A DNA stretch of 64,000 nt, taken from Planctomycetaceae bacterium (lineage in GTDB: Bacteria; Planctomycetota; Planctomycetia; Planctomycetales; Planctomycetaceae). The notes below the pieces were generated by a model, which was given only the letters and a program-made list of their open reading frames with translations, ran no database searches and had not been told where the DNA came from. The stretch lies in the NCBI GenBank assembly GCA_021732845.1, contig JAKFUF010000062.1:62001-126000 (forward strand). The letters run 5' to 3'. The position numbers and the translations under genes are program-made. Positions 1 through 64,000 of the stretch are shown here, piece after piece (within the stretch, counting starts at the first letter, position 1; each line of letters opens with the position of its first letter).

Positions 1-608
1 ACCAGGTTTCGCAGCCCTTCCGCGCGGCGATCCTCTTTGTCGCCGTCGATCCAGCCGTGCCACATGTTGACCTTTTTGTACCACCCCTTCTCGGCTTCGG
101 ACTCTTTTTCACTGGCGACGAGATGTTCCAATTCTTGAGGCAGGAGCCACCGTCCTTTGTACTTGACGTAGCCCCGCGAACGCATGATCTCGTCGCGCGT
201 GGTCCACTCGCCTTCGTGCTGCACATGCCCCAGCCCGCGATGCGCCAGCACATGCTCGGGGTCGAGGGTGATGACCCGGTTGAGGTGGCGTTCCCGCTCC
301 CTGGGCAGCGTGACTTCGCGGCACCATTCCGCCAGCTTCCATTGTTCTTCCACGGTGTCGGGGGTGACGCGCCGCCGCGTTTCGTATTCTTCCACCATCA
401 GCCGGCGATGCACGACCGCCTGGACCAAAGCCTGCGAAACGGTGATCTCGGCCCCGGTGAGGGTCCGGATGGAGACGCGGTCTTTGTTGGCGGCCTTGAG
501 CAATTGGCCGCGGATTTCGCCGCCATTTTTCAGTTGCACAACATCAGCGCGGGCAACCACTTGTGTGGCAAGCAGCAACACGATGGCCAGACCGAATTGG
601 CGATGCAT
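1..608 (-). CDS. Secreted hypothetical protein (C-terminus off the window)
   Basis: An open minus-strand frame starts at ATG 608-606, preceded by a GGGAGGCGAG ribosome binding site, and runs off the left edge without a stop, so about 202 residues are visible. The first 20 residues form a signal peptide (MHRQFG, then a Leu/Val/Ala core ending ARA). The next part, VVQLKNGGEIRGQLL, resembles the short beta-rich module common at the start of planctomycete exported proteins. The remainder is charged, with a TPR-like stretch (LDPEHVLAHRGLGHV) and a WHGWIDG segment near the edge. I do not recognise a catalytic family. Codon use is like the neighbours. Confidence 0.75.
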   Translation of the reverse strand, partial: MHRQFGLAIVLLLATQVVARADVVQLKNGGEIRGQLLKAANKDRVSIRTLTGAEITVSQALVQAVVHRRLMVEEYETRRRVTPDTVEEQWKLAEWCREVTLPRERERHLNRVITLDPEHVLAHRGLGHVQHEGEWTTRDEIMRSRGYVKYKGRWLLPQELEHLVASEKESEAEKGWYKKVNMWHGWIDGDKEDRRAEGLRNL

Positions 609-847
609 CTCGCCTCCCGTGGAACTCCACGTTGACAGCCACGGCGAACGCCGGAACTGGCGCGAATCCGCTTGATCCCTGTATCGTCGAACACAGCGGA
701 GGCGCAGTTGAGAGATTCTACCCCCGTGCCGCTTGAGAATTCAAGAACTTGTTGAAGTTGACGGATTTTTCATGACAGCAACCTGTACACAGGATCGCCT
801 GTGACAGGCCCCGTTGGTGAACATTGCGGACGGCACCAGTTGTTTCG

Positions 848-1363
848 TCAAAACATCACATCCGGGCTGTTGTCCGTCATGAGCTTCGCCGCGAGCGATT
901 TCAATTCTGCATCGCCGCGGATGGCGGCAATGAGTTCGTTGCGGCTCATTCTGGATTCGACGAGGCGACCCAGCAGTTGCGCCCGCAATGACCAATAAGC
1001 CCGGCCTTCGCACCACCAGTTGACCTGATTCCAGAGCGCAACGGCCGTAATTGTGATCAGCAGATAGGCCCACCAGGTCGAAAACTGCGGCCGGTACAAG
1101 TGGATCAGAACGCAACTTCCGAGGGCCACGGCCGTCATCACCAGCGCAAACAGACAGCCGGTGGCGTTGTTGATGCGGTAGCTGGCGGACATCAGGAATC
1201 CGTAGAATTCGGGATCGTCTTCGCGCAGCGAGGAGACAACGGAATCGCCGTCCGCGCACTCCCGGACCTCGACATGACCATTCGTCTCGCTGACGTTCAG
1301 GTTGTCACCCTCCCGCAGGAGGGGGCTGACGGCGTTGACGATCTTTTGATATCGGGGTTCCAT
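848..1363 (-). CDS. Hypothetical two-helix membrane protein
   Basis: This 171-residue protein starts with MEPRYQKIVN and has a polar N-terminal part of about 65 residues, two predicted transmembrane segments near residues 69-88 and 95-115, and a polar C-terminal tail. Residues around 140-160 (MSRNELIAAIRGDAELK) look like a short helical domain. An overlapping 172-codon frame on the same strand is Arg/Pro-rich and has no hydrophobic segments, so I chose this frame. No family is recognised. It has no obvious operon partner. Confidence 0.6.
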   Translation of the reverse strand: MEPRYQKIVNAVSPLLREGDNLNVSETNGHVEVRECADGDSVVSSLREDDPEFYGFLMSASYRINNATGCLFALVMTAVALGSCVLIHLYRPQFSTWWAYLLITITAVALWNQVNWWCEGRAYWSLRAQLLGRLVESRMSRNELIAAIRGDAELKSLAAKLMTDNSPDVMF

Positions 1364-1975
1364 CGGACTGCCGCAATGCCGGTGCAGATAGGGAATGTCG
1401 TCGCTCTATCGTCTCAACCGATTCTGTTCTGTCAAACGTACCGATGGAACGCCGGAACGCCGCCGGGCATCCGCGTCGGATGAAGCGACTCAACGGGTTG
1501 CCGTTTGCTTACTTCGCAGCATGATTTCAACCTTAAAGGCCACCGCGCTGATCTTTGTCCATGAGATTTGATCTCAGCTTTGTCATTGGCACCCGATTGA
1601 CCCTGGCGCGGTCAGTGACTACATTTCTTGAGATTCAAGGGGTGTTGTCATCGTCGAGCCCCAATGTGGCCGCTCAGCCAATGGCGATCGCCCCTTCGAC
1701 TATCACGTCAGCAGCGAATCTTTCGGGCCAACAGGGAGGTGTGGTCACTGGTAATTCTTGCTTGCTGCAGAACTCCTGTCGCGGATGGGTGGGTTGCGCC
1801 GCCTTCCTCATTGACTGTCGGGGTTCCTCGCTCATTGCCAAGCAAAGCCCCTATTTCTGCGGGATTGCCTCTCCTTCCAACACCTGCATGCCGCCTGTCG
1901 GCGTCTCAATGTCACGGACCAACTGTCGACCATTCCGTTCGGTGGTTTAGACGCGTTCTTTGAAAGGAATCTTCA
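1364..1975. other. Gap without a convincing gene
   Basis: No convincing gene, RNA or repeat is seen in these 612 bases. Two overlapping plus-strand frames of 111 and 131 codons exist, but their translations are low-complexity Ser/Cys/Pro mixtures with no start signal and resemble no protein. The 3' part must hold the promoter of the gene starting at 1976; GAAAGGAATC shortly before that ATG is its likely ribosome binding site. Confidence 0.4.
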
Positions 1976-2959
1976 ATGAGAATTCGCCCCCGTATCAGCC
2001 TCATCTGTGTGGCCCTGGCTCTCTCGCTGACCGCCACCCTTCGGGCCGACGATGAGAAGGTTGCGGCTCCCACGACGGCTGCTTCGGCTCCCGCGAATGA
2101 CGCAAGGAAGGACGAAGCGGCCGCCATCACCAAAGCCAGCGACGCCTACATCAAGGCGGTCAATGACCGCGATCTGGCCGCGATTGCCGCGTGCTGGACG
2201 GAGGAAGGCGAGCACATCGGAGAAACTGGCGACACGCTTCGCGGTCCCGCCGCGATCGAGGCCGCCTACAAGGAGTTCTTCGAACGGTACGCCACCTCCA
2301 ACCTCGAAGCCAAAGTGGAAAAGCTGCGGTTCCTCGGGAAAGACACCGCGATCGAGACCGGCACGTTTCATCTCAAGCACAGCGAAACGACCACCATCAG
2401 CGACTTTAGCGTGCTGTTCGTTCGTGAGGACGGCAATTGGAAAATCGCCATTGTTCGCGAACGGGCCAGCGACAAACCCGTGGTCACGGACATCAAGGAG
2501 CTGGCGTGGCTCGTGGGCGACTGGACGGGCACCATGGCCGACGGCGAACTGCATTGTTCCTACTCATGGGCCGAAGGCGAGAAATTCCTGCACAATCGTT
2601 TCACCCTCAAGCGTGATGGACAACCGGCGCTCGTGGGGCTGCAGATCATGGGCGTGGACCATGTGCATGGCGGGTTCCGCACCTGGATGTTTGATGTGAG
2701 TGGTGGAACCAGCGAGGGGCATTGGGCGAAGGACGCGGACCGCTGGGTGGTTGAAACCCGCTCCATTCACGCCGACGGCGTCGAAGGCTTTGCCAAGAGT
2801 CTGTTCATCCCACAGACGAAGGACGAATACACCTGGCAACCAGTGGAACGCACGACGGGTGGAGAAGGGAAAACGGCGGGAGCACCGATCAAGGTGGTGC
2901 GGGCCAAGGCCGTCACGGCGAAGGGGGAGAAGAACAGTGCGGAATCCACCAGCAAATAG
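1976..2959 (+). CDS. Secreted SnoaL-like/DUF4440 (SgcJ/EcaC-type) protein
   Basis: The 327-residue product begins with a signal peptide (residues 1-24, ending LRADD). Residues about 45-165 match the NTF2-like SgcJ/EcaC or DUF4440 fold: a helix with AYIKAVNDRDL, then CWTEEGEHI, then GPAAIEAAYKEFF, then strands ending in FVREDGNWKI. Residues 170-290 form a second, beta-rich domain (LVGDWTG, YSWAEGEKFL, RTWMFDVSGG) often attached to this family in planctomycetes. Members bind small molecules or act as non-enzymatic folds, so no reaction can be assigned. An AAAGGAATC site precedes the ATG. The next gene starts 57 bases downstream on the same strand and may be co-transcribed. Confidence 0.8.
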   Translation: MRIRPRISLICVALALSLTATLRADDEKVAAPTTAASAPANDARKDEAAAITKASDAYIKAVNDRDLAAIAACWTEEGEHIGETGDTLRGPAAIEAAYKEFFERYATSNLEAKVEKLRFLGKDTAIETGTFHLKHSETTTISDFSVLFVREDGNWKIAIVRERASDKPVVTDIKELAWLVGDWTGTMADGELHCSYSWAEGEKFLHNRFTLKRDGQPALVGLQIMGVDHVHGGFRTWMFDVSGGTSEGHWAKDADRWVVETRSIHADGVEGFAKSLFIPQTKDEYTWQPVERTTGGEGKTAGAPIKVVRAKAVTAKGEKNSAESTSK

Positions 2960-3016
2960 CAGCTTTGCTGAGCCACGCCTCTTTTTCTTTTAACTGTTCC
3001 TCAGCCGGAGAACACC

Positions 3017-4105
3017 ATGAAAAATCCACTCTGTCTGCCTGCGGCCCTGGCGCTATTGGCAGTGTGTGGCGTTGCCCAGGCACAACTGGTGCCGCCACGA
3101 ACTTACGATTTCCGTGACTACAATCGCGGTGCGTATGGTCCGGACCGCGGCCGTTACGAAGACCGCGACCGTCGTGACTACGACCGCAGAGACAATAATC
3201 GGTGGGATTACGACCACCGCGACTACGATCGCCGTGACGACTGGCGTTACGATGATCGCCGCGACGTGGGGCCGCACGGCGGTTATGTGCCCGCACGCCC
3301 GGGAGTCACCACCACCAGTGGCTACCGCGCTCCTTCGGTGATTGGCTCCAATCCTGGCAACATTCGGTCGCAAACCAATGTCACGGTTGGTCCCAGCGGC
3401 CGGATCATCTCCAGCACGACTACCAAAACGGTCGAGCCGTACCGGATGCGGCATTATTCCCGGGACGACCTGCACGGGTATTCGGTGTACGCCCACCGCA
3501 ACATCCCCAACCGGCGGATTTTCGACCGGGACTGGTACAACCGAAACCCAGGGACGTGGGCCTTCTCCAACCGGCCACAACAACGGTTCGCTGGCCGCGT
3601 CGACTGGGATGGCGCTTCGCGATACATCGGCATCAGCGGCCGCCCCATCGCGTATGATTATGGATCGACAATCGTTTACAACGGCGGCACCACATACCTG
3701 AACGGGCAGCCGCTGTGCTCAGTCTCCGACTATTCGCGGCAGGCGTTTGCCATCGCCGAATCGGGACGGCGGGCGAATGTCTCGATCAACGACGACTGGC
3801 AGACCCTGGGTGTGTTTGGATTGCTGCGCGATCAGACGGCCCCCGTCAGCCAGATGTTCGAGATTGCCGTCAACCAGAATGGAATCATTCGCGGCAATTA
3901 CAATGACTCCCAGAATGGCATCGCCTACCCGATTTCTGGAGCGGTCGACATCCGTTCGCAACGCGCGGTGTGGATGATCGGCGACCGCAACCACGTCGTC
4001 TATGAAGCGGGCTACTACAACCTGATGCAGGAAGCCACGCCCATGCTGGTCCACTTCAATGACGGGCGGGAAGAACAAGTCACGCTGGTTAAGATCAATT
4101 ACTGA
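3017..4105 (+). CDS. Secreted Arg/Asp/Tyr-repeat hypothetical protein
   Basis: The 362-residue protein has a clear signal peptide (MKNPLCL to AQA, residues 1-22). Residues about 30-90 are a low-complexity tract of YDRRD/YDHRD/RYDDRRD repeats, alternately charged and Tyr-rich. The rest is Tyr/Asn/Arg/Gly-rich and beta-like with no recognised domain. CGGAGAACACC upstream supplies the ribosome binding site. A strong intrinsic terminator lies 33 bases after the stop. The charged repeat suggests a periplasmic or surface role, which is inference only. Confidence 0.75.
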   Translation: MKNPLCLPAALALLAVCGVAQAQLVPPRTYDFRDYNRGAYGPDRGRYEDRDRRDYDRRDNNRWDYDHRDYDRRDDWRYDDRRDVGPHGGYVPARPGVTTTSGYRAPSVIGSNPGNIRSQTNVTVGPSGRIISSTTTKTVEPYRMRHYSRDDLHGYSVYAHRNIPNRRIFDRDWYNRNPGTWAFSNRPQQRFAGRVDWDGASRYIGISGRPIAYDYGSTIVYNGGTTYLNGQPLCSVSDYSRQAFAIAESGRRANVSINDDWQTLGVFGLLRDQTAPVSQMFEIAVNQNGIIRGNYNDSQNGIAYPISGAVDIRSQRAVWMIGDRNHVVYEAGYYNLMQEATPMLVHFNDGREEQVTLVKINY

Positions 4106-4138
4106 GTCGTGGAAGCCGCTCGACTGGAATGAGTCTTT

Positions 4139-4177
4139 GAGCCCGGGGTCAGGCACTGACCTCGGGCTCGGCTTTTG
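4139..4177 (+). terminator. Rho-independent terminator
   Basis: A 13-bp stem with one G-U pair (GAGCCCGGGGTCA at 4139-4151 and TGACCTCGGGCTC at 4157-4169) closes a 5-base loop. It is followed by GGCTTTTG, a short T run. It lies just after the gene ending at 4105 and separates it from the giant cytochrome gene. Confidence 0.85.
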
Positions 4178-4270
4178 TCAGGCCTCCAGAAGCTAGGGAA
4201 TGGAGAAGATTCTCGGTACAATCTGGCTCCGTGCTGACAACAGATCCCCTGTGCCACGAGCCGATAGCCA

Positions 4271-7200
4271 ATGCCCCTGCTGTGCGACCGTCCTGCCGAA
4301 TTGGGTCCATGCCGTGAATCGCGGGGCTTGTCCCGCCTTGTGGTCTGCCTGCTGGCAGGCATCTCGATCACCTTGCTGGCTGGGGGCGCGCGGGCGGCGG
4401 ACGCCCCCAAGAAAATCGTGCTGATCGCCGGGCCGATCACCGGGCACGGGAAGAACACGCACGAGTACGAGAAGAGCGTGATCCTGCTCAAGCATCTGCT
4501 GGACACGTCGCCCAATGTGCGCGGGCTGGTGAAGGTCGAGACGCATTTTCGTGGCTGGCCTGCCGACGAAAAGACGCTCGACGATGCCGACACCATCGTG
4601 ATGATTTCCGATGGCGGCGACCAGAAGGCCGAGGACCATCCGCTGTATGTTGGGAACCGCCTGGAGGTACTGGAAAAGCAGATGCAGCGGGGCTGTGGCT
4701 TCCTGCAGTTCCACTGGACCACCTTTCATCCCACCCGTGTTCAAGACAAGATCATCGAATGGGCAGGCGGCTATTTCGACTATGAAAGCGGCACCGGGCC
4801 GCGCAAGTGGTATTCGGCGATCAGCACCTGGTCCGGGCCGGTGACTCTGCCCGCCACAACACACCCGATCAGCCGCGGCGTCAAGCCGTTCGAGCTGGAA
4901 GAAGAGTTCTATTACAAGATCCTCTTCCGCAACGGGGACAAACGGCTGGTGCCGATTGTCCAGACCCGTGTCCCCAATCTCGTTGACACCGATCAGCCCG
5001 TGCAGACAGTCGGCTGGGCGGTCGAACGGAAGGACGGCGGGCGGGGCTTCAGCTTCACCGGCGGGCATTTCTACCGCAACTGGTGGCTCGACGATTACCG
5101 CAAGCTGATCCTCAATGCCGTGCTTTGGACGGCCAAAGTCGAAGTCCCGCCCGAAGGCGTGGCTTCCACGCTCGACGAGCCGATCAAGGCGCTGATTGTC
5201 ACTGGCCACAACCACCCGGCCCATGACTGGCGAAAGGTCACCGCCGCGTTGATTCCCGTGCTGGAGCAGGATCCGCGGATGCAGGTGGAGGTCATTGAAG
5301 ACCCCAACGAACTCGCCGATGAAAAACTGCTGCGCTACAACCTCGTGGTGATGAACTACAGCAGTTGGGACCGCGCGGGGCTCAGCGAGGCGGCGAAGGT
5401 CAATTTTCTGACGTACCTGAAGAATGGCGGCGGCCTGTCGATCATCCACTTCGCCAATGGGGCTTTCACAGACACATTGCCCAACAAGGCATCGGACTGG
5501 GTGGAATACCGCACGCGGATTGTCCGGCGCGTCTGGGTGCATGGCGATGGGCGCAGCGGGCATGACGCCTACGGGCCGTTTCATGTCGAGCTGACTGCCT
5601 CGAAGCATCCGATCACCGTTGGTTTGCAGCCGTTTGACACCGTCGACGAACTGTATTTCAAGCAGGAGGGCGACCTGCCGATTGAGCCCCTGGTCTCGGC
5701 GGTCTCCAAGGTCACCGGGAAGAATGAGCCACTGGCCTGGGCGTACAATTATGAGAAGTCGAAGGTCTTTCAAACTCTGTTGGGGCACGCCGACATTTCC
5801 GTCCGGAAGGCGGCGGCGCTGATTCGGCGGGGCAGTGTGTGGGCGGCGGGGCGCGAACCGCTGAGCTTCGACCCTCCCGCGGAACTGACCGAGCACATGC
5901 TCTTCCGCTCGGGCAGTCCGTGGACCCCTGATGAATCCATGAAGCGTGCGGGATTAACGGACGCTGCTCCAGCAGCTCCGGCCAAACCGGCGGGTCCGCC
6001 GCTGGTGGAGGGCAAGTTTGGCAAGGGGCTGAACACCAGCTCGGGCGCGGCGTTCTTACTTGGGCAGGCGGCGTTTCGTGAACTGCCGCTGACGGTCGAA
6101 TGCTGGGCCAAGCTCAACGGGACGCAAAGTTACAACATTTTGCTGGGGCATGAACTCAAGTCTTCGGGCACGCACTGGGAACTGTTCACGCAGCCCGGCT
6201 CGGGTGTGTTGAATGCGTATGTGCCCGGGGTTGAGCCCGACCACGTGCGGACGACGGTGAACCTGTGTGATCAGAAATGGCATCATGTGGGGATGGTGTT
6301 TGAGCCCGCACGGATCCGGTTGTATGTCGATGGCAAGCTCGCGGCAGACCAACCCGTCAAGGCGCGCGGCGCGGCCACGGTTGAGGGTGGCCTGGCGATT
6401 GGCAGCTTGTGGGGCCGTGAAATTGCCTGCGACGGCGTGCTGGATGAGGTGCGGATTCGCAGCGGTGCCCATCCGTTGGAAGGCGTCCCGGAGAAGCCAT
6501 TGGAAGTTGACGCCGACACACAGGGGCTGTGGCATCTGGACGAGTTGAAGGACGGCAAGTTTTTGGACAGTTCCAAGCATGGTCGCAACGCGGCCCGCGA
6601 GCCGGACAAGACAGCGGCCGCAGGAAGATCGAACCCCGGCGACCACTTTGGCGAAGAGGCGGTCGGCTTCCGCTGGACTGAGGCGGACGCCAGGGACGAC
6701 CGGTGGAAGGAGATGATCAACGGTCCGTTCTTCAGCGGCACGATTGCTGTAACGGTTCCTCCTTCCACTCCCGACGCCAAGGCATCGACACAGGTGACCA
6801 ACAAGGGGTTGGTGGTTCGCGTGGGCGACATGGGGCAGGCGGCGGTCTGCTATGACACCGAACTGCTGCGAATGAGCGCCGCGTGGACCGGTGAGTTCCT
6901 GCATTATGGCGCGTTTCGCTTTGGCCTGCTGGAGCCCCAACGGGCCGCCGGGACAGTCCAGTTTGTCACACCGCACCTCCCCGGTTGGAGTGGCGATGGC
7001 AAATTTGCGGATCCTCGGCCAGCCAAGCCGTATGGCTCGCTGCCCCACGACGTGGCGCGGTATCGCGGTGTTCACCGTCATGGTCAACATGTGGTGCTGA
7101 ACTACACGATCGGACAAACGGCAGTTTTGGAATCGCCCTGGGCGGTCACGGTCGAGGACACGACGCTGCTCACAAGAACGGTTTTGATTGGTCCGACTGC

Positions 7201-10200
7201 CGAACCACGGCACTTGTTGGTGGGACCGATGAAAACCAGGGTCCGCCTCGTGCGGCCCGTGTCAGGCGTGAGTCTTCTCACGCCTGATTCGCTTTTGGCC
7301 CATGGAAATCTGGTGGTTCAAGTCGCACCGAGTGCCGAGCCCCGTCAATTTCAACTGGTGCTGGGCGGCGAGACTCAAAACGCTGCACTGCTGGACCAAG
7401 CCGTGCAGCAACTCGCCTCCGTTCCCGAAGTGAGCCTGAAAGACCTGACCACTGCCGGACCGCCGCAATGGACGGCGGAGATTGTCACGCAGGGGACCGT
7501 TGCCGCGGACGATGCGGCGTATGTCGTCGACACATTGACCATGCCGTTTGAGAATCCGTACAAGGCCCTGCTGTTTGCCAGCGGGCACGACTTCTTCGCG
7601 AACGGCGATGCCGCGGTGTGCATGGTGCATGGTGACGTGTGGCGGGTCAGTGGGATCGACGACCGTCTGCAAAAACTGACCTGGAAGCGGATCGCCACCG
7701 GGCTGTTCCAGCCACTGGGGCTCAAGATTGTCAACGATCAGGTGTTCGTTCTGGGCCGCGACCAGATTACGCGGCTCGTGGATGCCAACGGCGATGGTGA
7801 GACAGATTTCTACGAATGTTTTAACAACGACGGCCAAATGACCGCCAATGGCCACGAATTTGCCACCTGTCTGGAGACCGACAGCCGCGGGCGGTTTTAT
7901 TACCTGCGGGGCGACAGCGGCAGTGCCACGCAGCAGGACGGGTGCCTGCTGCGAGTGTCGCCCGATGGCGAGAAGCTCGAAGTGGTGGCCACCGGCTTTC
8001 GTAACGCCAATGGCCTGTCGGTCAGTCCCGGCGGCACGATCACCGTGGCTCCGCAGGAAGGGAACTGGACTCCCGGTTCGGCGATTTTTTCTGTCCGCGA
8101 AGGGGGATTTTACGGGGCGATGCAGTCGCACCACCGCGCCGTGCCACCCACCGACTTCGACAAGCCGCTGTGCTGGATCCCGCGTCTGCAGGACAACTCC
8201 AGCGGCGGCCAGACCTGGGTGACAGGAGACCGCTGGGGCCCGCTGAACGGCAGCCTGCTGCACTTCTCGTTCGGCACCTGCCGGATGTTCTCGGTCCTGC
8301 GCGAGCCGGCGGCCAGGGCGGGTGAAGTCGGCATCGCGGGCACGGTTCAATGGCCCCTGCAGTTCGACTCCGGCATCATGCGCGGCCGGTTTCGTCCGAC
8401 CGATGGCCAGTTGTATGTCACCGGCCTGAAAGGCTGGGTCTCCAGTGCCGTTCGCGACGGATGCTTCCAGCGCGTGCGGTACACCAGCCTCCCGGTGGAC
8501 CTGCCGGTGCAGGTCGCCACCCGAAAGAACGGGCTGCTGCTGAAGTTCACCAGCCCGCTGGACCGCGAGACCGCGGAAGACCCCGAGAATTTTCATATCG
8601 AGCAATGGAACTACCGCTGGGCGGCGGACTATGGCTCACCCGAGTTTAAACCAACGAGCCCGCAGGAATTGGGTCGCGACACCGTCGAGATCACGTCCGC
8701 CACGCTGCTGCCGGACGCGAGGACGGTTTTTTTGGAACTGGCAGAACTGAAGCCGGTCATGCAGATGGCGCTGAGCTACACGCTCCAATCCGCGGCGAGA
8801 TCGAAACTCGAGCAAACGGTCAACCTGACGGTCCATGCCGTCTCGCCAGAGATCCAAGATCCGGCGACGCTCACGCGGCATGCACGGCCAGGGCTGTTGT
8901 CGGAGGAAGTGAGAAAAAGGCTGCAGCCAGGCCTCATGGCTCGCACTGGCGTCCCCTTTCCCCGCAACGGACCGAGTTCCACCAAAGTTCTCCGCATGGC
9001 GGCATTCGTTGACGAAGCGCCTGTCAGAGAAGTCGAAATGCATATTGAGGGATATTTGCGAATCCCGCTCAAGCAGCGAATTCGTTTTTCCGTCGAAGGC
9101 AATGGGACGCTCGAACTGAAAATCAACGGGCAGGCTGTCCCACTGAGCAGCATTCGGGAGGAAATGGCCGGCGGACTGATCTCGCCTCCGCCTGGTGTGG
9201 CCCTGCATGGCGGATTCAATCGACTTGAAGCCACCTATCGGGGCCCCCAGTCAGGCCCGGCTCAATGGCGTCTGTATTGGGGCAGCAAGTCCTTCGCCAC
9301 CGAGCCGATTCCTCCGACAGCCATCTCTTACGAACTTGCCGAAGTCGCTTACAAACTCCGCGGAGTCGATTTTGATCCGTCCGCCGACAGGGGCGTGTTG
9401 CTCACCCTGTCACTCTGCTGCTTCCGCTGCCACCAGACGGAGAACGCCGCCATTGCCGCCGAGACCGCGCGGTTCGAAGCCCCGTGGCTCAACGACAGCA
9501 CCAAACGGTTGTCGCGCGACTGGATATCCGCGTGGCTCAAATCCCCCGAAACCTACCGCCACCAGGCGCGGATGCCGCGCCTGTTCCACGATGCGGAAGG
9601 GAAGACCGAGCAGGCCCAGCAGATCGCCGATCTCGCCGCGTTTTTGGGAGGCGATCCACAAAGCCCTCAGGAGTCGCCAGCGCCCCCAACCGAACAGATT
9701 CGGCGTGGCTTGGAACTCTACGAACGCCTGGGATGCATTGCCTGCCATCGCCATACGCCAGCCACCTCTGAAGACGAGTGGCATCGGGTCAGCCTCAACG
9801 GAGTGCGGGCGAAGTTCCGCGCCGGACAACTTGAGGCATTTCTGTTGACGCCACACGAACATTCACCACAGACGAGGATGCCCGATTTTTCGCTGGCGAC
9901 AGACGAAGCCGCCGCACTGGCGGCCTATTTGCGCTCCCGGTCAGACTTGACTCTGCCTGTCGCGGCGAAGGGAGATTCGGCACGTGGTCAACAACTGTTC
10001 GCCAAGCTGGCTTGCCAGCAGTGCCACCGCCTGGATCCCGTTTCGGCACTGCCTGCCCCGGAGCTGGCTCCCGTCGAGAAAACCTTTTTGCGAAGTTGTA
10101 TGTCTCCGGATCGGGACGCTGGCGATCAAGACTTGGACGACAAGGCCCTGGAACTGAAGTCGCGGATGAGGAAGAAGCCACTGTTCTCGTTGTCGGATGA

Positions 10201-10939
10201 GCAGCGACGGGGGATCGGTTCATTCCTTGAGGGACACTCCAACGAATGGAAGCCCGAACCCGGGGAAACCTCGAAACGGCTGGTGCAGTGGCTCAACTGC
10301 ACCGCCTGCCACGCCCGCGACGACACCGCCGCCAGGCTCCCGCTCATCCGTTCGGAAGACGGTGATCTGGGCCAGACGCCCGAGGTCTTTCCGAATCTCA
10401 CTTGGGCCGGTGAAAAACTGCACGAATCGTGGATGGCTAACTTCATCGCCAAGCCCGCCAAAGTCCGCCCGTGGCTCACCGCCCGCATGCCCGCCTTTCC
10501 CGCCTATGCCAAAGATCTCGCCAAGGGCCTCGCCGCCCAACACGGCATTAACGAAGCGGTTTTCCCCGACTCGAACGGCCCAAACGACGCCTCCAATCGA
10601 AAATCAAAAATCGAAAATCGAAAATTGGGAATGCAGTTGGTCGGCAAGGACCAGGGGCTCGACTGCCGGCAGTGCCACGCACTTGGGACACAGCGAGCCA
10701 CGGGCGACAAGGGGACGCTGATCGCCGAGGGGATCAATTTTGACCTGGTTCGCGAGCGGCTGCGGTATGACTACTACCAGCGGTTCGTTCTCGACCCGCC
10801 ACGCTTCGACAGCGGCTCACGCATGCCTAAGCTGTCGCCCGATGGCAAAACGACGCCAGTCAAATCAGTGCTGGACGGCAATGCCCGGCGTCAGTTCGAT
10901 GCGATCTGGGAATATCTGCAAAGTGAACGGAAAAATTGA
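4271..10939 (+). CDS. Giant secreted ThuA-ThuA-LamG-propeller penta-haem c-type protein
   Basis: This 2222-residue protein has a long N-region and a signal peptide ending ARA-AD near residue 42. In order: a ThuA-like domain (about 45-285, starting KKIVLIAG), a second ThuA-like domain (about 306-510, LIVTGHNHPAHDW), a LamG/concanavalin-like domain (about 580-765), a beta-rich region (800-1060), a six-bladed PVC-type propeller (about 1090-1405, DANGDGETDF), a PA14-like part (about 1540-1640), then a haem region. Five CxxCH motifs occur at residues 1717 (CFRCH), 1822 (CIACH), 1915 (CQQCH), 2010 (CTACH) and 2132 (CRQCH). The family is expanded in planctomycetes and is thought to act in periplasmic carbohydrate oxidation; the substrate is unknown. 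Residues about 2108-2120 come from an inserted intergenic repeat. Confidence 0.9.
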   Translation: MPLLCDRPAELGPCRESRGLSRLVVCLLAGISITLLAGGARAADAPKKIVLIAGPITGHGKNTHEYEKSVILLKHLLDTSPNVRGLVKVETHFRGWPADEKTLDDADTIVMISDGGDQKAEDHPLYVGNRLEVLEKQMQRGCGFLQFHWTTFHPTRVQDKIIEWAGGYFDYESGTGPRKWYSAISTWSGPVTLPATTHPISRGVKPFELEEEFYYKILFRNGDKRLVPIVQTRVPNLVDTDQPVQTVGWAVERKDGGRGFSFTGGHFYRNWWLDDYRKLILNAVLWTAKVEVPPEGVASTLDEPIKALIVTGHNHPAHDWRKVTAALIPVLEQDPRMQVEVIEDPNELADEKLLRYNLVVMNYSSWDRAGLSEAAKVNFLTYLKNGGGLSIIHFANGAFTDTLPNKASDWVEYRTRIVRRVWVHGDGRSGHDAYGPFHVELTASKHPITVGLQPFDTVDELYFKQEGDLPIEPLVSAVSKVTGKNEPLAWAYNYEKSKVFQTLLGHADISVRKAAALIRRGSVWAAGREPLSFDPPAELTEHMLFRSGSPWTPDESMKRAGLTDAAPAAPAKPAGPPLVEGKFGKGLNTSSGAAFLLGQAAFRELPLTVECWAKLNGTQSYNILLGHELKSSGTHWELFTQPGSGVLNAYVPGVEPDHVRTTVNLCDQKWHHVGMVFEPARIRLYVDGKLAADQPVKARGAATVEGGLAIGSLWGREIACDGVLDEVRIRSGAHPLEGVPEKPLEVDADTQGLWHLDELKDGKFLDSSKHGRNAAREPDKTAAAGRSNPGDHFGEEAVGFRWTEADARDDRWKEMINGPFFSGTIAVTVPPSTPDAKASTQVTNKGLVVRVGDMGQAAVCYDTELLRMSAAWTGEFLHYGAFRFGLLEPQRAAGTVQFVTPHLPGWSGDGKFADPRPAKPYGSLPHDVARYRGVHRHGQHVVLNYTIGQTAVLESPWAVTVEDTTLLTRTVLIGPTAEPRHLLVGPMKTRVRLVRPVSGVSLLTPDSLLAHGNLVVQVAPSAEPRQFQLVLGGETQNAALLDQAVQQLASVPEVSLKDLTTAGPPQWTAEIVTQGTVAADDAAYVVDTLTMPFENPYKALLFASGHDFFANGDAAVCMVHGDVWRVSGIDDRLQKLTWKRIATGLFQPLGLKIVNDQVFVLGRDQITRLVDANGDGETDFYECFNNDGQMTANGHEFATCLETDSRGRFYYLRGDSGSATQQDGCLLRVSPDGEKLEVVATGFRNANGLSVSPGGTITVAPQEGNWTPGSAIFSVREGGFYGAMQSHHRAVPPTDFDKPLCWIPRLQDNSSGGQTWVTGDRWGPLNGSLLHFSFGTCRMFSVLREPAARAGEVGIAGTVQWPLQFDSGIMRGRFRPTDGQLYVTGLKGWVSSAVRDGCFQRVRYTSLPVDLPVQVATRKNGLLLKFTSPLDRETAEDPENFHIEQWNYRWAADYGSPEFKPTSPQELGRDTVEITSATLLPDARTVFLELAELKPVMQMALSYTLQSAARSKLEQTVNLTVHAVSPEIQDPATLTRHARPGLLSEEVRKRLQPGLMARTGVPFPRNGPSSTKVLRMAAFVDEAPVREVEMHIEGYLRIPLKQRIRFSVEGNGTLELKINGQAVPLSSIREEMAGGLISPPPGVALHGGFNRLEATYRGPQSGPAQWRLYWGSKSFATEPIPPTAISYELAEVAYKLRGVDFDPSADRGVLLTLSLCCFRCHQTENAAIAAETARFEAPWLNDSTKRLSRDWISAWLKSPETYRHQARMPRLFHDAEGKTEQAQQIADLAAFLGGDPQSPQESPAPPTEQIRRGLELYERLGCIACHRHTPATSEDEWHRVSLNGVRAKFRAGQLEAFLLTPHEHSPQTRMPDFSLATDEAAALAAYLRSRSDLTLPVAAKGDSARGQQLFAKLACQQCHRLDPVSALPAPELAPVEKTFLRSCMSPDRDAGDQDLDDKALELKSRMRKKPLFSLSDEQRRGIGSFLEGHSNEWKPEPGETSKRLVQWLNCTACHARDDTAARLPLIRSEDGDLGQTPEVFPNLTWAGEKLHESWMANFIAKPAKVRPWLTARMPAFPAYAKDLAKGLAAQHGINEAVFPDSNGPNDASNRKSKIENRKLGMQLVGKDQGLDCRQCHALGTQRATGDKGTLIAEGINFDLVRERLRYDYYQRFVLDPPRFDSGSRMPKLSPDGKTTPVKSVLDGNARRQFDAIWEYLQSERKN
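10595..10626 (+). repeat. AATCGAAAATC repeat inside a coding sequence
   Basis: Iterations of AATCGAAAATC/AATCAAAA lie in frame inside the giant cytochrome gene and are translated as NRKSKIENRKL. The same repeat type occurs between genes at 30043-30072. It falls in the linker between the fourth and fifth haem motifs. Confidence 0.85.
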
Positions 10940-11255
10940 GCCACCAGGTTGTCGCCTGCGTTGGTTGCTGGAGCTGACCGGTTTGGTCAGTTTCCTCTGG
11001 ATCAGCCGGAACGCATTAGCGTCCGGTTCCGAATCTCGCGCGAACGCCGATTCTTAGTGAGACGAGAACCGGGGCCTAATGGCCTCCGGCTGATTGACGA
11101 ACCCCATCTTGGAAAGCTGGACAGACGTGGGGGGCCGATGCGTCAAATTGACTGTTGCCACCTGCCCCATATAATTCACCGGAGAATTGGGGAGCATTCC
11201 AGCTTCTGGACTTCTAACCCACTCACAGCGGAAAATCTTACAGGTGCGATTGAAC
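10940..11255. other. Gap with fragment of a dispersed repeat
   Basis: No gene is seen in these 316 bases. Around 11010-11030 the text CATTAGCGTCCGGTT resembles the arm of the hairpin at 28338-28370, so it is probably a degenerate copy of that repeat. The 3' part should contain the promoter of the NfeD-type gene. Confidence 0.4.
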
Positions 11256-13523
11256 ATGCGCCCCACACAGCGTTCTTCTCGCCCCTTTGCCTTGCCCTCG
11301 CATTGCTGGTCATCGCACCCGTTGGCGTTGCTGGTCAGCATTACGATTCTTATCGGCAGCCTGCAGGCTCAACCGGGGGCCGAGCCACCGCCCAACGCCG
11401 CTGCTGGCAACAGGCCAGGGGAAGTGCTGGGACAATTTGTCAGCATTACGAACCCCGTGGACGAGAAGGCCTACAACACGGTCAGCAGCATCGCCAAGGC
11501 CCTGCGTGACCGCGCCGAACAGGAACACCGCCAGGCGGTGCTGATCCTGCAGATCCCGCCGGGGCGGACCAGCCTGTCACACCAGGTGCTGGGACTGGCC
11601 AAGGTCATCGCCGAGCAGAGTTCGGCGTTGAAGACCGTGGCGTGGGTTCCCGAACCAATTCGCGGCAACCATGGCATTCTGGCGCTCGCCTGCAATGAGA
11701 TTGTGATGGGCTCCGAGTCTTCCATCGGAGGCCTGGAGTTGACCGAGGCGGATGCCGCTGAACGGGCGTTCGTGGGCAAACTCTCGGAGGCCCGCCGGAA
11801 CGGAAAGATCAATCCCGGTCTAGTGGAGGGGTTGCTGGATCCACAGAAGCAATTGATCTGGGTGAAGTCGGAAAAGGGGATCGACATTGTCTCGCCAGAG
11901 GCGCTCAACGAACGGGTGCGGGCGGGAGAGGTCATCCAACGGACAGTCGTGTTTCAGGAGGCAGGGACCGGCACGCCGATCACCAGTGAGAAGGCGCGGG
12001 AACTGGACATTCTGGCCACGCATGTGCTGCCAGCCGACGCCGATGAGCACGACGTGACTCAGAAGTACGGATTCTCCAAAAACGCCATCGGCGATCCCGA
12101 AGCGGCTTCGTCTGTCTTCGAGATTGTCATCCGGATTGACGAAGTCATCGACCCCGTGGCTCATCAATTTGTGAACCGCCAGATTGAACGGGCCGTCACC
12201 GCGGGCGCGAACCTGATCATTTTCGAGATTGATGCACCCCAGGGCGACTTCTACGAGAGCCTGTCGCTGGCCGACGCCATCTCACAGCTTTCGCGGCGGA
12301 AGATCCGCACCGTCGCCTACGTGCCGCATCAGGCCACCGGCATGTCTGCCACACTGGCCCTGTCCTGCGATGAAATCTACCTCGCCCCGCAGGCGGAATT
12401 TGGCGACATTCAGATTGAGAACGGCGGGTGGAATGCCCAGGCCCCCGACAAACTGCAGGTGGCGCTCACCGCCAAACTGACGGAATTGGCCGAACGGAAG
12501 CACCGCTCGCCAGCCTTGGTGCTCGCCATGGCGGATGACAAAACCCCGGTCTACGAAGCCACACACAAGGAACTGGCCGATGTTAGATACCTGACCGAGG
12601 CGGAGCTGGAAAAAGAGGGCGACAAATGGGTCAAGGGGGCGGTGGTTCCCGAGACCGATCGGCAAAAGCGGCTGGTGTTGACCGGTGAACGGGCGGCCCA
12701 ACTGCAGCTTGCCGAAACTCCGGTCGACGACTTTGAAATTCTCAAGCAACGGCTGGGAATCGATGCCAGCCGTACTGTCCACATCGCCCAGCGAACCTGG
12801 GTCGATTCGCTGATTTTCGTGCTGAACACGACCGAGGTGACGGTGATGCTGTTCCTGCTGGGAATGGTCTTCGCCTACATGGAAGTCCATTTCTCCGTGG
12901 CCCTGTTTGGCATCTGCTCTTTGGTCTGCTTCACGCTGTTCTTCTGGAGCCGCTTTCTCGGCGGCACCGCTGGGTGGCTGGAAGTGTTGATGTTCCTGTT
13001 GGGCATTGGTTGCCTGGCGTTGGAACTGTTCGTGCTGCCGGGCTTTGGGGCGTTCGGCATTGCCGGCATCGGGTTGGTGCTGTTTTCATTGGTCTTGGCC
13101 AGCCAGACCTTTGTCCTCCCGGCATCGCGGGGCGATTTGATGGGCCTGGCGAAAAACGTGGGGGCGATCACAGGCTCGGTGGTGGGGGTGATCGTGTTTG
13201 GCGCGCTGTTCAGCCGCTACCTGCCGAACATTCCGTTCTTCGAAGGATTTGTTCTCAATCCTCCCGGAGACGAGACCGTAGAGCCCAAGCTCGACCCGGT
13301 CTTTCTGGGCGAACAGACGCTGGCCCAGTCCGTGCTGGAACGCGACACTTCGCTCGTGGGTCAGACCGGCGTGTCGCTCACTCTGCTGCGTCCGGCCGGC
13401 AAAGCCCAGATCGGCGACGCGTACATTGATGTGGTGAGCGAAGGCGTCTTCGTCCCTGCCGGTCGACAGCTCGAAGTTGTCTCCGTGGAGGGCAACGTGG
13501 TGGTGGTCCGGGAACTCGCCTGA
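11256..13523 (+). CDS. NfeD/ClpP-class membrane protein with two protease-like domains
   Basis: The 755-residue NfeD-family protein has a signal/anchor at residues 12-38 (LALLVSITILIGS). Two ClpP-class domains follow, about 55-240 and 285-510. The C-terminal part has four or five transmembrane segments (about 555-680), then the OB-like NfeD domain (GQTGVSLTLLRPAG to the end). NfeD proteins work with stomatin/flotillin partners in membrane quality control. Aligned by eye from the conserved DEI/NEI element, the nucleophile position of the usual ASAG motif is Gly in both domains (ATGMSAT and GNHGIL), so both may be inactive. I start at ATG 11256 because the signal peptide begins there; an in-frame start at 11187 is possible. 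It ends one base from ispD, convergently. Confidence 0.85.
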   Translation: MRPTQRSSRPFALPSHCWSSHPLALLVSITILIGSLQAQPGAEPPPNAAAGNRPGEVLGQFVSITNPVDEKAYNTVSSIAKALRDRAEQEHRQAVLILQIPPGRTSLSHQVLGLAKVIAEQSSALKTVAWVPEPIRGNHGILALACNEIVMGSESSIGGLELTEADAAERAFVGKLSEARRNGKINPGLVEGLLDPQKQLIWVKSEKGIDIVSPEALNERVRAGEVIQRTVVFQEAGTGTPITSEKARELDILATHVLPADADEHDVTQKYGFSKNAIGDPEAASSVFEIVIRIDEVIDPVAHQFVNRQIERAVTAGANLIIFEIDAPQGDFYESLSLADAISQLSRRKIRTVAYVPHQATGMSATLALSCDEIYLAPQAEFGDIQIENGGWNAQAPDKLQVALTAKLTELAERKHRSPALVLAMADDKTPVYEATHKELADVRYLTEAELEKEGDKWVKGAVVPETDRQKRLVLTGERAAQLQLAETPVDDFEILKQRLGIDASRTVHIAQRTWVDSLIFVLNTTEVTVMLFLLGMVFAYMEVHFSVALFGICSLVCFTLFFWSRFLGGTAGWLEVLMFLLGIGCLALELFVLPGFGAFGIAGIGLVLFSLVLASQTFVLPASRGDLMGLAKNVGAITGSVVGVIVFGALFSRYLPNIPFFEGFVLNPPGDETVEPKLDPVFLGEQTLAQSVLERDTSLVGQTGVSLTLLRPAGKAQIGDAYIDVVSEGVFVPAGRQLEVVSVEGNVVVVRELA

Positions 13524-13524
13524 G

Positions 13525-14271
13525 TTACCAGAGTCCCTTGGGTTCTTCGTCGGCAAACGGGTGCAGCGCTCCCAGCAGTTTTGGTTTGGGGAGCGCATTG
13601 ATGGCCACCTCCGCCAGTTGAAAATCGGAATCGGTCGTGATCTTGAAGTTCAACGACGAGCCTTCCACGACGGTCACCGTCCGGCCAGCCTGTTCCAGCA
13701 ACTGGGCTTCGTCGGTGGGCTGAAGGGTGCCCTGCTTCGCATACGCCTCCATCAGCCAGTCGCGGCGAAACACCTGTGGCGTCTGGGCGGCCCACAAGCC
13801 GGCGCGGGACACTGTTTCTTCGATGGAGCGGTCGTCACGGACGCGCTTGAGCGTGGCCGCAATGGGAGTCGCGAGGATGGCCGCCCCCGATTGGGCAGCG
13901 GCCTCGAAGACGGCATCAATCCACGGCTTCACCAGCAGTGGGCGGGCGGCGTCATGCACCGCCACGAAGTCGGCCTCCGGCCGCACCCGGGCCAAGGCGT
14001 TGCGGACGGAATCGGCTCGCTCCGCGCCGCCAGCGATGACTTCGATGTTCATGAACGCCAGATTGGCCTCAAACTTCTCCTTGAACCAGTCCAGGTCTTC
14101 GGGAGAGACCGCGATCAGCGTCTGGATCACGTCGTCGCGGTTGACGAACAGTTCGGCGGAGCGGAGCCACACGGCCCGGCCCTGAAGTTCGACGAACGGC
14201 TTCTTACGCTTTTGCAGTTTGAAGCGTGTGCTCTTGCCGGCTGCGGGCAGGATGACGGCGTACTTCGGCAT
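13525..14271 (-). CDS. ispD: 2-C-methyl-D-erythritol 4-phosphate cytidylyltransferase
   Basis: The 248-residue protein catalyses transfer of CMP from CTP to methylerythritol phosphate, the third step of the non-mevalonate isoprenoid pathway, in the cytosol. Family motifs are present: PAAGKSTRF near the N-terminus (nucleotide-binding Gly/Lys loop), GGAERADSVRNAL, VHDAARPL with the conserved Asp/Arg, and TDEAQLLE near the C-terminus. The length is usual for IspD. No ispF is next to it. It converges with the NfeD gene (one base between stops). A 16-bp tandem repeat occupies its upstream region. Confidence 0.93.
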   Translation of the reverse strand: MPKYAVILPAAGKSTRFKLQKRKKPFVELQGRAVWLRSAELFVNRDDVIQTLIAVSPEDLDWFKEKFEANLAFMNIEVIAGGAERADSVRNALARVRPEADFVAVHDAARPLLVKPWIDAVFEAAAQSGAAILATPIAATLKRVRDDRSIEETVSRAGLWAAQTPQVFRRDWLMEAYAKQGTLQPTDEAQLLEQAGRTVTVVEGSSLNFKITTDSDFQLAEVAINALPKPKLLGALHPFADEEPKGLW

Positions 14272-14280
14272 GGCTTTGAT

Positions 14281-14370
14281 CAGTCCGTTGGCAGTTCAGT
14301 CCGTTGGCAGTTCAGTCCGTTGGCAGTTCAGTCCGTTGGCAGTTCAGTCCGTTGGCAGTTCAGTCCGTTG
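14281..14370. repeat. 16-bp tandem repeat upstream of ispD
   Basis: Five perfect head-to-tail copies of CAGTCCGTTGGCAGTT (14281-14360) are followed by a 10-base partial copy. The array begins 10 bases upstream of the ispD start codon, so it lies in the leader or promoter. There are no spacers, so it is a simple tandem array, not CRISPR. Confidence 0.97.
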
Positions 14371-14409
14371 CCTGTCGGTTCGTTGGGGGGAGGCAGATGT
14401 CGGAATGGT

Positions 14410-14835
14410 TCAGTGGTCGCGGCTGAATCCGCCCGTGTCATGGTCGGCTTCGCCTTCCGGGCGGTCGGTCAGCGTCGAGTCTGCCGTATCTTCGACGACC
14501 GAGGCCTCGTCCTCCAGCAGCTCGAATTCAAAGGGATCGTCCTCTTCAAATTCGAGGTGAAAGCGGCTGTCGCCAATTTGGACCAAATCTCCCGACTTCA
14601 AAACCCTTGTCTTAAAAATCGGCTTGCCGTTCACCTTGGTTTTGTTCTTGCTGCCCAAGTCTTCCACAATCAACTGGATCCCCTGGCACGCCAGCCGCAC
14701 ATGCCGGTGGCTCACCGTCGGATCGTCCAGCACGATATGACAGTCCGGATCGCGCCCAATGATGAGCGGCCGGCCATCCAGGGGAAATTTCTGACCGGCC
14801 AACGGTCCCGTGATGGCGTGCAAGAGTCCGTTCAT
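14410..14835 (-). CDS. FHA-domain protein
   Basis: The 141-residue cytosolic protein is mostly one forkhead-associated domain, which binds phosphothreonine peptides. Hallmarks are IIGRDPDCHIVLDD, VSHRHVRL and DLGSKNKTKVNG (residues about 20-95). The last 40 residues are acidic (FEEDDPFEFELLEDE). I chose ATG 14835 (MNGLLHAITG) because the fold begins there; an upstream in-frame start at 14979 adds 48 residues of unconserved character. No Ser/Thr kinase is adjacent, so its partner is not in this window. Confidence 0.85.
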   Translation of the reverse strand: MNGLLHAITGPLAGQKFPLDGRPLIIGRDPDCHIVLDDPTVSHRHVRLACQGIQLIVEDLGSKNKTKVNGKPIFKTRVLKSGDLVQIGDSRFHLEFEEDDPFEFELLEDEASVVEDTADSTLTDRPEGEADHDTGGFSRDH

Positions 14836-15010
14836 GGTCCATCTCACATGTCGATTGAAATGCCGCAATATTCCGTGCCAGTCCAGGACAGGTGTGGAAA
14901 ATGCTAACAAGTTGGCGGAGCTAAGTCTTGCCCAGAGACTTTGCCCCCCGCCCGTGCGCCCGTGCTGTGACAGCGACATCCGACGGCTTCGGTCCTCTGA
15001 ACTTGATTCT

Positions 15011-15050
15011 CATAAGCATTACGCCTATAGTCGTAGGCGTAATGCTTATG
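15011..15050. promoter_or_regulatory. Perfect 17-bp inverted repeat, candidate BlaI-type operator
   Basis: CATAAGCATTACGCCTA (15011-15027) is repeated exactly as its reverse complement at 15034-15050, with the 6-base spacer TAGTCG. It ends 23 bases before the GTG start of the BlaI-family gene. BlaI/MecI repressors bind dyad sites overlapping their own promoters, so autoregulation is likely. The lack of a T run argues against a terminator. Confidence 0.75.
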
Positions 15051-15073
15051 ACTAGAGTTCAGGAGCGATCTGC

Positions 15074-15454
15074 GTGACTCGACGACCGCAATCCGTGACG
15101 GACGCCGAACTGGCCGTACTCAAAGTCCTGTGGAAGCGCGGGCCGCTGACGGCCAAGGCGATCACCACCGAGCTTTATCCAGATGGCGCGGAATCTGAAT
15201 TCGCGTCGGTGCATTCCTTTCTCCAGCGTCTGGAGCGCAAGGGGCTGGTGGAACGGGACCGCAGCGCATTCGTGCACTCGTTTTCGGCCACGGTCACGGC
15301 GGCGGAGGTCGCCAGTCAGGAACTGGATTCTCTGGTGGAGCGGTTGGGAGAGGGCTCGGTCGCGCCCTTGATCATGCAGCTCGTGGAACAAAAGCGACTC
15401 AGCGCGAAGGAAGCCACGGCGATCCGCAAGCTGCTGGAAAAGTATTCAAAATAA
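15074..15454 (+). CDS. BlaI/MecI-family transcriptional repressor
   Basis: The 126-residue protein has the BlaI winged helix-turn-helix: LTDAELAVLKVLW-like start (VTDAELAVLKVLWKRGPLTA), SVHSFLQRLERKGLVERD recognition region, then a C-terminal dimerisation helix pair with EKRLSAKEA-like sequence. It starts at GTG with an AGGAG site (15061) at good spacing. It is followed 48 bases later by an M56 peptidase gene, the usual partner that relieves repression. The palindrome upstream is its likely operator. No beta-lactamase is nearby, so the regulon is probably unrelated to antibiotics. Confidence 0.9.
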   Translation: MTRRPQSVTDAELAVLKVLWKRGPLTAKAITTELYPDGAESEFASVHSFLQRLERKGLVERDRSAFVHSFSATVTAAEVASQELDSLVERLGEGSVAPLIMQLVEQKRLSAKEATAIRKLLEKYSK

Positions 15455-15502
15455 GCACGCGGCGGCCGGCATTCGGCTAGTTTCCGCCAAGAGAGGTGCC
15501 TT

Positions 15503-18409
15503 GTGACCTGGTTGATCTCCTGCGGCCTGCAGAATGTCGCCATCGCGCTGCTGCTGGCTGTTCTGGTGTGGTGCCTGACCCGGCTCCGGAAGAATCCGCC
15601 TGTCGCACACCTGATGTGGCTGCTCGTGTTGCTGAAGCTCATCACCCCGCCGCTGATCAGCTTTGAGGTATGGACACCGTCCGAGAATCCCTCCGTGACG
15701 GGCATCTCCCAGACGGCGGATCGTGCAGAAGCGGGGCTGGAACATTCGATCGGTGTTTCGCGGGCTGACGCCCCCATGGCGGTAGTGGCCGCCGGCAAAG
15801 CGAACGCCCCTCCCCCTGTGGCGGACATTGCCCACGGTCAACAGTCGCGGCCTGCCGCATCACCGCGTCCCATCATGGCGGAGGCCTGGCATGCGCTGAG
15901 TCCCCTCCTGCTCTGGAGCTGGATCGCGGGAACATTGCTGATGACACTGCTCACGGGCGTTCGCAGCGTTCGCTTTCACCAACGGCTGGCCGGAATGCTG
16001 CCCGCGTCGCAGCGCCTGCAAGACCTCGCCGCCGATGTGGCCGGGCGGATGGGGTTGCGGCAAATTCCCCAGGTGCGCGTGGCTGACGGCACGTTCGCAC
16101 CGCTTGTCTGGTGGGCCGGGCGGCGAGCCACGGTCGTGCTTCCACGCCGAATGCTGGACTCGTTAACCGAACCGCAAATCGCGATGGTGCTGGCGCATGA
16201 GCTGGCTCATCTGCGCCGACACGACCATTGGGTCCGGGTCATCGAATTGCTGGCCGCGCTCCTGTACTGGTGGAACCCGATGGTCTGGTGGGTGCGGAGG
16301 CAACTGCACGCGGTGGAAGAACAATGCTGCGATGCCTGGGTGGCGTGGATCTATCCCGACGGCAATCTGGACTACGCACAATGCCTGTTCCAGGCGGTCG
16401 AGATCCGGTCCTCGCAAGTTTCGCCGCTGACGCTGGCAAGTCCGTTTCTGAATCCCCACACCCTGAAAGAGAGAATCGAGATGGTCCTGAAAAATGGCAC
16501 GCCGCGGACCGCAACTCGGGGTGCGGTGCTATTGCTGCTGATCGCCGCGGTGCTGGTGATCCCCACGGGACTGCGGAGCGGCGGGCCACGCGTAGCCGCC
16601 GCCCCGCCGGGTGCCAATGCCAGCGAGCGCAAAGCGGGTGAGCCCAAAGCGGGTAACCCGGCACGGGCCACGGCTCCGGCTGCGGAGGCTGCTGCCGTTG
16701 CACCAATCGCCAAAGCCTACCTGCCGTTTCAAGGCACCTGGTCCATTGAGTCTTATGGCTCCCTGAAGTGGCCCGCCGACGGGGACGAAGCGCGATCCTG
16801 GCGTTGGACAATTCGCAACCAGGAAATCTCCTGGACCCGTCCGGGACGGGCAACGGTCAGGCTGTCCTTTGTTGTCGATCCCGCATTCTCCCGGGACCCC
16901 AAGAAATGGCCGAATGACATCGAATTGACGGTCCTTGACGGTCCGGACAACGGACAGAAATGTCTGGGAACGTTTTATTGGTTTGCTGACACGGAAGTCC
17001 TGTGGCTCTGTTTTCGGGAGCCCGGCGCGAAGGCTGGCCGGCCCACCGGCATGAGTTTCAATGGCCATGACCAACAAACACTGCTGGCTTTGCGGCCCGC
17101 CAGTCCCGAGTCTGAAGCCACACCGTCAGCCAAGGCCCCACCCGTTGCCGCGGCCGGCGGCAGCCCGCTGGCGACGGAGCTGCAGGTGTTTCAGGGAACG
17201 TGGGGCTTCGGTGCCTGTGAATCCGTCTTATGGTCCGCCGAACTTGCCGAGCTGCAAAAATCGTGGAGCTGGGAAGTCAAAGGCCAGGAAATCACCTGGA
17301 TCCGCCAGGGGCATGATCCTGTCCGGCTGTCCTTCTCGGTCGACCCGAGCAAGACTCCAAACGAAATCAATTTCACATTTCTCGACGGACCGGACCAAGG
17401 CGAAAAATGTCTGGCAATTTACGAGTTCGAGCGGAATAGTTTGTGGGTGAATTTGAATGAGCCAAAGGCAAACCTGGACCGTCCGACAAAGATGAGTTTC
17501 CGGTCTTACGAGAAACGCTCCATGCTCATTCTGCAGCGCAGGATGCCGGCTCCGCCACCAGGCGAGCCACGGCCCGCGAAGGTGACGCCAATCCCCGTGG
17601 CTTCCGTCCCTGGACCAAAGCCTCCCGGTTTGGAGCCCATGTCGTTCAAGGGATTGCATGACATCGAAGCGTTCGATTCAGAAAAATGGGTGGCGACGCC
17701 AGCGGATTACGCGAGCTGGACATGGAAATTCGACGGGCGGGAGATCCTCTGGAACCGTCCGAACCACGAACCGCTCCGCTTGTCTTACACCGTCGACACA
17801 ACGACGTCGCCCTGGCAGATCGACCTGACTTTCCTCAACGGCCCGGACAAGGGGGAACAATGCCCGGGAATCTTCCAGTGGTCGAGACACCGGATGCTGA
17901 TCTGGTTCAAAAACCCCGGAATCAAATCGGGGCGTCCCAAGAGCATCGTGCCGCTAAAACCGGGAAGCGAACAGACCTCCCTCACCCTCGTTCCCGCGGA
18001 AGTCTTGCCCATCGCCGATGAACTTCAGGCACTCCAGGGAACGTGGAAATTCGCCATCTACTATTCAGACTGGTGGCCCGAGCGGATCAGCAACCCTCCC
18101 ATCACCTGGTCCCCCTGGCGCTGGACCATCAAGGGCAATGTGATCCGCTGGAGCGGCATGAAGGTCGACGATGTGCGGCTGTCGTTCACGCTGGACCCGT
18201 CCAAGTCGCCGCGGCAGATCGACCTGACCTTCCTGGATGGGCCGCACAAGGGTAAAAAACTGCGAGGAATTTATCAGTTTTATGCCGGAGATGGCTGCAA
18301 CATCTGCTTCGCCGACCCGGAAGCGAATGTCGATCGTCCTACGGAAAACTCCTATTCCACGAACGAGGGCCGCACGATGGTCTCGATCGAGAAAGTCGAG
18401 CCCAAATAG
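15503..18409 (+). CDS. M56 (BlaR1-like) metallopeptidase with four TIGR03067-like repeats
   Basis: The 968-residue membrane protein starts at GTG 15503 after AAGAGAGG. The N-terminal third is the M56 domain: transmembrane helices at about 8-25, 33-52, 135-155 and 335-355, and the zinc motif HELAH at 232-236 with a downstream Glu-rich region (AVEEQCCDAW). After a Pro/Ala linker come four tandem repeats of about 120 residues (about 407-534, 560-678, 712-830, 841-968). Each has an FQGTW-like start, a WxWxxxxxEIxW strand, a VRLSF strand and FLDGPDxGxKC. These match the planctomycete TIGR03067 type. They sit where BlaR1 carries its penicillin sensor and may serve as an alternative extracytoplasmic sensor. 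Confidence 0.88.
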   Translation: MTWLISCGLQNVAIALLLAVLVWCLTRLRKNPPVAHLMWLLVLLKLITPPLISFEVWTPSENPSVTGISQTADRAEAGLEHSIGVSRADAPMAVVAAGKANAPPPVADIAHGQQSRPAASPRPIMAEAWHALSPLLLWSWIAGTLLMTLLTGVRSVRFHQRLAGMLPASQRLQDLAADVAGRMGLRQIPQVRVADGTFAPLVWWAGRRATVVLPRRMLDSLTEPQIAMVLAHELAHLRRHDHWVRVIELLAALLYWWNPMVWWVRRQLHAVEEQCCDAWVAWIYPDGNLDYAQCLFQAVEIRSSQVSPLTLASPFLNPHTLKERIEMVLKNGTPRTATRGAVLLLLIAAVLVIPTGLRSGGPRVAAAPPGANASERKAGEPKAGNPARATAPAAEAAAVAPIAKAYLPFQGTWSIESYGSLKWPADGDEARSWRWTIRNQEISWTRPGRATVRLSFVVDPAFSRDPKKWPNDIELTVLDGPDNGQKCLGTFYWFADTEVLWLCFREPGAKAGRPTGMSFNGHDQQTLLALRPASPESEATPSAKAPPVAAAGGSPLATELQVFQGTWGFGACESVLWSAELAELQKSWSWEVKGQEITWIRQGHDPVRLSFSVDPSKTPNEINFTFLDGPDQGEKCLAIYEFERNSLWVNLNEPKANLDRPTKMSFRSYEKRSMLILQRRMPAPPPGEPRPAKVTPIPVASVPGPKPPGLEPMSFKGLHDIEAFDSEKWVATPADYASWTWKFDGREILWNRPNHEPLRLSYTVDTTTSPWQIDLTFLNGPDKGEQCPGIFQWSRHRMLIWFKNPGIKSGRPKSIVPLKPGSEQTSLTLVPAEVLPIADELQALQGTWKFAIYYSDWWPERISNPPITWSPWRWTIKGNVIRWSGMKVDDVRLSFTLDPSKSPRQIDLTFLDGPHKGKKLRGIYQFYAGDGCNICFADPEANVDRPTENSYSTNEGRTMVSIEKVEPK

Positions 18410-18412
18410 CTT

Positions 18413-20425
18413 CTACACGCTCATCTCTCGCCACAGGCGAGCCATCACATCGGTCGAGTCTTTTCCCGGGGCCTGCGCGGCGTAGGCCATGCGGGCGTAG
18501 ATCTGAGCCATTTGCTGCACGTCGTTGGCCATTAGCGGCACCTGCCGGGCAATGGTGTCCGCGAACTCCAGCGGGGTTTGCTCGGGGCGGCGCGGCAGAT
18601 TGTTGTCAGCCGCCCATGCCTGCAGGGCGTCGAACGTGAGCCGCACCAGTTCTGCCGGTTTGAGCCTGGAGGCACGTCCGGATGCGAACGGATCCTCGAA
18701 GCTGGAGAAGGACCGCACGGGCAATGCCGGTTCCAAATTTTCCGCGTCATCTGCTGCCGCTGCTGGCCTGCCCCGCAGGCCAAACAAACCGCACAGTTCG
18801 GCCCAGATCCGCGACAACCCCTCCAGGAAAGTCCTCCAGTTGCGCCAGACGAACCAAGCGGCAGCCACCGCCAGCACGGCCCAGAAAATCCAGCGTCCAA
18901 ACACCGTGAGCCACTCACCCATTTTTGAAAACAATTCTGACGGGCTAGGAGGCGGCTCTTTGGCGGGCTGGTCCTGTTGCGGCAATGGCTGCGGCGCTTG
19001 CTGTTGCTGCTGCTGACCCTGTTGTTGTTGCGGTGGCGGTTGTTGTGGCTGCGGACCTTGTTGGGGCTGGCCCTGCTGAGGCTGGTCGGGCTTGGGCGGT
19101 TGTCCCTGTTGTTGCGGTTGTGCCTGCGGTTGATTTTGGGGGGCGGCGTTTGGATCCGGTTTCTGCCCGGCTTGAGGATCCGCTGGTGGTTTGTCTTTGG
19201 CGTTGGCCGGCGGTGGCTCGTCGGCCTGCATTTCGGGCGGAGGTTTGCCCGCGTTGGCCTGCTGCTCGGCGGGCTGATCGGGCATGTTCTCCGGAGGTAC
19301 GGCGGGATTTTGGTCGTTCTGTGCGTTTTGCTGGTCGGGATTTTGAGCGCCTTCATCAGGCTTGCCGTTCGGATCCTGCTGCTTCCCCGGCTGCGCATTG
19401 GGATCCGGCCCCTGCGGCGGCTGCGCAGGATTGTTGCCGGCTGGCCCCTCGGGATTGGGTGGCTGGGCGGGTTGATCGGGCTTTCCTGGCTGCCCCTTCC
19501 CGGCAGCACCCTCACCCTTTTCGCCGCCATCCCGCTGGAAGGCGTGCTTGGACGCTTCCCCCAGTTGGGCGACTTGCTTGAATAGATCGGTCGGAGCGGC
19601 TGAACTGTCCGGCCGGGGCAGGAGCAGGGCGAGGCCGAGAATCACCCCGATCAGCACGAGTCCCGTCGTGAGCCACGAAAGCGTCATGGTGGCGGGCATG
19701 GTCAGTTTGCGCTGTCGCAAATATCGCCGCAGCCCCAGAAAGCTGGTGGTCAGCAGCAGCCCCAGCGACGCGGCGACATAGATCATCAACAACTGAAAGG
19801 CGAAATTCCGGCGGGCCGTGTCCGACGCCGGAATTCTCAACTGCCCCAATCCGAACAGCGGCAGCGCGGCGAGCGCGAAATAAACGACCCACACGCCTGG
19901 GGCTCGATTTTTCTTCTTCCCAAACCAGCGCTGCAACCACCCCGAGACAGGATCGCCGGATTCTCTCGCATCGTCATCGGGCACCTGCTCGCCCTGGTCC
20001 ATGCCCGCCGACTGCAACAGGCCTACCCCGGTGGCGTCCTCCGAGTCGTCGATGAGGGTGCAGTCGAACGTGAGCCGGTGAATCGACCACCAGATGACGG
20101 CGAGTATGGCCAGCGCGGCAAGCGCCCCGTCGGGTGCGAGCCGAAAACAGGCGAGCCCCGTGGCGACGGCCAGCCCGCCTCCCAGCGCCATCGCCCGTTC
20201 GGTTCCCTGTTCAATCGCCACCCGCGACACGAGGACCGAGGCAAAGACAAACCAGCCCAGGATCCAGCGCGTCCGCTCGGCATACTGACCGGCCGCATAC
20301 TGTCCCGAATAAGCCAGCTCCAGCAGAAAGAACGCGAGACTTCCGGCCACCGCCATGATCAGCACCGGGCTGATGGCGATGACGACATAATCCGCGAGCG
20401 ACTTTTCCAGCCGAACCCTGGCCAT
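18413..20425 (-). CDS. DUF4129 membrane protein with long Pro/Gln-rich linker
   Basis: The 670-residue protein has about six transmembrane helices in the first 290 residues and one more near 525-545. Between them lies a roughly 190-residue low-complexity tract of Pro, Gln, Asn, Gly and Lys (GQPGKPDQPAQPP, QQQQGQQQQQQ). The C-terminal 110 residues are the DUF4129 domain (ELVRLTFDALQAWA, RRPEQTPLEFA), seen in transglutaminase/MoxR-linked systems. The gene is downstream of the ABC cluster on the same strand and converges with the M56 gene, 3 bases between stops. A BatA-type partner is encoded at 45.4 kb; moxR and DUF58 genes are not in the window. Confidence 0.82.
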   Translation of the reverse strand: MARVRLEKSLADYVVIAISPVLIMAVAGSLAFFLLELAYSGQYAAGQYAERTRWILGWFVFASVLVSRVAIEQGTERAMALGGGLAVATGLACFRLAPDGALAALAILAVIWWSIHRLTFDCTLIDDSEDATGVGLLQSAGMDQGEQVPDDDARESGDPVSGWLQRWFGKKKNRAPGVWVVYFALAALPLFGLGQLRIPASDTARRNFAFQLLMIYVAASLGLLLTTSFLGLRRYLRQRKLTMPATMTLSWLTTGLVLIGVILGLALLLPRPDSSAAPTDLFKQVAQLGEASKHAFQRDGGEKGEGAAGKGQPGKPDQPAQPPNPEGPAGNNPAQPPQGPDPNAQPGKQQDPNGKPDEGAQNPDQQNAQNDQNPAVPPENMPDQPAEQQANAGKPPPEMQADEPPPANAKDKPPADPQAGQKPDPNAAPQNQPQAQPQQQGQPPKPDQPQQGQPQQGPQPQQPPPQQQQGQQQQQQAPQPLPQQDQPAKEPPPSPSELFSKMGEWLTVFGRWIFWAVLAVAAAWFVWRNWRTFLEGLSRIWAELCGLFGLRGRPAAAADDAENLEPALPVRSFSSFEDPFASGRASRLKPAELVRLTFDALQAWAADNNLPRRPEQTPLEFADTIARQVPLMANDVQQMAQIYARMAYAAQAPGKDSTDVMARLWREMSV

Positions 20426-20523
20426 GGGAGGAACTCAGGGGTGCAACAAAATTGACCTCAACCAATGTGGATCTTGTCAGGAAGGGACTGATGCCACAAC
20501 GATTCTGGTCTAAAGAATTTCAG

Positions 20524-20579
20524 ATCTCAGATTTCACCGTCGGTGAGCTGAGCTGAGGCCTGACAGTGAAATCTGAGAT
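20524..20579. repeat. Inverted repeat of GAAATCTGAGAT type
   Basis: ATCTCAGATTTCAC (20524-20537) and its exact complement GTGAAATCTGAGAT (20566-20579) flank a 28-base loop. It is a short member of the GAAATCTGAAAT palindrome family seen at 57351-57504 and 61100-61250. It lies between two minus-strand genes. Confidence 0.85.
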
Positions 20580-20693
20580 TCTTAAGACCGACCACAAGGA
20601 TCCATCACTCAACCGACCCGCATGATCTGCAGCCAGTGGCGGATTTGTCATTGGTTCACAGCCAATCTTGTCTCACGCTGCCCTTCGGCAAGG

Positions 20694-22484
20694 TCATCCC
20701 ACCTTGGCAGGTTTGGCGGTGCCCTGGTTCGCCGGTCGGGCGAGGTTGCTCTTCCGGCGGCGTTTGATCTCGTCTTCGATTTGCTTCAGCATGCCGCGCC
20801 GCCGTTCGAACATCGCCTTCATGGGGTAGTTCTCGGGAATCGGCTCGTTTTGCAGGCCGAGGGCCTCGCGCCATTCGACCAGCGCCACCATCATGTTCTC
20901 GATCAGGTCGTCGTCGTCCATCAAGTCCCGATGGAAGCTGAGGGAGAGTTCGAACTTCTCCAGACCAGAATACAGCAGCCGGGCGGCTTCTTTTTCGTCA
21001 GCGGCAAACAGCGCCTGCTCGCCGTTGTACAGTTCGCGGTGGGCTTCGACGATCGAGCGGCGTTCGATCCGACGTTCCAGTTTCTGGTTGTCGTTCGTGC
21101 CACCTTCGCCGTTCTTCGCTGCCACGATCGGTTCGAAGGGAATCGCCGTGGTGTTCCATGTCAGCTTCACGGCGGGGACAGGCTGGGTGACAACCTCGGC
21201 CCGAATCGCGTCGAATTCTGGGTCTCCAGCTTTCTTCCACAGCTCGACCAGCGCCTTGGCCACGTCGGCCGGATCGCCAGACTTGGCGGTCAGGGCACGT
21301 GTCTTCCCGTTCAGCGTGACCGTCAGCATGTCGCCGGGCTCGACTTCAACCGGAGTGAGGATGTCGATGTTGCGTTCGGATTCCATCAGGATCCGGGCGC
21401 GCCAATAGGGGTAGTTCGTCATCTTCCAGTACTGTTCAATCCAGCGCGACTTGCGGGAATCGTTGCGGAGGATTTTGCGGTCAGCCTCGGCCTGCCGCGC
21501 GAATTCTTCACCGGACGTTTCGAGCTTGATTTTGCCGGCCTCGGTTTCGATTTCATCCTGGCCGTAGATCGTGGTCCAGTCGATGAACGACTGTGCCCAG
21601 GCTTCCTGAGCGACTTCGTCGAACAGCCCTTCTTTCTGCAGAGCCTGGGCGTACTCGATCTGGGCGCGCATCGGTGAGCCACGGAACAACTCGCGGGCCA
21701 TGATGTGCTGGTTGGCACGCCCTTCCGTCTTTGCCGCCAATTCGCGTTCGTTGGCGTCCGTCAGCCAGCCTTTGGCGACGAGCCAGTTGTCCTTTCCGAG
21801 TTCATTCAGCTCGGTGTCGTAACCCAGTTCGAACCGTTTCTTTCGCTTGCGAAAGTCGGGCTCCGGGTCGTTCGGATCGGGTTCGGGATCGGGATACGGG
21901 GTGCCAAACTGGTCGTGGCCGCGGAAGTAGTTGCGAAACTGCCGCCACTCGTCGGACCGGCCAATCTTGTGACCCGTCCAGTGACCGAGATACCAATAAA
22001 GTTCGGGGTGCCGCTGGTTCCGGTCGCGGCCCTTCTTGATGAACTTGATCCCTTCCTTGACCCAGTAATACCGGTCCGACACCGCGTCCCATTCCTGGGA
22101 GACATTGTAGGCCAGATTCCAGCCCTGGAAGTTCCAGACTTTCACATAGTGCGGCTGGAGCAGGATGATCGAATTCGTGGTGGCCCGCATTTCGGCCCAC
22201 TCTTTTCGCTTCTGTTGCTCGATCGCTTCCTGCCAAAGCTGGCTCGACGCCAGGCCACGCATCCCCAGCAGCACCAGATTCATGGTCGAGCTGGCGGGGT
22301 CGACATCGCCCAGTGAGGTCTCCCCCAGCTCATAATCCGCCCGCATCCGGGCCAGCTCGCCCACGAGGCGCTCTTGCTTGCCCGTTGCGCCGGCAGGCAT
22401 CCCGAGCCACACGATCGGGCCGATCAGCACGATCATGCCCAGCAGATACAGCATCTTGCGCTGGAAGGACGACAGCGAATTCAT
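20694..22484 (-). CDS. Conserved membrane-anchored protein linked to ABC exporter
   Basis: The 596-residue protein starts at ATG 22484 (MNSLSSFQRKML) with one N-terminal transmembrane segment (about 10-32) and a large soluble part rich in Trp, Arg and Glu. Motifs such as WNFQGWNLAYNVSQEWD and WYLGHWTGHKIG are reminiscent of a planctomycete-specific family found downstream of ABC-2 permeases. No catalytic motif is visible. An in-frame start 48 bases upstream lies in an intergenic palindrome, so I rejected it. The gene follows the permease gene by 116 bases, suggesting an accessory role in export. Confidence 0.75.
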   Translation of the reverse strand: MNSLSSFQRKMLYLLGMIVLIGPIVWLGMPAGATGKQERLVGELARMRADYELGETSLGDVDPASSTMNLVLLGMRGLASSQLWQEAIEQQKRKEWAEMRATTNSIILLQPHYVKVWNFQGWNLAYNVSQEWDAVSDRYYWVKEGIKFIKKGRDRNQRHPELYWYLGHWTGHKIGRSDEWRQFRNYFRGHDQFGTPYPDPEPDPNDPEPDFRKRKKRFELGYDTELNELGKDNWLVAKGWLTDANERELAAKTEGRANQHIMARELFRGSPMRAQIEYAQALQKEGLFDEVAQEAWAQSFIDWTTIYGQDEIETEAGKIKLETSGEEFARQAEADRKILRNDSRKSRWIEQYWKMTNYPYWRARILMESERNIDILTPVEVEPGDMLTVTLNGKTRALTAKSGDPADVAKALVELWKKAGDPEFDAIRAEVVTQPVPAVKLTWNTTAIPFEPIVAAKNGEGGTNDNQKLERRIERRSIVEAHRELYNGEQALFAADEKEAARLLYSGLEKFELSLSFHRDLMDDDDLIENMMVALVEWREALGLQNEPIPENYPMKAMFERRRGMLKQIEDEIKRRRKSNLARPANQGTAKPAKVG

Positions 22485-22508
22485 GGCAGAAAACTCAGAG
22501 AATGATTC

Positions 22509-22586
22509 AATGACCAATGTCCCAATGACCAATGCTTTTGACCAGCGCTGTTTTTTGTGGCATTGGTCATTGTTTCATTGGTCATT
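22509..22586. repeat. ATGACCAATG palindrome between permease and accessory gene
   Basis: Arms of 27 bases (22509-22535 and 22560-22586) built from AATGACCAATG units pair with 3 mismatches around a 24-base loop. On the minus transcript this forms a strong hairpin between two genes of the ABC cluster, so it may attenuate or process the message. Confidence 0.85.
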
Positions 22587-22600
22587 AGGTCATTGCGAAG

Positions 22601-24508
22601 CTACTTCGCTTCCAACTCACGCATCTTCAGTGCGACGTGCCCGATGAAGATCCACGGGATCGCGAATCCGATGCTGATCAGCATGCACGGGAACACGACG
22701 TTGTCCCAGGGCACATCCAGTCCGTTGCTGATGTACGGATCCATGTTGAACAACTGGAAGTCGGGAATCACCAGCCGGATCACCCGCAGATAGTATTGCA
22801 GCGGCAGGTCCGCCAGATACATCGACTGGGCCTGAAATTTTGTCAGCGGCGTCGTCGGGTTCAGGTGATTGACGATGCGGTACATGCTTTCCAGCGGACC
22901 GCCGCCGGTGCCCGTGCTGGTCGACAAAAAATCGAGGAACGGCCGGATCAGATACCCGAGGGCCAGCACCTGCAGGGACAGGAACATCGCCACGAACGAC
23001 TTGACGAACGTGCTGCTGCACACGCCCAGCACCACGATGATCAGCATCCGCAGAGCCACGCCGATCAGCGATTTGGCGTAGCCTTCCAGGAACGTGCGGC
23101 TTTGCAGGCGAACCATCAGGTCGGTGCGGGCCATGCCGAGAAACTGTGCCCCCGTGAGGCAGCGGGCTTCGATGCGCATCGTGCCGTCGTGCATCACGTC
23201 CTTGAACAGGTCAATCTTTTCGCCTTCCTTGGTCTGCTGCGACCGGGGAACCGCGACGACGTTGCTGCGGAACTCGGAGACTTCGAAGGGAGGCAGCGGC
23301 ACTTCCAGCCGCTTGTAGGCATACTGCACGCCGTCGATCCCCTTGAGCACCGGGGAGAGCAGTTCGTCAGTGGGCGGCGCCCGCAGGATGACACGGCCTT
23401 CGTCGGGCTTCTTCGGATCGGCCACGGCAGAGGCGACAGAGTCCGTCAGCCAGGGATACTTCGACCGGTCGGCACTGTTCAGTGCCTGGGCAATCTCCCG
23501 TGCGGCGGCTTCGGGTGTCGAACCAGCGCTCACTTTGATCGACTGTTTGATCGCCCCTTGTTCCAACTCCAGCGTCCCCCCTGCCTTGGCGGCCGCGGGA
23601 GACACGGTGATTTGTCCATGTTCATTGATCAGCACAAACTGGCACAAGAGGCCCCGGTCCAGATTTCCCTTCCAGGTCCGAAACGCCTGGAAATGTGATT
23701 CCATCGTGACACCCGCATCGGTTTGGGCATCGGTGACAGACCGCCACTGGGGGTACGAAAATTCCCAGATCGCGCGGGCCTTTGTGTTGCCTTCGATGAA
23801 CGACCGCAGCATGAATTCGTCACCGACGTTCACGCCACCCTTGCTGTTGACCTTCCCCTCCCGGTCGCGAAACGTCATCGGACCATAGATGGGCACGCGG
23901 GCCTGCAATTGCACACGCGACGCGGGCGGAAGCATTCGCAAGATCCAAACATAGCCGATCGCGCCGGTCACCAGCAAAATGGTCATGCCGACGAAGAAGT
24001 AGCCAAAGATCCGGCCCAGGACGATCTCATGCTTGCGGATCGGCTTCGTGACTACCGTGTGCAGCGACCGGGCTTTGATGTCTTCCGGCAGCCCCATGCA
24101 CGACAGGATCCAGATGATCAGAAACAGCGGCCAGGCGATGGTGCGGACCACGAAGGACACATAGACCTTCAGGGCCAGTTCCGCATCGGTACCGGTGTCC
24201 GTCATGAACCAGCCGGCGAACATGTACAGGATGCCGAAGATCACGAATACATACAGCACCTTCCGCCGCAGGGCTTCGAGGATGGTGAGCCGCATGATCG
24301 CGCCGATTCGGCGGAAGGATGTCCCCGCCCAGTCGCCGAGGGCATCGCTGACTCCCGTCGTGAAGATGCCCACGCCGGCGGTCCCATTGGCGAAAATACT
24401 GGTCGCGAACAGGGTCACCAGCGCGATCAGCGTCAGAATGCCGACCACCGCCCCCCATTGTCCCAGGGAGAGGAGATAGTTGAACGGCTGAGGATCAAAC
24501 GACAGCAT
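22601..24508 (-). CDS. ABC-2 type transporter permease
   Basis: The 635-residue integral membrane protein has about eight hydrophobic segments: near 15-40, 82-102, 110-140, 175-195, and a cluster from about 475 to the C-terminus. The N-terminal helices are followed by LPEDIKARSLHTVVTKPIRKHEIVLGR, the amphipathic element typical of ABC-2/GldF-like permeases. A periplasmic domain of about 280 residues lies between helix groups. The ATPase gene is 98 bases upstream on the same strand, so the two form one exporter. The substrate is unknown; GldA/GldF-like systems act on envelope components. Confidence 0.85.
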   Translation of the reverse strand: MLSFDPQPFNYLLSLGQWGAVVGILTLIALVTLFATSIFANGTAGVGIFTTGVSDALGDWAGTSFRRIGAIMRLTILEALRRKVLYVFVIFGILYMFAGWFMTDTGTDAELALKVYVSFVVRTIAWPLFLIIWILSCMGLPEDIKARSLHTVVTKPIRKHEIVLGRIFGYFFVGMTILLVTGAIGYVWILRMLPPASRVQLQARVPIYGPMTFRDREGKVNSKGGVNVGDEFMLRSFIEGNTKARAIWEFSYPQWRSVTDAQTDAGVTMESHFQAFRTWKGNLDRGLLCQFVLINEHGQITVSPAAAKAGGTLELEQGAIKQSIKVSAGSTPEAAAREIAQALNSADRSKYPWLTDSVASAVADPKKPDEGRVILRAPPTDELLSPVLKGIDGVQYAYKRLEVPLPPFEVSEFRSNVVAVPRSQQTKEGEKIDLFKDVMHDGTMRIEARCLTGAQFLGMARTDLMVRLQSRTFLEGYAKSLIGVALRMLIIVVLGVCSSTFVKSFVAMFLSLQVLALGYLIRPFLDFLSTSTGTGGGPLESMYRIVNHLNPTTPLTKFQAQSMYLADLPLQYYLRVIRLVIPDFQLFNMDPYISNGLDVPWDNVVFPCMLISIGFAIPWIFIGHVALKMRELEAK

Positions 24509-24538
24509 CGAACTACCCGCGAAGATAATCTGCGAAAG

Positions 24539-24557
24539 CGTGGCTCAGTGAGCCACG
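24539..24557. repeat. Inverted pair of the GAGCCACG octamer
   Basis: CGTGGCTCA-G-TGAGCCACG is a 9-bp perfect hairpin made of two copies of the window's over-represented octamer. It lies between the ABC ATPase and permease genes. Inverted pairs of uptake sequences between genes are known in Neisseria and Haemophilus; the parallel is inference. Confidence 0.9.
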
Positions 24558-24606
24558 GAGAAATTGCGACGGTACGATTTGGGAGCGACGCGAACTGGTG
24601 CCGGCA

Positions 24607-25506
24607 TCAAGTCGCCGACTTGGCGGTTTCCGGGGTGACGAACCGCTGACCAGGACGAGCGGCGCTTTCCCGCACAGTCTTGATGAACAGGTCTTCCAGA
24701 TTCGTGGTGGGATGGTCGACTTCCAGGACCTCGCACCCGTGTCGGGCGACGATCGCTTGAATTTCAGCGATGGCGGCCTCGGGCAGTTTGGAGGTCTTCA
24801 CCTGGGTCACGCCCTGGTCTTTCAGCAGATCCTGCACGCGGCCAAGCACCTTCAGCTCGCCCTTGTCCAGAATCGCGATCCGGTCGCACACGTCCTGGAC
24901 GTCCGCCAGCAGGTGGCTGCACATCAGAATCGTCTTGCCTTCGCTTTTGAGGCGAACAATCAGATCCTTCATGTCGCGGGAACCGATGGGGTCCAGACCG
25001 CTGGTGGGCTCGTCGAGAATGATCAGGTCGGGATTGTTGATGAGTGCCTGTGCCAGCCCGATGCGGCGCGTCATCCCCTTGGAATACTCCTTGAGCTGCC
25101 GCCGCTTCGCATCCTTCAAACCGACCTGTTCGATCAGTTGCTGCGACCGCGCCTTCCGCGTGGCGGTGTCCATGTTGAACAGCCGGCCATAAAAGTCGAG
25201 CGTTTCTTCGGCGTTCAGAAACCGATAGAGGTACGACTCTTCCGGCAAGTACCCGATTTTCTCGTTCTTGCGGACATCGGCGGCGGGCTGTCCCAGAATG
25301 GTGATGTCGCCCTCAGTCGGGAACAACAGTCCCAACAGCAGCTTCACAGTGGTCGTTTTGCCAGAACCGTTGGGACCGAGCAGGCCGAAGACTTCACCCT
25401 TGTTCACGTCGAGGCTGAGCGAGTTGAGCGCCCGCACCTTTTTTCGGCCCCAGAAATCCCGGTAGATCTTGGACAGATTCCGGGCCGAAATGACCACATC
25501 CGACAT
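24607..25506 (-). CDS. ABC transporter ATP-binding protein
   Basis: The 299-residue cytosolic ATPase has Walker [10 protein letters not shown] (about residue 44), the signature region [15 protein letters not shown], Walker [14 protein letters not shown] and the switch His in CSHLL. The 70-residue C-terminal extension matches ABC-2 ATPases of the CcmA/GldA class. I start at ATG 25506 ([11 protein letters not shown]) because the ABC fold begins there; the frame stays open upstream to 25890, but that sequence is not protein-like. It is the first gene of the minus-strand cluster that continues with permease, accessory protein and DUF4129 protein. Confidence 0.93.
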
Positions 25507-26019
25507 GAGAGACCCCGAGAAACCTGTTAAATGTGTGCGATACCCGGAACGAGCCGGCGATAACCTGCCCAGCCCGCGGCATTTGTTCCGAACTGACGAA
25601 AGCGCAACGACGACGCTTCGACTTACGCTGGATTGTTCATTCGCGTTGGAAGGTGGCAGAAACAGACATTCTGCGGTCTTTCCGCCGACTTCCCACCCGC
25701 GCACCCCGCCAGAAGAAGGGCAGGTGGCTATGCTAAGTCTCCGGCCGCGCGGACGCAAGCAGCCATCGGCGAGACCTGCCGTCCAGCGCCCAACCGCGAC
25801 GGAAATTGTCGCGCGTGCGGAACAATGCGGTGAGGGCAGCTTTCCGGCCTGTGCCACGGAATTGGATTTGAGCGACATGGTTCCTGACACTGTCGAAAGG
25901 CCGAGCGTGAATCTTCGTCACGATTCCGCTGCATGCCTTTCGGGAGTACACTGGCAGGGTGGCTCAAACGTCCGGCCATCGGGCCACGATGGAGTTCCAC
26001 CACGCTGCGGAGACACAGC
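25507..26019. other. Divergent intergenic region
   Basis: These 513 bases separate the ABC ATPase gene from the response regulator and should contain both promoters. Several frames stay open on both strands, but their translations are Arg/Pro-rich and lack start signals. No repeat or hairpin of note is visible. Confidence 0.4.
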
Positions 26020-26469
26020 ATGTTACAAAAGGCCGTTGGCCGGCCGATGGAAATTCTGCTGGTCGAAGACAGCCTGGTCTCCGCCACCATCACGATTGGC
26101 GCGCTGAAGAAGGGGAAAATCGCCCACCGCCTCACGTGGCTTCCCGACGGCGAAGAGGCACTGGAGTTCCTTTTCCAGAAGGGAAAGTTTGTCCGGGCTC
26201 CCCGGCCCGATCTCGTGCTCCTTGACCTTGGCCTCCCGAAATGCGACGGCCGCGAAGTTCTGCGGCGGGTGCGCGGCGACGAGCAGCTCAAGAACGTCCC
26301 GATCGTGGTCGTGACCGCCTCGGACTCGGACGATGACATCGCCCAGGGCGAAGAGCTGCAGGTCGAAGGCTACCTCATCAAGCCGGTCGACCTGCAAAAG
26401 TTCCTCGGCCTGGTCGAGCAACTGCGGCATCACTGGCATGCGGACATGATTTTGCCGCAGGTGCAGTGA
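26020..26469 (+). CDS. Single-domain response regulator (Rcp1-like)
   Basis: The 149-residue receiver domain has the acidic pair in ILLVEDS (about residues 12-18), the phospho-acceptor Asp in LVLLDLGLPKCDG, the Thr/Ser position in VVVTASDSDDD, and the Lys in YLIKPVD. No output domain follows. The insertion between beta-3 and alpha-3 (GLPKCDGREVL) and the C-terminal helix are typical of Rcp1-type regulators that serve phytochrome-like or orphan histidine kinases. The ATG at 26020 has GCGGAGA upstream; the frame is open further 5' but not protein-like. No kinase gene lies nearby. Confidence 0.9.
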   Translation: MLQKAVGRPMEILLVEDSLVSATITIGALKKGKIAHRLTWLPDGEEALEFLFQKGKFVRAPRPDLVLLDLGLPKCDGREVLRRVRGDEQLKNVPIVVVTASDSDDDIAQGEELQVEGYLIKPVDLQKFLGLVEQLRHHWHADMILPQVQ

Positions 26470-26475
26470 GTGGGG

Positions 26476-26619
26476 AAATCCAAAATCCAAAATCCAAAAT
26501 CCAAAATCCAAAATCCAAAATCCAAAATCCAAAATCCAAAATCCAAAATCCAAAATCCAAAATCCAAAATGACAAATGACAAATGACAAATGACAAATGA
26601 CAAATGACAAATGACAAAT
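26476..26619. repeat. Two abutting heptanucleotide arrays
   Basis: Thirteen perfect copies of CCAAAAT (26480-26570) run directly into seven copies of GACAAAT (26571-26619). A 7-base period shifts frame at each copy, so all frames give artefact peptides (WILDFGF and LSFVICH types). The array begins seven bases after the response regulator stop. GTCATTT arrays of the same kind recur at 30262-30303 and 56084-56109. Confidence 0.97.
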
Positions 26620-26694
26620 TGGTCGGTGGTGGGTGACGTTTGCGCGAGCGGCCACCAGCGTACAAGTTGCCTTTGGTATCGCTGGACTGTTGGC

Positions 26695-26955
26695 ATGTCG
26701 TCCATGATTCACTCCCTCGTTGATGCCTGCGAGTTGATCCTCAACGATCAGGGAGAGCCCCAGACCTCCTTCTGGCTGGCATCGCAGATCATGGAGACCC
26801 GGCTTTGGAAATGCACTGAAGCGGGTGTCCGCCGCGCTCTCAATGCGGACATCAAGGCGTGTGGCGAGTCGTCGAGATTCGTGAGGATTGCGGCCGACAC
26901 CTTCGCACTCCGGTCGTGGCTCGACGGATCACCTCCCGCAGAAATTTCACGATAA
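26695..26955 (+). CDS. Small HARE-HTH-like protein
   Basis: This 86-residue protein is essentially one domain resembling HARE-HTH (found in RpoE delta, ASXL and restriction-linked proteins). Matching elements are VDACELILNDQGEPQTSFWLASQI, LWKCTEAGVRRALNADIKACGESSRF and VRIAADTFALRSW. The family is thought to act in transcription or DNA modification contexts. I start at ATG 26695 (MSSMIHSL), although the frame is open to 26611 in the heptamer array. It stands alone between the repeat array and a zinc-ribbon gene. Confidence 0.72.
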   Translation: MSSMIHSLVDACELILNDQGEPQTSFWLASQIMETRLWKCTEAGVRRALNADIKACGESSRFVRIAADTFALRSWLDGSPPAEISR

Positions 26956-27189
26956 GCCACGCTAAGCCACCCCACAGCCCGGCTGATCCGCAGATTGAGT
27001 TCACCAAATGCCGCCATGCTGCATTTCGCATCTGGGGCTGCGATTCACACCTCCCGCAATTGAAGAACGATAATCTCTGACAGAATTATGGAATTACCTG
27101 TTGACATCTTTGATTTTCACACATACAACTATTTGTGTACTCACGTACAATTTTTATCCAAGAGGCGTTTTTTTTCCACGGAGGCCATC

Positions 27190-27711
27190 ATGGACCCTGC
27201 AGTTTTTAAAATCGCCGACGCCCGCATGGACGAGATCGCCGAACATTTGGATTCCGCCCTGCAATCCGATCAGTTTGCCAAAGTGCGGCAGATGTTGAGG
27301 GATTTGACCGTCGAGTTACGTCCGCGCTACAGCGCCGAATTGTCCGTGGTCGTCATGATTGAGGATCAAGTCCGGGAGAGTTCGGTTCCACTGCTCCAGA
27401 CCGGCTTTTCAACCACCGACGAGGGAGCCCTGTACCGCACCTGGGACGACCAGTCAGCACAGCGCTACGTCGTCGAGGGCCACATCCAGGTCGTCCCTGC
27501 AAGCCACTGTCCGAAGTGCTGGGGGGCCTGGGGGTCCAAGTTCGAGAATCGGACCTGTGAAACATGCGGCCTGAAGCTTGGAAAGGACTGCATGATCCTG
27601 CTCGATACAGACCTGTGCCCGAATTGTGAAAAAGGGACCGTGTCGATGGCCGCGCCAGCCTGCGACAAATGCGGATACAAGATTGACACAAGCGTCGTGG
27701 CGTGGGGTTAG
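27190..27711 (+). CDS. Double zinc-ribbon protein
   Basis: The 173-residue protein has a helical N-terminal 55 residues, a beta-rich middle, then four CxxC pairs: CPKC, CETC, CPNC and CDKC (about residues 110-165), enough for two zinc ribbons. ATG 27190 is preceded by CACGGAGGCC, a good ribosome binding site, so I prefer it to the in-frame start at 27088. No family name is recognised; ribbons of this arrangement usually mediate protein or nucleic acid contact. Confidence 0.7.
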   Translation: MDPAVFKIADARMDEIAEHLDSALQSDQFAKVRQMLRDLTVELRPRYSAELSVVVMIEDQVRESSVPLLQTGFSTTDEGALYRTWDDQSAQRYVVEGHIQVVPASHCPKCWGAWGSKFENRTCETCGLKLGKDCMILLDTDLCPNCEKGTVSMAAPACDKCGYKIDTSVVAWG

Positions 27712-27771
27712 GAGTTCCCGGCAAATCGTGGCCGAACACCCGGACCGACAGGCAACCCGAGGACCATCAGC

Positions 27772-27879
27772 GTGCGTTTCCCCGATTCACAGATCAAGGC
27801 CGCGATTCTCCACCCGGAGTTGAACATCAGGGATATGGCGCTTAAATACTTCGCGGACAAAGGACCGGAGAAAGAATAA
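27772..27879 (+). pseudogene. Truncated HEAT-type protein N-terminus
   Basis: GTG 27772 opens a 35-codon frame VRFPDSQIKAAILHPELN... It matches, from memory, the start of a planctomycete HEAT-repeat-like family that normally begins MRFPD.QIK.AILHP and continues for hundreds of residues. After residue 29 the frame enters the dispersed 320-bp element and stops within it (GPEKE stop). The gene therefore looks cut by the element, leaving only its 5' end. Confidence 0.6.
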
Positions 27880-28182
27880 AGCACGCTTCAAGATGCTAAC
27901 TGAAGGCCGGTCTTAGGCAACGAGAAGGGGGGACCACGAATTTTCACGAATAAGACGAATGTCACGAATAACAACGCGCAGGATTCCATCACCCGCGAAG
28001 CCATGCCGGTTGATCATTCGTGATATTCGTGAAAATTCGTGGTTAATTTATGACCGTACGATTCCCGCACCGTTTTGCCAGCCTTGTCGACTTCACCACC
28101 AACTTCATTCGCTGTCCTTGATGGCGTTCGCTGCTGGATAGGGAGGCAAATGTCACAGTTATTTTTGCTGCGACCCTAAGGA
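27860..28182 (+). repeat. Dispersed 320-bp element, copy 1
   Basis: This element runs from AAGGACCGGAGAAAGAATAA through CACGAATTTTCACGAATAAGACGAATGTCACGAAT tracts to TTGCTGCGACCCTAAGGA. An inverted copy lies at 32690-33012, and partial copies at 38629-38702 and 59088-59263. The 20-base left end recurs directly after the right end (27860-27879 and 28178-28197). It has no open reading frame of its own, so it resembles a non-autonomous mobile or degenerate element. Confidence 0.85.
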
Positions 28183-28399
28183 CCGGAGAAAGAATAACTG
28201 TCGCATTCTTAGAACGAATGATGATGCGATCCTTAGGACCTGTCCAAGAACTATTCCGCTGCTGGTTGGCCTGCCACACGCGACCAGTCGGGGTTTTGGA
28301 CTCAAAACATGGTGTAGTTTTTGGACGCGTCCTTAGTTAGCGTCCGGTTTCGGCCTCAAACCGGACGCTATGATGATGCGATCCCTAAGCAAAGGCATC
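28183..28399. repeat. Nested repeat ends with 13-bp hairpin
   Basis: This stretch repeats ATGATGATGCGATCC at 28219-28233 and 28371-28385, echoing the right end of the 320-bp element. Between them lies a perfect 13-bp hairpin, TAGCGTCCGGTTT / AAACCGGACGCTA (28338-28370). It is positioned downstream of the minus-strand gene ending at 28400 but lacks a T run. Confidence 0.75.
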
Positions 28400-30037
28400 C
28401 TACTTGTCTTCACTCAAGAATCTGGCAATCACGTTCGCCGTGATGCGTGAGACCGCGTCGTCGACGAGGATGCTCGGCACATACGTGATCGACCCCACCG
28501 AAAACACCGCGCCGTGGCTCGCGGTTTCGTAATACGCGATCTCTGCTCCGCCATCGTCCTGGTTGATCCCCTTGGCCAGCAAGAGCGTGCCCTTGGGAGA
28601 ATGCGGGCTGATCTTGTCGGTCTCGTGACCGGAGGCACCGCCGTTGATCCGCTCCTGCAGCGAGGCTTCACCAAACAGATCGCCGTTCTTGAGTCCCGTT
28701 CCGGCAAAGACCCAGTGGTCGGCCTTGACCACTTTGTATGGCGCGGCCGTCATGATGCCGGACTCGGTGCAGACGACCCCCAATAGGTTCGCCTCGGACT
28801 CAAGCGTGCGGTGCATCCGGCTTTCGCAGTATTCGGCTGGATTTTTGGGGTTGGGCATCCCCAGCGCGCCGCCGGTGCTGGGCTGCAGGAAGGATTTGAA
28901 CCGCACCCGGTCTTCGCTCAGAAATTCGACCTCGCAGTTCAGGCCGTTGCCGCCCAGATACATCAGCTTCCCGCCGCGGTTGTGCACCCAGTCCTTGACT
29001 TTTTGGTACATCTGGCGCGACCAGTACTCCGGATGCACGCTTATGACCAGGATCTTGTAGGCATCGAGGTCCAGGTCACCGTTGTGCAACTGCCATTCCG
29101 AATAATAGTCGTACGCAAAGCCTTCACGTTCCATCCAGCCCAGCAGCCGCCACTCGGCCGGCGCGAGGGCGCTTTGCAGGCGGCCCACGATCGGGTCAGT
29201 TACTTCCTCGTGCTCGCCGAGTGTGTTGCCGGGTTCGGGGCGCTCGAAGGAGAGCGGCAGGTATTCGTCATCTTGAAAACCCCAGACGTTGAACGAGCCC
29301 GGCTTGGTGTAGCGGTCGAGATCCTGCCGGGCATTGACGATCGGCACGTCTGGCAACTGGCTGGCGTTGATGTAGTTGCCGCGACCGCCAAAGTTGTTAT
29401 AGGCGAGCCACGTGTTGGTGGAGGCCAGGATGGCGATCGGTGCCGTCGGCTGGGCCGGCGCCACGACCCACGGGAAGGCGAAGAATTCGCCCGACTTCTC
29501 GCCCTTGGCATGCAGATAATACAGCCCAGAGCGCTCCGGGCCGGTGACGAACTGCGTGTGGTGCGCGCTGCCGTAGCCCTGCTTGTTCCAGTTCACGCCG
29601 GTCTGCGTATAGTCTCCGTCGGGGGTGATCTGCATGACCGCCCGCGGGCCGTGCTCGTCGAACCAACCCAGCAGCTTGATCTGCTCCCGCTTATATCCGT
29701 AGCGCCATAGGCTGAGCCGGTAGGCTTCGGGCGCGTGCACGCGAAACTCCGAACGCCCGCCTGATTTGACGCTCCGCGGCCACACATAGCCCAGCACGCA
29801 ATCCGACAGCAGGCGGAACTGGTGGGGTTGAGCCACGGGCAGAGTAAGGCGGACCGACTTGGAGCCGAACCCATCCTTGACGAGGGTCACGAGATAGTTG
29901 CCGGGCGGAACATCGGCGCTCACCCCGCCCCGTGGCGTGGAACGCACGACCGCCTCGGTGTGGCCGTCGCGTTGGAACTCCAGCAGCACATCCGCGATGG
30001 CCACAAACCGTTCGTCACTCACGTAGCCGATGAACAT
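28400..30037 (-). CDS. N,N-dimethylformamidase large-subunit-like protein
   Basis: The 545-residue protein resembles the large subunit of N,N-dimethylformamidase, which hydrolyses dimethylformamide to dimethylamine and formate. A jelly-roll-like N-terminal part is followed by the Rossmann-like domain with IAILASTNTWLAYNNFGG, YDYYSEWQLH, and the HPEYWS motif. In the characterised enzyme a Tyr and an HxE pair bind iron; HPE and the YDYY segment are the likely equivalents. Most homologues are not characterised, so the substrate may differ. I start at ATG 30037 (MFIGYVSDERF); the frame upstream runs into an AATCGAAA repeat. It leads into a cluster of other amide-hydrolase genes. Confidence 0.82.
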   Translation of the reverse strand: MFIGYVSDERFVAIADVLLEFQRDGHTEAVVRSTPRGGVSADVPPGNYLVTLVKDGFGSKSVRLTLPVAQPHQFRLLSDCVLGYVWPRSVKSGGRSEFRVHAPEAYRLSLWRYGYKREQIKLLGWFDEHGPRAVMQITPDGDYTQTGVNWNKQGYGSAHHTQFVTGPERSGLYYLHAKGEKSGEFFAFPWVVAPAQPTAPIAILASTNTWLAYNNFGGRGNYINASQLPDVPIVNARQDLDRYTKPGSFNVWGFQDDEYLPLSFERPEPGNTLGEHEEVTDPIVGRLQSALAPAEWRLLGWMEREGFAYDYYSEWQLHNGDLDLDAYKILVISVHPEYWSRQMYQKVKDWVHNRGGKLMYLGGNGLNCEVEFLSEDRVRFKSFLQPSTGGALGMPNPKNPAEYCESRMHRTLESEANLLGVVCTESGIMTAAPYKVVKADHWVFAGTGLKNGDLFGEASLQERINGGASGHETDKISPHSPKGTLLLAKGINQDDGGAEIAYYETASHGAVFSVGSITYVPSILVDDAVSRITANVIARFLSEDK

Positions 30038-30042
30038 AGGGG

Positions 30043-30072
30043 ATTTTCGATTTTTGATTGATGATTTTCGAT
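30043..30072 (-). repeat. AATCGAAAATC-type intergenic repeat
   Basis: On the minus strand this reads AATCGAAAATCATCAATC... AATCGAAAATC and is the same type as the in-gene copy at 10595-10626. It sits 5 bases upstream of the start codon of the dimethylformamidase-like gene. Confidence 0.8.
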
Positions 30073-30261
30073 TGTGGTGGGAGCGGTCGTCGGACTGCTC
30101 CACCACGCGTACTTGGGACCGTGCGGTTGATGTTTTCAACCACGAATAACGCGAATCTCACGAATATTGTTGTGGTTGCTATGCGCCGATGGTTTCGCTT
30201 GCCGCGCGTTGTTCACAGGATTCGAAGTGCTAGGAATTGACGAGCAGACTTTGACGACCTC

Positions 30262-30303
30262 GTCATTTGTCATTTGTCATTTGTCATTTGTCATTTGTCA
30301 TTT
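30262..30303. repeat. Six-copy GTCATTT heptamer array
   Basis: Six perfect copies of GTCATTT (GACAAAT-type reversed) run from 30262 to 30303 and overlap the 3' end of the Kelch-like gene. The stop codon TGA of that gene lies within the array. Confidence 0.95.
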
Positions 30304-31386
30304 CGCCTTCCGCTTCAACTTCCACACGTCACTCTGCATATTATTCCCGGCGACCATCCACAGCGCGTCGTTATGCACAAACACGCTCGCGGCATGACGC
30401 GGCCTCCAGGGTGTCTTCGGCAGTTCCTGCCAGTTGACACCGTCGGCCGAATGCCAGACATCGTTGCGGTTGCCGCCATCCTTGTGGTAACCCTCCATCA
30501 CCCACAGGCGACCGTCCCAGACGCCCACATCGTGATACTGCCGCGGGTGCCACGGCGCGGCGGCCGTGTGTTCGGTCCAGTGGATGCCGTCGGCGGAACT
30601 CCACACGTCGTTATGAAACTTGCGGCTGGGGGTGGTGGGGGTGTCGTAGGTGCCGCCGCCCAAAATCCAGATCCGGCCGTTCATGACGGCACTCCCGCCG
30701 ATCATGCCACGGGCTGACCAGAGCGGCTTTTCCGGAACAACTTGTTTCCACTCGCGGCCGTCGGTGGTGGTCCACATATCGTTGTAAAAGATCTCGGGCG
30801 ACTTCGCGAAGGCCGGCATCGACTGGCCGCCGATCACCCAGATCTTGTCGTCGTGGACGACGGTGTAGTGCAGTACGCGATCCTTCCAGGGCAATTCGGC
30901 ATCGCGGTTCACATAGGTCCAGGATTTGCCATCGGCCGAGTTCCAAACATCGTTTTGGTAGTGCCGCTGATTGCAGTCGCCGCCCACGATCCACATTTTG
31001 TCTTTGTAGACGACATACCCCGCCGTGTGCCGGCCCTCCCAGTCCGCCGCGGCGTCAAACGACCGGTCTTTGAAGGAGTTCGGTTTGACGAGCGTCCACT
31101 GGGCACCGTTGGCCGTCGACCAGACTTCGTTGTTGCAGATGAGCGGGAAGAATGCACGCTCGCTCGCGGCGGGGTTCCAGCCACCGATGAGCCACATCTT
31201 CCCTTGGAAACTCAGGGCACCGGCACCGTCCCGCGGCGCGAATTCGGCCTTGAGCGTAACCTGCTCCCATTCGTACTCAGGCTCTGCCGCAGCAGCAATT
31301 CCAGTGGTGCAAATCGCAACCACCGCGGCGAAGAGTGCCCGACGAAGACCTGAAACCTGCGATGCTCGACAGATGAGTGGATACAT
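30298..31386 (-). CDS. Secreted Kelch-like beta-propeller protein
   Basis: The 362-residue product has a signal peptide (residues 1-34, ending AAAAEPE). The mature part consists of about six repeats with GKMWLIGG, NEVWSTANG, DKMWIVGG, NDVWNSADGKSW, DKIWVIGG, GRIWILGGG and GRLWVMEG, typical of Kelch/galactose-oxidase-like propellers. The domain is a binding or structural scaffold, and no catalytic signature is seen. ATG 31386 (MYPLICR) is preferred because the signal peptide starts there; an alternative lies at 31434. It sits between the dimethylformamidase-like and amidohydrolase genes on the same strand. Confidence 0.8.
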   Translation of the reverse strand: MYPLICRASQVSGLRRALFAAVVAICTTGIAAAAEPEYEWEQVTLKAEFAPRDGAGALSFQGKMWLIGGWNPAASERAFFPLICNNEVWSTANGAQWTLVKPNSFKDRSFDAAADWEGRHTAGYVVYKDKMWIVGGDCNQRHYQNDVWNSADGKSWTYVNRDAELPWKDRVLHYTVVHDDKIWVIGGQSMPAFAKSPEIFYNDMWTTTDGREWKQVVPEKPLWSARGMIGGSAVMNGRIWILGGGTYDTPTTPSRKFHNDVWSSADGIHWTEHTAAAPWHPRQYHDVGVWDGRLWVMEGYHKDGGNRNDVWHSADGVNWQELPKTPWRPRHAASVFVHNDALWMVAGNNMQSDVWKLKRKAK

Positions 31387-31398
31387 AAAATAAGTTCT

Positions 31399-31536
31399 GA
31401 ACAGAAGGAAACGAAGGTAACGCAGATTGGCCAACTCAGTCTTGGGAATCGATTAAGCGTTCGAACTTTTGGATGCACGTCATACTGTCCTGCCGCGGCG
31501 GGTCCAGAGCTTCGTTTCCTTCGCTATCTTCTGTTC
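31399..31536. repeat. Inverted pair of a 27-bp GAACAGAAG repeat
   Basis: A 27-base unit of pattern GAACAGAAGnnArCGnAGG followed by nAACGnAG occurs at 31399-31425 and inverted at 31510-31536. A third copy is at 49604-49630. The inverted pair flanks 84 bases in front of the Kelch-like gene. Confidence 0.8.
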
Positions 31537-31633
31537 AAGGTGTTTCCAGTTGACCGAGAGCTTGCCGCCAGCTTGTTTCTAATGGCCGCGACTTCCGTCG
31601 CTCGTGGTGTGTTGCGTTTCGCGGCACAACACA

Positions 31634-32533
31634 CTACGCGTATTCCGGCAGGAACCGTTTCCAGTTTTCATAGATGATGTTGTGGATGATGTCATCGGAG
31701 ATCCGCGGGAACTTGGTTCCTTCCAGGATGTCGTTCACCTTCCACTGTCCGGCGATGACCTGTGGCAGCGTGGCGGACGGAAAATCCGATCCGAGGATCA
31801 GCTTGTGTTCCACGCCGTACTCAACCGCGCTCATCAGCGCATGGTAGTGCCGCAGCGGGCGGTAGTGGAGTGCCGAGACATTTGCATAGAGGTTGGGGTG
31901 CTTGCGGATCAGGACGATGCAGTCGTCCTCCCAGGGATGCCCCATGTGGGCGATGACAATCCGCAGGTTGGGGCAGGCGATGGCGATGTCCTCAAGCTGC
32001 ACCGGATTGGCATATTTGAGCGGTCCGGGCCGCACGAACGAGGTGCCCTGATGAATGTTCACCGGGATGCCAAGCTGCTCCGCCTTCTTGAACAGCGGCA
32101 AATGTTTCGGGTCCTGTGGATTCCAATTCTGATAAATCGGGGAACACTTCAGCCCGCGCAAACCGAGCGTGTTGACGTAGTACACGAGCTGGTCGACGCA
32201 GTCGGCATCGTTGGGGTCCACCGAACACCAGCCGATGAACTTCTCGGAATGTTGTTTGACAAAGCCAGCGATCAGCTCCTGGTCGGCATTGATGCCGCAG
32301 AACGGAGCCTTGATGCCAAACACGATCACCTTGTCGGCGTCCTTGGTCGCCTCCAGCAACTGCTCGGGGCGCGAGTCAAACGCGTTCTGCTGCTTGGTGC
32401 CGGCCCCCGCGAAATAGACATCTGGCGAGAGCTTCATCTTGGCCCGCTTCGCCTCCCAGGCGAATTCCACAAACTCGTCCGAGTAATGATCGGGATACCA
32501 CATCAGGTTGGTATGCGTGTCGAACAGCATCAA
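31634..32533 (-). CDS. Amidohydrolase-family (TIM-barrel) protein
   Basis: The 299-residue cytosolic protein matches the amidohydrolase-2 type: metal-binding N-terminal DTHTN (the second His of the usual HxH is Asn), Lys-containing LRGLKCSPIYQNWNP, NIHQGT, AHMGHPWEDD and the Asp of LGSDFP. These hydrolases or decarboxylases act on C-N or C-C bonds in varied substrates, so the reaction is not fixed by sequence. The ATG at 32533 starts directly with the family sequence. It is in a minus-strand run with a formamidase-type enzyme and a dimethylformamidase-like protein, suggesting amide or N-heterocycle degradation. Confidence 0.85.
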   Translation of the reverse strand: MMLFDTHTNLMWYPDHYSDEFVEFAWEAKRAKMKLSPDVYFAGAGTKQQNAFDSRPEQLLEATKDADKVIVFGIKAPFCGINADQELIAGFVKQHSEKFIGWCSVDPNDADCVDQLVYYVNTLGLRGLKCSPIYQNWNPQDPKHLPLFKKAEQLGIPVNIHQGTSFVRPGPLKYANPVQLEDIAIACPNLRIVIAHMGHPWEDDCIVLIRKHPNLYANVSALHYRPLRHYHALMSAVEYGVEHKLILGSDFPSATLPQVIAGQWKVNDILEGTKFPRISDDIIHNIIYENWKRFLPEYA

Positions 32534-32689
32534 ACGCCTTTCATGTGTCTTTCACACACCGCGAATCCAGTTTGACGAGTGGCGGGGCTTGAGCCACAAC
32601 TCTGCAGTTTAGGTCGACGGATGAAACACAAACGACACACGGACTTGTTCGAACCCATGGCAGTCTCTGTCCGGCGATTCGTCTTTTAA

Positions 32690-33012
32690 GGATCGCAGCA
32701 ACAATCACTGTGACAATTGTCTCCCTATCCAGCAGCGAATGCCATCCGGGACTGCGAATGAATTTGTTGGTGAAGTCGACAGGCCTGCAACACCGTGCGG
32801 AAGTCGTACGGTCTTAAATTAACCACGAATTGTCACGAATCTTACGAATTTAACGAATCATCAACCGGCATGGCTTCGCGGGTGATGGAATCCTGCTCGT
32901 TGCCATTCGTGACATTCGTCTTATTCGCGAAAATTCGTGGCCCCCCCTTTCTCGTTGCCTAAGACCGGCCTTCGGTCAGCATCTTGAAGCGTGCTTTATT
33001 CTTTGACCGGCC
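32690..33012 (-). repeat. Dispersed 320-bp element, copy 2 (inverted)
   Basis: Read on the minus strand from GGCCGGTCAAAGAATAAAGC to TTGCTGCGATCCTTAA, this aligns with copy 1 over its whole length with perhaps 85% identity by eye. It fills most of the gap between the amidohydrolase and formamidase genes (32534-33079). No gene is present in that gap. Confidence 0.9.
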
Positions 33013-33079
33013 CTAAATGCCGTGTTTCATCCGTGTTCAATCCGTGGCTATTTCACCCTTGGAATCCGACCGCCGTGGC

Positions 33080-33988
33080 CTACCACCCCGCCGTCACATA
33101 CTTCTTCTCCACCTTCGCCGCCACCGTCCCGTTCGTATAGTAACCCAGAGAAATCTGGCCCACTTGAGTCAACAGGTCATAAGCCTTCCAGCGGTCCCAT
33201 TTGTAGTCGGCTTCCATCCACAGAATCAGCTTGGAATAGGCTTCCGCAATCGCCCGTTCAAAGCTGTTCTGCGTGCTGACTGTCATCAGCCAGTCGGCGG
33301 TCTCCAGACGGACGCCGGCGTATCCAGGCTTGGGAATTCTGTTGACTGTTATGGTCGTCTGCGCCGCCATTTCCAGAGCCGTGGCCGACAGTTCTCCATG
33401 TCCCTGGGACGCGTGCGCGTCACCCAGATAGAGGTAGCCACCGGGGACAAACACCGGCAGGTACACGGTGCAGCCTGGACCCACTTCAACCAGATCCATG
33501 TTGCCGCCATGTGGACCGGCGGGGAACGTCGTCGGCACGCCCCAGTCGGGCGCGGTGCCGATGCAGCCGAGCATTGGCTGATAAGGGATGGAGATGTTCT
33601 CGCTGAACTGGATTTGTCCGTCGTGAATCGGGCAGACATGCGCCCCATGCGGCACATCCGCACCGAGCCACTCGGTCAACTGTCGCGGAGCACCAGTGTA
33701 AGTCGCACACTGGCCATCGCGTGGCTCAATCGACTCGATGGTCACCGCCAGCACGTCGCCGGGGGCGGCATCCTCGACATGGATCGGTCCCGCGACGGGG
33801 TTGCTGAAGGGCATTTTCGACTTGTCGCGCCGGTCGCCGGGCGTCCGAATCTGGCCCGACAAGGCATCTTCCGATTCCACCCGCAGTCTGGCACCAGATT
33901 TGACCCTGGCCCGTGGCTCAAGGTGCCGGCTGAACTCGTAAACGAGCGGAAGCGCCAAGACCTGTTGCATGCCGTCCCCCCTTGCCAT
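33080..33988 (-). CDS. Acetamidase/formamidase family protein
   Basis: The 302-residue FmdA/AmdA-type enzyme hydrolyses short amides such as formamide or acetamide to ammonia and the acid. Diagnostic elements are NPVAGPIHVEDAAPGD, the LGCIGTAP turn, GPHGGNMDL, VFVPGGYLYLGDAHASQGHGE and the C-terminal ISLGYY. The length is typical. ATG 33988 or 33970 (MQQVLAL) are both possible. It lies between the Nramp-like transporter and the amidohydrolase, on one strand with them. Confidence 0.88.
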   Translation of the reverse strand: MARGDGMQQVLALPLVYEFSRHLEPRARVKSGARLRVESEDALSGQIRTPGDRRDKSKMPFSNPVAGPIHVEDAAPGDVLAVTIESIEPRDGQCATYTGAPRQLTEWLGADVPHGAHVCPIHDGQIQFSENISIPYQPMLGCIGTAPDWGVPTTFPAGPHGGNMDLVEVGPGCTVYLPVFVPGGYLYLGDAHASQGHGELSATALEMAAQTTITVNRIPKPGYAGVRLETADWLMTVSTQNSFERAIAEAYSKLILWMEADYKWDRWKAYDLLTQVGQISLGYYTNGTVAAKVEKKYVTAGW

Positions 33989-34132
33989 TTCAGGATCGCC
34001 CGGGAAGCTGCGGACAGCCTCCTTCAGCCTTGACGGACAGCGCTGCCAGACCGGGCGAAGTTACAGTATTGATCCGGTTCCGTGCCGTCAAGCGGCGCGG
34101 CGGGGAGGACTTGCCGGATGACATTCAAACAA

Positions 34133-35932
34133 CTATCCGCGCAGCCACAGCACCATGTCCTTCATCCAGGGGATGACCTCCAACTGGACCGCCTGAATCG
34201 TGAAGTATCCAAAAAACGCACAGGCCCAGACCATCGCCACAAATCGCAGCGGGCTGATGGACAGACTGCGTGAGAGGATCTTTGTGTTGAGATAGAGCAA
34301 AAGCAGGCTGTAGATCATCATCACCCCGCCGTTCATGGCCGCGGCGGTTTTCAAGAGAAACAACGGCTGCTTGAAATCTGGGAATGCGGAACTGGCCAGC
34401 AAAATCGCCGAACCGGTCAGGATCATGGTCCACAGCAGCAGAAAATACAGCCGCCCCAACGGCCAGCGTGGGTTCTCCCGCAGATAGTTGACTTTGATGA
34501 TGTCGGCACCGATGCGTGAGACCGCGTCGAGGACACCGAGTTCCGTTGTCAGGAGGATCGCGATCCCCATTACAAAGAACAGCAGCTTGAGAACCGGGCC
34601 AACCATCCCAAAGGCGTTGCCGATCTCCTGAGATTCGCCCCAGACGAAATTCATGTCCTGGCCAAATCGGTCCATGCCCAGCTTGAGGCTGCCGTCGGGA
34701 TTCCGCAGCAGCGAGTATGCGACCAGCGACAGCAGCACGAGGCAGACGACGCAGGTGCAATAGAAACTCCAGAAGTGTTCGAAATTGGCCGCCCTCCACC
34801 ACCGCCGCCAGCGCGCCATGTTTTCGGGTGTGTGCCGGAAGTGAAAGCCGGTGTCGGCAATCGTCTCTTCATTGCCGGTCAGCGGACTGGTGATGCGGCC
34901 AATATATTTGCCCATCCCATAGCCCTTGTCCTTGATGAAATTGCTCTGGCCCAGGTTCATGGTGCCGCCGGCACCGGCGAAGGCCAACGCTCCCAACAGC
35001 GCCATGACGCCCAGGCCACTCGAAGCATCCGGCATCGCACCGACGTTGACGATCCCCCGGGCCATTGCCACCACGGCGTCGAAGCGAATGAACAAGATGC
35101 CCAGCACAATGGCAATGACAAAGATGATTGCCACGAGCCACGTCTGAAGTTTTTCGACCGTGTTATAGACCACCGGTCCCGTGGTCAGGACCACACCCAC
35201 CAGGATCAGCGTGGCGATGGCGATGTAGGCGGCGAACGGTGCGGAATAACTGACCCCCGTTGACGATTGCAGCTTGAGGTAGAGGGATTCCACTGCCGTA
35301 TCGAAGTCATTGTGGTTCGACAACGCCAGCAGGTGGTCACGCTCTTGGGCGGACATGATCCCGCGGTACTCCAGGGTCTGTTTTCGGGAATCGAGTGTCA
35401 TCGCGCCGGGAAGCGTGATCGCTTCCGTGAACGGGGATTTCAGCGTCTCCGTCGCCGTTGGAACAGCGCCGAACACGGTCCAACTGACCAGCGTGCCAGC
35501 TCCCGTCGCCCAGCCCGGCCAGATCCAGGGAAGAAAATTCAGCAGGAGCATGATCCACGCCCACTGGCGGCTCAGCCGGCAGAACCCCGTGATCGCGCTT
35601 TCACCCGTCGCCAGTGTCCACCGTTCGATCTCCATGTTGATGAAGAACTGCGTCAGCACCCCGACCATGCAGGCCCAGAAGAACGTGAAGCCAGACTTGT
35701 AGGTGATATAGGGCCAGAAGATGAACTCGCCCGATCCCAGCGACAAACCCGCCAGGATGATGCTGGGACCCAGCATTTTCGTCCAATGCGGAGCCTCGGG
35801 CAGGTCGCGATACCGCAGCGGCGGCAGCGTCTGATGCGGAATCACCGAATCCGGAACCAGGTCGTCGGCGATGGCTTCGGCAGGGATGCCGCCCTCCACG
35901 GGAAGACCGGAGGCAGGGGACGAATTCGACAT
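34133..35932 (-). CDS. Non-canonical Nramp-family transporter
   Basis: The 599-residue protein has about eleven transmembrane helices. The first begins GPSIILAGLSLGSGEFIFWPY, and the sixth region is ALAFAGAGGTMNLGQSNFIKDKG. In canonical Nramp proteins helix 1 has DPGN and helix 6 has an MPH-like motif that bind Mn2+/Fe2+. Here DPGN is replaced by GSGE and the helix 6 motif is absent, so transition metals are not assured. A large polar loop with HTPENMARWRRWWRA lies mid-protein. I use ATG 35932 (MSNSSPASG), since upstream sequence is Arg-rich and not protein-like. Confidence 0.85.
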   Translation of the reverse strand: MSNSSPASGLPVEGGIPAEAIADDLVPDSVIPHQTLPPLRYRDLPEAPHWTKMLGPSIILAGLSLGSGEFIFWPYITYKSGFTFFWACMVGVLTQFFINMEIERWTLATGESAITGFCRLSRQWAWIMLLLNFLPWIWPGWATGAGTLVSWTVFGAVPTATETLKSPFTEAITLPGAMTLDSRKQTLEYRGIMSAQERDHLLALSNHNDFDTAVESLYLKLQSSTGVSYSAPFAAYIAIATLILVGVVLTTGPVVYNTVEKLQTWLVAIIFVIAIVLGILFIRFDAVVAMARGIVNVGAMPDASSGLGVMALLGALAFAGAGGTMNLGQSNFIKDKGYGMGKYIGRITSPLTGNEETIADTGFHFRHTPENMARWRRWWRAANFEHFWSFYCTCVVCLVLLSLVAYSLLRNPDGSLKLGMDRFGQDMNFVWGESQEIGNAFGMVGPVLKLLFFVMGIAILLTTELGVLDAVSRIGADIIKVNYLRENPRWPLGRLYFLLLWTMILTGSAILLASSAFPDFKQPLFLLKTAAAMNGGVMMIYSLLLLYLNTKILSRSLSISPLRFVAMVWACAFFGYFTIQAVQLEVIPWMKDMVLWLRG

Positions 35933-36071
35933 GCGGGGATCCAGAGAGAGTGCGAGCGCTGCGCCGACGCGGAACTGTACAGGCGGCCGGCGACGGGAGG
36001 CAAGCCGCCGCGCGTGGCTCGAACACGCAAGCGCACGGCGCAAGCCGTCCGGTGAGTTGCCGATCGCCACC

Positions 36072-36839
36072 TCAAGCCTTCGTGGCGGCGATGTCTTTCT
36101 CATTCCTGACAGGCTGCTGGCAGCACAGGTCCGACCGGCCCATCCACTGATGTTCGATGCCCCGCATCAACAGGGCACAGTCGAACTGGATTGAGCCTTT
36201 GGGAAACAACGATTCGTCCTCGAAGAAACTCGACCGGACCTCCTCCACGTCCAGCGGTTCCACCTGCCAGTTGAGACACTGCAGTTCCAACCCCTGAAAC
36301 CGTGCGGGATCAGCCGTGGCTGAATATCCGAGCGAACCGCCCTGAAAAAACGTCGAGCATTCTTCAAGGGAACGAAACACCGAAGTTGTCGGCAATTGAG
36401 CCGTTCGCCGTCCGCGCACAACCATGCTGGTGACACCGTCGTCACTGCGAAGTGCGACATGGTACTGCTCGGCGGTCTCCTCGACCGTGAACCGTGCATG
36501 GGAATGAAAGCCGGGAAACAGCCGCCCGCCCGCCAATGTGTTGAACCACGAGTCGGTGTCGCGGCGGCGGACGTAGACTCCCTCGCAAACCTTCCCGTCG
36601 GCGTCCCACTCGACAGCCGAGCGGTGTGCGGCATTCTCCGTCGAGATTCCGAGCCACGAAGGGAGGCCGCTTGGCCTAAGATGCTTTAAGCGAATCAGGC
36701 AGATGCCGACCATGGCCCGTCCATTCACGATCTTCGGTCGGAACGGAGCGGGAAGCAGCGGTGCCAACACCAGCGGATCGACCTGGTAATTGACAAGGAT
36801 TCGCCGGTCGATCACGCCGCGCATCACAGGAATCTTCAT
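36072..36839 (-). CDS. DUF2071 (YqjF-like) protein
   Basis: The 255-residue protein has the DUF2071 features LPAPFRPKIVNGRAMVGICLIRLKHLRP, SAVEWDADGKVCEGVYVRRRDTDS and FPGFHSHARFTVEE. The family is an acetoacetate-decarboxylase-like beta barrel of unknown function. I chose ATG 36839 (MKIPVMRGVIDRRI) because conserved sequence starts there; upstream TTG/ATG alternatives exist to 36944. The gene follows the Gfo/Idh terminator, so it probably has its own promoter. Confidence 0.78.
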   Translation of the reverse strand: MKIPVMRGVIDRRILVNYQVDPLVLAPLLPAPFRPKIVNGRAMVGICLIRLKHLRPSGLPSWLGISTENAAHRSAVEWDADGKVCEGVYVRRRDTDSWFNTLAGGRLFPGFHSHARFTVEETAEQYHVALRSDDGVTSMVVRGRRTAQLPTTSVFRSLEECSTFFQGGSLGYSATADPARFQGLELQCLNWQVEPLDVEEVRSSFFEDESLFPKGSIQFDCALLMRGIEHQWMGRSDLCCQQPVRNEKDIAATKA

Positions 36840-36950
36840 GGCCCAGTCCCAGGAGGGAATCAATGCGACCGCCGCCCCGGATTTGTTCGGGGCGTGCTGC
36901 AGGCTTCGTGCCATGAGGCGGGATTCAGAAATGATCCCCGCCAATACAAA

Positions 36951-36977
36951 CGCCGTCCTCCCTGAGGGAGGACGGCG
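36951..36977 (-). terminator. Intrinsic terminator after Gfo/Idh gene
   Basis: A perfect 12-bp GC-rich stem, CGCCGTCCTCCC / GGGAGGACGGCG, closes a 3-base loop. On the minus transcript it is followed by TTTG, a short T run. It lies 28 bases past the end of the oxidoreductase gene. Confidence 0.8.
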
Positions 36978-37004
36978 CGGAAAAGCGTTCCATTGCCCGG
37001 CTTG

Positions 37005-38360
37005 TCAAACCGTCCGCGTAATCCCCGGAACGGCGATCGGGTAGGTGCCGTCGGGCTTGGGCATGACCGGCGGCGTCATCTTGAAATCGAAGTTTTCCAG
37101 GTTGGGTGCCAGCGTGATGTCGGAGGCGATGCAATCCCGCCAGTTGAGTTCCTTGCCCGAATAGGTGGCCATCCGCCCAAAGACGGAGGTCATGCTGCTG
37201 ATGGCGCCGAACTCGGCCTCGTTGATCGGATTGCCGGCGCGGATGCTGGCGAACAGGTCGTCATGTTCGACCTGGTACGGATCCTTGACCTTGCCCTCGA
37301 ACTTCCAATTGTTGTCCTTGGACTTGATGACGCCGCCAGAAATGTCGGCGTAACCCTTCGTCCCCTGCACGTGCTCAGAGACGCTGTTCCAGCAGCCGGG
37401 GATCTGGCGGCACTGGCTGAACATCCGCGAGCCGTCGGCGTACTCGAACTCGACGAAGTGATGGTCGAAGATTTCTCCAAAGTCTTTGCTGGTCCGGACC
37501 TGCCGTCCGCCCATGCCCCACGCCTTGACCGGGTGGCCGTAGACGCCGTCCTTGTTGACGTCGCCCTTCACCCAGTTGATGACGTCGAGGTTGTGGATGT
37601 GCTGTTCGCAGATGTGGTCGCCGCACAGCCAGTTGAAGTAGTACCAGTTGCGCATCTGCCATTCCATCTCGGTCTGCTCGGCAGTGCGGGGGCGGAGCCA
37701 CAGCTCGCCCATGTTCCAGTAAGCGCGGGCGGTGTGGATCTCACCGATCGCCCCGTCCTGCAGCCGCTTGATCGTCTCGAGGTAGTTGGCCTGGTGGTGC
37801 CGCTGCAGCCCCACGCCGACACCCAGTTTTTTCTTCTTGGCTTCGGCGGCGGCGGCCAGCACCTTGCGGACACCCGGCGCGTCCACGGCGACCGGCTTCT
37901 CCATGAAGACGTGCTTGCCGGCGGCAACCGCGGCTTCGAAGTGCAGCGGACGGAACCCGGGCGGCGTGGCGAGAATCACCAGGTCCAGATCTTGAATCGC
38001 GAGGATCTTCTTGTAGGCGTCGAACCCGTGGAAGACCATGTCGGGAGCGACGGCGATCCGGTCCGGGCGTTCGTCGAACTCAGCCTTGAGCTGACTCAAG
38101 GCGCTCTCGGCGTTGTCCTTGAAGGCGTCGCCCATCGCGACGAGGCGGACATTGCCTTCGGTCCGCAGCGCCTGGGCCGCCGCGCCTTTTCCGCGTCCGC
38201 CGCATCCGATCAGCGCGATCTTCATCTGATCGTCGCCGGCGGCATAGGCTCCAGGTAGCACACCGAGGCTTCCCAGCACCCCCGCGCCGACCGCAGCCAC
38301 GGTCGAAGTCTTGAGAAAGTCTCGGCGGGACGCGGGAGAATACGGAAGCGAATCGGACAT
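37005..38360 (-). CDS. Tat-exported Gfo/Idh/MocA oxidoreductase
   Basis: The 451-residue protein starts with a twin-arginine signal (SRRDFLKTS, residues 11-40). The Rossmann domain follows with IALIGCGGRGKG (NAD(P)-binding), then the EKP motif (HVFMEKPVAVDA) that carries the Lys conserved in the family. The C-terminal beta domain contains NWLCGDHICEQHIHNLD and WGMGGRQV, typical of the planctomycete exported subgroup. Substrates are generally sugars or inositol derivatives, unknown here. It ends at a strong terminator and is monocistronic. Confidence 0.9.
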   Translation of the reverse strand: MSDSLPYSPASRRDFLKTSTVAAVGAGVLGSLGVLPGAYAAGDDQMKIALIGCGGRGKGAAAQALRTEGNVRLVAMGDAFKDNAESALSQLKAEFDERPDRIAVAPDMVFHGFDAYKKILAIQDLDLVILATPPGFRPLHFEAAVAAGKHVFMEKPVAVDAPGVRKVLAAAAEAKKKKLGVGVGLQRHHQANYLETIKRLQDGAIGEIHTARAYWNMGELWLRPRTAEQTEMEWQMRNWYYFNWLCGDHICEQHIHNLDVINWVKGDVNKDGVYGHPVKAWGMGGRQVRTSKDFGEIFDHHFVEFEYADGSRMFSQCRQIPGCWNSVSEHVQGTKGYADISGGVIKSKDNNWKFEGKVKDPYQVEHDDLFASIRAGNPINEAEFGAISSMTSVFGRMATYSGKELNWRDCIASDITLAPNLENFDFKMTPPVMPKPDGTYPIAVPGITRTV

Positions 38361-38704
38361 GAATGACTCCTGCTGGGATCGGAGAACAGGCTGTGCGGTT
38401 TAGCCGGAACGAATGCGGACGCGCCAGACCGAGTGACCATTGGCACGCATCCGCAGAAGTATAGCCGATCCTCGTTTCAACTTGCGAGTTTCCGCCCATT
38501 GTGACGGGGCGAATCTCGACAATCTCACGCAGAATTAAGGTCAGCCAGACTGTTTGGCCTGGGAAAACTGTGCCGCGCACACGCGGATTCGGATCCACAC
38601 GCGGCATTGCTGGACCTTCCGACCCAACACCTTTATTCGTTGTCCCTGATGGCGTTCGCTGCTGGAAATCGGCAGCAGTGTGACGGTTCTTGTTGCTGTA
38701 GACG
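38361..38704. other. Intergenic gap with partial repeat
   Basis: No gene is seen in these 344 bases. The 5' part contains the promoter of the oxidoreductase gene on the minus strand. The right end holds the fragment of the 320-bp element listed next. Confidence 0.5.
38629..38702 (+). repeat. 320-bp element, right-end fragment
   Basis: TTTATTCGTTGTCCCTGATGGCGTTCGCTGCTGG and the text up to TTGTTGCTGTAGACG align with the last 75 bases of copy 1 (28106-28175). Only the right end is present, just downstream of the prephenate dehydrogenase gene. Confidence 0.75.
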
Positions 38705-39577
38705 TCAGTTTTGCCGCGGCATTAGCGCCTCGCGGCTCTCACGCGCATGGACGAGCAGCTCGCGCAGCCGACTGGCATCGCGCTCCTCAATCGCCTCCCG
38801 GAAAGCGTGGCTCACCGTCTCCTGCTTCTTCAGGCTCTCCAGCAGCGCGTCGGCGTTCGCCAGAAAAATGGCGGTCCAGAGGTCGGGGTCGCCGGAGGCG
38901 ATGCGGGTCGTATCGCGAAAGCCAGTTGCCGCGAGTTCGCGGTTTTCCGGTGCCAGGGTGCTGGCCACCGTCGCCGCGATCAGGTGGGGCAGGTGGCTCG
39001 TTTCCGCCAGGGCCAGGTCATGCGCCTCCGGCGACATCTCCAAGACCCGCGCCCCCAGCGATGTCCAAAACGCCGCGAGACGCTCACGAGCCCGCAATGT
39101 ACTCGATTCGACAGGCGTTAAGACGCAAACCCGCCCCACGAACAGGTTCGCATCGGCGTGTTCGCAACCCTGCTTCTCGGAGCCAGCCAAAGGGTGCGAG
39201 CCGAGAAATTCGACTCCCTCGGCCAGATCTTTCGACAGTGACCGGCAGATCGATCCCTTGGTGCTCCCCGCGTCCGTGATCACCGTGCCGGGGCGGCAAG
39301 AAGCCACGGCTTCGCGAACTCCAGCGGCGATCCGGTCCACGGGCGTGCAGAAGATCAACACGTCGGCTTCCCGCGCGGCAACGGCGATGTCCGTCGTGGT
39401 GTGGTCCGCCAACCCCAGGCTCAGCGCCAGCCGAAGTTTCCCAGCGTCACGTCCCACCGCGAACACGCGGCCGAGATTTCGTTTCCGAACGGCTGCCGCG
39501 ATCGATCCACCTATCAGCCCCACGCCGACAATGGCGATGGTAGGGAAATTCGACGGCGCTGGATGTGGGACAGTCAT
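38705..39577 (-). CDS. tyrA: Prephenate dehydrogenase
   Basis: The 290-residue TyrA-family enzyme oxidatively decarboxylates prephenate to 4-hydroxyphenylpyruvate in tyrosine synthesis. Motifs are GVGLIGGS (NAD-binding), VTDAGSTKG, and GSHPLAGSEKQG with the catalytic His; the helical C-terminal domain has SHLPHLIAATVAS. I start at ATG 39577 (MTVPHPAPSN); the frame is open upstream to 39721 but that sequence lacks conservation. It is divergent from lexA with 232 bases between. Confidence 0.92.
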   Translation of the reverse strand: MTVPHPAPSNFPTIAIVGVGLIGGSIAAAVRKRNLGRVFAVGRDAGKLRLALSLGLADHTTTDIAVAAREADVLIFCTPVDRIAAGVREAVASCRPGTVITDAGSTKGSICRSLSKDLAEGVEFLGSHPLAGSEKQGCEHADANLFVGRVCVLTPVESSTLRARERLAAFWTSLGARVLEMSPEAHDLALAETSHLPHLIAATVASTLAPENRELAATGFRDTTRIASGDPDLWTAIFLANADALLESLKKQETVSHAFREAIEERDASRLRELLVHARESREALMPRQN

Positions 39578-39753
39578 GATGGGAGCCAACCATAGCATTT
39601 TTGAGCCACGCGGACACCTGTTTTGCGGGCAGTGCCGGAGGGGGATCTGGCGGAAATTTTTCCAGACCGCCGGAGCCTCCAGACCGTAAAAATCGACCTC
39701 ATTTCGTTCATCACTGAACAAATGCCACGCAAATCACTTGCCGGGTAGACGGA

Positions 39754-39764
39754 TGTATATTACA
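39754..39764. promoter_or_regulatory. TGTA-TAT-TACA dyad in lexA upstream region
   Basis: The 11-base dyad TGTATATTACA lies 46 bases before the lexA start and contains a TATATT hexamer that could be a -10 element. LexA repressors usually bind dyads in their own promoter, but I see neither the Gammaproteobacterial CTG-CAG nor the Gram-positive GAAC-GTTC box here. The role is inference. Confidence 0.35.
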
Positions 39765-39809
39765 GTTTTGGTGCACGAAGCGACCAACCACATTCCAAGG
39801 GTGCACGAC

Positions 39810-40406
39810 ATGTCCACACGCGAAGAAATGACACTGAAGCAAGAGGCCATTTACGAATTCCTGAAGGACAAGATTCTGACGCGTGGCTACGGTCCCACCG
39901 TGCGTGAGATCGGCACGCAGTTCAAGATCAAGTCCCCCAACGGCGTGATGTGCCACTTGCGGGCACTGGAGCGGAAAGGGCTGATCACCCGCGAATCACA
40001 CATGTCGCGGGCAATTCAACTGTCAGAACCGCTGTCGCGGCACAGCCTGCCGCTCTCGGGGAAGATTTCCGCCGGTCGCCCGCTCCTGGCGGTCGAGCAG
40101 CCGGAGAAGGTCGATTTCAGCGCGCTGCTCGAACCATCGGATCACTTCTGCCTGCAGGTGACCGGCGAGTCGATGATTGACGCCCAAATCGCGGACGGAG
40201 ACTTTGTCGTCGTGAAAGGTCAGAAAACCTGCCGCGACGGTGAAATTGTCGTCGCGCTGGTGGATGGCGAGGATGCCACGCTGAAGCGCTATTATAAGGA
40301 GAACAACCGCATTCGGCTGGAGCCCGCCAATTCGACGATGAAACCAATCTTCTCCAACAATGTGCAGATCATGGGAATCGTCGTCGGGGTGATCCGCCGG
40401 TATTAG
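39810..40406 (+). CDS. lexA: SOS-response repressor LexA
   Basis: The 198-residue protein has the LexA N-terminal winged helix (TLKQEAIYEFLKD, TVREIGTQFKIKSPNGVMCHLRALERKGLI) and the S24 autopeptidase domain. The Ala-Gly scissile bond is in GKISAGRP, the catalytic Ser in TGESM, and the Lys in ATLKRYY. RecA-stimulated self-cleavage derepresses DNA repair genes. ATG 39810 follows AAGGG at good spacing, and upstream starts (39738) lack conserved sequence. Monocistronic, divergent from tyrA. Confidence 0.95.
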   Translation: MSTREEMTLKQEAIYEFLKDKILTRGYGPTVREIGTQFKIKSPNGVMCHLRALERKGLITRESHMSRAIQLSEPLSRHSLPLSGKISAGRPLLAVEQPEKVDFSALLEPSDHFCLQVTGESMIDAQIADGDFVVVKGQKTCRDGEIVVALVDGEDATLKRYYKENNRIRLEPANSTMKPIFSNNVQIMGIVVGVIRRY

Positions 40407-40623
40407 CCGTATTGGCCGGCACTCCCCGCTTGAGAGTTGCCTGCTGCGGGCGAATCTATTTCTCGCTGGGAATCGCCAAGACGGCGATTCGCGCGGACGG
40501 ACCGTCCTGTGGGTCGGAACTTTGGGGGATGCCCCCGAACCGGTGCCCGGAGGTCCGCGCGGCCAGCCGGATTCTGGTAGCATGGGACGTGTGGAGTCCA
40601 GGCTGGCAGCGAGGGAGCGGACC

Positions 40624-42213
40624 GTGTCAAAGTGGCGAATGATTGTACTGGGGTCGCTGTATGCGCTGCCGGTCCTGGCCTATGTTGTGGCCGGGGGCTG
40701 GGCCATGTGGGAGACGGGCTGGCTGGGGTTTGTCTGGTGGCTGCTGCCCGTCTTTTGGGGCATCGCCTGGGCACTGACGCGTTATTGGGGGAAGGCGGTC
40801 GTCAATCCGCTCGCCCGCGTGGCAGAGATTTCGCCGCATTGGACCCCGCGGGATATTGAAGCCTTGGAGGTGATTGCCGCGAAGCAAAAACAAGTTGAGG
40901 AGCTTGCACCCCAGCGGTTGACGGATCCCCATTTGTATTTGGAAACCGCACTCGAACTTTCGACCGCCGTGGCTCGCCACTACCATCCCCGCGCGGCCGA
41001 TCCTGTCACCTCGCTGACAATTCCCGAGATTCTGGCGGCCGGACAACTGGCGTTCGAAGACTTGGAGAACTGGACCCGGCAGTATGTTCCGGGGAGCCAC
41101 CTGCTGACGATCGAGCAGTGGCGGTTGCTGGGCCATGCCCCCAAATGGATGAATCACCTCAGCAATCTCACCTGGCTGGTGTCATTCGTGATGAATCCGG
41201 CGGCGACCATTCCCCGTTACTTCGTCTCCAAAAGCGTGATGACCCCATCCACCACGGAACTGCAGAACAACCTGCTGACCGGGTTTTATGTGGCCTACGT
41301 GGCCCGCGTGGGTCGTTACTGCATCGAGATGAACAGTGGTCGTCTGCGCGGAGGGGCCGCGCTCTACCGCGAAACCATGGCGCGGCTCAAACCCGACGAA
41401 CAGGCCTTTGCCACCAGTGCTGCGCCTCCGACTGCCACGGCACAGCCGGTCCCTGCCATGGAACCGGTCACCGTCACCATCGCACTGATTGGGCAGGTGA
41501 AGGCTGGCAAATCGAGCCTCGTCAACGCGTTGATCGGCGAGCAGCAGGCCGCCAGTGATGTGCTGCCGCTGACACGGACCGTGCAACGGTTTCGCATGGA
41601 GCTGCCCAAAGAGATCGCCCCCAACCTCACGGAACTCGTGCTGTTGGACACTCCGGGCTATGCCGAGGCAGGCGCATCGCCGCAGCAGACCGAAGAAGTT
41701 CGCGTGGCGGCACGGCAGTCGGACCTGCTGTTGATCGTCATGGATGCCAAGAGTCCGGCGCGGCAGGCAGATCTGAAGTTTGTGCAGGAGTTGTCGGCTT
41801 GGTTCCAGTCTCAGCCACAGTTGAAACCACCGCCGGCCCTGGCGGTCATCACGCACATTGACGGTTTGAGCCCCGTGCTGGAGTTCGCGCCGCCGTACGA
41901 CTGGCAGCATCCGCAGCGCCCCAAGGAGAAAAGCATCCGCGGAGCGGTGGACTACAACCGCGAACTGTTTGGACATCTCGTACGCGGCGTGATTCCCTGC
42001 TGCACTGATGTGCCGCGCAAGCGGGTGTATGGAGTGGAAGAGTGGCTTGTTCCCGCGATGGCGGGGTCGTTGAGCGAATCCCGCGCGGTGGCCCTCGTGC
42101 GAATGCTGCATTCCCGCATGGACACCGGCAAGTTCCGCCAGGTGCTGTCGCAGGTCACCGCCGTGGGGAAAGAGTTGCTGCAGCAGTTCGTGCAGGAAGT
42201 CACCCGCCCGTGA
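40624..42213 (+). CDS. Membrane-anchored GTPase
   Basis: The 529-residue protein starts at GTG 40624 with a clear GAGGGAG ribosome binding site; ATG starts at 40582 and further upstream are less supported. Two N-terminal transmembrane helices (about 5-25 and 32-52) anchor it. A helical region follows, then a G domain near 285-450 with P-loop GQVKAGKSSLVNAL, a G3 DTPGYAEAG and G4-like THID. The type resembles YeeP/YcjX-like or dynamin-related small GTPases that act at the bacterial envelope. No partner is adjacent. Confidence 0.82.
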   Translation: MSKWRMIVLGSLYALPVLAYVVAGGWAMWETGWLGFVWWLLPVFWGIAWALTRYWGKAVVNPLARVAEISPHWTPRDIEALEVIAAKQKQVEELAPQRLTDPHLYLETALELSTAVARHYHPRAADPVTSLTIPEILAAGQLAFEDLENWTRQYVPGSHLLTIEQWRLLGHAPKWMNHLSNLTWLVSFVMNPAATIPRYFVSKSVMTPSTTELQNNLLTGFYVAYVARVGRYCIEMNSGRLRGGAALYRETMARLKPDEQAFATSAAPPTATAQPVPAMEPVTVTIALIGQVKAGKSSLVNALIGEQQAASDVLPLTRTVQRFRMELPKEIAPNLTELVLLDTPGYAEAGASPQQTEEVRVAARQSDLLLIVMDAKSPARQADLKFVQELSAWFQSQPQLKPPPALAVITHIDGLSPVLEFAPPYDWQHPQRPKEKSIRGAVDYNRELFGHLVRGVIPCCTDVPRKRVYGVEEWLVPAMAGSLSESRAVALVRMLHSRMDTGKFRQVLSQVTAVGKELLQQFVQEVTRP

Positions 42214-42315
42214 TTACTGACTGAGTTCGGACACGACGCCGAATCATCCATTCCGACTTACAAATTTCAAATTTCATCAAACTCAGAGACCGGACTTTTT
42301 TTGGAAACGTCAAAT

Positions 42316-43152
42316 TTAAGTCTCTGGTCGTTGATACTCCGCTGCCGCGCGCACGAGGTGTCCCATCTTGGGATGCTCCGGCTCCAGGCTGGGTGGCAGC
42401 CCCAAGCTGACCAATGTTTCTGATGCGGTCGGACCGATGCTGGCGATTACGCAGCGACGGGCGGCGGCGAGCCACGCGTCTTTGAGACCGTCGGCTTCGG
42501 CAACCTGCAAAATGTGATGCACCTGCTGGGCACTGGTGATCAACAGCACGTCGAAATGGCCGTCGATGGTGGCGCGGACGGCGGAACGCAGGGGCGCGAT
42601 GTCTTCAGGCAGAGCCCAACGGTAAACAGGGACAGCCACCACGTGGGCTCCGCGTTCAGTGAGGCCGCCATAAAGCTCTGAATTGGGCTGGCCATACTCC
42701 TGCACAGCGATGGTTTTTCCCTGGACCGGGACGCGCTCGTCGAGCAGGGTCAGCAGGTCCCGCCAGGTGTTGGGTTCCGGCACCTGGTGGTCGATGCGCA
42801 GCTTCCACTCCCGCAGGACGGCCGCCGGTTTTGGTCCTCGCACCACCAGACAACATTTTCCGAGCGCGGCCAGGATTTCTTCGCGGCTGTTTTTGGTTTC
42901 CAGCACGTCCATCAATGCGCGCGTGCCAACACCCGTCAGCAACAGCAGGATGTCGACACGCCCGGCCAACAGTTCCGCGCCGAAGGCGAACGCGGCCGGG
43001 TTCTCGTCCAGCGGGATCTCGCGCATGGAGGGAGCCACCGTGGCCACGCCTCCGTGCCGCTCGATCAGTGAGCGAATCTCCTCCGCCTTGCGGCTCTCGA
43101 ACGCGCACACATGCCGACCGGAGAAATTCGGTCCTGGGGCGGGGGCACTCAT
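42316..43152 (-). CDS. Uroporphyrinogen-III synthase-like protein (HemD)
   Basis: The 278-residue protein matches the HemD fold, two Rossmann-like lobes: RHVCAFESRKAEEIRSLIERHGG with VDILLLLTGVGTRALMD, then GAHVVAVPVYRWALP and FDVLLITSAQQVHHIL with IASIGPTASETLVSLG. HemD closes hydroxymethylbilane to uroporphyrinogen III in haem and sirohaem synthesis. The family is poorly conserved, so enzyme identity is likely but not certain. The ATG overlaps the stop of the upstream gene (ATGA), indicating translational coupling. Confidence 0.8.
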   Translation of the reverse strand: MSAPAPGPNFSGRHVCAFESRKAEEIRSLIERHGGVATVAPSMREIPLDENPAAFAFGAELLAGRVDILLLLTGVGTRALMDVLETKNSREEILAALGKCCLVVRGPKPAAVLREWKLRIDHQVPEPNTWRDLLTLLDERVPVQGKTIAVQEYGQPNSELYGGLTERGAHVVAVPVYRWALPEDIAPLRSAVRATIDGHFDVLLITSAQQVHHILQVAEADGLKDAWLAAARRCVIASIGPTASETLVSLGLPPSLEPEHPKMGHLVRAAAEYQRPET

Positions 43153-44297
43153 GACGCGGCTTTCGGCGGAGCGAGCAGGGCCGAGGCATAACCGATCAGG
43201 TCGCCCTGCTCCTTGGCGATCTTTTGATACAGGTCGCTTCTCCCCGCCGTGGCACACATTTCCGCCAGCGAGAAACCGAAGTCTTCCGCATTTTTTGAGA
43301 GATACTTGCAGGCGATCTCCAGCGCCTCGGCCGGCTTGCCGATCCGTTGCAGCAAGTCGACCAGCACGTAGGCCGTCAACTGGTTCTGCTGGTCATCCAC
43401 ATCGGGACCCAGCTTGTCGCGGAAATAGGCCAGCCCTTCTTCGCGGTTGGTGTTCAGCAGCACCTGAAAATACTCGACATGCGCCGCGTAGAAGTCTTCG
43501 AACGGGGGACTGCCGGCGTATCGATACTGTTCCGCCAGCTTCGAACCGTACTGTGCGAGCTGCAGCGCCTGCTTCAATTCAGGGTCGGCTGGTTCCAGCG
43601 TCCGTGCGAAACGGACCACGGCGTTGAGGTGCGACACGTCGATGTGGTAGTTGCCATCGGCAAAGAGTTCGTCCTTGCCCGCGATCAATTCCTTCAGCGT
43701 CTGCCCTGGGGTGGCCATCGGCTGGCGGCGCTGGACTTCATGCTGCACGGAATCCCGGAGCTGCCGGTAGAGTTCGCTCACCAGCACGGCGGCGCATTTC
43801 TTCCGCTGCTCCGGCGCAAGATTGCCGAAATTCTGATCGAACGAGGTGATCGTGCTGCACGTGCCATGGGTGGCGAGCATCATCCTCAGGCCGCGGACCG
43901 GAGCCACGCCCTGGAAGAAGGCGATGTCCACGAGTTCGTCATCAGCCCGGCTGGGGTGCAGGGCCTCAATCGCCTCGGCCACCTTCTGCGATTCTTTGAC
44001 CGGTTTGAGGTACATCCACGCTTTGGCGATGTCGCCGTCGCCGAGAAAATAGCCGCCGACTTCTTTCGCGGCCTTCACGTAGGCCTCTTCGAATTCCGTG
44101 GCTCGCTCGGGGGGCACATCCGTGAACGAAGTCGGCCGGGCCAGCGGCAGATTGTGCTCGTGCCGGTATTTGAGCAGAAAGGCGTCGAACAGGTCGTGAT
44201 ATTTTTTCTCTTCCCGCAGCGTGCCGATCAGATGATCCAGCAGCGCCCCAGGCTGGGCTTTTTTCTGGTCGAGTTCGTCGAACGTCTGTTCGCTCAT
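43149..44297 (-). CDS. TPR-like conserved hypothetical protein
   Basis: The 382-residue cytosolic protein is mostly helical. Repeated helix pairs (LLDHLIGTLREEKKYHDLFDAFLLKY near the start, PAEALEIACKYLSKNAEDFGFSLAEMCATAGR near the end) suggest a tetratricopeptide-like scaffold. No catalytic motif is visible. Its last codons overlap the hemD-like start by 4 bases, and the PSP1 gene is 119 bases upstream, so all three may form one minus-strand operon. I do not recognise a named family. Confidence 0.75.
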   Translation of the reverse strand: MSEQTFDELDQKKAQPGALLDHLIGTLREEKKYHDLFDAFLLKYRHEHNLPLARPTSFTDVPPERATEFEEAYVKAAKEVGGYFLGDGDIAKAWMYLKPVKESQKVAEAIEALHPSRADDELVDIAFFQGVAPVRGLRMMLATHGTCSTITSFDQNFGNLAPEQRKKCAAVLVSELYRQLRDSVQHEVQRRQPMATPGQTLKELIAGKDELFADGNYHIDVSHLNAVVRFARTLEPADPELKQALQLAQYGSKLAEQYRYAGSPPFEDFYAAHVEYFQVLLNTNREEGLAYFRDKLGPDVDDQQNQLTAYVLVDLLQRIGKPAEALEIACKYLSKNAEDFGFSLAEMCATAGRSDLYQKIAKEQGDLIGYASALLAPPKAAS

Positions 44298-44416
44298 GGT
44301 GGCTCAAAATACGAAGGTCATGACTCGGGAACAGCGATCGCATCGCCCGTTCGAACTGTGAATGTGTTGTCATCTTAGCCGGGGTCTGACCCGGAATTCC
44401 ACGCGGCGGCACCCGC

Positions 44417-45001
44417 TCAGTGGCAGCCACCGCTGCCGCAGCCACCCCCGCTGCCGCAGCCTCCGCCACCGCTTGATTCCAATTGGACCACACCGTTGGC
44501 ATCAACCGGTTGGACTTCGACTGGTGTGCCAGCCGCGGCGGCATACAGGGCGAGTTTGGTGCAGTCGGGACCGCGGCCGCTCAGGACATAGAGGATGAGC
44601 TTGGCCCGGTCGAGCGTCCATTCCATGTCGAGCAGGATCAGTTCCAAACCCCACTGTTGAATCTTCCCCTGCCACACATCGAACCCAGCCGTGGCTTCCT
44701 GCCGCAACGTGGCTCCCGCCTGCACATCGTCCGGCGTCGCCACGCGAACGATGTTCACGGACGATTCTCCAGAGTGTTCTTCATGGTCATGGGCGTGTTC
44801 GTTGCCGTTCAAGTGCGCGCCGACAATCGGCTTTCGTTCGCGGACCTGTTCCAGCACCGTGCCCAGCTCCAAACCCCGATGCGTCTGCACGACAAGCTGT
44901 GTTCCGCGGGTGAGATCGTCGGCCACCGCCGGAAATTTGGCCACCTCGGCGACGGCACCATACCGCACAAGCACGCTGGACGGCGCGGACACATTCACCA
45001 C
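44417..45001 (-). CDS. PSP1-domain protein with Gly/Cys tail
   Basis: The 194-residue protein has the PSP1 C-terminal-domain signature: VLVRYGAVAEVAKFP, TQLVVQTHRGLELGTVLEQV, IVRVATPDDV, LELILLDMEWTLDRAKLILYV. Bacterial PSP1 proteins (YaaT type) join RNA-decay or phosphorelay complexes. The tail GGGCGSGGGCGSGGCH has three Cys and a terminal His and could bind metal. GTG 45001 is preceded by TTTGGAGAGC, a good site. It heads the possible operon with the TPR-like and HemD-like genes. Confidence 0.82.
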   Translation of the reverse strand: MVNVSAPSSVLVRYGAVAEVAKFPAVADDLTRGTQLVVQTHRGLELGTVLEQVRERKPIVGAHLNGNEHAHDHEEHSGESSVNIVRVATPDDVQAGATLRQEATAGFDVWQGKIQQWGLELILLDMEWTLDRAKLILYVLSGRGPDCTKLALYAAAAGTPVEVQPVDANGVVQLESSGGGGCGSGGGCGSGGCH

Positions 45002-45164
45002 GGCGGTTGCTCTCCAAATGATTAGGGCTTACCCAACGGATTCAGGCAGTTGCAGGGAGAATTCCATTATGGCTCTCCAGTCGCCGCAGGGGAAGGACGA
45101 GGGAAGTACGGCGAAACTCCGACTTGGAATCGCGTGGCTCTAAACACAGATGTCATGGAATTTC

Positions 45165-45226
45165 AAATCTGACGTTTCCGACAAAAGTCCCAACTCTGAA
45201 ATTTGAGGTTCACTTTTGTCGGAGAC
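45165..45226. repeat. Inverted repeat AAATCTGACGTTTCC element
   Basis: Arms CCGACAAAAGT (45178-45188) and ACTTTTGTCGG (45212-45222) are perfect, and extend to about 23 bases each with a few mismatches. The segment AAATCTGACGTTTCC (45165-45179) recurs at 61195-61209 and inverted at 42303-42317. It fills part of the 374-base gap 45002-45375, where no gene is seen. Confidence 0.8.
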
Positions 45227-45375
45227 TTCAGATCCGAGATCCGCCGAGAATGGCCGCGACAGGTTTGTCGAAGCTTCCGCAACGGCTGGCCGGTGGCGCG
45301 ACCCGTTGCAATTCCCGCATCAGTGCGACATTCTCTAATCATCCTGTCGTTTGACTGTCTGGTGTTCGAGTCCCC

Positions 45376-47340
45376 ATGTCCTGGCCCGGATTTTATTCGT
45401 CGGTGAACGGGTGGCTCTTCGCCCTGCTGATCCCGTTGATCATCTTCTATTTCCTGAAACTGCGCCGGCCGCGGCTGGAGATCTCCTCGCTCGCCCTGTG
45501 GCGGCAGGTGATCAATGATCAGCGGGTCAATTCTCCATTTCAGCGTTTCAAACGCCATTTGTTGCTGCTGCTGCAGATTGCCCTGTTGTGCCTGCTGTCG
45601 CTGGCGGCCATGCAGCCGTTCGTCCGCGCCGCGCCGCAACGGGCGGTGTCGCTGGTGGTGTTGATTGATACTTCGGCCAGCATGGGCGCGGTCGATCAGG
45701 CGGGCGGGCGGTCGCGGCTGGACGCCGCCCGTGAGCAGGTCGCGCGGCTGATTGAAAACCTGCTCCCAGACCAACAACTGTCCTTGGTGGCGTTCCACAG
45801 CACTCCGCAGCGGCTGACCGAGTTCACCGACAACAAGCAGCTCCTCCGTGACGCGCTGGGCCGCCTCAAGCCGTCCGACATGCCCAGCCGCGTGGATGAT
45901 GCCCTGCGGCTGACCCAGGCCATGATCCGCAGCCAGCGAGCGGACTCGGTCGAGTCGGTCGTGCTCATCACCGACGGCAATGTTCCCGAAGCGGTCGATT
46001 TTGATCTGCCATTTGAGTTGAAGGTGCAACTGGTCGGGCCGGCCGGACCCAATCTGGGGATCACCGCCGTCAACGCTCACCGCGCTGGTCCCAACATGTG
46101 GGAAGTTTTTGCGAGAATCGAAGCCAGTGGCAGCGGGCAGTTGAACCGTGCACCGGCGGCCAAAGCGGGCGAACCGGCGGCAGCCACAACGAAAGCTGCC
46201 GGTGCCGAAGTCGAGCTGCTTCAGGAGGGGGCCGACGTCAAGACCACCCACGTGGAGGTCGACCCCGGCAAGTCCGTCCGGTTGCTGTTCAAAGTCCGGG
46301 GCGGGCCGCCGGGCAGTCTCCAGATTCGCCTCAAGCCTGACGGATTCGATTCCCTCGCCGCCGACAACATCGCGTATCTGGAACTCCCCGCCCTGCGTCC
46401 GCTGCAGCTCTATGTCAGCAATGAGTTGACCATCTATCGGCACGCTCTCAAAGCACTCAAAGATCTGGAGATCTATCCGCGAGAGGATGGACAGAAGGCC
46501 ATCCGCTACGACCTGACAATTTCCGCCAGCGCCACGGACGCGGCCCTCGACTCCCCGGTGTCGATGCTGGTGGGGGTGATTCCAGAAGATTTGAAGACCG
46601 TCCTGGGCGTCCGCGCGAAGTTGGCCACGGTGGTTGACTGGCGGCGTGCCTCGCCGCTGCTTCAACATGTGCAACTGGCCGATGTCCAGGCGGCCGAGGA
46701 GCCGTACTTCCTGGATGCGGCGAAGCCCGAGGATCGCAACGCGGAACTCGAAGAGGCGGGTTACGAGGTGCTGATCGATGGCCGTTCGGGGCCGCTGTTG
46801 ATGCAAAAACAGATGGGTCCAAAACTCCAGTTCATCTCGTTGTTTCATACCGACAAGTCCACCCTGCCGTACCGCGTCGGGTTTCCCGTGCTGGTGGCGA
46901 ACCTGGTCAACATTGCCATGCAGCAGGCGTCGCTGTCTGAAGTGCAGGGCGCGGCCACGGGATTGTTTCCTCCGATCAAATTGCGGCCGAATGTCGAATA
47001 TGTGGTCAAGTCGCCGGACGACACGCAGGTCACGGTCCACAGCAACGAGGAATCCAGGATCATTGGCGTCTCGACTCCGCGCGCCGGCCGCTACGCCGTC
47101 AGCGACGCGGGGCGGGAGGTCGCCAGTGTCGGCGTGAGCCTGCTCAATGCACGGGAGTCGTCCCTGGTCGGCCTGCCGCTCGGTGCGAAGGGGCAGCCAC
47201 TGCTGCAGTTTCGCGAAACTGCCGTCGCCGCGGAAGCGGATCAGATCGACAACGACCGCCCGCTGTGGCCCACCCTGTCGATGCTGGCGTTCTTCGTGCT
47301 GATCGGCGAATGGTGGCTGTTCCAGAAGAAGCCCGGGTAG
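45376..47340 (+). CDS. BatA/vWA membrane protein
   Basis: The 654-residue protein begins with two transmembrane segments and the BatA N-terminal motif (LFALLIPLIIFYFLKLRRPRLEISS, RHLLLLLQIALLCLLSLAAMQP). The von Willebrand A domain (about 90-215) has DTSASMG and VVLITDGN, the metal-ion-dependent adhesion site. A long extracytoplasmic beta-rich part follows, with a final helix near 632-650 (LSMLAFFVLIGEWW). BatA proteins cooperate with MoxR ATPases, DUF58 and DUF4129 proteins in envelope stress or aerotolerance; those partners are not adjacent, though the DUF4129 gene is 25 kb away. Confidence 0.85.
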   Translation: MSWPGFYSSVNGWLFALLIPLIIFYFLKLRRPRLEISSLALWRQVINDQRVNSPFQRFKRHLLLLLQIALLCLLSLAAMQPFVRAAPQRAVSLVVLIDTSASMGAVDQAGGRSRLDAAREQVARLIENLLPDQQLSLVAFHSTPQRLTEFTDNKQLLRDALGRLKPSDMPSRVDDALRLTQAMIRSQRADSVESVVLITDGNVPEAVDFDLPFELKVQLVGPAGPNLGITAVNAHRAGPNMWEVFARIEASGSGQLNRAPAAKAGEPAAATTKAAGAEVELLQEGADVKTTHVEVDPGKSVRLLFKVRGGPPGSLQIRLKPDGFDSLAADNIAYLELPALRPLQLYVSNELTIYRHALKALKDLEIYPREDGQKAIRYDLTISASATDAALDSPVSMLVGVIPEDLKTVLGVRAKLATVVDWRRASPLLQHVQLADVQAAEEPYFLDAAKPEDRNAELEEAGYEVLIDGRSGPLLMQKQMGPKLQFISLFHTDKSTLPYRVGFPVLVANLVNIAMQQASLSEVQGAATGLFPPIKLRPNVEYVVKSPDDTQVTVHSNEESRIIGVSTPRAGRYAVSDAGREVASVGVSLLNARESSLVGLPLGAKGQPLLQFRETAVAAEADQIDNDRPLWPTLSMLAFFVLIGEWWLFQKKPG

Positions 47341-47461
47341 TTTGCAGAAACGTCGGATGAACACAAACGTGCGATGGGCTTCCTCGCACTTTCTCGCCCG
47401 TCCTCAAGTGAGTCACGCTCCCGCCGTTCGTTTCCCGCAGTAGGTTCCGAGGCTGCTATTG

Positions 47462-48886
47462 ATGGTGGAGAACATGGCCGCGGGGACGACTCCGATTGCC
47501 GCTCGCGAACAGGGCGACAGGCTCTGGCAACAGGCCCGCTTCCACCGCTGGGCGTGGCTCAGCCTGATCCTGGTCGGGCTCGCCGTTCGCACCGCGGCCC
47601 TCGCCGCGTATTGGCCGCAACTGGCCACCGACCCCGACCAGTACCGCGGCATTGCCGAGAATCTGGCAGGCGGAGTTGGTTACTGCGTTCCCAAGACTGT
47701 CCGTCCCACCGCCTTTCGCCCTCCGCTCTACCCGCTGCTCTTGGCGGCCGCACTAACCACCGGCACCGGAACGGCGGGAATTGCCATATTCCACCTGCTG
47801 CTGGCGGCAACCACGTTAATTCTGACCGCCGTTTGCGCGTGGCGGTTGCGGCTCGGTTGGGCGGGGCTGGTGGCTGGTCTGCTCGTGGCACTGGACCCGC
47901 TGCTGGTCATCGCGGTGGCTCAGGTCATGACCGAGACCGTGGCGGCCTGCGTGACAATGGCCCTGCTCGCGGCGTTGCTGTGGTTTCACCAGCATGATGC
48001 CATGGAGGCACCCAATGCCAAAGCCTCTTCGATTTTGGTTCGCGCGTGGCTCGTTGGCGTGCTTTTCGGAGTCTGCGTCCTCTGCCGTCCAACATTTGGC
48101 GCGTTTTGCGTGTTGCTTGTCCTGGTTGGGTGGCCACGGAATCACCGGTGGTATTTGACACCCGCTGGCCTGAATCACGTGGCGGGGAGCGTTCTTGGTC
48201 TGACATGTGTCCTTGGCCCCTGGGTGATGCGAAATGTGGTCGTCCTCGGCCATCCGATCGTGACCACCACGCACGGGGGCTACACGCTGCTCTTGGGGCA
48301 CAATGCCGCCTACGATCGGGAGGTTGTCGCCCAGCCGTGGGGCACAGCCTGGCCGGGCGAAAGCTTGCTGGCATGGCAGGCGAGTCTCGAACTGGAACTG
48401 ACCCGGGACAACCCAGCGGCTCCGCGGGATGCGGAGGGCATCGTCATCGACGAAGTGGTCCGAGACCGGTGGATGTCGCGGCAAGCGTGGACCTATCTCC
48501 TGGCCGATTTGCCACGGGCGGGGCGTGCCGCGCTGACGCTTCTCGGACGCTTCTGGAATGTGCTTCCGGCCGCCGCCGAAGGCCGTGGGGGGAGACTGCG
48601 CTGGGCCGTGGCGCTGTACTACGGGCTGGCGCTGACACTGGCAGGCATCGGCGTCTTCCGGCTGCGCGGTGAAGAATGGCATTTGTGGCAACCATTGTTG
48701 ATGCTGGTTGCTTCATTCACCGTGGTGCATGCCTTGTATTGGGCTGACATGCGGATGCGCGCCCCGCTGTCGCCGGTCCTGGCCCTGCTGGCGGCACGCG
48801 CCATGTCCTGGAAACGGGATCCGGTCTTGGTCGAAGGCAGCGCGAGCCCTGCGACGCCGGGTGAACAAGCGGTTACAATGCCCTAG
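47462..48886 (+). CDS. GT39-type polyprenyl-phosphate glycosyltransferase-like membrane protein
   Basis: The 474-residue protein has about eleven transmembrane helices. The extracytoplasmic loop after helix 1 contains DPDQYRGIAENLAGG, the acidic/Tyr motif of PMT-type glycosyltransferases, then RPTAFRPPLYP. A long soluble loop lies between helices 7 and 8. Such enzymes transfer sugars from lipid carriers to lipid or protein acceptors at the membrane. I use ATG 47462; ATG 47474 is also possible. It precedes an rmlC gene 28 bases downstream, suggesting a sugar-linked function. Confidence 0.8.
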   Translation: MVENMAAGTTPIAAREQGDRLWQQARFHRWAWLSLILVGLAVRTAALAAYWPQLATDPDQYRGIAENLAGGVGYCVPKTVRPTAFRPPLYPLLLAAALTTGTGTAGIAIFHLLLAATTLILTAVCAWRLRLGWAGLVAGLLVALDPLLVIAVAQVMTETVAACVTMALLAALLWFHQHDAMEAPNAKASSILVRAWLVGVLFGVCVLCRPTFGAFCVLLVLVGWPRNHRWYLTPAGLNHVAGSVLGLTCVLGPWVMRNVVVLGHPIVTTTHGGYTLLLGHNAAYDREVVAQPWGTAWPGESLLAWQASLELELTRDNPAAPRDAEGIVIDEVVRDRWMSRQAWTYLLADLPRAGRAALTLLGRFWNVLPAAAEGRGGRLRWAVALYYGLALTLAGIGVFRLRGEEWHLWQPLLMLVASFTVVHALYWADMRMRAPLSPVLALLAARAMSWKRDPVLVEGSASPATPGEQAVTMP

Positions 48887-48913
48887 GAGTTTTCTGTCAC
48901 CCAGGTTCGCGTC

Positions 48914-49456
48914 ATGCACATTCGTCCTGTCGAAATCTCTGGTCTGTATGTCGTGGAGCCTCGGATTTTTGGCGACGACCGGGGATGGTTCATGGAGACA
49001 TGGCACCAGGGGAAATTCGCCGCGGCGGGCATCGCGGTCGACTTTGTGCAGGACAATCATTCTCGCTCCGTCTCCCGGGTGCTGCGTGGCTTGCACTACC
49101 AATTGCGAAACCCACAGGGAAAGTTGGTGCGGGCCGCACGAGGCGAAATCTGGGACGTGGCGGTCGACCTGCGACGCGATTCAGTCACCTTCGGCAAAAC
49201 CTACTCCATCCGTCTGTCGGACGAAAACAAGCTGCAGGTTTACATCCCGCCAGGGTTCGCACACGGCTTTTGCGTCCTCAGCGAAGAGGCGGAAGTCATT
49301 TACAAATGCACCACCCTGTACGATCCCGCTGACGAGCGAACTCTGTTGTGGAACGACCCGGCATTGGGCATCGACTGGCCGGTCACCGATCCCCTGCTGT
49401 CGCCCAAGGATCTTAAAGGGATACCCCTCGCACAGGCGGAATGTTTTGGGGATTGA
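48914..49456 (+). CDS. rmlC: dTDP-4-dehydrorhamnose 3,5-epimerase
   Basis: The 180-residue cupin-fold enzyme epimerises C3 and C5 of dTDP-4-keto-6-deoxyglucose in dTDP-L-rhamnose synthesis. Conserved features are FGDDRGWFMETW, VLRGLHYQ (catalytic His), the Asp of VAVDLRRDS, PPGFAHGFCVLSE and YKCTTLYDPADE (catalytic Tyr). Length is typical. The other rml genes (rmlA, B, D) are not next to it, so it is a stand-alone copy downstream of a GT39 gene, probably co-transcribed. Confidence 0.93.
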   Translation: MHIRPVEISGLYVVEPRIFGDDRGWFMETWHQGKFAAAGIAVDFVQDNHSRSVSRVLRGLHYQLRNPQGKLVRAARGEIWDVAVDLRRDSVTFGKTYSIRLSDENKLQVYIPPGFAHGFCVLSEEAEVIYKCTTLYDPADERTLLWNDPALGIDWPVTDPLLSPKDLKGIPLAQAECFGD

Positions 49457-49603
49457 ACACCGGAGAGCCCTTGGTTGACCAGATTCAATGCTTCCTGACT
49501 GGCACGGATTTTGGGGGACCGACCGGCTGTTTTGGGACAGCGAACCGACGGAACTGCGACACGAATGTGATTGCAAAAAGCGGTACGTGCAAAAGAGGTT
49601 TTT

Positions 49604-49630
49604 GAACAGAAGCAAACGCAGGAAACGAAG
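49604..49630 (+). repeat. 27-bp GAACAGAAG repeat, third copy
   Basis: GAACAGAAGCAAACGCAGGA plus seven further bases match the inverted pair at 31399-31536. Nearby, 49655-49690 (TTAAATATTAATATTACGTTTAAATTATT) is strongly AT-rich for this genome and may hold the promoter of the next gene. Confidence 0.7.
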
Positions 49631-49738
49631 AAAGTGAGATGCAGGACCTCCATGCTGTTAAATATTAATATTACGTTTAAATTATTGTGACGTTGATTTT
49701 CACTTCTATCTCGAAGTCTGTCTCCATCCGGAACCGGC

Positions 49739-51136
49739 ATGAAAATCACGTTTTGCGGCGCGGCGGGTGAAGTCACGGGCAGCCAGCACTTGATCGAGTG
49801 CGGCGGGCTGAAAATCCTGCTGGACTGCGGGCTGTTTCAGGGCAGCCGGGCGGAGTGCCGCGCCAAGAACGAGCGGTTTCTCTACAAGCCGGATGACCTC
49901 GACGCCGTCATTCTCTCGCACGCCCACATTGATCACTGCGGCAACCTGCCCAGCCTGTATCGGCAGGGCTATCGCGGTCCCGTCTACTGCACGGATGCCA
50001 CGGCCGACGTGACGAACATCATGCTGGAGGACAGCCTGAAGATTCAGTTGGAGGATGCCCGCTACCTGGAGAAGCGGCTGCCAAAGTCCGCGCCCCGGGT
50101 CAAGCCCCTGTATGAAGAGAAGGATGTGCGGGGGATTGTGAACCGGATCGAGTCCCAGCCGTACGACAAGTGGGTTCAACTCTTCAGTGCCCTGCGGATC
50201 CGCTTCCGCGACGCCGGGCACATTCTCGGTTCGGCCATCACGGAACTGGAATTCGAGGAGAAGGGAACCATCCGGCGGCTGGTGTTCACGGGGGACCTTG
50301 GCCGCCGGAACATCCCGCTATTGCGCGACCCGGCCACCGTCGGTGGCTGCGACGTGCTGATCAGCGAATCAACCTATGGCGACAGGATCCACCCTCCCAC
50401 CAGCGACATCAAGGCGGCGCTACTGCGGATCATCCGCGCGGCCGTCGAACAGGAAGGCAAGGTGATCATCCCCGCCTTCAGCCTGGGACGCACCCAACAG
50501 GTGGTCTATTTCCTCAACGAACTGACCAACTCTGGACAGTTGCCCGCGGTGCCAATCTATGTCGACAGCCCGCTGTCACTGCGGATCACGGAACTCTACC
50601 GCAAGCATGTGACCACCAGTCTGGACGCGGAGGTGCAACAGACGCTCACCGCGGACGCCGATCCGTTTGGGTTTGAGCACCTGCGGTACATTGCCAGTCA
50701 GCCAGAGAGCATGGAACTGAATCGCCAGTCTGGGCCATTCGTGCTGATCGCCTCGAGCGGCATGTGCGAAAGCGGCCGCATCGTGCACCATCTCAAGAAC
50801 ACGGTCTCAGACCCCAAGAACACCATCGTGATCATCGGTTTTCAGGCGGAAAACACGCTGGGTCGCAGAATCGTGGAGCGGCGGCCCTATCTGAAAATCT
50901 TCGACCGCGACTACCCCCTCAACGCGCGCGTTGAAATTCTCAACGGCCTCTCCGCGCACGCGGACGCCGAGGATTTCAAGTGGTGGTATGAATGCCTGGC
51001 GGAGCGGTCCGGAGTGGGCCAAGCCTTTCTGGTGCATGGCGAAGCCCGCGCCGCGCAGGCATTGTCCGGCATCCTCAAGGACTACTGCGACGAAGACCCG
51101 ATCATTCCGCAGTTTCGCCAGAGTTTTGAAGTCTGA
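49739..51136 (+). CDS. Beta-CASP metallo-beta-lactamase-fold RNase-like protein
   Basis: The 465-residue protein has the MBL zinc motif SHAHIDHCG (about residues 60-68), DAGHILGSA, GDLGRRN and ISESTYG, and the beta-CASP insert ending in SSGMCESGR and LSAHADAEDF. It matches the RNA-specificity MBL family (CPSF-like), enzymes that cut RNA. Length fits. The ATG is preceded by CATCCGGAACCGGC, only a weak ribosome binding site. It ends convergently with phoU, where two GC hairpins lie. Confidence 0.9.
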   Translation: MKITFCGAAGEVTGSQHLIECGGLKILLDCGLFQGSRAECRAKNERFLYKPDDLDAVILSHAHIDHCGNLPSLYRQGYRGPVYCTDATADVTNIMLEDSLKIQLEDARYLEKRLPKSAPRVKPLYEEKDVRGIVNRIESQPYDKWVQLFSALRIRFRDAGHILGSAITELEFEEKGTIRRLVFTGDLGRRNIPLLRDPATVGGCDVLISESTYGDRIHPPTSDIKAALLRIIRAAVEQEGKVIIPAFSLGRTQQVVYFLNELTNSGQLPAVPIYVDSPLSLRITELYRKHVTTSLDAEVQQTLTADADPFGFEHLRYIASQPESMELNRQSGPFVLIASSGMCESGRIVHHLKNTVSDPKNTIVIIGFQAENTLGRRIVERRPYLKIFDRDYPLNARVEILNGLSAHADAEDFKWWYECLAERSGVGQAFLVHGEARAAQALSGILKDYCDEDPIIPQFRQSFEV

Positions 51137-51155
51137 ACAAAGTCTGAACAGGCTA

Positions 51156-51209
51156 CGGGGCGGGTGGGTTAGCCGCCCCGCGGCCGGGTACGAGTCACGG
51201 AGTGACTCG
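51156..51209. terminator. Two adjacent hairpins between convergent genes
   Basis: CGGGGCGG / CCGCCCCG (51156-51163 and 51173-51180, 9-base loop) is followed by CGAGTCAC / GTGACTCG (51191-51198 and 51202-51209, 3-base loop). They sit between the MBL gene and phoU, so a bidirectional terminator is likely, although no T run is clear. Confidence 0.55.
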
Positions 51210-51234
51210 GCGGCTCTTGCCTGCAGCGGCCGAT

Positions 51235-51915
51235 TCAAGCGGATGAACGCTTGCTGGCCTCGGCCCGGCGGTGGCGGACGATTTCGCCCTCAATCAAATA
51301 GACGACGTTTTCAGCGATTGTCGTGGCGTGGTCGGCGATCCGTTCGACCTGTCGGCTGGCCGAAAACAGGTGTACCGCGCCTTCAATCCGGTCTGGTGAA
51401 GCGTGCATCGTGGCGGTCAGTTCCGCGATGATCTCGCGGTTCATCTGGTCGATGGCGTCGTCTTCATCGCAGAGGCGGCGGGCCTCTTCGAGGTTGAGGG
51501 TTGCGTAAGCAGCCAGGCTCCGGTCAACCATTTCCACGGCAGCCTGTGCCATTTTCACGAGCAGGGCTGGGATCGGCATGGCCGGGTGCTTGCGGAGCGA
51601 GTTCGCCCGCTCGACGATGTTGCCAGCCAAGTCGCCGATCCGTTCCAGTTCGAGCGTGATCTTTAGAATCGTTGTGATCCGTCGCAGGTCGCCAGCGACC
51701 GGCTGATGCAATGCCAGCATCCGCAGGCAGGCCTCTTCAATTCCGACATCGAAGGAGTTGATCTCCTCCTCATCGGGAATCGAGGCTTCCAGTGTTCCTG
51801 AACCCGCGGATTCGAGAAGAGCCACGGAATTGTGGACCGCCTGACCGACAAGCTCCCCCATGCGCAGGATGTCCTGCTGTGCGGCGGCAAGGCTCTGCTT
51901 CAAGTGGAGTGCCAT
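51235..51915 (-). CDS. phoU: Phosphate signalling protein PhoU
   Basis: The 226-residue all-helical protein contains two PhoU three-helix repeats, with metal-binding DEEEINSFDVGIEE and ELERIGDLAGNIVERA in the first and EDDAIDQMNREI, RQVERIADHATTIAENVVYL in the second. PhoU restrains PhoR/Pst-dependent signalling under phosphate sufficiency. I start at ATG 51915 (MALHLKQSLAAAQQDIL), as family members do; an in-frame start at 51963 adds 16 residues. The pst genes are not nearby. Confidence 0.92.
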   Translation of the reverse strand: MALHLKQSLAAAQQDILRMGELVGQAVHNSVALLESAGSGTLEASIPDEEEINSFDVGIEEACLRMLALHQPVAGDLRRITTILKITLELERIGDLAGNIVERANSLRKHPAMPIPALLVKMAQAAVEMVDRSLAAYATLNLEEARRLCDEDDAIDQMNREIIAELTATMHASPDRIEGAVHLFSASRQVERIADHATTIAENVVYLIEGEIVRHRRAEASKRSSA

Positions 51916-52155
51916 CGATCCGGCCCTGCATGAGGTGGAAACACCGAATATTTCATCAATCATAGATCAAAACTGCCGCATCAGTGAAGGGGGAATCAGC
52001 AATTTTCGTGCAAATTGACGGAGAAATTCATGATTTCCTCACATGGCTGGCCTCCTCTCCAATCTTGCGGCGCACGGGTTTTGGGCTCTCACTCCGTCTC
52101 ATATCTGCTATACTTGATGGATAGAAAATGTTGATTCCGATGACGGAGACTCCGA

Positions 52156-53565
52156 ATGCTCAGCCTGCAATCTCGTCGGGCGCGACTGTGTGACGGCATT
52201 TCCCGCCGTGAGCTGCTGCGCGCCGGTGGCTTGAGCTTCGGTGGATTGTCGCTGGCGGGCCTGTTGGGGAAGCCGGCATTGGCGACCGCCACCGGCGGCG
52301 GTGCTGGCAGCGCGAAATCCTGCATCGTCCTGTTCCTGATGGGTGGACCAGACCAGCATTCGACGTGGGATCCCAAGCCGGATGCGCCGCCTGAAGTGCG
52401 GGGGGCCTTCGCGCCGATTTCGAGCCGGGTGCCCGGCGTGCAGTTCAGCGAATTGATGCCGAAACTGGCACAGCGCGCCGACAAGCTGGCGGTGCTGCGG
52501 GCAGTCTCCACTGGTGACAACGCCCACTCGTCGAGCGGGTACTACATGCTCACCGGTCGGCCACATACGCCGACGAATGTCGAGAATGCGAATCCGGGTT
52601 TTCCGAACGACTGGCCGAATTGGGGTTCTGTGGTCCAGCGATTGACGGAGGCCACCGGACGGCGGAGCGGCGACCTGCCGACTTCGATGCGGCTGCCAAA
52701 CCACATTTTCAACACCGACGGCTCGACCTGGCCCGGCCAGGATGGCGGCATGCTCGGCCACGCCGCCGACCCGTGGCTCTTCCGCTGCGCCCCCGCCGAT
52801 CCCGGTTTCCGCATCGCCGAGCTGCAACTTCCGGACGACGTCTCGCTGGACCGCCTCGCCATCCGCCGCGATCTCGTCCGCGACATCGACCGCCAATCCA
52901 AAGTCGCCTCCACGAGCCTGCTCAAAACCTTTGGCGAACATCAGCAACGGGCGTACGGCGTGCTTTCGTCCGCTGCCTCACGCGGTGCGTTCGACCTGGC
53001 GACAGAGTCCGCGGAAACCCGTGCGCGGTACGGAATGACCCAGTTCGGGCAGAGCTGTCTCTTGGCCCGGCGGCTGGTTGAAGCCAACGTGCGGCTGGTG
53101 CAGGTCAACTGGCACCGCGGCCCCGACGAGCCGTCCAGCAACCCCTGCTGGGATTCGCATACCGATGAAACCAACCGTCTGAAGAACGTGCTTGTTCCGC
53201 CCACTGACGACGGCTTTTCGTCCCTGCTGGACGACCTGTCCGACCGCCGGATGCTGGACGAAACCCTGGTCGTCTGCATGTCCGAATTCGGCCGGTCACC
53301 GCGGCTCAACGGAGCCGGCGGCCGCGACCACTGGGGGTCAGTCTTCTCTGTCGCGATGGCCGGAGGCGGCATCCGTGGCGGCCTGGTGCATGGCTCGTCC
53401 GACGCGCTGGGAGCCTTTCCCCGCTCCGGCCTCGTGCGGCCAGAGGACATCGTGGCTACGATCTTCCACTGCCTGGGCTACGCTCCCGAGACGGAAATCC
53501 ACGACCGACAAAACCGCCCCCACGCGATTTGTCAGGGGAAGGTTTTGCAGTCGCTTGTGGGATGA
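52156..53565 (+). CDS. DUF1501 Tat-exported protein
   Basis: The 469-residue protein has a Tat signal (GISRRELLRAGGLSFGG, residues 14-45) and the DUF1501 pattern: LFLMGGPDQHSTWDPKPDAP, RAVSTGDNAHSSSGYYMLTGRPH, NWGSVV, and MSEFGRSPRLNGAGGRDHWG. It belongs to an alkaline-phosphatase/sulfatase-like superfamily of exported planctomycete proteins, but the conserved nucleophile of true sulfatases is not evident. DUF1501 genes are often paired with DUF1549/DUF1553 cytochrome-like genes; no such partner is next to it here. Confidence 0.9.
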   Translation: MLSLQSRRARLCDGISRRELLRAGGLSFGGLSLAGLLGKPALATATGGGAGSAKSCIVLFLMGGPDQHSTWDPKPDAPPEVRGAFAPISSRVPGVQFSELMPKLAQRADKLAVLRAVSTGDNAHSSSGYYMLTGRPHTPTNVENANPGFPNDWPNWGSVVQRLTEATGRRSGDLPTSMRLPNHIFNTDGSTWPGQDGGMLGHAADPWLFRCAPADPGFRIAELQLPDDVSLDRLAIRRDLVRDIDRQSKVASTSLLKTFGEHQQRAYGVLSSAASRGAFDLATESAETRARYGMTQFGQSCLLARRLVEANVRLVQVNWHRGPDEPSSNPCWDSHTDETNRLKNVLVPPTDDGFSSLLDDLSDRRMLDETLVVCMSEFGRSPRLNGAGGRDHWGSVFSVAMAGGGIRGGLVHGSSDALGAFPRSGLVRPEDIVATIFHCLGYAPETEIHDRQNRPHAICQGKVLQSLVG

Positions 53566-53590
53566 CCTGATCCATCGCAATTGTCTTTCA

Positions 53591-54247
53591 TCAGGCTGTC
53601 TCGTCCATCTTGCTGAGCAAGTAGTTCGCGCGGTCAATTCCATCGGTGGAACCGTAGCCGCCGAAAAGAGTTGTCAGGCAACCCTCAAGTCCGCAGGTGC
53701 ATCCTTCTTGATTTGCCACCTCGCGTAGGCTTGCAAGCCAGTTTCCCTCTGTTCCCAACTTGTGCCGGCAGTAGAAGGCTGACGGCAACGCCCACTGATC
53801 TTCGCCATCTTCGGCGAGTGCCTTTTCGTAAGCTACGAGGGCCTCACCAAACTGCTCCTGATCGAGCCGAATATCACCCACTTCCAGCCAGCACGTAAGA
53901 TCGTCTGGATCATGCTCGCCGGCCTTCGTGAAAAGTGCCACCGCCAAATCGAGATTTCCAGCCCGCCTGGCGGCATTTGCCGCGGCGACGGCGGTTTTCC
54001 AATTGGGAGCGTTCCTGTATTGCTGTTCCGTGAGGGCAAATGCTTCTTCATAGCGTCCACTTTTTCCGAGCAGCATTGGACGAATGATCTCTGCATAAGG
54101 CAGGATGCCGTACGTTTGCTCCAGTGCCTCGAAACTCCGCATCAACCCCTCAATCCGTGCTTTGTCTTCATCGGAGAGAGTCGAGAAGGGCTCCGGAATT
54201 TCCATTGCCGAGTGAAAAATCTCGCGGACTGCATCATCTTGATTCAT
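53591..54247 (-). CDS. TPR-repeat protein
   Basis: The 218-residue protein starts at ATG 54247 (MNQDDAVREI). The middle 120 residues form about three TPR-like helix pairs: YEEAFALTEQQYRNAPNW, AARRAGNLDLAVALFTKAGEHDPDD and LDQEQFGEALVAYEKALAEDGED. The C-terminus contains Cys-rich CTCGLEGCLTTL. No signal peptide is seen. Its function is unknown; it converges closely with the DUF1501 gene. Confidence 0.75.
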   Translation of the reverse strand: MNQDDAVREIFHSAMEIPEPFSTLSDEDKARIEGLMRSFEALEQTYGILPYAEIIRPMLLGKSGRYEEAFALTEQQYRNAPNWKTAVAAANAARRAGNLDLAVALFTKAGEHDPDDLTCWLEVGDIRLDQEQFGEALVAYEKALAEDGEDQWALPSAFYCRHKLGTEGNWLASLREVANQEGCTCGLEGCLTTLFGGYGSTDGIDRANYLLSKMDETA

Positions 54248-54429
54248 GCAAGCAGAGCCTGGTCTGGGTGAACGCCGGATTAAGGTCGACGCGCTGTGGA
54301 ACCCGTTGAGTCGAGCCCCTTGAGCCGCCAGCGCATCACGATTTCCACCATAGATTTCATCCTCACGTTTGTCGACGATCCAGAATTCTGTGCATAGATT
54401 TTGAGGCGATCGCCTCACGTCCATCGAGA

Positions 54430-56019
54430 CTATTTCCGCAGCACCTCAACGCTCCCACTGCGGCTGAACAGGTCGAGGCCGGCGGAACGTTCGGTGTTCT
54501 CGATGACCTGCCGCATCCGGCCCAGAACCGCGAAGACCGCGAAGCGGTCTTCGTCCTTCACAACGGTGCGGAGGCCCGGCCAGGTACGGCGGGTGCCATC
54601 GTGCTCGTCGGTACCTTCCAGGCGAAAATCGTCGAACTCCTCACGACTGAGGTTGGTGCGGAGGCCGCCGTGATTGGTGATCGCCAAGACTGGAAGTGAC
54701 TTCCAAGCGGCGGGAGACAGTTCTACTTCGATGCGTCCGGACTGGGTCACGAGGCGGTGAGCCACGGCGGAAAAGGGTTTTGAGGCCACCAGCCGTGTGT
54801 CACCAAAGTCGTTGGAGACGTTGACGGTCCCTTGAATGTCCGCCAAATCAAGTTGAACCCGGCCGAACTGGGCGTCCAGCCCGTCAGTCACGTTATGAAT
54901 CTGGACGGCGATCGGTTTTGCCGTCGTGATCTGGCGAATGTTGTCGGCATGCGAAGTCCCCCCCCTCTCGAAGCCGAATTCCTGCGTGGCGGTGACGGTG
55001 ACATGCCCGGTTACATCGGCAACGGACTGCAGCGGGAAATTGAGGGACAACAGGTTGCCGGTCAACCCGCGCACGGCGAACTGGCCGCGGGCGTCCGAGT
55101 CGGTCGAATCCTCATCGAGAATCGTCAATGCGGCTTGAAGCTTTTCCACCAGCAGGCCGCGCCGCGCTCCGCGGATGCAGACGCTGGCACATTTCGGCAC
55201 ATAGACGGTCAATTCTCCATACCGCTGCCGCATCGAACCGTATTGCCCATCGCCGCCTTCAGACATCACGGACGCCATAATCACTTTGTTGCTGCCATAG
55301 TCCAGCCCCTCCACCGTCAGTTGGTCGATCTCCTTGTCGACGTAATCGCGATGAACGGCGTGGGTCTTCTCAAATTGTGCTTGTCGCTCGGAACGCTGCG
55401 CCTCGGTCAGCTTCTCACCGTACTTGGCGAGCCACTCCTTGTTGTGGGCATCCCACTCGGCACGCGTCTGGCCGGTAAACTCGGCGCGACCGCGTTTATG
55501 GACAATCTTCATCGAACGCAGAATGTCGTCCACCGGTTTGTCGTCCGGCGAGAGCACCAGCTTCTTGAGTTCAACTTTCACCCGTGGCTCATCCCAGCCG
55601 ATCACGTGCACATGGTTGGCAGTGATCGCCAGCCGCCGTTCCGGTCCCAGTTCAATCTGGGTGGTTTCAGTCTGCTCGTTGACCGTGGCTCCCTTCACCA
55701 ACACCCGCTTGCTGTCCATCTCCTTCCGCAGGGCCTCCAACCGCTGCTTCAGAGCCGCGAGGTCGGTCTGTGCGTCGGTTACCTTCACGCGGCCACGTTC
55801 AATGTTGTCCTGCAACGCCTCAAGCTGGCTGACCGTGCGGTCGTATTGTTCCTTGAACTCCTTCGGAACAAAGTACCAGCCGCTCAGCGTGTTCGAGAGC
55901 AGCAAATGATTCGGCGGGGCCTTCGCCGGAGGCCGCTCGGCCTGGCCGAAGACGCTGCCCACGAATGAGGAACAGATGAGAAGCAGAGACAGAACGGTGG
56001 TGGTGCGTGTGCGAAACAT
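54430..56019 (-). CDS. Secreted DUF4097-like protein
   Basis: The 529-residue protein has a signal peptide (residues 1-25, MFRTRTTTVLSLLLICSS). A coiled-coil-like segment (about 60-110, SQLEALQDNIERGRVKVTDAQTDLAALKQRL) is followed by a beta-helix-like C-terminal half (about 270-510) with alternating hydrophobic strands such as VTGHVTVTATQ and IQGTVNVSNDFGDTRLVA, resembling DUF4097 adhesin-like repeats. ATG 56019 follows CAGGAG. The anti-sigma-like and ECF sigma genes lie directly upstream on the same strand, so its expression is probably under that regulator. Confidence 0.75.
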   Translation of the reverse strand: MFRTRTTTVLSLLLICSSFVGSVFGQAERPPAKAPPNHLLLSNTLSGWYFVPKEFKEQYDRTVSQLEALQDNIERGRVKVTDAQTDLAALKQRLEALRKEMDSKRVLVKGATVNEQTETTQIELGPERRLAITANHVHVIGWDEPRVKVELKKLVLSPDDKPVDDILRSMKIVHKRGRAEFTGQTRAEWDAHNKEWLAKYGEKLTEAQRSERQAQFEKTHAVHRDYVDKEIDQLTVEGLDYGSNKVIMASVMSEGGDGQYGSMRQRYGELTVYVPKCASVCIRGARRGLLVEKLQAALTILDEDSTDSDARGQFAVRGLTGNLLSLNFPLQSVADVTGHVTVTATQEFGFERGGTSHADNIRQITTAKPIAVQIHNVTDGLDAQFGRVQLDLADIQGTVNVSNDFGDTRLVASKPFSAVAHRLVTQSGRIEVELSPAAWKSLPVLAITNHGGLRTNLSREEFDDFRLEGTDEHDGTRRTWPGLRTVVKDEDRFAVFAVLGRMRQVIENTERSAGLDLFSRSGSVEVLRK

Positions 56020-56034
56020 GGGAAACTCCTGGGG

Positions 56035-56117
56035 GAATGACCAATGACCAATGAAACAATGACCAATCGCCCCACGATCGACGCATTTGTCATTTGTCAT
56101 TTGTCATTAGGTCATTG
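56035..56117. repeat. ATGACCAAT and GTCATTT repeat cluster
   Basis: ATGACCA units (56035-56066) face a GTCATTT heptamer array (56084-56109) and GGTCATTG (56110-56117). It occupies the gap between the anti-sigma-like gene and the secreted gene, resembles the palindrome at 22509-22586, and reaches the stop codon of the anti-sigma-like gene. Confidence 0.8.
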
Positions 56118-56119
56118 AC

Positions 56120-56593
56120 TCATTGCTTCAGCCTAAATTCCTCCAGCGTCTGCCGGACTTCGCGGCGAAGTTCGGCGAGCGCCAGAGCGTCAGTGGTTTG
56201 TGACAACCGCAGGTCGGCTTGGCGCAGGTCGGCGTCAATTTGCTGGAGACCTGACTCATACAGCGAAGTCTGGGTGACCTTCGAATACGTTCGGGAGGGC
56301 TCGGCCAAGGTGATGATCGCGGGCAACTCGGGACCGCGCGGCGGCTGCGACAGGATCACGCACACCGCAACCGAAGCGGCGGCGACCACCAAGGCAGACA
56401 CGATCTGCCCAGCCCAATTTCCCCTGTGGAGTGGCGGCTCTGATGTGACTCCTGTTGGATTCGTGGCGAGCGCCGATGCCTGAGCGATCAGCCTGGCGAC
56501 ACTTTCCGGTGTCGGCTGCCCCGCGCGGGCCTGCCGGATGGCAGTCTCCAAATCCGGCGGCAGCGGCCGCGGCGGCAGTTCTTCGGGAATCAT
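56120..56593 (-). CDS. Single-pass membrane protein, probable anti-sigma factor
   Basis: The 157-residue protein has a soluble N-terminal part of about 60 residues (DLETAIRQARAGQPTPESVARLIAQASA), one transmembrane helix near 63-82 (IVSALVVAAASVAVCVIL), and a mostly helical C-terminal part (LQQIDADLRQADLRLSQTTDALALAELRREV). It overlaps the ECF sigma gene by 4 bases (ATGA), the usual arrangement for a cognate anti-sigma factor. No zinc-binding HxxxCxxC motif is seen, so the assignment rests on context. Confidence 0.65.
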   Translation of the reverse strand: MIPEELPPRPLPPDLETAIRQARAGQPTPESVARLIAQASALATNPTGVTSEPPLHRGNWAGQIVSALVVAAASVAVCVILSQPPRGPELPAIITLAEPSRTYSKVTQTSLYESGLQQIDADLRQADLRLSQTTDALALAELRREVRQTLEEFRLKQ

Positions 56594-57117
56594 CGGTTTG
56601 TCTCCATTCCAAGATGTTCCGCGCGTTCAAAGGCGGCGGATAGCCGCTGCCGGGCCATGCTGAGGGCTTTGGCAACGGCTCCCGGAGAAATCTCCAGCAT
56701 CTGCGCGATCTGGGGCTGGGAGAGATCTTCAAAGTAGACCAGACAGAAGACCTCCGCCTCGCGCGGCGGCAGCGTAGTCAGCGCCTGCCGCAGCCGCAGT
56801 TCCAGCTCGGCGGCGACCAAATGCTCGTGTGGCTCAAAGCCGCCCGGTCGCCTCGTGCGGGCTTCGATATCCGTGGCTTCCAGGGCAATGGTGGATTTGC
56901 GCCGCCGCAGGCAGTCGATCGCCCGGCGCGTGGCCATTGTCCGCAGCAGCCCCGCCACCTGCCCGCCGAGTTCGGTGAACCGGCCGGAACGAAAGACTTC
57001 GACAAACACTTCCTGAGCCACCTCGTCCGCGTCGGCCGAATTCGCGACGACACGCATCGCCGCCGCCAGAACGGCGGAGGCATGCGTCGCCACGAATTCA
57101 GCCCAGGTCACGCTCAT
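56590..57117 (-). CDS. ECF-type RNA polymerase sigma factor
   Basis: The 175-residue protein has sigma region 2 (ADEVAQEVFVEVFRSG, then LRTMATRRAIDCLRRRK) and region 4 (LTTLPPREAEVFCLVYFEDLSQPQIAQMLEISPGAVAKALSMARQRL), without regions 1 or 3, as in ECF sigma factors. It directs RNA polymerase to a small regulon in response to an extracytoplasmic cue. It is the first gene of the trio with the membrane protein and the secreted DUF4097-like protein. No promoter of the AAC-type -35 signature was confirmed by eye. Confidence 0.9.
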   Translation of the reverse strand: MSVTWAEFVATHASAVLAAAMRVVANSADADEVAQEVFVEVFRSGRFTELGGQVAGLLRTMATRRAIDCLRRRKSTIALEATDIEARTRRPGGFEPHEHLVAAELELRLRQALTTLPPREAEVFCLVYFEDLSQPQIAQMLEISPGAVAKALSMARQRLSAAFERAEHLGMETNR

Positions 57118-57350
57118 TTCGTCTCAACTTCGGAGGAGTCTGCTTTGACTGCTGCCAAGATATCGAGGCGAGGGGGCTGAGGATTACCCTGAATTTTACG
57201 GAAATTTCTTCGAGCGCATTGAGCCACGCAACGGTCGTTGACCGTCAGCACAGCGGTTGTCGCGCGGTTGGCATTGGCGTTAAGCTGACCCTGTCGAAAG
57301 GTTCGTAACGATAGACTCCCCAACGCAGGAATGACGATTGCGACAAATGT

Positions 57351-57504
57351 GAATTTCAGATTTCAGATTTCAAATTTCACAGTCGGTTCAGCGGGCTCGA
57401 ACCCCAGATCAAATCCCTGGCGTGGAGCGTGACTTCATCCCGACCAAGTTGTGTTCGAAACTCGGCAGGCCACTGTGAAATTTGAAATCTGAAATTTGAA
57501 ATTC
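57351..57504. repeat. 150-bp palindromic element with 33-bp arms
   Basis: Left arm GAATTTCAGATTTCAGATTT... (57351-57383) and right arm (57472-57504) pair over 33 bases with one mismatch, around an 88-base centre. Related elements are at 20524-20579 and 61100-61250. Most of the 453-base sigma-to-aldehyde-dehydrogenase gap (57118-57570) is filled by it; no gene is present there. Confidence 0.95.
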
Positions 57505-57570
57505 CCATTCGGTCACCCAGTGACTTTTGTCACGCGCGTCAGCCGTGCCCGACTTGGAATGAGGTTCCCG

Positions 57571-58989
57571 ATGCGGATGTTTTTCAGCGGCCAGTGGCAG
57601 GACAAATCCGAAACGATTCCGGTGACCAACCCGTTCAATGGGGCGGTGATCGACACTGTGCCACGGGGCACGGCGGCGGACGTCGACACGGCGCTGAAGT
57701 CGCTGCAGGCGGGCGCGGCCATCATGCGAAAAATGCCCGCCTACGACCGCAGCAAGATCCTGCGCAAGGCGGCGCAGCTCATGACCGAGCGCGAGGCTGA
57801 ACTCGGCCGGATCATCAGCAGCGAGGAGGGCAAGATTCTCGCCGAGGGGGTGCTGGAAGCCAGCCGCGCCAAGGAGACCATCGACAACTCGGCCGACGCC
57901 GCCAAACTGGTCGTGGGCGAAATGATCCCCCTGGACGCCGCCCCTGGCGCCAAAAACAAGCTCGGGTTCACGCTCCGCGTCCCCTGTGGCATCGTCGCCG
58001 CCATCACCCCCTTCAACTTCCCCCTCAACCTCGTGGCTCACAAGGTGGGGCCTGCCATCGCGGCGGGAAACGCCGTCATCATCAAGCCCGCCAGCGACAC
58101 CCCGCTCTCCGCGCTCAAACTTGTCGAAATTCTGCTGGAATCCGGACTGCCACCAGAAGCCATCGCCTGCATCACTGGCGGCGGCGGCGAGATCGGCAAA
58201 GCGCTCGCCACCGACAAACGGGTCCGCAAGATCAGCTTCACCGGCAGCTACGAAGTGGGCGACTCCATCTGCCGGATGGCGGGCGTCAAACGGGTGACGA
58301 TGGAACTGGGCAGCAACAGCCCCGTGATCATCATGGACGACGCCGATCTGGAAAAGGCGGCCCAACTCGTCACGATGTCTGGCTTCGCCAACGCCGGCCA
58401 GGTGTGCATCTCCGCCCAGCGAATCCTGACCTCCGGCAAGATCTACGGCGACTTCCTCGACCTCCTCAAGCCCAAAGTCGAAGCCCTGACCACCGGCGAC
58501 CAGTTGGCGTCCGGCACGAAAATGGGTCCGATGATCCGCGAGCGCGATGCGATCCGTGTCCAGAATTGGATCGAAGAAGCCGTGGGCGCGGGAGCCAGGG
58601 TTGTGACCGGCGGCCAGCGAGCCGGAACCATGCACGCCCCGACCGTCGTGGCCGATGTCGCGCCGAGCATGAAAATCAGTTGTGACGAACTGTTTGGTCC
58701 GGCAGTGGCTGTGACCAAGTTCAGCGACATCAACGAGGCGATCGCCCTCGCCAACCAGAGCCAGTACGGACTGGCCGCCAGCATCTTCACCCAAGACATC
58801 GACCGGGCCATGAAGTTTGCCCGCGAGGTCGACAGCGGCAACCTGCACATCAACTGGGGCACCCAGTGGCGGGCCGACTTGATGCCCTACGGCGGACTCA
58901 AGGACAGCGGCATGGGGAAAGAAGGCCCGCGCCATGCGATTCGTGAAATGACCGAGGAAAAAATGGTGGTGCTGCACCTGGCGGAATAG
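57571..58989 (+). CDS. Aldehyde dehydrogenase
   Basis: The 472-residue NAD(P)-dependent enzyme oxidises aldehydes to acids. Family elements: TPFNFPLN, KPASDTPLSA, the Rossmann FTGSYEVGD, the Glu of MELGSNSPVI, the catalytic Cys of AGQVCISAQR, and ELFGPAVAV. The pattern fits the lactaldehyde/glyceraldehyde-3-phosphate (non-phosphorylating) subgroup more than methylmalonate-semialdehyde types, but the substrate is not determined. I use ATG 57571, after GAGG at good spacing; earlier in-frame starts reach into the palindromic element. Confidence 0.9.
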   Translation: MRMFFSGQWQDKSETIPVTNPFNGAVIDTVPRGTAADVDTALKSLQAGAAIMRKMPAYDRSKILRKAAQLMTEREAELGRIISSEEGKILAEGVLEASRAKETIDNSADAAKLVVGEMIPLDAAPGAKNKLGFTLRVPCGIVAAITPFNFPLNLVAHKVGPAIAAGNAVIIKPASDTPLSALKLVEILLESGLPPEAIACITGGGGEIGKALATDKRVRKISFTGSYEVGDSICRMAGVKRVTMELGSNSPVIIMDDADLEKAAQLVTMSGFANAGQVCISAQRILTSGKIYGDFLDLLKPKVEALTTGDQLASGTKMGPMIRERDAIRVQNWIEEAVGAGARVVTGGQRAGTMHAPTVVADVAPSMKISCDELFGPAVAVTKFSDINEAIALANQSQYGLAASIFTQDIDRAMKFAREVDSGNLHINWGTQWRADLMPYGGLKDSGMGKEGPRHAIREMTEEKMVVLHLAE

Positions 58990-59049
58990 TGTGTCGCCAT
59001 CGTGACAAGCTGGCAGTTTTTTAATCCGGAGGAGGAAGCACCGGTCAGT

Positions 59050-59082
59050 CACTGCGCGATGGACCGGAGGGCTTGCGCAGTG
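59050..59082. terminator. Hairpin downstream of aldehyde dehydrogenase
   Basis: CACTGCGC / GCGCAGTG (59050-59057 and 59075-59082) form an 8-bp stem around a 17-base loop, 60 bases after the aldehyde dehydrogenase stop. No T run follows, so the termination role is tentative. Confidence 0.45.
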
Positions 59083-59087
59083 CCACT

Positions 59088-59263
59088 CAAAGGACCGGAC
59101 AGAGAATAAAATCTCGCTTCAAGGTGCGGACCGAAGGCCGGTCTTGTGCCACGAGAAGGGGGAACCACGAATTTTCACGAATACGACGAATTTCACGAAT
59201 GACACCTGGCCAATGACACCTGGCCAATGACAACGAGCAGGATTTCCTCACCCGTGAGACGGA
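59088..59263 (+). repeat. Dispersed 320-bp element, partial copy 3
   Basis: CAAAGGACCGGACAGAGAATAAAAT and the following GGACCGAAGGCCGGTCTTGTGCCACGAGAAGGGGGAACCACGAATTTTCACGAATACG tract align with the left half of copies 1 and 2. A 14-base unit, AATGACACCTGGCC, is duplicated inside it. It occupies much of the 416-base gap 58990-59405; no gene is present. Confidence 0.85.
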
Positions 59264-59405
59264 TGACATTACCTTTGGTCGCTGACAGTGGCTCGCCATT
59301 TGATTGCCAACTGCCGGTGGGACTGGTAAGACTGCGTTCACAGCAAAGCAGAGTCCCCGACGGATTTGGAAGATTGTCTGTCATCCCAATTCCTGGAGTT
59401 GAGAC

Positions 59406-60182
59406 GTGAATCAGCCCTCTGAGACCACTGAGACGATCACTCGACGCGACTTTACGCACCAGGCGCTGGGTTCATTGCTGGCGTTCTCCTTCATGCAGTG
59501 GGCCGCTGGCCGCGATCTGTTCGCCGACAACGTCAAGCCGCCGGTCACCAAGTGGCTCAGCGAAGTCAACCAACTCGGCTGGGACTTGAAAGGCCAGATG
59601 CTGAAGCAGACGGAATGGCAGAAGCAGATCGAAACGCTGTACACGAAGGCCGATGTGCCCTCGTTTCTCAAGCTGATCGACTTCGAAAAGCTGACGAAAG
59701 ATCTGAAACTGGAAGACCATGGCGAGAAGAGCCTGCGGGTCAAGTTTCCCCAGGTGGAGGGGATCCCCGCCAAACTGGCGTTCGGTCAGCAGATCTTCGC
59801 GCTCAAGCAGGGTGCGTCCGTCGTGCCGCATGGCCACAACAACATGGCCACCGCGTTTCTGATGCTGGACGGCGAGTTTCACGGCCGGCATTACGACCGG
59901 GTGCAGGATGAGAAGGAACACATCCTCATCCGGCCAACCATCGACCGAAAATTCACGCTGGGCGAGTGTTCGACGGTGTCCGACGACAAAGACAATGTGC
60001 ATTGGTTCAAAGCATTGTCGCCCACCGCGTTCATTTACAACATCCATGTGATGGATGTGCGGCCGGGCAGCAAGCTGACCACCGGTCGGGTGTACCTCGA
60101 CCCCAACGGTGAAAAGCTGGGTGACGGATTGATCCGCGCCAAACGGGTCGATTATGACACCGTTCACAAGTTGTACGGTTGA
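59406..60182 (+). CDS. Tat-exported cupin-like protein
   Basis: The 258-residue protein starts at GTG 59406 after CTGGAG and has a Tat-type signal (ITRRDFTHQALGSLLAF, residues 11-40). The central fold appears cupin-like: ASVVPHGHNNMATAFLMLDGEFHGRHYDR with HxH and a later His, then DNVHWFKA. Charged helices fill the region between. The substrate is unknown. It stands alone between the aldehyde dehydrogenase and PspA-like genes. Confidence 0.7.
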   Translation: MNQPSETTETITRRDFTHQALGSLLAFSFMQWAAGRDLFADNVKPPVTKWLSEVNQLGWDLKGQMLKQTEWQKQIETLYTKADVPSFLKLIDFEKLTKDLKLEDHGEKSLRVKFPQVEGIPAKLAFGQQIFALKQGASVVPHGHNNMATAFLMLDGEFHGRHYDRVQDEKEHILIRPTIDRKFTLGECSTVSDDKDNVHWFKALSPTAFIYNIHVMDVRPGSKLTTGRVYLDPNGEKLGDGLIRAKRVDYDTVHKLYG

Positions 60183-60504
60183 CCCGACGATGCCGGCGCG
60201 TTTGCCGCATGCTGTCAGACTGAAAAATTCTTCAGGGAATCTGACGAACAACGTGAACCCTGCGGCCGTGCTCGCCGTTGGACCTCAAGAGATTAACGCC
60301 GGCACGGACTGGGGATCCCAATCCGTGTGCTGGCGTATTGCCATTTCGCCCTTTACTACCTAGGCTTGCGCGAATTCAGGACACCGGCCGTGGATTGGAG
60401 GCCAGGCCTTCAATCCGGTCTGCAGCGTGTGTGTCAAAATCGTGCATTGTTTCCAGGTGTCGCCATTTCGAGACACGCCGAGCCGTCCGAGTTGAGTACC
60501 TGCC
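60183..60504. other. Gap before the PspA-like gene
   Basis: These 322 bases hold no gene I can support. Short plus-strand frames near 60278-60602 are shadows of the sequence around the next gene. The region should contain the PspA-like promoter. Confidence 0.4.
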
Positions 60505-61059
60505 ATGCACTTTTTCAGCCGCACCAGCGATATCATCAGCCGCAGCTTGACGGACATCCTGATCGGAGAAGCGAATCCGCTTCAGGCGATCACCCAGGTT
60601 GAGAGCGAAATCGAGCAGGGGGTCGCCGGGGTGCGGCGCTGTGTGCAGACAGCACAGGCGAACGAACAGCGTCTGCTGACGGAACTCGAAGAGTATCAGA
60701 AGCAGTCGGTGCAGTGGGGGCACAGCGCGCGGTCCTCGCTCGCGGCGGGACATGAAGACGACGCCCGCACCGCCCTGCGGCGACGGCACGAGATGGATGA
60801 CTTGATCGCTGGTCTCAGGCAGGAGCATGTCAGCGCCGTTGCCACCCGCGAGCAGTTGACGACAACCCTCCGCGCGGTTGAGGCCCGTCTGGCCGAGGCC
60901 CGGCGCCTGCGGCAGCAGATCGAAGAGGGCTCGATTCCGCAGGCGACGGCCGCCACGCAGAATTCTGCCTACAACGGCGACAACTGGGACCAGTCGCGCG
61001 CCGCGGATGTCGAAGCCGAGCTGGCGGCGATGCGGCAGGAACTGGACCAGTCGCGGTAG
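60505..61059 (+). CDS. PspA/IM30-like protein
   Basis: The 184-residue protein resembles PspA/Vipp1: an amphipathic N-terminal segment (MHFFSRTSDIISRSLTDILIGEANP), then a long coiled coil of Ala/Glu/Arg/Gln heptads (VESEIEQGVAGVRRCVQTAQANEQRLLTELEEY and onwards to residue 150). It is shorter than typical PspA (about 220), lacking the last helix. Such proteins stabilise the inner membrane under stress. No psp regulators are adjacent. Confidence 0.75.
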   Translation: MHFFSRTSDIISRSLTDILIGEANPLQAITQVESEIEQGVAGVRRCVQTAQANEQRLLTELEEYQKQSVQWGHSARSSLAAGHEDDARTALRRRHEMDDLIAGLRQEHVSAVATREQLTTTLRAVEARLAEARRLRQQIEEGSIPQATAATQNSAYNGDNWDQSRAADVEAELAAMRQELDQSR

Positions 61060-61099
61060 CTGTCTTCGGCGGCGGTTCATGCATGTTATCGACAAAATT

Positions 61100-61250
61100 A
61101 ATATCAAATTTAAGATTTAAAATTTCACAGTCTGTACATCGGCCTCGAACCGACTGATAACTCTTTGCGGTGCAGTCAGGTACTGTCCGCTTGAAAATCA
61201 GACGTTTCCAAAAGCGTTTTACTGTGAAATCTGAAATCTGAAATTCTGTC
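61100..61250. repeat. 150-bp palindromic element, second member
   Basis: The arms are built from AAATTTAAGATTT/CAGATTTCACAGT units. The centre matches that of 57351-57504 when both are read on the minus strand, sharing CGGTTCGAG/GGGTTCGAG. The AAATCAGACGTTTCC segment (61195-61209) is also in the element at 45165. It fills most of the gap 61060-61330. Confidence 0.8.
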
Positions 61251-61330
61251 TAAATCAGAGGCTTTTTTCGGACTCATCGCCGACAGTCATCACGTCTACA
61301 ACGAGCAACCCCCACAACGGCCAAACGAAC

Positions 61331-61356
61331 GCGGCCCGCGCTGTCGCGCGGGCCGC
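61331..61356 (-). terminator. GC hairpin after PPIase gene
   Basis: A perfect 11-bp stem, GCGGCCCGCGC / GCGCGGGCCGC, encloses TGTC. It lies 46 bases beyond the end of the PPIase gene on the minus strand and is followed by GTTCGTTTGG, a weak T run. Confidence 0.7.
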
Positions 61357-61401
61357 TGGTCAATCTCGCTCAGTTGATCTCACTTTGTCAGGAGATCTGT
61401 T

Positions 61402-62565
61402 CTATTCACGTGCGGCCGCTTTGCTCGCGGCGGGGCGGGCCGATGTCCGGGCTGGAGTGCGCGTTCCAGAGACTGGGGTGACGCGTTCTTCGGGCGGGGT
61501 GGCGCGTCCCGTGCCGGCGGCGGCGGGACTGGAGGGCATGCCGGCCGCGGCGGTGGGCCGCTTGTCAGACTTGGAGGTGACGCCGGTCAGGTAGTTGTCA
61601 ACCCGTGCTTCGGCCTTCACCTTTTCGAAGACCTTGGCGACCGATTCTTGAACTTTCCGTTCCTGAATTTCTTCCTTCAGGATCGGCAGGACTTCCTTCT
61701 TGTCGACGACAGTCGGCTCGGTCTGGCCTTCACACTTGATGATGATGAAGCGGTCGAGGCCCACCTGGATGACGCCAGAAATTTCGCCTTCCTGCAGGGC
61801 GAAGGCAGCCTTTTCGACTTCAGGAACGCCGGAGTGCTTGCGGATGGCGGGGACGCTGCCGCCCAGCGGACGGCTGGAGGGGTCCACGGAGTGTTCGTAG
61901 GCCAGCCGTTCAAAGGTCTCGGGATTCTTGGAGGCCTTTTCCCAGACCGTGGCCGCGCGGCGTTGGTTGTCCAGGACGATGACCCGGGCCTTGACGCGGG
62001 GGCCGTAGTTGGATTCGAACGCTTCGTCCATTTCGGCTTTGGTGATCGTCACCTGTCCACCGGCCAGCTTGCGCAGTGCCAGCATCGGCCAGATGATGTC
62101 GCGTTGGTACTGCATCGGCGACAGGCCGCGTTCGGCCTGCAGCATGTTGAGCCACTGCTGGGTGTCGAGATTGAATTTCTTGGCCAGCTTGGCGATCTCT
62201 TCCTTCACTTCCGCCGCACCGACCTCGACGCCGGCCTTGGCACAGGCCTGCTCGATGATCTTGTGGTTGATCATGTTTTCCAGGACTTCCTGGCCATGCC
62301 GGTCCATGCATTCCTTGGCGACATCGTCCCAGGCGATCAGATCCTGGTTGACGCGTGCCAGATAGTGATCAGTTTTTTCGGCGTTGGCGGTCGCCTTGCC
62401 GACCGTTGCCCGGCCGGGCTGCTGCTGCGAGAAGGCGGACGTGGGCCGGAACACCTGCCACAGCACCCCGCCGATGAGCAGAGCCACGGCAGTTCCCGCC
62501 ACGGCCAGCAGATATCTGGGTTTTCCGGGAGCCACAGCCAACCCGGCGATTTGTTCACGACTCAT
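61402..62565 (-). CDS. SurA/PpiC-type peptidylprolyl isomerase
   Basis: The 387-residue protein has one N-terminal transmembrane segment (about 18-38), a SurA-like helical N-domain (DDVAKECMDRHGQEVLENMINHKIIEQ) and a parvulin-like domain (about 190-290: ARVIVLDN, FERLAYEHSVDPSSRPLGGSVPAI, VEKAAFALQEGEISGVIQVG, FIIIKCEG). A Pro/Ala/Thr-rich tail ends the protein. It likely assists folding of exported proteins at the inner membrane. ATG 62565 starts the conserved region. Confidence 0.85.
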   Translation of the reverse strand: MSREQIAGLAVAPGKPRYLLAVAGTAVALLIGGVLWQVFRPTSAFSQQQPGRATVGKATANAEKTDHYLARVNQDLIAWDDVAKECMDRHGQEVLENMINHKIIEQACAKAGVEVGAAEVKEEIAKLAKKFNLDTQQWLNMLQAERGLSPMQYQRDIIWPMLALRKLAGGQVTITKAEMDEAFESNYGPRVKARVIVLDNQRRAATVWEKASKNPETFERLAYEHSVDPSSRPLGGSVPAIRKHSGVPEVEKAAFALQEGEISGVIQVGLDRFIIIKCEGQTEPTVVDKKEVLPILKEEIQERKVQESVAKVFEKVKAEARVDNYLTGVTSKSDKRPTAAAGMPSSPAAAGTGRATPPEERVTPVSGTRTPARTSARPAASKAAARE

Positions 62566-62995
62566 GGAACGTCTCCCGTCCTTAGGATGACCCCCAGGGT
62601 TGTTACGAAGTCAACCCACGGTCCGATTGGGCCGGCCTTATAGACCGACCCGCGGAATCGGTCAAGATCCGTTGGTGTGAAAGCTTCTCGGCGTCAAACA
62701 GTCAAACATCGCGCGCTTTCAAATCCGCGAAATTGGCTGGCTACTCCTAGAATGCGGTGATCGAAGTGAGCGCTTCCTTCGGGCGACTGTGCGGAGCCGC
62801 ACGAAGCGCGCAAGAATTCGCCGAGACATCCAGGCACCGCAGGGCCGCGGCAGGGTCCACCTGCCCCAATTCGTGATTGGTTGCGAAAAGAAGTCGTTGG
62901 CATATCGTTTGCTTTACTTAGGTGCTACCGCCGAGATCATTCTACGGTTCCTGAGTCGGGTCCACCGTGCGACTCCGGCTTCGATTGGAGGTCGC
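62566..62995. other. Divergent intergenic region
   Basis: The 430 bases between the PPIase and TerB-like genes hold both promoters. A plus-strand frame starting at 62789 is continuous with the TerB-like gene, but its first 69 codons are Arg-rich and unconserved. No repeat is visible. Confidence 0.4.
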
Positions 62996-63571
62996 ATGTC
63001 GAAGGACATCTTTCGTGAGCGTGAGCGTGTTGAGGAGGACGCCTATTTCCACCGGGTGGACGCCGACCTGATCGCGAAGCTGCGCCAGAACGCCCAGCTC
63101 AGCGAGATTGCTCACACGCTGGCTGAGAAACTGCATGCCGACGAGCCGGCGCTTCTCGAACGCATCCAAAAACTCGGTGTGACGCTCGATACCGGCGCTG
63201 CTTTCATCCTGGCGCCGCTGGTCGATGTCGCCTGGGCCGACGGCGACGTGAGCCACGCCGAGCGTGCCGCCATTCTTCACATCGCGAATCAGCGCGGCGT
63301 GGTGCCGGGGTCCGCCGATCATCGTCAACTTCTCGATTGGCTGGCTGTCCGCCCTCCGGACGACATTTTGCAGACCGCACTGGACGCGATCCGGATCGGC
63401 ATCTCGGTCCTGACCCCAGACGAAGCGAAACAACGGGTCGCGGCCATGATCAAGGCGTGTGAAGAGGTGGCGAAAGCCGCGGGCGGGCTCAGCGGCTTGC
63501 TTCAACTGGAAGGCATCTCGCGAGACGAAGGCGCGGTCATCGCCGCCATCCGCCGCCATCTGGCCGAATAA
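62996..63571 (+). CDS. TerB-like helical protein
   Basis: The 191-residue protein starts at ATG 62996 after GGAGG. It is helical and resembles TerB (tellurite-resistance) domains: FILAPLVDVAWADGDVSHAERAAILHIANQRG has the acidic metal-binding Asp pairs of the family (VAWADGDV), followed by later helices SADHRQLLDWLAV. TerB domains occur in stress and phage-defence contexts, but no ter partner genes are close by. The function is not assignable beyond the fold. Confidence 0.75.
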   Translation: MSKDIFRERERVEEDAYFHRVDADLIAKLRQNAQLSEIAHTLAEKLHADEPALLERIQKLGVTLDTGAAFILAPLVDVAWADGDVSHAERAAILHIANQRGVVPGSADHRQLLDWLAVRPPDDILQTALDAIRIGISVLTPDEAKQRVAAMIKACEEVAKAAGGLSGLLQLEGISRDEGAVIAAIRRHLAE

Positions 63572-63858
63572 GGATTTGGCGCCACCCCGTCGGCCATGCG
63601 ACATGACTCATTGCCCGCCGCTGGAGCTGACCGCGATTGGCCTTCAAATCCACGGGAATTGGCCGAGGCGGGCCATCCCGCGAGCGGCTTGGCGAAGGCG
63701 TGCGGTCAGGTGTGTCGCCGGAATCACGGGCGTGAGCAATTCCCTCGACATTCGGCTGCCGGTCATCGCATGAACTCCATCGATTCGACGGGGGCACTGG
63801 GACAACCGGGGCACTGGTCGATTGCTGGATCTGCAACCGGGTCACTGGGGATCAGTCA

Positions 63859-64000
63859 TCAAATCCGCTTCAATTTCAAGAGCCACGTCTTCACCAGTTG
63901 TGTCAACCCGACATACCCGACAAGCGTCGCCACCAGCATCGGCCAGTAGGCGGCGGGCAGAGGCACGAGACCCAGCAGACCGCCGAGCGGCGTGAACGGG
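63859..64000 (-). CDS. C-terminus of a magnesium-type P-type ATPase
   Basis: The minus-strand frame from 64000 to the stop TGA (63861-63859) gives PFTPLGGLLGLVPLPAAYWP..., about 46 residues ending KLKRI. The pattern of helix ending in LVKTWL and the PLPxxYWP segment matches the last two transmembrane helices of Mg2+-importing P-type ATPases (MgtA-like). The start and catalytic DKTGT lie to the right of this window, so the identification rests on the tail only. Confidence 0.65.
   Translation of the reverse strand, partial: PFTPLGGLLGLVPLPAAYWPMLVATLVGYVGLTQLVKTWLLKLKRI

Follow-up and report, generated by a model that had tools for sequence, protein, structure and literature searches.

A gene-less 320-bp repeat in a Planctomycetaceae genome is a MITE, probably moved by an ISAzo13-family transposase

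Short, gene-less repeats with terminal inverted repeats, high copy number, target duplications and palindromic interiors are well represented in bacteria by the Correia/NEMIS, RUP, ERIC and Nezha MITEs. These MITEs are generally tied to other IS groups, such as IS630-type elements with a TA duplication. The 320-bp element described here shares the general features of these repeats but differs from them in its apparent partner, an ISAzo13-family IS, and in its duplication, TWA. Target duplications of 3 bp have been reported for ISAzo13 elements (PMC10045372) and also for Zator, their reported eukaryotic counterpart (PMC5718144, PMC10045372); Zator is likened here to the partner family by its published description rather than by sequence. 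A third point of comparison is the GTAG-tagged REPs and TIRYT repeats (PMC3733652), likewise small palindromic repeats, found in planctomycetes too, and some of the 99-bp sister elements discussed below resemble them in holding internal palindrome pairs. The 320-bp element is unlike them in having target duplications and a DDE transposase as candidate partner, rather than tyrosine transposase chemistry. No earlier report tying MITEs to ISAzo13 was found in a search of mainly open-access literature, in which one paper mentions both terms and the passages retrieved from it draw no link between them.

The window analysed here is a stretch of 64,000 nucleotides from a single contig. Two full inverted copies of the repeat and two fragments had been proposed from the letters of this stretch, and BLASTN within the window bears this arrangement out: copy 1 aligns in inverted orientation with 32689-33010, at 87% over 323 bp (E 4e-111). 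The exact limits of both full copies given below were read off the sequence together with the alignment of copies.

27859-27861, + strand: left target-site triplet of copy 1, AAA, a decayed TWA
27862-28176, + strand: copy 1 of the 320-bp MITE, 315 bp, its central palindrome being shorter by a 9-bp unit (copy alignment)
27862-27880, + strand: left terminal inverted repeat of copy 1, GGACCGGAGAAAGAATAAA
27933-28043, no strand: central imperfect palindrome of copy 1, with CACGAAT-type units (CCACGAATTTTCACGAAT...ATTCGTGAAAATTCGTGG); an opposite-strand self-match and a hairpin in the predicted fold
28158-28176, - strand: right terminal inverted repeat of copy 1, reading inward GGGTCGCAGCAAAAATAAC, matching the ISAzo13 element's terminal repeat at 16 of 19 positions
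28177-28179, + strand: TAA between copy 1 and the 53-bp element that abuts it, common to both (sequence)
28180-28232, + strand: miniature element of 53 bp, GGACCGGAGAAAGAATAACTGTCG...GATGATGCGATCC, from which the "20-bp repeat" stems, with ends resembling those of the larger M3 repeats
32687-32689, - strand: target duplication TTA (minus strand) at the right end of copy 2 (sequence)
32690-33013, - strand: copy 2 of the 320-bp MITE, 324 bp (sequence and BLASTN)
33014-33016, - strand: target duplication TTA (minus strand) at the left end of copy 2 (sequence)
38624-38698, + strand: decayed right-part fragment, 79%, E 3e-11 (BLASTN with copy 1)
59092-59204, + strand: decayed left-half/left-end fragment starting with AAA and then GGACCGGACAGAG, 86%, E 8e-32 (BLASTN with copy 1, aligned at 59093-59204)

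Neither full copy in the window contains an ORF of at least 80 aa, in agreement with the original prediction that the repeat encodes no protein. Further copies are abundant in the genome (9.25 Mb in 262 contigs), where pattern searches put the total at about 80-90. A 33-bp core had 89 matches at up to 3 mismatches, compared with 0 for a reversed control, and at least 40 near-full copies, at 88-100% identity, were scored out of 379 candidates in the whole genome. The body of the element measures 302-325 bp in most copies.

An alignment of 31 genome copies fixed the ends of the element and gave a consensus in which TWA is followed by GGACCGGACAAAGAATAAAGCACG on the left and TGTCACAGTTATTKTTGCTGCGAYCC is followed by TWA on the right. 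The terminal repeats, of the form GGNYCG..AANAATAA, are imperfect and about 19 bp long, the left and right repeats being identical at 12-13 of 19 positions. Among the 45 copies with both ends readable, the left and right triplets are identical in 23, where shuffling the right ends would give 12.7 (p 1.3e-4); the matched triplet is TTA 14 times and TAA 7 times. Empty sites were found at four loci (L006, L069, L060 and L089), within paralogous repeats of the same genome. When the flanks of each are joined minus one triplet, the resulting sequence aligns with uninterrupted host repeats at 96-98% identity and without a gap across the junction, which shows insertion with a 3-bp duplication. Taken together, the terminal repeats, TWA duplication, copy number, empty sites and matching transposase described below strongly support a non-autonomous mobile element, and the element belongs to a known kind, the MITE. 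In a subset of copies (L028, L010, L012 and L020), the left end has been swapped for the terminus of a neighbouring sister element, which suggests recombination, or nested insertion followed by loss.

The duplication also bears on the idea that the repeat is of REP/TIRYT type and made by an IS200/IS605-like tyrosine transposase (RAYT). Y1 transposition is not known to make a target duplication, so the 3-bp duplication runs contrary to it, and the genome offers a DDE transposase whose element has the same ends. GTAG-type REPs do occur in planctomycetes, and a number of RAYT genes lie between terminal inverted repeats (PMC3733652), but we regard the chance that a RAYT made this repeat as close to negligible.

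The original prediction had left open whether the repeat was a mobile element or coded for RNA; the first is strongly supported and the second is not, since no Rfam family matches the 320-bp element at the gathering score. The central palindrome, which folds more strongly than shuffled sequences (z -3.5, computed as single-stranded DNA), might suggest a structured or regulatory RNA family scattered as an intergenic repeat. The palindrome itself accounts for the fold, however, and the copies are bordered by TWA duplications and sit in other repeats that have empty counterparts. The other 169 genomes of the order yielded no near-full copy. The repeat is accounted for by its conserved termini and its target duplications, and we consider an RNA gene very improbable.

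A matching transposase, one of the checks proposed along with the original prediction, is present in the same genome. Locus L215 (G000:C123, 1465-2797) is a complete, intact element of 1333 bp in the window's own genome, with TAA on both sides and the ends GGATCGCGGCAACAATAAC and GGATCGCGGCAACAACAAC. Family searches place its 405-aa transposase in NF033519, "ISAzo13 family transposase", at E 6e-125 and in PF07592 at E 2e-90. D193, D283 and E326 are invariant across four aligned relatives and, by our reading of the DDE motif, are likely the catalytic residues. Over 22 bp, the right end of the 320-bp element and the IS end agree at 86-91%, and the R2 version of this right end matches the L215 terminal repeat at 18 of 19 positions; the left end is identical at only 12 of 19. 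The terminal repeats of both elements start with GGA.. and finish with AATAAC, and both share the TWA/3-bp duplication. The 320-bp element differs from the IS (NF033519, PF07592) in having no transposase gene, and the common part is limited to the terminal 19-22 bp, with short matches past the ends at chance level only. Its 3-bp TWA duplication agrees with that reported for ISAzo13 (PMC10045372). L215 and eight complete ISAzo13 elements in relatives all have TWA on both sides; the flanking triplets are identical in five of these nine, and the other four pair TAA with TTA, differing in the middle base.

Another DDE transposase of similar target taste might instead have moved the MITE. IS5-group elements make short TNA-type duplications and have GG/GA ends, so a TWA triplet and GG ends would also fit the IS5/PIF-Harbinger group, and two IS5-type elements are present on contig C68. 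These bear other ends, CTAGGCACTGTTTATAAA and those of GAGCCTGTT type. Searches with PF01609, PF13340 and PF13359 yielded no IS5-type element with matching ends: the PF01609 and PF13340 loci have other ends, at no PF01609 locus is the transposase bracketed by a matching pair, and PF13359 is absent in the family search. With an ISAzo13 element with matching ends present in the genome, a different DDE driver such as an IS5-group one appears improbable. Three further candidates were rejected. A transposase beside a matching end on contig C10 lies in an IS within a sister repeat and is not the driver; we take its element to be IS1380-like from the terminal repeat. A 1722-bp pair of ends in a relative (G076, L193) encloses an ordinary gene and has a poor right end, and a match in G156 is part of a hairpin terminator-like sequence rather than the element.

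Our main reading, to which we give a probability of roughly 85%, is that an ISAzo13-family IS supplies in trans the DDE transposase by which the 320-bp MITE moves. In such a model, the transposase would bind the terminal repeats (GGAYCGNNGCAANAATAAC and variants) at both ends of the gene-less element, which would then be joined into a TWA triplet, with the triplet copied on both sides; the interior would need no coding part and is dominated by the inverted repeat of CACGAAT units. We infer mobilisation by an L215-type transposase, as well as present activity and the chemistry of joining, from these likenesses and from the co-occurrence across species given below. The poorer match of the left end, and the unequal triplets at four of the nine ISAzo13 elements, count against this reading. 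If correct, it would assign a common type of intergenic repeat in planctomycetes to a specific transposase family and provide ISAzo13 with natural short substrates that are directly testable.

It would also explain the nested repeat landscape of the genome, in which further small families with similar ends (M2, M3 and others) are nested in each other. M2 is about 205 bp in one measured copy and M3 about 500-600 bp as judged by eye; the end pattern has 245 genome matches at up to 2 mismatches, compared with 0 for the control. The 53-bp element beside copy 1, of the same class as the 320-bp element and bordered by TAA and TTA, clarifies a detail of the window. The left-end 20 bases of copy 1 had been noted to recur just after its right end, possibly as a target duplication; the recurrence is confirmed (28177-28199), but these bases form the left end of the 53-bp element rather than a duplication made by copy 1. 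On contig C10 (L031, G000:C10), the IS that bears a transposase and has IS1380-like ends has split the sister MITE that it entered.

At least nine related species of the order carry ends of the same type on unrelated interiors, and one genome has as many as 221 end-pattern matches; the ends were not found in viral contigs. Exact TWA pairs border 41 of the 57 elements examined in relatives, and one has a TAA/TTA mismatch. PF07592 was found in all eight end-rich genomes searched. All 10 genomes with at least two end matches carry PF07592, compared with 41 of 170 overall (hypergeometric p 2.6e-7, a statistic that ignores phylogeny and shared ancestry and is based on draft genomes).

Many sister elements with ISAzo13-type ends have a fixed length, exactly 99 bp in 45 of 57 (G078, G084, G101, G104, G130, G133 and G135; examples are L163, L167, L171, L172, L200 and L202), with those of G101 mostly 100 bp. 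The length of 99 bp applies to most or all complete elements in six of the seven sampled species, and the interior hairpin pair varies by species. Long inverted repeats in other elements are built of CACGAAT-, CACGGAT-, CACAGAG- or GCGAAG-type units. A bolder and, in our judgement, unlikely reading is that ISAzo13 ends form a fixed "frame" for interchangeable palindromic cargo. Were this true, the transposon would be a vehicle gathering and spreading palindromic repeats, and either the transposition machinery or selection would keep its length constant; a net insertion of 102 bp keeps the reading frame, which is a proposed ground for selection on length. One 99-bp element (L200, G078:C156, 2995-3093) does lie in frame within a 646-aa ORF, adding 34 codons to a protein that is otherwise continuous, but in-frame insertion is a lead rather than a rule for these elements, as this is the only one of 57 convincingly within a gene. 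Fixed-length sister elements with changing hairpins may offer a test case for the spread of palindromic repeats in bacteria.

The DNA between copies 1 and 2 encodes an N,N-dimethylformamidase-like protein, a Kelch protein and an amidohydrolase, and immediately beyond copy 2 there is an acetamidase/formamidase-like gene. An inversion of the enclosed genes, which had been raised as a possibility, is not supported; the copies share only 87% identity. Copy 2 has kept its matched TTA/TTA and thus shows no sign of past exchange with copy 1, which argues weakly against a past crossover at copy 2.

Directly outside copy 2, 33014-33050 (ATTGAACACGGATGAAACACGG) is a short-unit repeat of the CACGGAT type. 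Inner inverted repeats of near-tandem short units (CACGAAT, CACGGAT, CACAGAG and TCATTTG) occur in the elements of different species, including 27933-28043 of the window, L192:2634-2857, L190, L194 and L193:4100-4323. Short units of these kinds also stand alone, in intergenic positions, in relatives (L042, L045, L046 and L048).
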